Part shown: positions 1 to 32,550 of the stretch, one piece after another
Layout of the letters: each line of letters opens with the position of its first letter
Numbering within the stretch: the stretch's first letter is position 1
Notes under the pieces: generated by a model
What the model was told of the DNA's origin: nothing
The model's input: only the letters and a program-made list of their open reading frames with translations
Databases searched by the model: none
Source: Pseudomonadales bacterium
GTDB taxonomy: Bacteria; Pseudomonadota; Gammaproteobacteria; Pseudomonadales; Azotimanducaceae
Direction: 5' to 3'
DNA: 32,550 nucleotides
Assembly: GCA_030728785.1 (NCBI GenBank)
Contig: JANQYP010000006.1
Location: 1 to 32,550, forward strand
Position numbers and translations under genes: made by a program

Positions 1-206
1 GCCACTACCTGGTCTTCGTCGACAGCCTGCTCTTCTCGTACTAACAATGCCGTCAGGGTGCCGGCGCACGGGGCTTCAATGGGTATCTCCATTTTCATGG
101 ACTCGAGAATCATGATGACATCTTCTGCCTCGACCCAGTCGCCTGCTTGTTTGGTTATTTTCCAGACATTGCCAGTGACTTCTGACTCGATTTTTATCTG
201 TGCCAT
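1..206 (-). CDS. Biotin/lipoyl-attachment carrier protein (C-terminus cut by window edge)
   Basis: Small stand-alone biotinyl-carrier domain, read from an ATG at 206-204 and still open at base 1. About 68 residues are visible. The biotinylation motif ESMKMEIP lies at residues 35-42, with Lys38 as the predicted modified lysine; a Pro-x-x-Gly turn (APCAG) follows, as in biotin carrier domains. Proteins of this type carry carboxybiotin for acyl-CoA carboxylases. The usual length is about 70-75 residues, so little is missing. It follows the serine hydrolase by 12 bp on the same strand and is probably cotranscribed with it. No biotin carboxylase or carboxyltransferase gene is visible; these could lie beyond the left edge. 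A lipoyl rather than biotin cofactor is less likely because of the MKM motif. Confidence 0.85.
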   Translation of the reverse strand, partial: MAQIKIESEVTGNVWKITKQAGDWVEAEDVIMILESMKMEIPIEAPCAGTLTALLVREEQAVDEDQVV

Positions 207-218
207 GGGTTGTATGTC

Positions 219-1415
219 CTAGTCGATAATAGATTGATAAGCCAGAACGCGCATTTCCCGGCGAATAGGGTAGGAGGATGAGGGCATCAGCTGGGTCATG
301 AATATCACCAGCATGTCTTCCTTCGGGTCGACAAAAAAGTAGGTGCTGGCGGCACCGCCCCAGGCAAACTCGCCAGGTGAACCGAGGATTTGGGCAGTGG
401 CAGGATCCAGCATCACAGAAAAGCCCAGGCCAAAGCCAATGCCGTCGTAAGGTGTCTCGCTGAACACCGCCTGGCCCATGCTGGTCAGGTCGCCGTTGTT
501 CGGCAGGTGGTTGCTGGTCATCAATTCCACGGTCTTGCGGCCGAGTATGCGGGTTCCGGCATGTTCGCCCTGGTTCAGCAACATGCTGGCAAACTTGTAA
601 TAGTCGTGAATGGTGGAGACCAGACCGCCGCCGCCAGAGTGCAGGCCGCGGTCCTGCAGATAAGGACTCGACTCGGGTGAGTCGATCAGGCGCATGCCGT
701 TATCACTGGTGCGATCATAATTGGCGGCAAAACGATGAACCTTATCCTCGGGTACCACAAAGCCGGTGTCGGTCATGCCCAGGGGCGCAAAAATTTGCTC
801 CTCAAGGAATTCATCAAAGGGCGTGTCGGCGATCAGCTCCACCAGGTGTCCGCAGACGTCTGTGGCAACGCTGTAGCTCCAGCGACTGCCAGGTGAAAAC
901 AGCAGGGGAATACCCGCCAGTTTGCTGACCATCTCTGCCAGGTTGGCCGACTGTTCAACGCCCTGTTGGCGATACATGGCGTCTACGGGGGTGCTGTTCA
1001 TAAAGCCATAGGTCAGGCCTGAGGTGTGAGTCAGCAGGTCGCGAATGGTCATGGGCCTGGCGGGCGCCGTGTGCCGGCCATCCGCACTGTAGACCTGCAG
1101 TTCACGGAAGGCGGGAATAAAACGCGAGACCGGATCGTCGAGCTGAAAGCGCCCGTCTTCATACAACATCATCAGGGCCGTGGTGGTGACGGGTTTAGAC
1201 ATGGAGTAAATCCGAAACAGGGTATCGTCCTCCATGCTTTTGTCGGCTTCGATATCCATTTTGCCCTGGCAGCTCAGGTGGACAATTTTGCCGCGCCTGG
1301 CCACCAGGGTGATCGTCCCGGGCAGCATGCCATCGTTGATATAACCCTGGGTCAGGTGATCAATCTTGTACAGCCTGGCGGCTGACAGGCCAACGTCTTC
1401 GGGAGTTGCTCGCAT
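219..1415 (-). CDS. Serine hydrolase, beta-lactamase (class C/EstB) family
   Basis: A 398-residue beta-lactamase-fold serine hydrolase. The nucleophile motif S-x-x-K is SMSK at residues 71-74, the tyrosine motif is Y181-S-V, and an HSGGGG segment near residue 258 stands where the KTG/HxG triad element is expected. Family members include EstB-type esterases, penicillin-binding-like proteins and hydrolases of small esters or lactones; substrate cannot be predicted. There is no obvious signal peptide, which points to a cytoplasmic esterase rather than a secreted beta-lactamase. It lies 9 bp downstream of the alcohol dehydrogenase and 12 bp upstream of the biotinyl protein, so an operon for breakdown of an alcohol, ester or acyl compound is a reasonable inference. 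Confidence 0.85.
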   Translation of the reverse strand: MRATPEDVGLSAARLYKIDHLTQGYINDGMLPGTITLVARRGKIVHLSCQGKMDIEADKSMEDDTLFRIYSMSKPVTTTALMMLYEDGRFQLDDPVSRFIPAFRELQVYSADGRHTAPARPMTIRDLLTHTSGLTYGFMNSTPVDAMYRQQGVEQSANLAEMVSKLAGIPLLFSPGSRWSYSVATDVCGHLVELIADTPFDEFLEEQIFAPLGMTDTGFVVPEDKVHRFAANYDRTSDNGMRLIDSPESSPYLQDRGLHSGGGGLVSTIHDYYKFASMLLNQGEHAGTRILGRKTVELMTSNHLPNNGDLTSMGQAVFSETPYDGIGFGLGFSVMLDPATAQILGSPGEFAWGGAASTYFFVDPKEDMLVIFMTQLMPSSSYPIRREMRVLAYQSIID

Positions 1416-1424
1416 GGTTTTTGC

Positions 1425-2510
1425 CTACTGGTCAAACATGATGATATGGCGTGCTTCCTGGCCGGTTTTCAACGCGTTCAGGGCGTCGTTGACTTCAGCA
1501 AGCTTGATGTGCCTGGAGATCATCTGGTCGAGGTGGAGTTTGCCCGACAGGTAGAATTCGACAAACCGTGGCATATCAATGCGGAACCGATTGGAACCCA
1601 TGTTGGAACCCTGGATTTTTTTCTCCGCAAGAAAATCCACGCCGTGCAGTTCGATCATGGTGCCGACGGGGATCATGCCGATAATAGTTGCCACGCCACC
1701 GGAGCAGAGCATCTTAAACGCCTGTTCGGCAGTCTGTTTCAGGCCAATGGCTTCGAAGGTATAGTCACAGCCACCCTTGGTGAGTTCAAGAACTTCGCCG
1801 ACAGCATCACACTTGCTGGCGTTGATGCAGTGAGTTGCACCCATGACCTTGGCTAATTCGAGTTTCGACTCCACCATGTCCACCGCAATGATCATGCCGG
1901 CTCCGGCTATTGCCGCACCGTTGATAGCGGCCAGGCCAACACCACCACAACCAAGCACGGCAACGGTAGAGCCTGGCTCAACACCGGCAGTGTGGAACAC
2001 CGCGCCAACGCCGGTAGTCGTCGAGCAACCGATAAGGGCCGCGCGATCCATGGGCATGTCTTCACGGACTTTTACCAGCGCGTGTTCATGGATCAGCATC
2101 ATCTCGGCAAAAGATGACAGGTTCAGGAATTGATGGATGGGTTTGCTGTTCTGGATCAGGCGGCTTTCTTCTTCCGCCTTGCGTGACACCTCAGGGCTCT
2201 GGCAGAGCGACAGGTGACCCGTCAGACATTTATGGCAATGGCCACAAAAGGCTGACAAACAGGTAATGACGTGGTCACCCTTCTTCACATAGGTGACGTC
2301 TGAGCCGACCTGCTCGACAATACCGGCACTTTCATGGCCGAGGATTGTGGGCAGCGGGTAGGGGTAGGAGCCATCCATAAAATGCAGGTCACTGTGGCAG
2401 ACGCCAGCGGCCAGGGTGCGCACCAGCACTTCGCGGGGGCCTGGCTTTGAGACCTGTACTTCTTCGATTTCCAGGGGACGATTGAGTTCACGCAATACCG
2501 CAGCTTTCAT
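1425..2510 (-). CDS. Zinc-dependent alcohol dehydrogenase (MDR superfamily)
   Basis: A 361-residue medium-chain dehydrogenase that should oxidise an alcohol to an aldehyde or ketone with NAD. Catalytic zinc ligands are Cys38 (VCHS), His59 with Glu60 (GHE), and Cys162 (GCSTTTG). The structural zinc lobe is complete: Cys89, Cys92, Cys95 and Cys103. The Rossmann motif GCGGVG is at 187-192, followed by the acidic Asp211 typical of NAD specificity. Sequence style is closest to the class III/aryl-alcohol-type dehydrogenases; the actual alcohol is unknown. A good ribosome site (AAGGA, 6-7 bases before the ATG) supports the start. It is the first gene of the leftward operon with the serine hydrolase and biotinyl protein. 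Confidence 0.9.
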   Translation of the reverse strand: MKAAVLRELNRPLEIEEVQVSKPGPREVLVRTLAAGVCHSDLHFMDGSYPYPLPTILGHESAGIVEQVGSDVTYVKKGDHVITCLSAFCGHCHKCLTGHLSLCQSPEVSRKAEEESRLIQNSKPIHQFLNLSSFAEMMLIHEHALVKVREDMPMDRAALIGCSTTTGVGAVFHTAGVEPGSTVAVLGCGGVGLAAINGAAIAGAGMIIAVDMVESKLELAKVMGATHCINASKCDAVGEVLELTKGGCDYTFEAIGLKQTAEQAFKMLCSGGVATIIGMIPVGTMIELHGVDFLAEKKIQGSNMGSNRFRIDMPRFVEFYLSGKLHLDQMISRHIKLAEVNDALNALKTGQEARHIIMFDQ

Positions 2511-2527
2511 GGTGTTTCCTTCTTAGT

Positions 2528-2555
2528 AGTATTAAATCTTGTCTGTGCACGGCAA
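2528..2555 (-). promoter_or_regulatory. Possible promoter of the alcohol dehydrogenase operon
   Basis: Read leftward, a TTGCCG -35 (2555-2550), a 16-base spacer and an AATACT -10 (2533-2528) end about 17 bases before the start codon. Both boxes are imperfect, so this is only a candidate. Confidence 0.25.
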
Positions 2556-2617
2556 GCCCTCTGATGGATTTTGCCGGCACGCACGCAGACCTAAACCTAG
2601 CACGATTGTTGATGGAA

Positions 2618-2645
2618 TTGCTATGCGCCGGGACTGGCATACAAT
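2618..2645 (+). promoter_or_regulatory. Probable folK promoter with almost no leader
   Basis: TTGCTA (2618-2623), a 16-base spacer and TACAAT (2640-2645) form a reasonable sigma-70 promoter. The folK ATG begins at 2652, 6 bases after the -10 box, where transcription itself would be expected to begin. No Shine-Dalgarno sequence precedes the ATG. Together these suggest a leaderless folK message. Confidence 0.4.
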
Positions 2646-2651
2646 GGCGCC

Positions 2652-3185
2652 ATGGAATCAACAACCTTTAACCGTGTACTGGTCGCCTTTGGCTCTAATC
2701 TGGGCGATCGTGAACAACAGATCATGGCGGCCCTGGACAAAATTGCAGGGATCAGTGGTCGTTATTGTCGCTGTTCGTCTTTTTGGCGTTCAGCGCCCCT
2801 GGACATGGCGGCAGGCGCCGGCGAATTTATCAACGGGGTTGTCGAGTTTGATACGGCGCTGACGCCCCTGGCGCTGCTGGCAGCATTGCAGGGGATTGAG
2901 CAAGCTGCGGGCCGGCCAGCGGTCCATGGGGTCAATGCCAGCCGAGTGCTGGACCTGGATATACTCTGCTTTAATGCTGAGGTGATGCACTTACCGGAGC
3001 TGCAGATCCCCCATCCGCGAATGACCGAGCGCCTGTTTGTTCTTATGCCACTTGAGGAGTTGGTGCCAGGTTTGGTCTTGCCAGGCCAGTCGGCTGGCCT
3101 GGCGGAATTGATTCGCAAGGCGCCCGGCGCGCCTGTCAGTCGGCTTCGAGCAGGGCCAATTCTTCAGCCTCGGCCGCCTTCCTGA
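2652..3185 (+). CDS. folK: 2-amino-4-hydroxy-6-hydroxymethyldihydropteridine pyrophosphokinase
   Basis: A 177-residue HPPK, which transfers pyrophosphate from ATP to 6-hydroxymethyl-7,8-dihydropterin in folate synthesis. Family signatures are clear: GSNLGDR near residues 14-20, SRVLDLDIL with the Mg/ATP-binding aspartates, and HPRMTERLFVLMPLEE. Length is slightly above the usual 160-170; the last 20 or so residues, rich in Arg and Pro, do not resemble the family and overlap a coding-like segment on the other strand. The common partners pcnB or panB are not adjacent, so the gene seems to stand alone. The start is the first ATG in frame and lies right at the expected transcription start. Confidence 0.93.
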   Translation: MESTTFNRVLVAFGSNLGDREQQIMAALDKIAGISGRYCRCSSFWRSAPLDMAAGAGEFINGVVEFDTALTPLALLAALQGIEQAAGRPAVHGVNASRVLDLDILCFNAEVMHLPELQIPHPRMTERLFVLMPLEELVPGLVLPGQSAGLAELIRKAPGAPVSRLRAGPILQPRPPS

Positions 3186-3308
3186 GCACGCGGGCGATAA
3201 CGGGCGGGTTAAGGGTGATAGCAGCCAGTGCTGGGTAACACGGGCGTTGTCGTGTTGCAATTGGGATTCGAGGATCTTGGTCCTGCTATCTCTTATTCCC
3301 TGGGAAGA
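3136..3308 (-). pseudogene. Probable decayed gene tail with a frameshift
   Basis: Two minus-strand reading frames here look coding and join into one protein tail if a frameshift near 3226 is allowed. The upstream frame (3308 to about 3228) reads ...SRTKILESQLQHDNARVTQH; the downstream frame (about 3225 to a TGA at 3138-3136) reads AAITLNPPVIARVLRKAA then EAEELALLEAD. Codons are typical of the neighbourhood and the amino acid make-up is that of a helical protein end. No start codon or longer open frame remains. The last 50 bases overlap the 3' end of folK. I do not recognise the family. A chance open frame remains possible. Confidence 0.35.
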
Positions 3309-3432
3309 TCAGATGAGTTTTCGTCTGGTCTTGGGTGCGCCCTGTAATGCGCGCGGGTGTGATCTGCAAATGTCTGCGGAAGTAAGTGTAGACCAGTTGC
3401 CGCCAAGCGCCGGTTTATTGGCGCCATTGATC

Positions 3433-4950
3433 TCAGATGATGGCTGATTCGTGGCCTGACCAGTAAGGATCGCGAAGTATGCGCTTGTAAAGTTTGCCTG
3501 TCGGATGGCGCGGCAGAGTAGTCATGAAGTCTACGCTTCGCGGACACTTAGCGTGGGACAGATGGCTGCGGCAATACTGGATCAGTTGTTCTGCCACAGC
3601 AGGCGTGGCGCTGGCAGGCACCAGGAGCTGGACCACAGCTTTCACTTCCTCGCCGAACTCGGCATTCGGGATACCAAAAACCGCTACGTCGGCCACTGCA
3701 GGGTGATTGATGAGAAGGTTCTCAATTTCCTGCGGGTAGATATTTACGCCGCCGGAAATGATCATAAATGACTTGCGATCACGCAGGTACAGATAGCCTT
3801 CGGCATCCAGGTAACCAATGTCGCCGAGGGTCGACCAACCCTGGCTGGAGCGCCCAGCTGCCGTTTTTGCCGGATCTTTGTAATAACTGAAGTCGGCGCC
3901 ATTGGCAAAGTAGACGGTGCCAGATTGCCCAGTGGGCAGGGGCTTGTCGTCGTCGTCGAGAATATGCAGGTCACCATAAATAGCCCGGCCAACGCTGCCC
4001 GGGTGGGCGAGCCACTCGCTGCTGGTAATGGCGGTGGAGCCATTGGCCTCGGTGCCCGAATAATACTCATACAGCACCGGCCCCCACCAGTTGAGCATCT
4101 GCCGTTTGATGTCCACAGGGCAGGGCGCCGCGGCGTGGATGGCATATTGCAGGCTGCTGACATCATATTTGGCGCGGATTTCTGCGGGCAGTTTCAACAG
4201 GCGCACAAACATGGTGGGGACCCACTGGCTGTGGCTGATATGGTGGGTCTGAATCAGTTCAAGAGCGCGCTCGGCATCAAACTTTTCCATGATCAGCGCC
4301 TGCCCGCCGAGGCGCGTCACCATCATGTTGTAACGTAAGGGTGCCGAGTGATAGAGCGGCGCCGTCGACAGATAGCGGGTTTGGTTGTTCACCTGGTGGA
4401 GTTTGACCCGGGTACTGAACAACGCCGAGACGGTGCCCAGTGGCGCCTGTTGCAGGGGGAAACGCACGCCTTTGGGCTGGCCGGTGGTGCCCGATGAATA
4501 AATCATCTCAGCACCTTCACACTCATCCTTGATGGGCACCGCGGGCTCGGCAGCAAGAGCCGCATCCCAGGACGGCCAGGGCGCGTCACCATCTACCAGG
4601 TAGACCTGCAAGTTGGCAGGCAGCTGGCCCAGGCTGGCGAGGTGCCGGCTGGATGTCACCAGCAGGCGGGCATCGGAATTGTCGAGTATGTATTCAATTT
4701 CAGCGGCCTGAAAGAGGGTGCTGAGGGGGGTGAAATAAAGTCCTGATCGTTGTGCGGCCCAGCAGATCTGCAGATAGCGGACATCGTTGTCGAGTAATAT
4801 GGCGATGCCATCGCCAGCTTGCAGTCCCTGGCGGCGAAACAGTTGGGCGGCCTGGTTGGATTTGTCGTTCAGGGCCTGATAGGTGACCTGCTCGCCACTC
4901 GCGGCCATCTGGTAGGCAACTTTTTCGCCCGGATGCAGCCCTGGAAACAT
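3433..4950 (-). CDS. AMP-forming acyl-CoA synthetase/ligase
   Basis: A 505-residue member of the ANL (AMP-binding) superfamily, which activates a carboxylic acid with ATP to an acyl-AMP and then an acyl-CoA. The phosphate-binding motif YSSGTTGQPKGV is at 151-162, the YYSGTEANG motif at 297-304, the TLGDIGYLD aspartate motif at 374-382, the hinge DRKSFMIISGGVNIYPQEIE at 391-410, and the C-terminal catalytic Lys486 in PTGKLYKR. All elements needed for both half reactions are present. The substrate cannot be read from sequence; medium/long-chain fatty or aromatic acids are both possible. It starts 3 bp after the stop of the DUF1820 gene, so the two are almost certainly cotranscribed. Confidence 0.92.
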   Translation of the reverse strand: MFPGLHPGEKVAYQMAASGEQVTYQALNDKSNQAAQLFRRQGLQAGDGIAILLDNDVRYLQICWAAQRSGLYFTPLSTLFQAAEIEYILDNSDARLLVTSSRHLASLGQLPANLQVYLVDGDAPWPSWDAALAAEPAVPIKDECEGAEMIYSSGTTGQPKGVRFPLQQAPLGTVSALFSTRVKLHQVNNQTRYLSTAPLYHSAPLRYNMMVTRLGGQALIMEKFDAERALELIQTHHISHSQWVPTMFVRLLKLPAEIRAKYDVSSLQYAIHAAAPCPVDIKRQMLNWWGPVLYEYYSGTEANGSTAITSSEWLAHPGSVGRAIYGDLHILDDDDKPLPTGQSGTVYFANGADFSYYKDPAKTAAGRSSQGWSTLGDIGYLDAEGYLYLRDRKSFMIISGGVNIYPQEIENLLINHPAVADVAVFGIPNAEFGEEVKAVVQLLVPASATPAVAEQLIQYCRSHLSHAKCPRSVDFMTTLPRHPTGKLYKRILRDPYWSGHESAII

Positions 4951-4953
4951 GAT

Positions 4954-5295
4954 TTATTCAGGCTTTTTCGGCGTGTTTTTGGGTGTGAAGAATGACCCTG
5001 GGAAGTGAGCAATATTGCTGTTTTTAGCTTCGCTGATCTTGCCTGCGCCCTCCTTTGCGACTTCGTCAATGCGGACGATAGAGTGCATGGGCACATAGCT
5101 GCGGGCGACATCGGCAAATTCCGCCTTCAGCTTCTCTTCACTGGGGTCTACAACCAATTTCGACTTCTCACCAAAAACCAGCTCTTCAATCTCTATGAAG
5201 CCGTAAAGATCGCTCTGGTAGATCTGTCTGGCATAAACTTCGAAGATCTCGCCCTGATTGTAAAAAATGATCTTAAAAATGGGTTCGTTCGACAT
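4954..5295 (-). CDS. DUF1820 family protein
   Basis: A 113-residue protein beginning MSNEPIFKIIFYNQGEIFEV. It matches the pattern of DUF1820, a small gammaproteobacterial family of unknown function (usual length about 105-115). Visible features are a beta-rich N-terminal half, a conserved-looking FIEIEELVFGE segment, and SYVPMHSIVRIDEV near residues 65-80, followed by a low-complexity Pro/Lys tail. An upstream in-frame ATG (5337) would add 14 residues unlike the family, so the internal ATG at 5295 is preferred. It is soluble with no signal sequence. It is the first gene of a two-gene operon with the acyl-CoA ligase; no function follows from that with confidence. Confidence 0.85.
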   Translation of the reverse strand: MSNEPIFKIIFYNQGEIFEVYARQIYQSDLYGFIEIEELVFGEKSKLVVDPSEEKLKAEFADVARSYVPMHSIVRIDEVAKEGAGKISEAKNSNIAHFPGSFFTPKNTPKKPE

Positions 5296-5337
5296 CGCGT
5301 CTAAATACTCATTAGTGATACGGCAGTTTTGGTGCAA

Positions 5338-5354
5338 GTTGACCTAAAGTCAAC
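5338..5354. promoter_or_regulatory. Perfect inverted repeat GTTGAC-N5-GTCAAC in a divergent promoter region
   Basis: GTTGAC (5338-5343), five bases, GTCAAC (5349-5354). It lies between the DUF1820 operon (leftward) and miaB (rightward) and overlaps TTGAC-type -35 elements on both strands, so a dimeric regulator or chance symmetry of facing -35 boxes are both possible. Confidence 0.3.
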
Positions 5355-5367
5355 CGGGTTGTAGATA
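5339..5367 (+). promoter_or_regulatory. Candidate sigma-70 promoter reading toward miaB
   Basis: TTGACC (5339-5344), exactly 17 bases, TAGATA (5362-5367). The -35 matches consensus at 5 of 6 positions and the -10 at 4 of 6. It would give a leader of about 170 bases to the miaB start at 5549. Confidence 0.35.
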
Positions 5368-5439
5368 TGGCCCTCGGAATGTGGATTTCAAGGTTTGGCG
5401 ACTGCCAATTTATCGGTTCTTTCATATCCGCTGAGCGTC

Positions 5440-5445
5440 TATAAT
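5440..5445 (+). promoter_or_regulatory. Consensus -10 box (TATAAT) for miaB
   Basis: A perfect TATAAT lies 104 bases before the chosen miaB start. No good -35 is seen 16-18 bases upstream (TTCTTT is the nearest). The ATG at 5444, which would open a longer miaB frame, lies inside this box; if the promoter is used, that ATG is not transcribed. Confidence 0.35.
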
Positions 5446-5548
5446 GCGCTCCTGCTGGTGGTGTGATGCTGCTGGCCCTAAGATCTTTCGGCAGCCCAGC
5501 AAACAGCCCGAATATTTGACAGCCGCAAGGCCAGCGAGAAACCTGCCA

Positions 5549-6952
5549 GTGAGCGAAAAGCAAGTAGTTAACCAGACCACCAGCCCGTTGCTCGCGGCTG
5601 CCGCGCAGGTAAGTGCGGTCCGGGAAAAGGCCGGCAAGGTTTTTATCAAGACTCACGGCTGTCAGATGAATGAATATGACTCTGCTCGAATGCTTGATCT
5701 GCTCAAAGAAAGTCACGGTTATGAGTTGACCAGCAATGAGGCTGAGGCTGACCTGCTGTTGCTCAATACCTGTTCGATCCGAGAAAAAGCCCAGGAGAAA
5801 GTTTTCCACCAGCTGGGTCGCTGGCGCAAGCTAAAAAAAGCCAAGCCAGGCCTGAAGATAGGTGTGGGCGGCTGTGTCGCCAGTCAGGAGGGCGCCGCCA
5901 TCAGTCAGCGTGCGCCTTATGTAGACGTCATCTTCGGGCCACAGACCCTGCACCGTTTACCAGAGTTGCTGGATGGTGTGCCGGGCGCAGGCTCTGCCAT
6001 GATTGACATCAGTTTTCCCGAGATTGAAAAATTCGATAAGCTGCCGGCACCTTCTGTTGATGGTCCGACGGCTTTTGTTTCCATTATGGAAGGCTGCAGC
6101 AAGTACTGTACATTCTGTGTGGTGCCTTATACCCGGGGTGAGGAAGTCAGCCGGCCGCTGGTTGATGTGCTGCAGGAAATTATCCAGCTGGCAGACAAAG
6201 GGGTTCGCGAGGTCAACCTGCTGGGCCAGAACGTTAATGCCTATCGGGCTGATATTGGCGATGGCAGCCAGGCCGACCTGGCCTATCTCATCAGGCTGGT
6301 GGCGGAAATTGAGGGTATTGACCGTATTCGATACACCACCTCGCACCCGGTAGAGTTCTCCGATAGCCTGATTGATGTCTATGCTGAGGTACCTGAGCTG
6401 GTCAGTCATCTGCACCTGCCGGTGCAGAGCGGTTCCGACCGTATTCTGGCGCGCATGAAGCGCGGTCACACAGTCCTTGAATACAAGTCCAAGATCCGTC
6501 GCCTGCGCAAGATCCGCCCTGACCTGAGCATGTCTTCCGACTTTATTATCGGTTTTCCCGGTGAGACCCAGGCAGACTTTGACGCCACCATGCAGTTGAT
6601 TGCAGAAATTGGCTTTGATCAGTCGTTCAGCTTTATCTACAGTGCGCGCCCCGGTACGCCGGCGGCAGACCTGGCCGATGACACACCCATGGAAGTAAAG
6701 AAGGTGCGTCTGAAACTATTGCAGGGTCGGATCATTCAGCAGGCCATGCATATCAGCCGCGGCATGGTCGGCAGCCGCCAGACGATTCTGGTTACCGGCT
6801 TGTCACGCAAGGATCCCGGGCAGTGCCAAGGCCGCACAGAGAACAACCGGGTGGTCAACTTCAGCACGGCGGGTGCAGATCTTACGGGGCAGCTGGTGAC
6901 CGTTGAAATCACCGAGGCGCTGCCCAACTCTCTGCGCGGGATGATGGTCTGA
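5549..6952 (+). CDS. miaB: tRNA-2-methylthio-N6-dimethylallyladenosine synthase
   Basis: A radical-SAM methylthiotransferase that adds the 2-methylthio group to i6A37 of tRNAs reading UNN codons. From a GTG at 5549 the protein has 467 residues, the usual size. The N-terminal UPF0004 domain holds the three auxiliary cluster cysteines (Cys38 in HGCQMNE, Cys75 in NTCSIRE, Cys109 in GGCVAS). The radical-SAM cluster motif is C183-x3-C187-x2-C190 (GCSKYCTFC). A C-terminal TRAM domain covers roughly the last 65 residues. An in-frame ATG at 5444 would add 35 residues with no family resemblance and lies in a -10 box, so it is rejected. The Shine-Dalgarno before the GTG is weak. It heads the miaB-ybeZ-ybeY-corC-lnt block. 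Confidence 0.93.
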
Positions 6953-7058
6953 GCCGACCTGTCCTGACGTGTCGTAAACGGGCGTGATCTGAAACTTCCC
7001 TTTTCCTCCTGCGAAGGACGGTATATTCTAGCTGTCCGTTCCCATCACTCGCTGACAT

Positions 7059-8039
7059 TTGAACATTCATACAGAGCCCTACCAGGTCAAACTGGAACCG
7101 AACGACAGCCATCAACTTGCCAACCTTTGCGGCCCTTTTGATGCTCATCTGCGCCAGATCGAGAAGCGCCTGGGCATCACCATCAACAATCGAGGCAACA
7201 ATTTCCAGCTTTTGGGTGAAAGCCGCATAGTGCGGTCCGCCGGCGAGTTGCTGATCCAGCTCTACCAGGAGGTCAAAAACGGTACTCACCTGAGTGCCGA
7301 GGTGATTCATCTGTACCTGCAGGACTCCGGCGTCGATGGCTTGTTGAGTGACGAGGCGGACGGTAATGATTTTCTGATTACCACCCGCAAGAAAACCATC
7401 AAGCCCCGTGGCAAGAATCAGATTGGTTATGTTCAGGCCGTGCGCGCCCACGACATCAATTTTGGCATTGGGCCTGCGGGTACCGGTAAGACCTATCTGG
7501 CTGTTGCCTGTGCCGTTGAGGCCCTCGACCAAGAATTGGTGCGGCGGATTCTGCTGGTGCGGCCTGCCGTTGAAGCGGGTGAGAAGCTGGGTTTTCTGCC
7601 TGGCGACCTGAGCCAGAAAATCGACCCCTATCTGCGGCCTCTCTACGACGCTCTCTACGAGATGATCGGCTTTGAGCGGGTCGAAAAGCTGATAGAGAAA
7701 AATATTATCGAGGTGGCTCCCCTGGCTTACATGCGGGGCCGAACATTAAACGAATCATTTATCATCCTGGATGAGAGCCAGAACACCACCACCGAGCAGA
7801 TGAAGATGTTCCTGACTCGCGTGGGTTTTGGTTCGACAGTGGTGGTTACCGGTGATGTCACCCAGGTTGACCTGCCCAGCCGCACGACCTCGGGGCTGCG
7901 CCACGTCCTCAACGTGCTGACGGATATCGAAGGCATTTCGTTTACCCACTTCAGTTCTCGCGATGTGGTGCGGCATCCCTTGGTGCAGAGAATTGTTGAG
8001 GCTTATGAAAAGTTTGAAGCTGGCGGTGGCAAGTCATGA
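7059..8039 (+). CDS. ybeZ: PhoH-like ATPase (YbeZ)
   Basis: A 326-residue PhoH-family P-loop ATPase that works with YbeY in 16S rRNA maturation and ribosome quality control. The N-terminal 110 residues are the PhoH-associated RNA-binding-like region (ANLCGPFDAHLRQIEKRLG). Walker A is GPAGTGKT at 138-145 and Walker B FIILDE at 234-239. The start is a TTG at 7059: an in-frame stop lies only two codons before it, and the N-terminus aligns with the family (E-P-Y-x-V-x-L-E-P-N-D), so no other start is reasonable. No clear Shine-Dalgarno precedes it, so translation may be weak. The gene ends 34 bp before the first possible ybeY start. Confidence 0.92.
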   Translation: MNIHTEPYQVKLEPNDSHQLANLCGPFDAHLRQIEKRLGITINNRGNNFQLLGESRIVRSAGELLIQLYQEVKNGTHLSAEVIHLYLQDSGVDGLLSDEADGNDFLITTRKKTIKPRGKNQIGYVQAVRAHDINFGIGPAGTGKTYLAVACAVEALDQELVRRILLVRPAVEAGEKLGFLPGDLSQKIDPYLRPLYDALYEMIGFERVEKLIEKNIIEVAPLAYMRGRTLNESFIILDESQNTTTEQMKMFLTRVGFGSTVVVTGDVTQVDLPSRTTSGLRHVLNVLTDIEGISFTHFSSRDVVRHPLVQRIVEAYEKFEAGGGKS

Positions 8040-8047
8040 CATCACCC

Positions 8048-8107
8048 GGGCACTTCTCATTTAGGCACTGCTCATGCAGGCACTCCTTATGCAGGCACTC
8101 AGCATGA
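8048..8107 (+). repeat. 15-bp tandem repeat, 4 degenerate copies, each late copy carrying an ATG
   Basis: Copies at 8048-8062, 8063-8077, 8078-8092 and 8093-8107 share the pattern AGGCACTNCTCATGC. Because AGG sits 8 bases before the ATG of each of the last three copies, each is a small ribosome-site-plus-start unit. The ATGs (8074, 8089, 8104) are all in frame with ybeY. Confidence 0.85.
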
Positions 8108-8634
8108 AGGCTAATGGCGAACCCGGCCCGGCACCCTGTCCGGCACCCTGTCCGGCACCCTGCCGAGTAGAAACCAACTGGTCTGTACCGCGCAGTCATT
8201 GGGCGCCGGCGGACAAGGACATCCAGCGCTGGGCAGATCTGGCCATTGCTGCAGGCCAGCCTGCAGACCCTCTACTGACCAGTACCCAGGGGCTCGAGAT
8301 CGCTTTGCTGCTGACCGACGCAGCCGCCATTCAACAACTCAACCGTGATTATCGGCAGCAGGACAAACCCACCAACGTCTTGTCTTTTCCTATGGGCAGT
8401 GCCATCGAAGATGACTGCCTGTTACTTGGCGATCTGGTGATGTGCCCTGCTGTTGTCGAGGCTGAAGCGCTGGCGCAGGGCAAACAGGTGACTGACCATT
8501 TTATGCACCTGGTGATTCATGGTGTCCTGCACCTGCTGGGTTATGACCACATTGATGCCGCCGATGCTGCCATCATGGAGGCAATGGAGATAGACCTGTT
8601 GGCGAGACTTAACGTCGGTAACCCCTACAGCTGA
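8074..8634 (+). CDS. ybeY: Endoribonuclease YbeY
   Basis: Metal-dependent endoribonuclease for 16S rRNA 3'-end processing and ribosome quality control. The zinc motif is HGVLHLLGYDH, with His149, His153 and His159 in the 186-residue reading; DKPTNVLSFP upstream is also a family signature. Usual length is about 150-160. The extra N-terminus comes from a PAPC-PAPC-PAPC stretch (residues 19-30) encoded by a 12-bp tandem repeat, and from the repeated start region before it. Three in-frame ATGs (8074, 8089, 8104) are each preceded by AGG at the same spacing; the true start cannot be chosen from sequence, and 8104 would give 176 residues. The N-terminal extension does not align with the family. It lies between its usual partners ybeZ and corC. 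Confidence 0.92.
   Translation: MQALLMQALSMKANGEPGPAPCPAPCPAPCRVETNWSVPRSHWAPADKDIQRWADLAIAAGQPADPLLTSTQGLEIALLLTDAAAIQQLNRDYRQQDKPTNVLSFPMGSAIEDDCLLLGDLVMCPAVVEAEALAQGKQVTDHFMHLVIHGVLHLLGYDHIDAADAAIMEAMEIDLLARLNVGNPYS
8128..8163 (+). repeat. 12-bp tandem repeat, 3 copies, coding for PAPC units in YbeY
   Basis: CCGGCACCCTGT occurs at 8128-8139 and 8140-8151 without change and at 8152-8163 with a last-base change. In frame it encodes three Pro-Ala-Pro-Cys units near the YbeY N-terminus. Confidence 0.9.
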
Positions 8635-8767
8635 TTATTTTTTTTATTGCATAACACCTGTATGTGCCAATCCCGGCAGTCACAGGCCAATACCAGTGAG
8701 ATGAGCGTAAAAAAGTGAGTAACCGCAAGATGCACACAAAGCCAATCTGTAAAGAGGGCAAGGGCAC

Positions 8768-9604
8768 ATGAGCGAGGAAGGATCGAGTAACGAGAAGAGC
8801 TGGCTGGAACGCCTTTCCATGGCGTTTACCGGTGAGCCCTCTTCTCGAGAAGAGTTGGTGGAATTACTCCGTTCGGCCCAGCAGCGTGATCTGCTGGATG
8901 CCGAGGTCTTAAGCATCATCGAAGGCGCGCTGATGGTGTCAGACATGCAGGCGCGGGAGATCATGATCCCCCGCTCGCAGGTGGCGGTGGTGCGGCTGGA
9001 TATGAAAACCGAAGAGCTGCTGCCGCTGGTGATTGAATCCGGGCACTCGCGGTTTCCGGTACTGGGTGATGGCCCGGATGATGTTGTCGGCATCCTGTTG
9101 GCGAAAGATCTGCTGCCCCTGGCCCTGGCGGACCGCCGCCAGAAGTTTAATCTGCGTGATATCCTGCGTTCCTGCACGGCGATTCCAGAGAGCAAGCGCC
9201 TGAATGTCCTGCTCCAGGAATTCCGCGCTACCCGTAACCACCTTGCGGTGGTTTACGACGAATATGGTGGTGTCTCGGGCATCGTCACCATTGAAGATGT
9301 GCTTGAACAGATTGTCGGTGATATTGAGGATGAGTTTGATTTTAACGATGAAGACTTTATCAAGGCCCATGCCAACGGTGTCTATACAGTAAAGGCACTG
9401 ACGCCTATTGAGGACTTTAATGGGTTTTTTGGCAGCAGTTTCAGTGAAGACGAGTTTGATACCATCGGCGGCATTGTCACCCAGAGTTTTGGCCATTTAC
9501 CAAAACGGGATGAGCGCGTCACCCTGGCGGGCTTTCAGTTTAAGGTCCTGAATGCAGATAACCGGCGCATCAAGTTACTGCAGCTCAAGCTTCTCGAGAA
9601 ATGA
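8768..9604 (+). CDS. corC: CorC/YbeX-type CBS-domain protein
   Basis: A 278-residue CorC/HlyC-family protein lacking membrane segments, with two CBS domains (about residues 66-125 and 132-190; DEYGGVSGIVTIEDVLEQIVGDI is the family hallmark) and a C-terminal CorC_HlyC transporter-associated domain (about 205-275). YbeX/CorC has been linked to Co/Mg efflux and, more recently, to ribosome metabolism, which suits its place beside ybeZ and ybeY. A strong purine-rich ribosome site (AGAGGGCAAGGG) lies just before the ATG. Its stop overlaps the lnt start by four bases (ATGA at 9601-9604), so the two are translationally coupled. The 133-bp gap before it holds a T-tract but no convincing terminator. 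Confidence 0.92.
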   Translation: MSEEGSSNEKSWLERLSMAFTGEPSSREELVELLRSAQQRDLLDAEVLSIIEGALMVSDMQAREIMIPRSQVAVVRLDMKTEELLPLVIESGHSRFPVLGDGPDDVVGILLAKDLLPLALADRRQKFNLRDILRSCTAIPESKRLNVLLQEFRATRNHLAVVYDEYGGVSGIVTIEDVLEQIVGDIEDEFDFNDEDFIKAHANGVYTVKALTPIEDFNGFFGSSFSEDEFDTIGGIVTQSFGHLPKRDERVTLAGFQFKVLNADNRRIKLLQLKLLEK

Positions 9605-11127
9605 TTCAGGTGCTGCAGCGGCCGTGGCTGGCAGCTTTGCTGGCGCTGCTGGCAGGTGCGCTTTTCCCCCTGGCACTGTCGCCATTTGACGACTGGCCAT
9701 GGGCCCTTGTCTCAATCCTGCTGCTGTACTGGCTGGTGCGCCAGGTCCCCCTGCGGCAGGGGCTGCTGCTGTTTTACCTGTATGGCGTTGGCCTGTATGG
9801 CGTTGGCGTCTCCTGGGTTTATGTCAGTATTCGCGATCACGGCGGCGCTTCAGTCTGGCTTGCCGGCGGCCTGGTATTGCTGTTTGTCCTGGCTCTGGCC
9901 TTGTTCCTGCTGTTGCAGGGTTATCTTTACCTGAGGTTTCTGCGGCGCTCGCTGTCAGGTTCCATCCTTGGCTTTGCCGCTGCCTGGGTCCTTCGTGAGT
10001 GGTTACTTACCTGGTTGTTCACCGGTTTCCCCTGGCTCTTTGCCGGTTACGGTTTTATGGACACCTGGCTGGCTGGCTACGGGCCGGTGCTGGGTGTGCT
10101 GGGTATTTCCTACTTGGCCATTCTCCAGGCTGGTCTGCTGGCCATGGGATTGGCCGCGCTGTGGCGTCGCCGGCTGCCACTGGCGGCTGGCGCAGGCGTG
10201 TTGCTGGCTGGTATCTGGCTGGGTGGCTGGTTGCTGGGCAATACCGCATTTGTCCAGCCGACGGGTGAATACCTGCAGGTCAGTGCCGTCCAGGGCAACA
10301 TCGACCAGGCCAGCAAATGGCGGCGGGCCATGGTGGGGCCCATCCTGCAGACCTATACCAATCTCAGTGCCGGTGAGTGGGGGCGTGACCTGATCGTCTG
10401 GCCAGAGGCCGCTATTACCCTTTTTCGCAGCGATGCTGAGAGTTTCCTGCAGCAGTTGGCCGCACGTGGCAAGGCCAGTGGCACGGCGCTAATCATGGGT
10501 ATTCCGGATCGTGATGCCGAGGGTCACTTTCTGAACTCTGCTATTGCCCTGGGTCAGGGTGAGGGCACCTATGTCAAGCGCCGGCTGGTGCCCTTTGGCG
10601 AGTATGTACCCCTTGAGTCAGTGTTGCGTGGCCTGATCCAGTTGTTTGACCTGCCTATGTCGCGAAACGTTTCCGGCGCCGCGACGCAGGCGCCGCTGTT
10701 GGTTGGTGAACATCGAATATCCATGTCCATTTGTTATGAGGTGGTCTATCCCGAACTGGTGCGCAAGACTGTTGAGCAGCCAGACCTGCTGGTGACCATC
10801 AGCAACGATACCTGGTTTGGTGCCTCCATAGGTCCCTGGCAGCATCTGCAGATGGCCCGCATGCGGGCCCTTGAAAACGGCCGTTATATGCTCCGCGCCA
10901 CCAACAATGGGGTGACTGCGGTGATTAATGAACAGGGCCACATAGTCGCGAGCCTGCCGCAATTTGAGCAGGCTGTATTACGCGCGCAGGTGCCCATCCT
11001 GGCAGGGATGACACCCTTCGCCCGCTATGGCCAGCTGGCGGTGCTGCTGCTGGTGCTGGGGGCAACCGCCGCAGGGCTGCTGTGGCCGTTGATCTTACCG
11101 AATGTATCCAGGCCTGTGATCAGGTAG
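9601..11127 (+). CDS. lnt: Apolipoprotein N-acyltransferase
   Basis: A 508-residue inner-membrane enzyme that adds the third acyl chain to the N-terminal cysteine of lipoproteins. The first 215 residues contain the expected run of hydrophobic membrane segments; the rest is a periplasmic nitrilase-like domain with one last membrane segment near 478-500. The catalytic triad is visible: Glu269 (WPEAA), Lys326 (YVKRRLVPFGEY) and Cys378 (SICYE). Lys326 and Cys378 have the same spacing as Lys335 and Cys387 of E. coli. A perfect 15-bp duplication (9778-9807) gives LYGVG twice at residues 60-69, in a membrane segment. It overlaps corC by four bases. Confidence 0.95.
   Translation: MIQVLQRPWLAALLALLAGALFPLALSPFDDWPWALVSILLLYWLVRQVPLRQGLLLFYLYGVGLYGVGVSWVYVSIRDHGGASVWLAGGLVLLFVLALALFLLLQGYLYLRFLRRSLSGSILGFAAAWVLREWLLTWLFTGFPWLFAGYGFMDTWLAGYGPVLGVLGISYLAILQAGLLAMGLAALWRRRLPLAAGAGVLLAGIWLGGWLLGNTAFVQPTGEYLQVSAVQGNIDQASKWRRAMVGPILQTYTNLSAGEWGRDLIVWPEAAITLFRSDAESFLQQLAARGKASGTALIMGIPDRDAEGHFLNSAIALGQGEGTYVKRRLVPFGEYVPLESVLRGLIQLFDLPMSRNVSGAATQAPLLVGEHRISMSICYEVVYPELVRKTVEQPDLLVTISNDTWFGASIGPWQHLQMARMRALENGRYMLRATNNGVTAVINEQGHIVASLPQFEQAVLRAQVPILAGMTPFARYGQLAVLLLVLGATAAGLLWPLILPNVSRPVIR
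9778..9807 (+). repeat. Perfect 15-bp tandem duplication inside lnt
   Basis: CTGTATGGCGTTGGC occurs twice head to tail (9778-9792, 9793-9807) and encodes LYGVG-LYGVG in the second membrane region of Lnt. It keeps the reading frame. Confidence 0.9.
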
Positions 11128-11190
11128 AATCTCGGCTTTTCGCAGTTACCTACTCTTTTTGAAGGCAAGGATTAAGGTTGTAAGCAGACC

Positions 11191-13698
11191 ATGAGCAAGC
11201 AAGACGAAGTTAAGACCCAGGCCACCAATGCCTATGATCACCGCGCTGCGGAGCGCGAAGTGCAGCAGCGCTGGGCTGCCAATGGCACCTTTGTGGCCAC
11301 GGAAAACAGCGACAAGCCAAAATTTTATTGTTTGTCCATGTTTCCCTATCCCAGCGGCCAGCTGCACATGGGGCATGTGCGCAACTATACCCTGGGTGAT
11401 GTCATAGGCCGTTTTCAGCGCCTGCAGGGCAAAAATGTCCTGCAACCCATGGGTTGGGATGCATTTGGCATGCCGGCGGAAAATGCTGCCATTAAACACA
11501 ATGTGCCACCCATGAAGTGGACCCGGGAAAACATTGCCTACATGAAGCGCCAGCTGCAGGCCCTGGGTTTTGCCTATGACTGGAGCCGTGAGCTGGCTAC
11601 CTGCGAGCCAGAATATTACCGCTGGGAGCAGTGGTTTTTTACCCAGATGTTCCGGCGCGGCCTGGTCTATAAAAAAGCGGCCATGGTCAACTGGGACCCC
11701 GTTGACCAGACCGTGCTTGCCAACGAGCAGGTGATTGACGGCCGTGGTTGGCGCTCGAACGCGCCAGTGGAGCGCCGTGAGCTGGCCCAGTGGTTCCTGA
11801 AGATTACCGACTATGCTCAGGAATTACTGGATTGCCTGGATAGCCTCGATGGCTGGCCAGAAAAAATCAAAACCATGCAGCGCAACTGGATAGGCCGCTC
11901 TGAAGGTGTGCAGGTGACCTTTCCGTTACCCGCGGGCCAGGCTTATGTGGCTGACAACCTGACGGTATACACCACGCGCCCCGACACTCTGATGGGTGTC
12001 ACCTATCTTGCGGTTGCGGCCCAGCACCCATTGGCCCTGGCCGCCGCGGCGACAAATCCGGCGCTGCAGGTATTTCTGGATGAGTGTAATCTGGGCAAGG
12101 TTGCGGAAGCGGACATGGCAAAGATGGAGAAACGTGGTGCGCCGACGGGCCTGGTTGCCACCCATCCCCTGACCGGTGCCGCCATTCCGGTCTGGGTTGC
12201 CAATTTTGTGCTCATGGAATACGGCTCCGGTGCCGTGATGGCGGTACCAGGCCATGACCAGCGGGACTGGGAGTTCGCCCGTAAATATGCCCTGCCCATA
12301 GTCCAGGTAGTGGCCCCGGCCCCCGGTAGCAACGCAGTCTGTGATCTGGCCGAACAGGCCTTTGTGTCCAAGCAGGGTGTCTGCGTCAACTCCGCTGAGT
12401 TTGACCAGCTGGATTGCCAGCAGGCGTTTAATGCCGTGGCTGATGCCCTGATTGCCAAGGGTCTGGGGGAGCGCCAGGTGAACTTCCGCCTGCGTGACTG
12501 GGGCGTCTCTCGGCAACGTTACTGGGGTTGTCCCATTCCCATTATCAACTGTGGCCAGTGCGGACCAGTGCCTGTCCCAGAGGCTGATTTGCCCGTTGTC
12601 CTGCCGACGGATATTGTCTTTGAAGGCATCGGCTCGCCCCTGAAAAAAATGCCCGAATGGTATCAGGTACCCTGTCCCCAGTGTGGTGCTGCCGCCGAGC
12701 GTGAGACAGATACCTTTGATACCTTTATGGAGTCGTCCTGGTACTACACGCGCTTTGCTGCCAGCAAATGCGAGGATGCCATGCTTGACGAGCGTGCCAA
12801 ATACTGGGGCCAGGTTGACCACTATGTCGGTGGTGAGGAACATGCCATTCTGCACCTGCTGTATGCGCGGTTTTTTTACAAGGTCATGCGCGATTTTGAT
12901 CTGGTGGATGGTGATGAGCCCTTCAACAAGCTGTTGTCTCTGGGTATGGTCTTAAAAGACGGTGCCAAGATGTCCAAGTCTGCTGGTGATGCCGGCGACC
13001 CGCAACACCTGATGGATAAACACGGGGCGGATGCCGTGCGTATGGCCATGATGTTTGCTGCACCACCGGAACATTCTTTTGAGTGGTCAGAGCATGGTGT
13101 TGAATCTGCGGAACGCTGGTTACGCACACGGTTGTGGAACAGTGTTGAGGTGCATGTGACCGGCGGCAAGGTACCGGCGCTTGATGTTGCAAGCCTTAAT
13201 CCTGCGCAGAAAGATTTGCGCCGGGTTGTCCATGAGACCATTGCCAAGGCTGATGATGACTATGGCCGGCGCCTGACGTTTAACACGGTGGTGGCCGCCG
13301 TGATGGGCTTGATGAATGAGGTCAACCGGTTTACGGACGAATCCCCCCAGGGGCGGGCAGTGGTGCGCGAGGCCCTGCGCGCAGCCGTGCTGATTATGGC
13401 GCCCATCACCCCCCATATTTCTGAGTTGCTCTGGCAGCGTCTCACGGGTGAGTCTTTTGATAAGGCCCGTTGGCTGGCGGTAGATGAGGCTGCGCTGGAA
13501 AAATCCAGTATTGAGATGGTTGTGCAGGTCAACGGCAAGCTGCGCAGTAAGTTCCAGGCGAATGTGGATATGCCCAAAGAACTGGTGGAAGCCCAAGCCC
13601 GGCAAGACGAGAATGTGGTGCGTTTCCTCGAAGGTATGACAATTCGCAAGGTCGTGCATGTGCCGAACAAACTGATTAACTTTGTGGTCTCGCAGTGA
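11191..13698 (+). CDS. leuS: Leucyl-tRNA synthetase
   Basis: An 835-residue class I aminoacyl-tRNA synthetase that charges tRNA-Leu. The HIGH-type motif is HMGH at 59-62 ([18 protein letters not shown]), and KMSKS is at 593-597. The CP1 editing domain is present, with the TTRPDT threonine-rich motif at 261-266 and [10 protein letters not shown] near 355. A CxxC-type zinc-ribbon pair (CGQCG and CPQCG, around residues 455-500) lies in the leucine-specific region. Length is close to the family norm of about 860. The start is an ATG with purines (AAGG...AAG) upstream. The stop overlaps the GTG start of lptE, so the genes are coupled. Confidence 0.97.
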
Positions 13699-14252
13699 TC
13701 CCAGATCGCTCTCGGCAAGCTGCGGGCAGCCAATCCGCAAGCTGCTGGCGCACCGCTTATCGCGGCCTCTGGCTTGCTGGCCTGGTATGGTTGCTGGCCG
13801 GTTGCGGCTTGCAACTGCGCGGCAGCGGTGAATCAGCAGGCCAGTTGCAGGCACTGGATGTCAGTGCGACCAATGCCTATGGTCAGTTGGTGCGGGTGAT
13901 GCGCCAGACACTGGCGAGCCGAGGGGTGGTTGTGGATCCGGCGGATGGCGCAGCCTACCAGTTACAGTTACTGGGTGAGCGCGCCATTCGGCGCGCAGTA
14001 TCAACCACCAGCCAGATCAGTGTTGCCGAATATGTGCTGCGGCTGGAGGTGGACTTTGAATTGTTTGACCAAGCTGGTGCGTCAATCATGCCCCTGAGTA
14101 CCATCAGTGCCGAGCGAATTTACAGCTTCGACCGAAGTAATTTTGGTGGCAGCAGTGAGGAAGAGGTGCTGCTCAACCAGGAAATGCAGGTGGACATAGT
14201 GCAGCAGATTATTCGTCGTGCCGAAGTGGCCGTGGCTCGCAGTCGGCCATGA
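13695..14252 (+). CDS. lptE: LPS-assembly lipoprotein LptE
   Basis: A 185-residue outer-membrane lipoprotein that plugs the LptD barrel and is needed for LPS export. The start is a GTG overlapping the leuS stop (GTGA at 13695-13698). A positively charged N-region of about 22 residues is followed by a hydrophobic core and a lipobox LAGC, with Cys37 as the lipidated residue. The mature N-terminus GLQLRGSG matches the G-F/L-x-L-R-G motif of the family. The middle has alternating beta and helix segments as expected for LptE. The N-region is longer than usual but no other start codon is in frame before the lipobox. Its stop overlaps the holA ATG by four bases. Confidence 0.92.
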
Positions 14253-15274
14253 AGGTCTATCCTGAAAAACTGGGCAGTCGCCTCAAACAAGGTACTGACC
14301 GGCTGTTTATTGTTTCCGGCGACGAGCCTTTGCTGATCCAGGAAAGCTGTGACCTGATCCGCGCTGAGTTGCGCCGGGCCGGCTTCAGTGAGCGCCAGGT
14401 TTTTCATGTGGTAAAAGGCTTTGACTGGCAACAGGTGTTATTTAACGCCAACAGCATGAGCCTGTTTGCCGAGCAGAAGTTGCTCGAGATTCGTTGTTCG
14501 AGTAAGCCTGACAAGGAAGCCATGGAAGTACTGAAGGCCCTGGCCGGTGATATGCCGCAGGACACGGCCATGCTGCTGATCCTGCCGAAGATTGACAAGA
14601 AGGTTGAGAGCGCGGCCTGGTTTAAGGCCCTCGACCAGGCGGGTGTACATGTGGCTATCTGGCCCGTCACGGTTGAGCAATTACCCAAGTGGATTGCGGC
14701 GCGATTCCAGGCGGCGGGCCTCAGGCCCAGCGCTGATGCTGTGACCGCCATGGTTGATCTGGTAGAAGGCAACCTGTTAGCCGCCATGCAGGAGATTGAA
14801 CGGCTGAAACTTGTTGTTGAAGGCGACACGGTGGATGTCGGGCAGGTGCTCGATGGTGTCGGGGACAGTGCCCGCTATAACGTGTTTTCCCTGATTGATG
14901 CCGCAGTGGGGCAGGACCCGGTGCGCACCCTGAAGGTTATCCAGGGACTGCGCGTGGAAGGTGCCGAGATTTTTTTTATTGTTCTGATGCTCGGCCGCGA
15001 ACTGCGCACCCTGGTGAATATTGCCACCGCTTTGGAGCAAGGTGAGAAACTGGATGCCGCCATGCAGAAATATTATGTTTTTGCCAATCGCCGTTCCTTG
15101 GTAGGCGCCTGCCTGCGCGCCAGGTCAAGGCTGCAGCTGGAGTCGGTGCAGCAGCAGGTGAGCCAGCTCGACAAACTCTTCAAGGGTATTGGTACCGGCA
15201 ATCCCTGGGATCTGTTGACCACCCTGTTGTTGCGCCTGGCGGGCAAGCCCGTCATAGCTAATCGAGCTGCCTGA
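14249..15274 (+). CDS. holA: DNA polymerase III delta subunit
   Basis: A 341-residue delta subunit of the clamp loader, the part that opens the beta clamp. The N-terminus ([20 protein letters not shown] then IVSGDEPLLIQESCDLIR) is typical, as is the Q-x-L-F-N-A-N-S-M-S-L-F-A-E-Q-K segment around residues 61-76 that contacts the clamp. As expected for delta, there is no functional Walker A motif. Length matches the family norm (about 340). Its ATG overlaps the lptE stop. The order leuS-lptE-holA is widely conserved in gammaproteobacteria. It converges with the next gene, with only 22 bp between the two stops and no clear terminator. Confidence 0.95.
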   Translation: MKVYPEKLGSRLKQGTDRLFIVSGDEPLLIQESCDLIRAELRRAGFSERQVFHVVKGFDWQQVLFNANSMSLFAEQKLLEIRCSSKPDKEAMEVLKALAGDMPQDTAMLLILPKIDKKVESAAWFKALDQAGVHVAIWPVTVEQLPKWIAARFQAAGLRPSADAVTAMVDLVEGNLLAAMQEIERLKLVVEGDTVDVGQVLDGVGDSARYNVFSLIDAAVGQDPVRTLKVIQGLRVEGAEIFFIVLMLGRELRTLVNIATALEQGEKLDAAMQKYYVFANRRSLVGACLRARSRLQLESVQQQVSQLDKLFKGIGTGNPWDLLTTLLLRLAGKPVIANRAA

Positions 15275-15296
15275 CGCGCCTAAGTCCGACCGGTTT

Positions 15297-15845
15297 CTAG
15301 TTGACGTGGGTCTCAGCCTCGGCGCCCTGTTGGACCAAGCGCAGGGTTTTGCCGTCTGTCTCAATAATAGTGATGGAGCCGTTGTCCGGCCGACACACCA
15401 GGACACGATCGTCGCCGGTGGCGGCGCCAACGGCGGCGTTGATGGCGACATAATGGGAAAAGATGGCCGTGTCCTGGTTGATAGCAAGCATGCAGTCCAC
15501 CAGCGCTTGTTGCCAGTGGCGTAATGCCTGGTCCTGATCCTGCCAGTTGCCCGCCATAACCTCTCGTAGCCAGGGTCCGCGAGCCGCCAGGGACAACCCG
15601 GGTGACGGGATTTCGGCAAACCGGTGCTCCACCATAATGTCCTGGCCGGTGCTGGCTACCAGTGCCTGGGCCGTCTCCCGAGCCCGCCGCAGCGGGCTGG
15701 TGCGCAGGGCCAGGGGCAGGTGCCGGGCCAATTCAGTGCAGGCGGTCGCTGCCTGTTTAACGCCAAGGGCGTCAAGACCAGGGTCCAGTTCATCCGTAAA
15801 GGAGCCGGCAGCCCTGCCGTGTCGAATGATGTAGATAAGGGCCAT
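15297..15845 (-). CDS. Histidine phosphatase family protein (SixA-like)
   Basis: A 182-residue member of the histidine phosphatase (phosphoglycerate mutase-like) superfamily. The RHG motif is at residues 8-10, with His9 as the phospho-acceptor; Arg53 (SPLRRA), Glu78 (FAEIPSP) and His131 (FSHYVAIN) fill the other phosphate-pocket roles. The short length with no cap domain resembles SixA, which removes phosphate from phosphohistidine signalling domains, but a general small-molecule phosphatase is equally possible. A GAGGAA ribosome site lies 6 bases before the ATG, and a TATAAT box lies 24 bases before it. It is a single gene facing away from cobS. Confidence 0.85.
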   Translation of the reverse strand: MALIYIIRHGRAAGSFTDELDPGLDALGVKQAATACTELARHLPLALRTSPLRRARETAQALVASTGQDIMVEHRFAEIPSPGLSLAARGPWLREVMAGNWQDQDQALRHWQQALVDCMLAINQDTAIFSHYVAINAAVGAATGDDRVLVCRPDNGSITIIETDGKTLRLVQQGAEAETHVN

Positions 15846-15851
15846 GGGCAG

Positions 15852-15874
15852 TTCCTCAAAAAGTCAAAATTATA
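15852..15874 (-). promoter_or_regulatory. TATAAT -10 box and ribosome site of the histidine phosphatase gene
   Basis: Read leftward, TATAAT occupies 15874-15869 and GAGGAA 15857-15852, followed by the ATG at 15845. A transcription start near 15862 would leave a leader under 20 bases. No convincing -35 is seen at 17 bases upstream. Confidence 0.4.
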
Positions 15875-15995
15875 GTCCCCGACGGCCTGCCAGGTCGAAT
15901 TGCCAGCGTTGGTATTTTGCGCAGTTTACAGATATCCTTTGGCTCCCGCCTGGCACTGGCCGAGGATCATTCACTGGAAATAGGCATTTGTAGTC

Positions 15996-16976
15996 ATGAC
16001 AGCAAAAGGTAACGCCCTCGAGGGCAACGGTATTCCTGATATATTTGTTGATGTCCGCGAGACCTTTGGTCTTGATATCGATTTGAAAGTACCGGCATTC
16101 TCCCGCAAGAGTGATCATGTGCCACAGATAGATCCAACCTATCTGTTTAATTATGAAACGACCCTGGCGATCCTCGCCGGTTTTGGGCATAACCGCCGGG
16201 TGATGATCCAGGGCTATCATGGCACGGGTAAGTCCACCCACGTCGAACAGGTCGCCGCGCGGCTCAACTGGCCCTGCATCCGTATTAACCTCGACAGTCA
16301 CGTCAGCCGTATTGACCTAGTGGGTAAAGACGCCATTGTCCTCAAGGACGGCAAGCAGATTACTGAATTCAGGGAGGGTCTGTTGCCGTGGGCGTTGCAG
16401 CGTGCCTGCGCGCTGGTGTTCGATGAGTATGACGCAGGTCGTCCGGACGTCATGTTTGTCATTCAGCGGGTGCTGGAAGTTGAGGGTAAGCTGACATTAC
16501 TCGACCAGAGCAAGGTAATCAGTCCGCACCCCTCATTCCGTATGTTTGCTACTACCAACACCATTGGCCTGGGTGACCCTTCCGGCTTGTATCACGGTAC
16601 ACAACAGATTAACCAGGGCCAGATGGACCGTTGGAATATTGTCACCACCCTGAACTACCTGTCCCATGAAAAAGAAACAGATATTGTCAGTGCCAAGCTG
16701 CCTGACATAGAGCGTAAGCGGTTGGCAAACATGGTGTCCGTTGCCGAGCTGACTCGCCAGGGTTTCGTTAACGGTGATATTTCTATCGTCATGTCGCCTC
16801 GAACGGTCATCATGTGGGCAGAAAACGCCCGTATCTTTCACGATTATGGCTTTGCCTTCCGTCTGACATTCCTCAACAAGTGTGATGAGACTGAGCGGTC
16901 CATTGTCGCTGAGTATTACCAGCGCTGCATGGGTGAAGAACTGCCGGAATCAGCCTCCCGACTAGTCCTCGGTTAG
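15996..16976 (+). CDS. cobS: CobS-type AAA+ subunit of cobaltochelatase
   Basis: A 326-residue AAA+ ATPase closely resembling CobS, which with CobT forms the chaperone motor that drives cobalt insertion by CobN into hydrogenobyrinate diamide. Landmarks: [19 protein letters not shown], Walker [10 protein letters not shown] at 73-81, the CobS-typical [20 protein letters not shown] segment, Walker B ALVFDE at 139-144, and a sensor-like [20 protein letters not shown]. Length equals the family norm (about 330). It starts with an ATG, 150 bp from the divergent phosphatase gene, and precedes cobT by 37 bp. No cobN or other corrin gene is in the window, so the clients are either elsewhere or different. 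Confidence 0.92.
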
Positions 16977-17002
16977 ACCCAGTACCGCGATACTGTCGCG
17001 AT

Positions 17003-17008
17003 GGAGGA
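17003..17008 (+). promoter_or_regulatory. Strong ribosome site that decides the TTG start of cobT
   Basis: GGAGGA ends five bases before a TTG at 17014. The ATG at 17001 just upstream is in another frame, so the TTG is the best cobT start. Confidence 0.7.
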
Positions 17009-17013
17009 AGACC

Positions 17014-18858
17014 TTGTCGGGTGTTGAAGATGCAACAGCTATATTCAAGGAAGCAGTAACATCGACCATGCGCGCCATCTCCGGCAATGCCGAGTTGATG
17101 GTGAGTTTTGGTCGTGGCAAAGCCTATATCCAGGGTAACCGGGCGCGCATTCCTTTGCCTGATGAGGCGATTAGCGCGGCGGATCTGGCGACTTTACGTG
17201 GCACTGCGGATCGCTTTGCCCTTGATTTACGCTTCCATGATGAGGCCTATCACAGTCGTCAGCAGCCAGAGACTGCCGCAGCACGCGAGGTTTTTGACGC
17301 GGTTGAGCAAGCCCGCGTTGCGGCTATTGGCTCTTATCTGATGCGCGGTGTGGAGGATAATCTGTCTGCCCTGCTGGAGCAGGACTGCATTGCCCGTGGA
17401 TATGACCGGGCAGAATCGCAACAGGACGTCAGCCTTGGTGATGCTGTTGGCCTGTTGGTCCGGGAGAAAATGATTGGCCCCTTGCCGGCCGCTGCAGCCC
17501 GGGGTCTGGCACCCTGGCGCGAAAAGATCGAAAGCCAGCTTGGGGCGCAGCTGCAGCACCTGCCAGAGATCATGTATGACCAGGCGGAATTTGCCCGTCT
17601 GACCCGCAAGATGCTGCATGACCTTGGCCTTAGTGACGACTGGGGTGAGGACAGCGGTGAGGGTGAGGCTGCCGAAGATTCACAGGAACCCGAAGAGGTA
17701 GAGTCTGAGGCCGGCGACGAGACTTCAGAGCAGGAAATGTCCGGTGATGCTGACATGAGCGACGCCATTGAAGGTGAGGTGCCGGTAGATGTGGACGCCA
17801 TGGATATGGCCGAGGCCGAGGGTGACCAGGACGATGCCGGCGCACCACCGGATTCAGGCGCGGAACCCAGTTGGCTGCGGCCCCGTGACAGCGACTACAA
17901 AGCCTACTCTGTGGCCTTTGACGAAGTGGTTTTCGCTGACGAGTTGTGTGAGCCGCTAGAGTTGGATCGCCTGCGTGGTGTGCTCGACAAACACCTGCAG
18001 AATTCCCAGGTGATTATCAGTAAGCTCGCCAATCGCCTGCAACGAAAATTGATGGCGCAGCAGAACCGTACCTGGGAGTTTGACCTTGAAGAAGGCATGC
18101 TGGATACCTCGCGCCTGACAAATATTATTATTGACCCTTTCCACCCGCTGGCCTTCAAGCAGGAAAAGGACATGAAATTTCGGGATACAGTGGTGTCCCT
18201 GCTGATTGACAGTTCCGGGTCTATGCGCGGCCGTTCTATTACCATTGCCGCCATGTGTGCCGATATTCTTGGCCGAACGCTTGAGCGCTGCAACGTCAAG
18301 GTGGAAATTCTGGGCTTTACTACCCGTGCCTGGCGCGGCGGCCAGTCTCGGGAATTGTGGCTGCAGCAAGGCAAGCCAAGCCAGCCGGGGCGGCTGAATG
18401 ATCTGCGCCACATCATTTATAAGTCAGCAGACATGCCCTGGCGCCGGTCACGACGCAATCTTGGCTTGATGATGCGCGAAGAGTTGTTAAAGGAAAATAT
18501 CGATGGCGAAGCGCTGTTGTGGGCCCATAACCGGATTGTCGGCCGGCCCGAAGACCGGCGTATTCTGATGGTGATTTCCGATGGCCTGCCTGTTGATAAC
18601 AGCACGCTGCTGGTGAATCCCAGCAACTATCTTGAGCAGCACCTGAAATACGCCATTGACCAGATTGAAAATCATTCACCTGTGGAACTGGTTGCTATAG
18701 GTATTGGCCACGATGTCACCCACCATTATCGGCGTGCCGTGACCATTACTGACGCAGAACAGTTGGGTGATGCCATGACTGAGCAGTTGGTGGGGCTGTT
18801 TGACGAGGATCTGAACCGCAAGCTGGGACCCATTAAGGCCGGCGCAGCGATTAGCTGA
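17014..18858 (+). CDS. cobT: CobT-type VWA subunit of cobaltochelatase
   Basis: A 614-residue CobT protein, partner of the CobS AAA+ ring. Three regions are visible: an N-terminal helical domain (1-205), a very acidic Glu/Asp/Gly/Ser-rich linker (about 207-280), and a C-terminal von Willebrand A domain whose metal site DSSGS is at 399-403. The segment [15 protein letters not shown] followed by EGEALLWAH-like residues ([20 protein letters not shown]) is typical of CobT. The TTG start is supported by a perfect Shine-Dalgarno. It probably forms an operon cobS-cobT-NUDIX, the NUDIX gene starting 15 bp after its stop. Without cobN nearby, a role in corrin synthesis is plausible but not shown. Confidence 0.92.
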
Positions 18859-18873
18859 CGGGGACAGTGCGCC

Positions 18874-19413
18874 ATGCCACATCGGCAGAAATTATTGCAG
18901 CTGCTGGCCAACTATGGGCTGCGCCATCCCGCAGAGGTGCTCACTACAACCCGTATGCAGGCGTTTATCAATGACAACGCCGGTTGTTTCCAGCGCCAGC
19001 TGGCTGTGGGACACGTGACGGGTTCTGCATGGCTGCTGGATACCACGGGCAAAGCCGTGTTATTAACCCATCATCGCAAGCTTGATATCTGGGTCCAGCT
19101 TGGAGGTCATGCTGACGGCGAGGCTGATATTGCCGCAGTTGCGCTGCGTGAGGCCGAGGAGGAATCCGGGCTGGCTGAGCTGCAGCTTGTCTGCGCAGAA
19201 ATTTTTGATATTGATATTCACCCTATTCCCGCCCGCGGAGCTGAACCGGCCCACTGGCACTATGACTGTCGCTTCCTGGTCAGGGCAACCAGGTCAGACG
19301 CCTATGTGGTCAGCGCCGAGTCTCACGACCTGGCTTGGGTGGCGTTGGCTGAAGTAGCGGGGATCTCCAGCGAGGAGTCGCTGTTGCGAATGGTTGCCAA
19401 AACGCCGCAATAA
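18874..19413 (+). CDS. NUDIX hydrolase
   Basis: A 179-residue NUDIX hydrolase, expected to cleave a nucleoside-diphosphate-linked compound. The NUDIX box runs from GGHADG through REAEEESGL (about residues 77-100). The REAxEExG half is intact, but the first conserved glutamate position is Ala, with Glu next to it; a GGHADG form of the box is familiar from a subgroup of bacterial NUDIX proteins of this length, so it is probably active. An HWHYDCRFLV segment follows, as in that subgroup. The gene begins 15 bp after cobT and converges with oppF, leaving 25 bp between stops. The substrate is unknown. Confidence 0.88.
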   Translation: MPHRQKLLQLLANYGLRHPAEVLTTTRMQAFINDNAGCFQRQLAVGHVTGSAWLLDTTGKAVLLTHHRKLDIWVQLGGHADGEADIAAVALREAEEESGLAELQLVCAEIFDIDIHPIPARGAEPAHWHYDCRFLVRATRSDAYVVSAESHDLAWVALAEVAGISSEESLLRMVAKTPQ

Positions 19414-19438
19414 GCTACCTAAAGAATGACGGAAAAAG

Positions 19439-20389
19439 CTACTCAAACAAATGGCAGTTAACCGTATGTTTGGCCGCCACCACGGTGGTTTTGGGTGTGA
19501 CTGAACGGCAATGACTCATGACCTTTGGGCAGCGGTCGGCGAAACGACAGCCGGCACCAAGATTGATGGGTGAGGTGATCTCGCCAATGATGGGTACATA
19601 TTTGTGGTGTCGTTCGGTCTCGGGATCGGGTTCCGGGTTGGCTTCAATCAGCAGTTGGGTGTAGGGGTGTTGTGGATTGAAAAACACGTCGTCCGCTGGC
19701 CCCGACTCAACCAGCGAGCCCAGGTACATCACCGCCATGCGATCTGATACATAGCGCACCATAGAAAGGTCGTGGGCAATAAACAGCAGGGTCAACCCCA
19801 GGTCCTGCTTGAGCTGCTCGAGCAGATTAACAACCTGGGCCTGGACAGAAACATCCAGGGCAGAAATAGGCTCATCACAGACCACAAACCGTGGCTGGAT
19901 AATCATTGCTCGGGCGATGCCAATACGCTGGCGCTGGCCGCCGGAAAACTCGTGTGGATAACGCGACATATGGTCAGCATTGAGTCCCACTTTCTCCAGC
20001 CAGAGCGCCACCTGGTCTTTGACCTCGCTGCGTTTGGTCTGGCCCTGGATCAACAAGCCCTCGCCAACAATATCGAGCACTGTCATACGCGGGTTCAGGG
20101 ACGAGTAGGGATCCTGGAATATCATCTGCAGTTCTTTGGAGTATTGCAGGTGATCAGCCGCGGTAAATTTGGCCGGCAGCAATTGGCCGTTATAGGTGGT
20201 GGTGCCACTGGTGCGCGAGTGCAGGCCGATCAGGGCCTTACCAAAGGTCGACTTGCCCGAGCCACTTTCGCCTACCAGACCAAGAATTTCATTTTCTTCA
20301 ATCTGCAGGCTGACGCCGTCCACAGCATGCAGGGTCTGCTTGCGGCCAATCTGGAAATGCTTTTTCAGGTCTTTGGTTTCAATCAGCAT
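19439..20389 (-). CDS. oppF: Oligopeptide ABC importer, ATP-binding subunit OppF type
   Basis: A 316-residue ATPase of the peptide/nickel ABC importer family. Walker A GESGSGKST is at 40-48, the Q-loop Gln92 is in FQDPYSSLNP, the signature FSGGQRQR is at 148-155, and Walker B VVCDEP is at 169-174. The C-terminal oligopeptide-transport domain carries cysteines in GAGCRFADRCP and two more near the end, which in related proteins bind an iron-sulfur cluster. The frame extends upstream to 20509, but those residues lie inside oppD and do not match the family; the ATG at 20389 has GGAG at correct spacing and gives a normal N-terminus ([12 protein letters not shown]). It overlaps oppD by 11 bp and ends the opp operon. 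Confidence 0.92.
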   Translation of the reverse strand: MLIETKDLKKHFQIGRKQTLHAVDGVSLQIEENEILGLVGESGSGKSTFGKALIGLHSRTSGTTTYNGQLLPAKFTAADHLQYSKELQMIFQDPYSSLNPRMTVLDIVGEGLLIQGQTKRSEVKDQVALWLEKVGLNADHMSRYPHEFSGGQRQRIGIARAMIIQPRFVVCDEPISALDVSVQAQVVNLLEQLKQDLGLTLLFIAHDLSMVRYVSDRMAVMYLGSLVESGPADDVFFNPQHPYTQLLIEANPEPDPETERHHKYVPIIGEITSPINLGAGCRFADRCPKVMSHCRSVTPKTTVVAAKHTVNCHLFE

Positions 20390-21410
20390 GATTGGCTCCG
20401 GTCTGGTACAGGCGCTTGTTAACGGGTGCGCCTGCGTGTTGGAGCCAGCAGCGGGCCTGGTGCGTGGTGTCGCCGGCAAGCAGATACTCTGGTGGCTGCT
20501 GGTGTTCACAGACCTTCATGGCATAAGGGCAGCGAGCAAAATAACCGCAGCCAACGGGTGGATGAAACAGGTCCGGCGGGCTGCCGAGGATGGGCGACAG
20601 CTTTTTGTCGCGGTCGCCCTTGTTGGAGGGCATGGCCTCTTTCAGGCCAAGGGTATAGGGGTGGCTTGAGCGATAAAAAATATCATCAACACTGCCAGAT
20701 TCGATGATCTGCCCGGCGTACATGACCGCTACTCGGTCCGCCATTCTGGCAACAACGGCCAGGTCATGGGTAATGAGGATAATCGACATGTTTTCGGTGC
20801 GTTGTAACTCCGCCATCAGTTCCAGAATCTGCGCCTGAATGGTCACGTCTAGCGCCGTCGTGGGCTCGTCAGCCATCAGTACGGCAGGATTACAGGCCAG
20901 GCTCTGGGCAATCATGGCACGCTGCAGCATGCCGCCGGAAAACTCAAACGGATACTGTTTGGCGCGTTTGGCGGCCTCGGCAATTTTGGTTTTATCGAGC
21001 AGTTGTACGGCCAGCGCGGAGGCGTCTTTGTAGCTCAGGCCGCGATGTACCATCAGGGTCTCGGAGATCTGGTCACCGATGGTCATGGTGGGGTTCAGGG
21101 ACGTCATGGGGTCCTGGAAGATCATGCCGATCTCGACCCCGCGGAACTGGTTCGCCTGCTTTGCCGGTAAGCCGAGAATATCCTTACCATTGAGTCGGGC
21201 GCTGCCACCGGTGATTTTGCCGGGCGGCATAGGAATGATGCCCATAATGGCCTGCACCGTGACCGACTTGCCGCAGCCAGACTCACCAACAATGGCCAGA
21301 GTCTCGCCTCGATTGACATGAAAGCTGACGCCACGGACGGCTTTGACAGTACCACCATAGGTGGCGAACTCGACGCTGAGGTTGTCTACCTCGAGTATTC
21401 TATCCGACAT
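20379..21410 (-). CDS. oppD: Oligopeptide ABC importer, ATP-binding subunit OppD type
   Basis: A 343-residue ATPase, the second motor of the importer. Walker A GESGCGKS is at 42-49, Q-loop [10 protein letters not shown] near 98-107, and the signature reads FSGGMLQR, the form usual for OppD/DppD proteins. Walker B is VLMADEP and the switch histidine lies in LITHDLAVV. The C-terminal part ([22 protein letters not shown]) has the four-cysteine pattern of OppD/DppD proteins. The protein is slightly longer than average through its last 25 residues, which overlap the beginning of oppF. It begins 6 bp after oppC. Confidence 0.93.
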
Positions 21411-21416
21411 GATCGT

Positions 21417-22841
21417 TCACCTTGAGCGCATGCGAGAATCCAGCGCCTCGGTAAGGCCGTCTCCCAGCAGGTTGAATGCGAGGACTGTGACACTGATAAA
21501 GGTTGCCGGGAAAATTAATTCATGGGGGTGGCTAAGCATGGTTTTGACACCCTCATTGCACATGGAACCCCAGGACGGGGTGGGGGGCGCAACGCCCATG
21601 CCAATAAATGACAGGAAGGCCTCGGTAAAGATCGCCCCCGGCACCGCAAAGGTCAGGCTTACCAGAATGACCCCCATGGTATTGGGCAGTATGTGGCGCA
21701 GCACCAGATAACTGTTTTTGGCACCTAACAGGCGCGCAGCGTCAATGTAACCGTTGTTGCGAATCTGCAATACCTGGCCGCGTACCAGGCGGGCAGTGCC
21801 GGGCCAACTGAGCAGCACCAGGGCGATGAGCATGGGTATGATGCCACTTTCGCCTGGCCCAATACCAAAGGCAATCTTGAACAGGATCATAAACAGCAGA
21901 AACGGCAGGGCAACGACAAAGTCAGCAAAACGCATCAGCGTGGAGTCGAGTTGGCCGCCAAAATAACCGGCAAAACCACCATACAGAATGCCGATCAGGA
22001 CAAACAGAAAAGGAGCGCAGATGCCAATAAACAGCGAAACCCTGGCGCCTTCCATCAATCGGGCCAGCATGTCGCGGCCCAGATAGTCGGTGCCAAAGGG
22101 GTGAAAATGCAATGTCAGGCTGGCGCCTTCCGGCAGGTCGCTTGCAGCGCTGATCAGGCCGCGGGCGGTGGCCTCGGCGCGGGTGATGGCGATGGTTGGG
22201 ATTACTTCAAGGGTGACATACTTATCGCCCTCATCAATACCGTCGGTGGGGACAACAGAGTAATAATACTTTCTGGCTTCCAGGTTCAGGCGATCCTCGT
22301 AGCTAATTTCGTTGCCGCCCATGGTGGTGGCCAGGGGCAGGCCGAGATCATTCAGCCCCTCCGGTAGGTGGTTATTGCGATAGATGCTGTAGCCGCCAGC
22401 GCCGACGACCGGATTCCAGCGCAGGCGTATTTGCTGAGTTGTTGCCAGGCCAATGGTCTGCAGGCCGTCCGGTGCCGGGATAACGTCAGGGAATGTGTCA
22501 GGTTCGCTGGGGAAGTCATCGAGAATAATCGGCTGCCAGCGCTCATAGGGTGCGGCAAGCAGGGCCGTTTTGGGCCAGGATGGTGCCTGGGAAATTTGGT
22601 TCAGGTCCTGTAATGACGGATCTACTTGCCACACCAGCGGCCCGGCCAGAGTAAACAGCGCCAGAAAAATCACGATATACAGGGAAATAATAGCTCGAGT
22701 ATTTTTCTTCAGACGGATCCAGGCATCCTCCCAGTAGGACAGGGATGGCCGGGATATCTGCTCAACACTCAGGTTATGAGACGCCGCTGTAAAGTCTGGA
22801 GTTAGTTCCGGCGTTAATTCTGCAGTTAGGGTTGTAGCCAT
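21417..22841 (-). CDS. oppC: Oligopeptide ABC importer permease OppC type with inserted fibronectin-III-like domain
   Basis: A 474-residue permease; normal OppC/DppC proteins have about 300. Residues 1-50 are a cytoplasmic N-terminus with a Thr-Pro-Glu-Leu repeat, and 51-71 form the first membrane segment. The ordinary permease core resumes at HPFGTDYLGRD (247-257), with five more membrane segments and the EAA-loop region GYIDAARLLGA (364-374). Between them lie about 155 extra residues (90-245). Within these, 120-215 read like a fibronectin type III domain: P-x-P-x-G-L at the start, RLRWNPV, GAGGYSIYR, ISYEDR and YYYSVVPTD. By OppC topology the loop is periplasmic, facing the peptide-binding protein. 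The gene abuts oppB and precedes oppD by 6 bp. Confidence 0.9.
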   Translation of the reverse strand: MATTLTAELTPELTPDFTAASHNLSVEQISRPSLSYWEDAWIRLKKNTRAIISLYIVIFLALFTLAGPLVWQVDPSLQDLNQISQAPSWPKTALLAAPYERWQPIILDDFPSEPDTFPDVIPAPDGLQTIGLATTQQIRLRWNPVVGAGGYSIYRNNHLPEGLNDLGLPLATTMGGNEISYEDRLNLEARKYYYSVVPTDGIDEGDKYVTLEVIPTIAITRAEATARGLISAASDLPEGASLTLHFHPFGTDYLGRDMLARLMEGARVSLFIGICAPFLFVLIGILYGGFAGYFGGQLDSTLMRFADFVVALPFLLFMILFKIAFGIGPGESGIIPMLIALVLLSWPGTARLVRGQVLQIRNNGYIDAARLLGAKNSYLVLRHILPNTMGVILVSLTFAVPGAIFTEAFLSFIGMGVAPPTPSWGSMCNEGVKTMLSHPHELIFPATFISVTVLAFNLLGDGLTEALDSRMRSR

Positions 22842-23774
22842 TTATTGCAGCCTCACACGGGGGTCAATAAAGCCGTACAGGATGTCCACCAGAATGACCA
22901 TAAGTACTAGGAAGGCACCGAAAAATACCGTGGTGCCCATAATGACGGTGTAGTCCAGTTGTTGTACTGCCTGAACAAAATAGCGCCCCAGGCCGGGTAT
23001 GGCGAATACTAGTTCGACCACAAAACCGCCCGTTGTGATGGCGGCGATCTGCGGCCCCAGAATAGTGATCACCGGCAGGATGGCATTGCGCAACTGGTGT
23101 TTGAAGAAGATCCGCAGGGGTGACAGACCTTTGGCCTTGGCGGTCTTGATGTAGTCTTCGTTAATGACTTCGAGCATGGACGAACGCATCAGGCGGGTCA
23201 GCAGTGCCATGGTGCTCAGGCCCAGTACCAGGGATGGCATGAGCATATGCGAGATGGTGCCCCAGCCAGCAACTGGCACCAGCGAAAAGCCCAGCGCACT
23301 GTTGATGTTGACCAGTAGCAGCTGGCCCAGCGCCGCAAAGACAAAGCTCGGTACCGAGATGCCGAGAATCACCATAAACATGATGATAATGTCCGGCAGG
23401 CGGTTGCGATAAACGGCTGTCAGGGCGCCCCAGACGACCCCGCCGATGGTGGCAAAAAAAAGGGCCAGGACACCAAGGGTCGCGGAGACGGGAAAGTGGT
23501 CACGAATGATATCGTTAACCCGGCGGTTCTGTTGGGTAAACGAGATGCCAAAGTCACCCTGCAGCATGTTGCCCATAAAAATCAGGTATTGCTCGCCGAC
23601 GGGTTTGTCCAGGCCGTATTTGATTTCGAGATTCTTGCGAATTTCCGCAGTTACCGCCTTGTCATTCATAAGGGGGTCACCGGGCACCATGTGCATGGCA
23701 ACAAACGTGGCAGTGGCAATAAACCAAACGGTTATGACGCCGGCCATCAGACGCTTCATGGTGTACGCTAACAT
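22842..23774 (-). CDS. oppB: Oligopeptide ABC importer permease OppB type
   Basis: A 310-residue inner-membrane permease of normal size. The N-terminus MLAYTMKRLMAGV matches the ML-x-Y-x-x-K-R-L pattern of OppB proteins, which supports the ATG at 23774 over the internal ATG at 23759. Next come the first membrane helix, the periplasmic motif PGDPL, about five further membrane segments, and an EAA-loop DYIKTAKAKGLSPLRI near 210-225. FAIPGLGRYFVQA near the C-terminus is typical. Its stop is directly next to the oppC start. The leader contains three copies of a CATATG-bearing repeat and short upstream reading frames, one of which ends inside the second codon of oppB. Confidence 0.92.
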   Translation of the reverse strand: MLAYTMKRLMAGVITVWFIATATFVAMHMVPGDPLMNDKAVTAEIRKNLEIKYGLDKPVGEQYLIFMGNMLQGDFGISFTQQNRRVNDIIRDHFPVSATLGVLALFFATIGGVVWGALTAVYRNRLPDIIIMFMVILGISVPSFVFAALGQLLLVNINSALGFSLVPVAGWGTISHMLMPSLVLGLSTMALLTRLMRSSMLEVINEDYIKTAKAKGLSPLRIFFKHQLRNAILPVITILGPQIAAITTGGFVVELVFAIPGLGRYFVQAVQQLDYTVIMGTTVFFGAFLVLMVILVDILYGFIDPRVRLQ

Positions 23775-23784
23775 GGGAGTAATT

Positions 23785-23838
23785 TCATATGGGTAACAAT
23801 CATATGGGTAACAATCTCATATGGGTAACAATCTCATA
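23785..23838 (-). repeat. 15-17 bp tandem repeat directly upstream of oppB
   Basis: TCATATGGGTAACAA(TC) occurs at 23785-23799, 23800-23816 and 23817-23833, with the start of a fourth copy at 23834-23838. It begins 11 bases before the oppB ATG. Each copy holds the palindrome CATATG, so each contributes an ATG on the oppB strand; none is in frame with oppB. Read leftward, they open peptides such as MIVTHMKLLPC. Confidence 0.9.
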
Positions 23839-23889
23839 GAGGCGGCTATCGCACCGAGGCAGCAGGCTCAAGTTCGCAGCACCGACGAT

Positions 23890-23944
23890 CCTGGTGTTTA
23901 ATGCCTGGTGTTTTGATGTCTGGTGCCTTTGTGCCTGCTGAATG
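23890..23944. repeat. 14-15 bp degenerate tandem repeat in the oppA-oppB spacer
   Basis: Units of the form CCTGGTGTTTTGATG occur at 23890-23903, 23904-23918 and 23919-23933, with a short fourth at 23934-23944. They fill much of the remaining 200-bp gap between oppA and oppB. No open frame or hairpin explains them. Confidence 0.75.
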
Positions 23945-23974
23945 ACGTGCAGGAACCTGCTGGATTATGGTCAG

Positions 23975-25588
23975 TCAGTCGCCCTTCTCAAGCACTTGCG
24001 CATGGGTGAAGTCCGGATCAGCGCCAACCACACGCCTGACAACCCCACGCAGGTTCGGATGCATCAGGTAAATCACACCCTGCTCATATTGGGGCAAGAT
24101 CACGGCATCGTCGAATAGTATCTGCTGCAATTTGCCCATGGCGTCCATTCTGACGGTCACGTCAGCACTGTTCATGGCAATGCGTACCCATTTGTCATAT
24201 TCAGGGTTGGAGTAGCGGCCGCGGTTATTCATGTTCCATGAGGTAAACAGATCACCAAAGGTCATGACATCATCAAAGTCAGGACCCCAGCCCGCAGCGA
24301 CAATATCAAAGTCGCCAGCGGTCATTTTTGCCAGACGCTGCTTGAATGTCTGAACGTCAATTTTCAGGTCCAGCCCCAGCTTGGCTTTTAGCACACCCTG
24401 CATGTATTCAGCCTGTTTTGCCGCAGTAGGGCTGTCACCCACCAGTAACACCAGGGGCGGGATTTGTTCAACGCCCAGCTCAATCCTGGCTTTTTCCAGA
24501 TACTCGCGGGCGAGCACCAGGTCGAGGCTTGCCTCCTGTGGTCGATACTCCTGCCGGAACTTGTCAGTCTTGCCATTCAGCCACACGGGAAACAGGCTTT
24601 TGCCAGGCAGATTGCCCGGTGTGGCGAGTACCTTGTTGACCATCTCGTCCGGGTCAAAGACATGCTGGATAGCCCGCCGTAGGTTGATATTGTTAGTGAC
24701 CCGGCCCGCGCGGAAATTGTATTCGAGATAGAAGACCGAGCCTGTGGTAAAACGTCTGATACGGAGTTTCTGGGCCAGAGCATCTTTATAGGTCTCGCCG
24801 TCGAGGCTGGTATGGACAATTTTGCCGTCAATAAACAGGTTCAGCCGGGCGCGGGTATCAGCGGTAATATAATCAGCATTGATGGCGTTCAGGGTGATGT
24901 TTTCCCGGTCCCAGTAATGCGTATTTTTGACCATGTGCAGGGATGCGCTGTGGACCCAGTCGGTGATCATAAAAGGGCCGTTGTAGAGCAGGTCGGTGGC
25001 GTCGGCGCCATAACGACTGCCCTTAGCGGCGAGGAATTCACCCTTAACGGGAAAATAGGTGACAAATGCGACAAGTTTTTCGAAATAACCCGTGGGGCGC
25101 TCAAAACGGATATGTAATGTGTGCTCATCAAGCGCTTTAACCCCCAGTTCGGCGGGGTCCAACTCTCCCTTATTGATAGCTTCACCATGCAGCAAGGGGT
25201 AGAGGATAAAGGCGTACTCTGAGGCTGTTGCCGGTTTTAAGACATTTTGCCAGGCCGTGATAAAGTCATCTGCCGTCACCGCTGAGCCGTCACTCCAGCG
25301 AGCATTCTTGCGCAGCCAGAAGGTCGCTTCCGTATCAGTGACTTCCCAGCGTTCTGCGACACCGGGAACAATATTGCCGCGCCGGTCATAGCGGGTCAGG
25401 CCTTCCATGACATGACCAAGGGTGAAAATGCTCACCTGATCAGTGGCTTTCATCCCATTCAGTTGCGGTGGTTCCTGGTTCAGGGCAATGGTAATGGTCT
25501 GGCTGGCGAAGTCTGCAGAGGTGACTTCGGTCTGCGCCATGCCCAGGCAGGGCAGGCACAGCAGGATAGCGGCTAGGCAGCTTCTCAT
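23975..25588 (-). CDS. oppA: Oligopeptide-binding periplasmic protein (SBP family 5)
   Basis: A 537-residue solute-binding protein of the OppA/DppA family (family 5), normal length. Residues 1-18 form a signal peptide (MRSCLAAILLCLPCLGMA) with a likely signal peptidase I site after GMA; no lipobox is present. Recognisable family segments are LNQEPPQLNGM, the GLTRYD motif, WSDGSAVTADDFITAWQ, LYNGPFMITDW and KNTHYWDREN, and the late GWGPDFDD aspartate loop. Sequence style favours di- or oligopeptides over nickel or sugars, but this is not certain. It is the first gene of the leftward operon oppA-oppB-oppC-oppD-oppF; the 200-bp spacer before oppB holds two repeat arrays that may allow separate control of the more abundant binding protein. 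Confidence 0.93.
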   Translation of the reverse strand: MRSCLAAILLCLPCLGMAQTEVTSADFASQTITIALNQEPPQLNGMKATDQVSIFTLGHVMEGLTRYDRRGNIVPGVAERWEVTDTEATFWLRKNARWSDGSAVTADDFITAWQNVLKPATASEYAFILYPLLHGEAINKGELDPAELGVKALDEHTLHIRFERPTGYFEKLVAFVTYFPVKGEFLAAKGSRYGADATDLLYNGPFMITDWVHSASLHMVKNTHYWDRENITLNAINADYITADTRARLNLFIDGKIVHTSLDGETYKDALAQKLRIRRFTTGSVFYLEYNFRAGRVTNNINLRRAIQHVFDPDEMVNKVLATPGNLPGKSLFPVWLNGKTDKFRQEYRPQEASLDLVLAREYLEKARIELGVEQIPPLVLLVGDSPTAAKQAEYMQGVLKAKLGLDLKIDVQTFKQRLAKMTAGDFDIVAAGWGPDFDDVMTFGDLFTSWNMNNRGRYSNPEYDKWVRIAMNSADVTVRMDAMGKLQQILFDDAVILPQYEQGVIYLMHPNLRGVVRRVVGADPDFTHAQVLEKGD

Positions 25589-25620
25589 GAATCTCTCAGA
25601 TGATCGGTGTCAGAAGCCGG

Positions 25621-25629
25621 AGTGTAGCA
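25621..25629 (-). promoter_or_regulatory. Possible extended -10 promoter element for oppA
   Basis: Read leftward, TGCTACACT (25629-25621) is an extended -10 (TGn plus TACACT), about 33 bases before the oppA start. The -35 (TTATAA, 18 bases upstream) is poor, as is common for extended -10 promoters. Confidence 0.3.
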
Positions 25630-25690
25630 CGACTCGCCGGCAGCTTATAAGGTTGGCGGAGCCTGGCACTTGGGTACTGATTCGACGCCG

Positions 25691-27142
25691 CTAGCTGGCG
25701 GTCTTCAGCAGGTTTGAGACCACCCGCTCAAGGTGCTGCAGGGAGTTGCAGACCTCGGTCTGGTGGCAGGCTGCGGCATACTTTTTCATTTCTGCGTCAC
25801 CGACAGTCCAGCTGGAACGCGGTTCAGGATTCAGCCAGATGACGCGCTTACTCTTGTCATACATTTCTCGCAGGACCTCGGCCCGGGCGTCACCATAGTT
25901 ATTGCGGGCATCACCGAGGATAATAATGGTGGTTTTCTTGTCGACATCGTCCATGCAGTGGTTCTTGAAATCCTGGAACATGCGGCCGTAGTCCGTCGAG
26001 CCATTGCCATAATCCCGCATGGTTTTAGACAGTGCATCTTCCAGGCTGCTTTGTTCAAACAGTTTGGTCACCTCGCCCAGGTCAGATGAGAACGCAAAGG
26101 AGCGGGCCTTGGGAAGGATGCTGGCGAGGCTGTAGAGGAACATCAAGAGGAAACGTGAGTAATTGCTCACTGAGCCGCTGACATCGCAAATACACATGAT
26201 CTTGGGTCGATCAACCTTGCTGGCCTTCCAGCGCAGGTCAAAGAACATGCCGTCATACTGCATGTTGTTGCGCAGGGTTTTGCGCACATCTAATTGGCCG
26301 CGTTTGTAGGTCTTGCGACGTTTAGAGTGGATGGAGATCAGCTTCTTCGCCATCTTCAGGACAAGTTCCTGAACATCCTTGAAGTTGCGTTTTTCAAGGT
26401 TGGAGAGTTTGACTTTTTTCAGCAGCTCTTCCCGCAGTTGTTTGCCGGTTTCATCAGCATGGAGGAAAAACTGCCGTTCAACATAGTCGCGGACCCGCTC
26501 GCGGAGCTGGTCGCGGGCGCTCTTGAGCTTACCAGCAAGTTGCTGCTCCGGTCTGGCGCCCACACCCTGCAGGTCGCTGATCTCATCCTGCAGCTCCTTG
26601 AGGCCCATAGTATCCATGATCTTGCGGGTATACAGGCCCTTCTGGGTGAAAACGACTATCTGGTTGACCTCAACCTTTCTGCCGGCCTCTGCCATCTGGA
26701 TCATCAGCTCGGCGCGACTGCCCTCAAGGAGCAATTTGCCCAGCTCGGAGGTGGGCGCCAGCCCCTGGATTTCTTCCCCTTCACTCTGGCCGCCGCCCTG
26801 GCCGCCACCTTGGCCACCTTTACCAGCCTGGGGAGCGCTGTTGTTATCCGTGTCAAAGTCATCGTCATTGGCGCCCTGCTGAGTTGCGGCTTCATTGCCA
26901 CCTTCAGCCGTGGACGGTTTGAACTTGTCAGCGGTGAAAAAGCGGTTGAAACACTCGTCGAACGCCGCTTTTTCGTCAGTCGTCTTGGCCAGGACCATGC
27001 CGAGAGAGTCTTTCAGGAAGCGCCGGTCAGCATAGCCGACAAGGTCCATGCACTGCATGGCGTCAAGAGTCTCCGCCGGGGAGACCTTGAGTTCTGCAGT
27101 GCGCAGTGCCTTGACAAAATCGACGAGGGTCGTGTCTACCAC
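25691..27142 (-). CDS. VWA-domain protein of the CoxE type
   Basis: A 483-residue protein with a C-terminal von Willebrand A domain resembling CoxE. The metal-ion site is complete: DVSGS at 320-324, Thr383 in GSTDYG, and Asp411 in LGDARNN. The N-terminal 75 residues look like the CoxE N-terminal segment; residues 80-125 are a low-complexity Gly/Gln/Asp linker; 185-285 is a charged helical, probably coiled-coil, region. CoxE works with the AAA+ protein CoxD in maturing the Mo-Cu site of CO dehydrogenase, but no CO dehydrogenase genes are seen here, so the client is unknown. The start is a GTG one base after the stop of the AAA+ gene, a strong sign of coupling. Confidence 0.88.
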   Translation of the reverse strand: MVDTTLVDFVKALRTAELKVSPAETLDAMQCMDLVGYADRRFLKDSLGMVLAKTTDEKAAFDECFNRFFTADKFKPSTAEGGNEAATQQGANDDDFDTDNNSAPQAGKGGQGGGQGGGQSEGEEIQGLAPTSELGKLLLEGSRAELMIQMAEAGRKVEVNQIVVFTQKGLYTRKIMDTMGLKELQDEISDLQGVGARPEQQLAGKLKSARDQLRERVRDYVERQFFLHADETGKQLREELLKKVKLSNLEKRNFKDVQELVLKMAKKLISIHSKRRKTYKRGQLDVRKTLRNNMQYDGMFFDLRWKASKVDRPKIMCICDVSGSVSNYSRFLLMFLYSLASILPKARSFAFSSDLGEVTKLFEQSSLEDALSKTMRDYGNGSTDYGRMFQDFKNHCMDDVDKKTTIIILGDARNNYGDARAEVLREMYDKSKRVIWLNPEPRSSWTVGDAEMKKYAAACHQTEVCNSLQHLERVVSNLLKTAS

Positions 27143-27143
27143 G

Positions 27144-28097
27144 TTACTGGTTGCCTTTTAGTGCCTTGTTGGTAAGGGTCTGTAGTTCCGACTCAACGGA
27201 CTCGATATCTTCCTGGAATTTCAGAATCACGTTTAGAGTCTGGCGCACCAGGTCCGGATCCAGGGACTCAGAGTGCAGCAGGATCAGTGTTCTGGCCCAG
27301 TCAATTGTCTCGCTGATGGCGGGAACCTTCTTCAGGTCCATTTCGCGGAGTTGCTGAATAAAGGTGACCAGTTGGTTACGCAGGTTTTCGGCCAGTTCAG
27401 GAACACGAGCCTGGATAATCTGCTTTTCAAGAGCGGCATCGGGAAACGGAATATACAGGTGCAGGCAGCGGCGTTTTAAGGCATCGCTGATCTCACGGGT
27501 ATTGTTACTGGTAAGAAACACCAGAGGCTTGCGATCAGGGTGGGCCTTGATGGTGCCAATTTCGGGAATGGAGAGTTGGAAGTCCGAGAGCATTTCCAGT
27601 AACAGTGACTCAAATTCGTGGTCTGACTTGTCTACTTCATCAATCAGCAGCACGCAGCCTTCTTTGCTCTTCAGGGCTTTGAACAGTGCCCGCGGTTCAA
27701 GGAAGTCTTCGGAGAAAAAAATATCTCCAAACTCATGGAGTTTAGAGACGGACTCGGCCAGACCTTTGGCCCCGTCCAGAATTTCGCCGAGAGTTTCTTT
27801 GAGGACTTGGGTGTACAACAACTGCTTGCCATATTTCCATTCATAAATGGCTTTGGACTCATCCAGGCCTTCATAACACTGCAGGCGCACACACTCTATG
27901 CCAAGCATTTCGGCGGTGGTTTTCGCCAGTTCGGTTTTTCCGACCCCAGGCGGGCCCTCAATCAGAATTGGCTTTTCCAGGTGGTAGGCGAGAAACACCG
28001 CCGTGGCAATTTGCAGGCTGCAGATGTAGTTGAGCTGTTCAAAATTGTTTTTGATGACCTCAACGCTGGCCAGTTTGTCTCCGTTCTTCAGTGTCAC
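27144..28097 (-). CDS. MoxR-family AAA+ ATPase (CoxD-like)
   Basis: A 317-residue AAA+ ATPase of the MoxR group. Walker A is GPPGVGKT at 48-55, Walker B CVLLIDE at 148-154, the sensor-1 asparagines are in LTSNNTRE (196-202), and the arginine finger lies in DALKRRCLH. MoxR proteins pair with VWA proteins to remodel or activate metalloenzymes and other complexes. This one is fused in operon to the CoxE-type VWA gene, one base apart. The start is a GTG at 28097 with AAGGGA six bases upstream. It differs clearly from the CobS protein encoded 11 kb away, so the window holds two separate AAA+/VWA systems. Confidence 0.9.
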   Translation of the reverse strand: MTLKNGDKLASVEVIKNNFEQLNYICSLQIATAVFLAYHLEKPILIEGPPGVGKTELAKTTAEMLGIECVRLQCYEGLDESKAIYEWKYGKQLLYTQVLKETLGEILDGAKGLAESVSKLHEFGDIFFSEDFLEPRALFKALKSKEGCVLLIDEVDKSDHEFESLLLEMLSDFQLSIPEIGTIKAHPDRKPLVFLTSNNTREISDALKRRCLHLYIPFPDAALEKQIIQARVPELAENLRNQLVTFIQQLREMDLKKVPAISETIDWARTLILLHSESLDPDLVRQTLNVILKFQEDIESVESELQTLTNKALKGNQ

Positions 28098-28273
28098 GCG
28101 GTATCCCTTGAGTATGCTGGCGCCAGGTCCAGGCGGATGAGAAAGGTAGTGGTGAAGTGGCGATTACAGTCGCCAGATCGGCCGTTCATTATGTGAAGCA
28201 GATGGGCGTTTGTACAGGCGTCCAAAGATCATCATGAGTTTCTATTGCGGCGGATAAGGAATGCTTATTCTGT

Positions 28274-28300
28274 AACCCTGCAGCAACGGCCGTCAGGGTT
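28274..28300. terminator. 7-bp inverted repeat at the tesB stop codon
   Basis: AACCCTG (28274-28280) and CAGGGTT (28294-28300) can pair around a 13-base loop. The hairpin overlaps the tesB stop and lacks a following T-run, so it may only weakly stop or stabilise the message. Confidence 0.25.
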
Positions 28301-29159
28301 CGTGCAGGCGCATTAATCCTTCCTGGGCCACGGAGGCGATGAGTTGACCTGCCTGGGTATAGAAGCTGCCGCGACTCAAGCCTCGGCCGCCACCGGCAAA
28401 CGGGCTGTCCTGAGCGTACAGCAGCCAGGCATCGGTGCGGAATGGACGGTGGAACCACATGGCATGATCGAGACTGGCCACCTGGAAATGTTGGTCGGTC
28501 CAGGCCACGCCGTGGGGGCGAGCGGCGGTATCAATCAGGGTCATGTCTGAAGCATACGCCAGCAGGCACTGGTTGAGGCGCACATCGGCGGGCATTTCAT
28601 CAACGGTCTTGATCCAGCAATGCTGGTAGGGATCCATCTTCTCTGGCTTGAACTCATTGAAGGGCTCAGCAAAGCGCATATCGATGGGTTGGGGGCGGGT
28701 TGCTGAGGCCTTGTAGTCCTCTGGTATATCTGCGGCGTACCGAGCGCGCAGCTCGGCAAAACTCTGGCAATCTTCGGGCGATTTTACTGCGGGCATGTCG
28801 AATTGGTGCTCAAGTCCCACCTCTGCGACCTGGAAGGACACCGCCATATTAAAAATAGCCTGGCCTTTCTGTAAAGCGACGACGCGGCGGGTGGTAAAGC
28901 TCTTGCCATCGCGAATGCGGTCAACGCTGTAGACGATGGGTATGGTGGTATCTCCCGGGCGCAGAAAATAGCCATGCAGGGAGTGGGCAGTGCGGGTTGG
29001 GTCGGCAACGGTGCGTGAGGCTGCCATCAGCGCCTGGCCTAATACCTGGCCACCATAAACTCGCTGCCAGCCTTCGCTGGGGCTGACGCCGCGAAACAGG
29101 TTGAACTCAATCTGCTCCAGATTCAGCAGGTCAAGCAGGTCGCGCAGTTCTTGCCGCAT
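28293..29159 (-). CDS. tesB: Acyl-CoA thioesterase II
   Basis: A 288-residue double-hotdog thioesterase that hydrolyses acyl-CoA to free fatty acid and CoA. The N-terminus MRQELRDLLDLLNLEQIE and GGQVLGQALMAA, HSLHGYFLRPG, SLDHAMWFHRPF and SVAQEGLMR are typical of TesB. Predicted active-site residues, by alignment of spacing with E. coli Asp204, Thr228 and Gln278, are Asp205, Ser229 and Gln279; Thr to Ser is conservative. The ATG at 29159 aligns with the E. coli start and has GGCGGA upstream; an ATG at 29174 would add five residues and lacks a ribosome site. It is probably a single gene: 133 bp or more separate it from both neighbours. Confidence 0.92.
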   Translation of the reverse strand: MRQELRDLLDLLNLEQIEFNLFRGVSPSEGWQRVYGGQVLGQALMAASRTVADPTRTAHSLHGYFLRPGDTTIPIVYSVDRIRDGKSFTTRRVVALQKGQAIFNMAVSFQVAEVGLEHQFDMPAVKSPEDCQSFAELRARYAADIPEDYKASATRPQPIDMRFAEPFNEFKPEKMDPYQHCWIKTVDEMPADVRLNQCLLAYASDMTLIDTAARPHGVAWTDQHFQVASLDHAMWFHRPFRTDAWLLYAQDSPFAGGGRGLSRGSFYTQAGQLIASVAQEGLMRLHEP

Positions 29160-29243
29160 AATGAGGTCCGCCATGGGTGGGGTGCAATTGTTGGAAATCG
29201 GGCCGTAACGCCAGATCCCGCAAGGGACCTATTGTCACCTATC

Positions 29244-29249
29244 ATTGTA
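29244..29249 (-). promoter_or_regulatory. Possible -10 box for tesB
   Basis: Read leftward, TACAAT at 29249-29244 lies about 85 bases before the tesB start. A TTAGGC -35 sits 16 bases upstream and is weak. Confidence 0.2.
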
Positions 29250-29339
29250 TGGGAGTCGATAGAACGCCTAACGGAGGGTTTTAGTGCTGGCAGCCTGTCA
29301 GACTCAGGATTGATCTGCTGCGGCGCTGTTAAAGAGTCA

Positions 29340-29370
29340 GTTTTGGGGCGCCTCAGGGCGACCCCAAAAC
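29340..29370 (-). terminator. Long hairpin just after ahcY
   Basis: GTTTTGGGG-CGCC, a four-base loop, GGCG, a bulged A, and CCCCAAAAC form a 13-bp stem with one bulge, 11 bases beyond the ahcY stop. No T-tract follows on either strand, but the strength and position make it the likely end of the ahcY transcript, or an RNA-stabilising hairpin. Confidence 0.6.
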
Positions 29371-29381
29371 CGTCTCGTGCT

Positions 29382-30749
29382 TTAGTACTTGTAAGCTTCG
29401 GGCTTGAAGGGACCTTCGGCTTTGACATTGATGTAATTGGCTTGTTTGTCGGTCAGGCGAGTAATTACGCCGCCAAAACCCTCAACCATGTAACCGGCCA
29501 CTTCTTCATCAAGAGCCTTGGGCAGAACTTCAACGGTGACGGGTTGCCGCTGTTGCAGGTCATGGTCGGCCCACTTGCGTTCAAACAGGTACATTTGTGC
29601 CAGCACCTGGTTGGCAAAAGAGCCGTCCATGATGCGTGATGGGTGGCCCGTGGCATTACCCAGGTTCACCAGACGCCCTTCAGACAGCAGGATGATATAG
29701 TCTTTGGGATTTTCACTGCGATAGATTTTATCTACCTGTGGCTTGATGTTTTCCCAGCGCCAGTTATCACGCATGAATTGGGTATCGATTTCCGTATCAA
29801 AGTGACCAATGTTGCAGACGATGGCATTACTGCTGACGGTGCGCAGCAGGTTTTCGTCGCAGACATTGACGTTTCCGGTACAGGTCACGATCATGTCGGT
29901 TTCACCCAGCAGGCGCGTGTCTATGTCGGCCAGCTTGCCGGTGTTGATGCCGCCCTTGTAGGGTGAAACCACTTCATAACCGTCCATGCAGGCTTGCATG
30001 GCACAGATGGGGTCAATTTCAACAACGCGGACTATCATGCCTTCCTGGCGCAGGCTGGCAGCCGAGCCTTTACCCACATCGCCATAGCCAATAACCAGGG
30101 CACGTTTGCCGGCCATAAGCATATCAGTAGCGCGTTTGATGGCGTCGTTGAGGCTGTGGCGACAGCCGTACTTGTTGTCGTTCTTGGATTTGGTGACGGA
30201 GTCGTTGACGTTGATCGCAGGCACCTTCAGTGCGCCCTGGGCCATCATCTCTACCAGACGATGCACGCCGGTTGTGGTTTCCTCGGTGATGCCGTGAATT
30301 TTGGCCAACATTTGTGGGTATTTGTCATGCACCATCTGAGTCAGGTCACCGCCGTCGTCCAGAATCATGTTGGCATCCCATGGCTTGCCATCTTTTAAGA
30401 TGGTCTGCTCGATACACCAGAGGAATTCTTCTTCTGTTTCACCTTTCCAGGCAAAAGTTGGGATGTTTTTGTCAGCCATGGCTGCAGCGGCATGGTCCTG
30501 GGTGGAGAAGATGTTGCAGGATGACCAGCGCAATTCGGCACCAAGATGCACCAGAGTATCCATCAACACGGCGGTTTGGATGGTCATGTGGATGCAACCC
30601 ATGATGCGGGCGTCCTTGAGGGGTTGCTCTTTCGCGTATTTTTCCCGCAGTTTCATCAGTGCCGGCATTTCTGCTTCGGCCAGGGAAATTTCTGCGTGGC
30701 CAAAGGCTGCCAGGCTCATGTCAGCTACTTTGTAATCGGGATTTGTCAT
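29382..30749 (-). CDS. ahcY: Adenosylhomocysteinase (SAH hydrolase)
   Basis: A 455-residue NAD-dependent enzyme splitting S-adenosylhomocysteine into adenosine and homocysteine, which keeps methylation going and feeds the methionine cycle. The NAD-binding motif GYGDVGKG is at 221-228, the catalytic stretch [19 protein letters not shown] at 182-200 (Lys187), and the C-terminal ends in KPEAYKY, the lysine/tyrosine tail that reaches the neighbouring subunit. Length is typical of bacterial enzymes with the inserted loop. Its ATG overlaps the stop of the upstream regulator (ATGA at 30749-30746), so the pair is translationally coupled. A strong hairpin follows. No SAH riboswitch is recognisable; control seems to come from the protein regulator. 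Confidence 0.97.
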
Positions 30750-31837
30750 AGTGCCTCACTTGTTGTTGGGTTTTGGGTCGTTAATTTTGTCCAGTGATTG
30801 CCTGGGGGTTGATGAAACAGGCGAACCTGAATTTGAAAGCCGTTCTTGAGTCCCAGGTAAATACCCTGGCCTCGCAGTAGGCCGGTGTCGTTAGCCCAGC
30901 CGTCGAGATCGGTGGGCTCAAAACCAAGCCAGAGATCGCCGCAGGTGTCGCGGGCCCAGTCCTGATTGTGTGGGCACAGGTCGATAACCAGCAGTCGTGC
31001 GCCTGGTGCCAGCAACTGGCGGGCGCTGGCAAAAACGCTGGCGGGCGACGGCATATGGTGCAACACCATATTCAGGACCATCAGGTCATAGTGTTCGGGC
31101 CAGACAGCCGCGCTTGCGGCCTGCTCAATGTCCGTATGCCGAAAGTCGACTTTGTGCCGGTACTGTTGACGGACCACGCTTTTCGCCCTATCGAGCATAA
31201 TGGCAGAGTTATCGATGGCGGTAATATGCGCAAATTGGGCAGCCAGGGTATTGATAAGCTCGCACTCGCCGGGGCCTACCTCAAGTACCCTGCCGCTGGC
31301 TGGGATCTGTTCATTGCCGAGCAGGTCGATAACGCTGCTGGCATATTGGTCGAATTCGGCAATCAAGTTCTGGTTCTGCCGCAGGCGTTCTGCGTTGCGA
31401 CTAAAAAATGTCTGCGACCGTGCCGCTCGTTCAGCGTGAATCTCGACGGCGCGATCAGATACTTCGGTGGCCAGGACGATGCGGTCAATGGTTCCGTACA
31501 AGGCATTGGTGATCAGGCTCAGGGGATTGTCGGCGGCGATGATGGCGCGTCGGTAAAAAATTGAATTGCCCTCCCTGCGGGTGGCCACCAGGCCCGCATT
31601 GGCGAGTACTTTAAGGTGATGGCTCATGCCCGATTGGGGCGTGGCAAAAATATGGCAAAGCTCAAGCACGCCAAATGACTCGGCGCTGAGGACGCGCAGT
31701 ATGTCGAGTCTCTGGCTTTCAGCTGTGGCCTTGCAGAATGTCAACAGGCTCGCCGGATCGACATTGTTTTGGCTTGGTTCGGTTTGGCTGGGATCGGGTT
31801 GGCTGCGATCTGCATGAGTGGGAAGTGGTGTGATCAA
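30746..31837 (-). CDS. SahR-like ArsR-family regulator fused to a SAM-methyltransferase-like domain
   Basis: A 363-residue fusion of an N-terminal ArsR-type winged helix (about residues 30-100; recognition helix [10 protein letters not shown] at 69-78) and a C-terminal class I methyltransferase-fold domain (motif [11 protein letters not shown] at 184-193; [11 protein letters not shown] near 255-265). It is coupled to ahcY. SahR regulators of Desulfovibrio and other Proteobacteria are ArsR-family proteins cotranscribed with ahcY that sense S-adenosylhomocysteine; this context fits well, but a true methyltransferase is not excluded. The start is uncertain: a TTG at 31894 would lie in the -35 box, upstream of the predicted transcript start, so the TTG at 31837 is chosen. 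Three degenerate 15-bp repeats encode [15 protein letters not shown] near the N-terminus. Confidence 0.82.
31760..31804 (-). repeat. 15-bp degenerate tandem repeat, 3 copies, at the N-terminus of the SahR-like gene
   Basis: Copies at 31790-31804, 31775-31789 and 31760-31774 read leftward as AGCCAACCCGATCCC and two diverged versions. They encode [10 protein letters not shown] and SQNNV ahead of the winged-helix domain. Confidence 0.75.
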
Positions 31838-31845
31838 CGCGGTAT

Positions 31846-31869
31846 CTATATCAAATTTGATCGATATAG
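31846..31869. promoter_or_regulatory. Operator A: CTATATC-N10-GATATAG
   Basis: A 24-bp palindrome with perfect 7-bp arms (31846-31852 and 31863-31869). It overlaps the -10 box and predicted start point of the SahR-like gene promoter, a position typical of repression. Confidence 0.7.
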
Positions 31870-31894
31870 TAGCAGAGGTTGGCGGAACTACCAA
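31866..31894 (-). promoter_or_regulatory. Promoter of the SahR-like gene and ahcY
   Basis: Read leftward, TTGGTA (31894-31889), exactly 17 bases, TACTAT (31871-31866). Transcription would begin near 31859, inside operator A. The promoter therefore lies between the two operator copies and touches the first. Confidence 0.45.
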
Positions 31895-31895
31895 C

Positions 31896-31919
31896 CTATA
31901 TCTAAAGATATGGATATAG
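31896..31919. promoter_or_regulatory. Operator B: CTATATC-N10-GATATAG
   Basis: A second 24-bp palindrome with the same perfect arms (31896-31902 and 31913-31919). Its centre is exactly 50 bp from that of operator A. It sits just upstream of the -35 box of the leftward promoter, between that promoter and the rightward gene. Confidence 0.7.
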
Positions 31920-31960
31920 ATTGCGGGGTGGGTGGGCGGTCAATAGTGCCTGCAAGGGTT

Positions 31961-31966
31961 TATACT
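31961..31966 (+). promoter_or_regulatory. Possible -10 box of the rightward gene
   Basis: TATACT lies 29 bases before the ATG at 31996. No good -35 is seen 16-18 bases upstream. Confidence 0.3.
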
Positions 31967-31995
31967 GGTGACTCCATACGGGAAGAGTGACAGGC

Positions 31996-32511
31996 ATGCC
32001 GGGTACCATCAGCCAGATGCAAGTGTCGTATAACCCTGAAGAGGACAGGATTCTTTTCAGGGTCAATACCACCTGTAAGCAAGTTTTTAATTTCTGGATC
32101 ACCCACCGTTACGCGGTACTACTTGCCAAGGTGCTCAAGGAGCATCTGGAAAGTGATTTGGATATTGTTCTGCAGGGTTCGCCGGAAGCCAGACAAGCCG
32201 TCAAAACCTTTAAGCAGGCCAAGGCTATCGGCAGTGCGGACTTCGATAAAGCGTTTGACGAGGACCCTAACGAGTTGCCTCTGGGACCGGAGACCCTGCT
32301 GGCGTTTAAGCTGAATTACAGTATCCAGGGCAACAAACTGTATCTTGGCCTGGAACCTAAGGAGGGGCAGGGTATCAACATGGTGATCAACCGGGATATC
32401 AACGTTAGCCTCACGACCCTGCTGCAGGCCGCCGCCAACCGCGCCGGCTGGTCTCTGGAAACTAGCGCGAAGGCATCGGCGCCCCCGCCAGTCCCCCCGG
32501 TGGTTAATTAG
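31996..32511 (+). CDS. Conserved-looking protein of unknown function
   Basis: A 171-residue soluble protein beginning MPGTISQMQVSYNPEEDRIL. The opening strand VSYNPEEDRILFRVNT, then FNFWITHRYAVLLAKVLKEHLESD, the middle LPLGPETLLAFKL and the later PKEGQGINMVINRDI recall a small proteobacterial family without known function, but I cannot name it with confidence. There is no signal peptide or membrane segment; the tail is a Pro/Val-rich low-complexity end. GGAAGAG and AGGC precede the ATG at 31996; a GTG at 31987 is too close to that site to be the start. It is divergent from the SahR-like gene and shares its control region, so joint regulation is possible. Its stop codon is the first base triplet of a 14-bp tandem repeat. 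Confidence 0.75.
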   Translation: MPGTISQMQVSYNPEEDRILFRVNTTCKQVFNFWITHRYAVLLAKVLKEHLESDLDIVLQGSPEARQAVKTFKQAKAIGSADFDKAFDEDPNELPLGPETLLAFKLNYSIQGNKLYLGLEPKEGQGINMVINRDINVSLTTLLQAAANRAGWSLETSAKASAPPPVPPVVN

Positions 32512-32550
32512 GTCGGGCCGCGTAGGTCGGGCCGCGTAGGTCGGGCCGCG
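32509..32550 (+). repeat. 14-bp perfect tandem repeat, 3 copies, running off the window end
   Basis: TAGGTCGGGCCGCG occurs at 32509-32522, 32523-32536 and 32537-32550 with no mismatch. The first TAG is the stop codon of the upstream gene. The TAGGTCGGG core recalls short dispersed repeats of bacterial intergenic regions. Its full length is unknown. Confidence 0.9.

Follow-up and report, generated by a model that had tools for sequence, protein, structure and literature searches.

We confirm the original prediction of an OppC permease with a long insert in its first periplasmic loop, and support at the level of the fold that this insert contains a fibronectin-III (Fn3) domain. The gene is part of the window, i.e., the whole stretch of 32,550 nucleotides analysed here. 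The insert does not result from chance, since it is under purifying selection, is modelled with a confident fold and is widely conserved. In short, a permease of a familiar type bears a loop domain of a new type.

The permease is the product of the open reading frame at 21417-22841 (minus strand), which starts with ATG and translates to 474 residues, as stated originally. The interval 22107-22574, to which the extra domain had been assigned, translates in frame to residues 90-245. The features of the gene and its operon are as follows.

21417..22841 (-): oppC, permease with insert; 474 residues
22581..22739 (-): OppC_N domain, residues 35-87, contains TM1 (residues 48-70); from Pfam and model
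22104..22580 (-): insert of the first periplasmic loop, residues 88-246; from Pfam, models and loop lengths
22191..22490 (-): predicted Fn3-fold domain, residues about 118-217; from models and structure alignment
22332..22346 (-): residues 166-170 (LGLPL), a candidate for a contact surface; from conservation
22104..22190 (-): residues 218-246, linker at the C-terminal end of the insert, including a short helix; from the full model
21420..22103 (-): normal permease core from HPFGTDYLGRD on, residues 247-474; from Pfam and structure alignment
22842..23774 (-): oppB, partner permease; from Pfam
23975..25588 (-): oppA, peptide-binding protein of family 5 whose start resembles a signal peptide; from Pfam and hydropathy
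20379..21410 (-): oppD, ATPase; from Pfam
19439..20509 (-): oppF, ATPase; from Pfam

The oppF start listed here results in a 131-base overlap with oppD; translation more likely begins at an internal ATG close to 20389.

Gene order, domain content and core fold are those of an OppC-type importer permease. oppC lies between oppB and oppD, while oppA and oppF complete an oppABCDF operon. Pfam reports OppC_N at residues 35-87 (E 7.9e-15; 54.9 bits vs. a curated cut-off of 23.9) and BPD_transp_1 at residues 284-472 (E 1.3e-33; 116.8 bits vs. a curated cut-off of 26.4). OppC_N and the company of oppA, oppB, oppD and oppF are shared with OppC/DppC relatives, and so is the core fold. Across 13 rows of solved structures (E. 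coli OppBCDF 8z21, E. coli DppBCDF 8z1w, M. tuberculosis OppABCD 8j5q) we obtained Z 22.6-25.7, where the top four rows, all E. coli OppC/DppC, align 266-269 residues at Z 25.1-25.7 and rmsd 2.6-2.7. From prediction, conservation and operon context, we assign the protein as OppC of an OppABCDF peptide importer, for which oligopeptide transport is predicted. The best NCBIfam match is Opp3C (293.6 bits vs. a cut-off of 450), and no named OppC equivalog is reached; given how far this score is below its cut-off, the OppC of the window is divergent. In contrast to the solved relatives, whose chains have about 290-300 residues, it contains about 155 extra residues, with the predicted Fn3 fold, between TM1 and TM2. 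The operon is flanked by two AAA + VWA pairs, i.e., an AAA ATPase with VWA_CoxE upstream (25691-28097) and CobS with CobT downstream (15996-18858), and these genes are retained in many but not all related loci.

The extra residues are located where they had been predicted. TM1 forms a helix at 48-70 in the full model and HPFGTDYLGRD begins at residue 247, such that 180 residues separate the end of the TM1 core from GTD, compared to 20-35 in 20/29 OppC rows without Fn3 domain. This agrees with the original figure of about 155 additional residues. The segment is also distinct from the normal OppC N-terminal domain: OppC_N ends at residue 87, and the 29 non-Fn3 OppCs are either short-looped or otherwise inserted. 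OppC topology places the first loop on the periplasmic side, so that, together with the OppC core fold, a periplasmic location of the insert is expected.

The AlphaFold2 models of both the full protein and the insert alone argue for an Fn3 fold. For the full protein, built from a 77-row alignment, the mean pLDDT is 86.8, with values of 89-97 per ten-residue block across residues 81-240, while the insert alone yields a pLDDT of 94.2 and a pTM of 0.87. The full model contains strands at 138-141, 150-156, 171-173, 180-183, 192-199 and 209-213 as well as a short strand near 128, which are predicted to form a seven-strand sandwich of Fn3 topology. Among the 50 Foldseek matches listed for the insert model there are almost only Fn3 domains (best E 1.6e-4). 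Likewise, the 50 VIA-align matches listed (Z 9.9-10.8 over 82-96 residues) are nearly all Fn3 domains or monobodies, the best three rows showing Z 10.8 at 1.8-2.6 Å over 85-91 residues. These alignments cover residues 34-133 of the insert model, i.e., OppC residues 118-217, where the full model places its beta sandwich and close to the 120-215 claimed initially. Searching with the full model, Fn3 domains are found from rank 23 on, below OppC/DppC and interleaved with other ABC permeases. The models therefore suggest that the Fn3 domain folds independently within the TM1-TM2 periplasmic loop.

On the level of sequence families the picture is different. Pfam reports no family between residues 87 and 284 of the window's protein and does not match PF00041 (fn3). 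For 29 homologous inserts, fn3 is reported once (1/29, E 0.2) and nothing is above the cut-off; neither is anything in NCBIfam for residues 88-246. Since the segment is covered by no model of Pfam or NCBIfam, annotation pipelines overlook the insert. Of the two findings that were originally said to refute the domain, a missing beta sandwich and a segment that is normal in most OppCs, neither was obtained. DUF4992 and GH85_C were discarded as identities of the insert, both being below their Pfam cut-offs; in other proteins, GH85_C is also matched together with fn3 on their Fn3 stretches. Searching the sequences of the PDB with a profile of the 29 inserts (E up to 10) yields five matches, namely the Fn3-like protein 3mpc (E 0.0079), a similar stretch of 5g56 (E 0.14) and a short stretch of three 963-residue chains (E 0.71). 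Taken together, models and profiles support an insert that is Fn3 at the level of the fold, with weak profile similarity in addition, and not a member of the PF00041 sequence family.

Known Fn3 domains (fibronectin, tenascin, the bacterial 3mpc) share with the insert the predicted seven-strand sandwich (Z up to 10.8), the tryptophan of strand B and the tyrosine pair of strand F. In contrast to these, the insert is below the Pfam fn3 cut-off, shows its own conserved LGLPL and FEDRL stretches and is embedded in a transporter. A tryptophan combined with a tyrosine pair is a hallmark of the Fn3 core, and the signature residues named in the original prediction are indeed present (W142, Y151, Y154-R155, Y192, Y194). 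Much of the conserved sequence consists of residues expected in an Fn3 core. W142, R155, G167 and D183 are found in 96/96 aligned long OppCs, Y194 in 95/96, P169 in 91/96 and Y192 in 89/96; G167 and P169 belong to the LGLPL stretch. We also compared substitution rates, using rough estimates (dS > 1). Here, the insert shows dN/dS values of 0.14-0.21 in four usable comparisons (the fifth is saturated), while the core shows 0.024-0.033 in five; dN of the insert exceeds that of the core about 5- to 10-fold. That is, the insert is under purifying selection, with a clearly weaker constraint than the core. The locus sets A3/A4 comprise the window and 76 of 80 loci (without the near copies L080, L091 and L093 and the incomplete L111); L026 was excluded from set A1 by the motif filter.

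To describe the distribution, we distinguish taxonomic levels. Among relatives' genomes, the long OppC is found in 38/58 (some cut by contig ends), i.e., in 35/37 from family f1, to which the window belongs, and in 3/21 from other families of the order. Within the order, 66/390 genomes show insert-profile matches at E up to 1e-6. Of these, three belong to frames above 2500 residues and hence probably to different proteins, while one (G1046) comes from a broken gene. Among the 62 remaining matches, 19 intact loci were inspected along with the broken one, and all 19 intact ones are OppC with opp neighbours (19/19). The broken locus, L177 (G1046:C12), is otherwise complete for oppABCDF, its long oppC frame being either a pseudogene or an assembly error. 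Apart from this gene, no loss of the insert is seen within the sampled long clade.

At class level, 34/369 genomes match at E up to 0.01, with full-length matches only in the window's own genome. At phylum level, 17/398 genomes match, four of them in full length and all four from family f224. This family, which is outside the window's class, carries the Fn3-OppC operon (loci L064 and L152), either by transfer between classes or by a mislabelled bin; a stretch from f224 agrees exactly with a record titled Magnetococcales bacterium DC0425bin3. Ten weak partial matches (nine from the class, one from the phylum scan) were given to Pfam, which reports fn3 at E up to 0.1 for 6/10, with 2/10 above the fn3 cut-off and 4/10 without any fn3 match. 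Within genome_contigs, at least 573 relatives were confirmed; the best 80 were kept, all of which span the insert (80/80) and which are mostly titled as Gammaproteobacteria or Pseudomonadales MAGs. Plasmids yield 3821 matching records, all below 60% identity; six of these span 80% or more of the query, with identities of 28-31%.

Trees of the OppC core, i.e., computed without the insert, separate long from other OppCs by one branch. This holds for a first, quick tree of 46 long and 29 other rows, which came with long-branch warnings and from which L152 was excluded for too few filled columns. It also holds for a second, more careful tree of 47 long and 24 other rows, where the branch has support 100/100 and is present in 100% of 200 bootstrap trees (bootstrap not settled); here, L152 and five long-branch short rows were excluded and 1/4 f224 sequences included. 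The other rows nearest to the long clade are the OppCs of Bacillus, Ilyobacter and Ketogulonicigenium. Judged from these unrooted sequence trees, the insert state appears to have changed once, by one gain or, depending on the root, one loss.

Upstream of the Fn3-oppC, oppB is found in 79/80 loci (L111 starts inside oppC) and oppA in 78/80 (L111 and L157 start too late), while oppD follows directly downstream in 78/80 (L081 ends too early, and oppD is displaced in L156). An OppB adjoining an Fn3-OppC is 64-91% identical to that of the window, compared to 27-41% for those adjoining short or otherwise inserted OppCs (no OppB match in L193). The Fn3-OppC is thus the mark of a subfamily of Opp systems that have an OppA of their own. 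One locus shows a tandem pair of oppA-like genes upstream of oppB (L097:3673-7002).

We also classified the starts of 100 OppAs with a crude hydropathy rule, which yields 42 anchor-like, 40 signal-peptide-like and 18 unreadable starts. By eye, L122, L123, L136, L145 and L147 of the signal-peptide-like group look anchored and L160 of the anchor-like group is doubtful. Judged by the rule, about half of those Fn3-OppC operons whose OppA start is readable (42/82) seem to encode an OppA with an N-terminal TM anchor that is not cleaved off, which is to our knowledge unusual for a Gram-negative binding protein. Starts that look anchored include those of L095, L096, L100, L102, L112, L117, L136 and L141. 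The window's own OppA start resembles a normal signal peptide. The lipobox pattern is found in 5/92 OppA starts, some of them probably false hits. With the five by-eye loci moved, the mean insert length by kind of OppA is 156 (n=44) vs. 164 (n=21), a difference that is confounded by ancestry.

The first OppC loop hosts other inserts as well. While 20 of the 29 non-Fn3 rows show the short spacing given above, 9 have different inserts, likewise located between TM1 and GTD..GRD. Their total loop lengths are 96-100 residues (L191, L193, L194, L197), 108-113 residues (Ilyobacter, Ketogulonicigenium, Phyllobacterium, Sinorhizobium mexicanum) and 142 residues (Rhizobium gallicum), i.e., 96-142 compared to 151-181 in Fn3 rows. 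The respective loci are L191, L193, L194, L197, L198, L199, L201, L202 and L204, where L194 (G000:C26) is a second OppC of the window's own genome. Two of the other insert types were compared with the Fn3 profile, resulting in hhalign probabilities below 1% (a weak test, based on single sequences). The first loop of OppC seems to accept insertions in general.

A large periplasmic domain within an importer permease is known from MalF, which belongs to another permease family and whose P2 domain has an Ig-like fold and sits between other helices. The likeness proposed for the insert is one of function and does not imply homology; the window's insert is located between TM1 and TM2, and the MalF rows in our structure comparison span the permease core only. 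P2 is absent among the Foldseek and VIA-align matches listed for the insert model, which is uninformative. This large periplasmic loop of the maltose importer is reported to interact with the binding protein (PMC3150292 and works cited there). The arrangement found here had been thought undescribed. This stands insofar as no description of an Fn3 domain in an importer permease was found in the literature searched, which lay mostly outside subscription journals; it is qualified by MalF P2 as a precedent for a large periplasmic loop and by the other inserts that the OppC loop accepts.

Our tentatively preferred reading, which falls somewhat short of an even chance, is that the Fn3 arm docks or steers OppA in a way analogous to MalF P2. 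The domain would form a lateral arm at the importer's outer mouth, which would contact OppA, keep it close to, or aligned on, OppB/OppC and help to couple OppA opening to the transport cycle, as MalF P2 does for the maltose-binding protein. Its acquisition (or its loss elsewhere, if the root lies differently) would have been a single event, followed by inheritance with a particular OppA, OppB, OppD and OppF. We favour docking because of the position at the outer mouth, the co-inheritance with OppA, the MalF P2 precedent and a distance correlation. The latter was computed from those 87/99 loci that contain all of OppA, OppB, OppC and OppD, of which 75 were left once near copies had been removed. 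The Fn3 part shows a partial r of 0.34 with OppA (core, OppB and OppD held constant), 0.21 with OppB and 0.22 with OppD; for the whole insert, the values are 0.33, 0.27 and 0.26, respectively. All three pass the permutation test alike. The OppA signal is thus weak and unspecific, since the cytoplasmic control OppD correlates too. Docking is furthermore disfavoured by the apparent TM anchors of about half of the readable OppAs, which would need no recruiting arm. The same applies to the conservation, much of which falls on expected Fn3 core residues, to the high dN of the insert compared to the core and to the different position of MalF P2 among the helices.

The partial correlation with OppB (0.21-0.27) would also suit a structural brace, i.e., an Fn3 domain that packs either on OppB or on the periplasmic face of OppC itself and helps the permease pair to assemble or remain stable, with OppA untouched. 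In line with this, the domain is joined to both TM1 and TM2 and shares its inheritance with OppB. Given that the OppA correlation is slightly higher (0.33-0.34) and that the solved short-loop OppBC relatives assemble without an insert, we consider such a brace unlikely. A passive insert, which entered once, was tolerated and is kept merely because it is folded and harmless, would explain the elevated dN/dS compared to the core as well as the loop's tolerance of several other inserts. It is rather improbable in view of the purifying selection on the insert, the four residues invariant in 96/96 sequences and the lack of loss in the sampled long clade except for one broken gene. Fn3 domains are frequent in secreted carbohydrate-active enzymes of bacteria, and such enzymes are among the sequence matches of the profile (5g56, 7f7q). 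This is in line with an Fn3 domain that binds cell-wall material, polymeric material or an envelope protein and thereby positions the importer. We regard this as rather improbable, too, as besides oppABDF there is no constant neighbour gene, the AAA/VWA genes being present in many loci but not in all.

Opp importers are well studied, and their solved structures have short outer OppC loops. With a clade-wide Fn3 arm, nature has provided a clean experiment on how type I importers recruit and orient their binding proteins. In a broader and more doubtful reading, the loop would be a general plug-in site where unrelated small domains, differing between lineages, adapt each permease to its particular binding protein. 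In the present case, the Fn3 arm and an OppA that is TM-anchored in about half of the cases would make up a pre-assembled Gram-negative importer. If the loop is such a site, its type may predict which OppA suits which permease, and the Fn3 domain would be a handle for swapping and testing the specificity between substrate-binding protein and permease.
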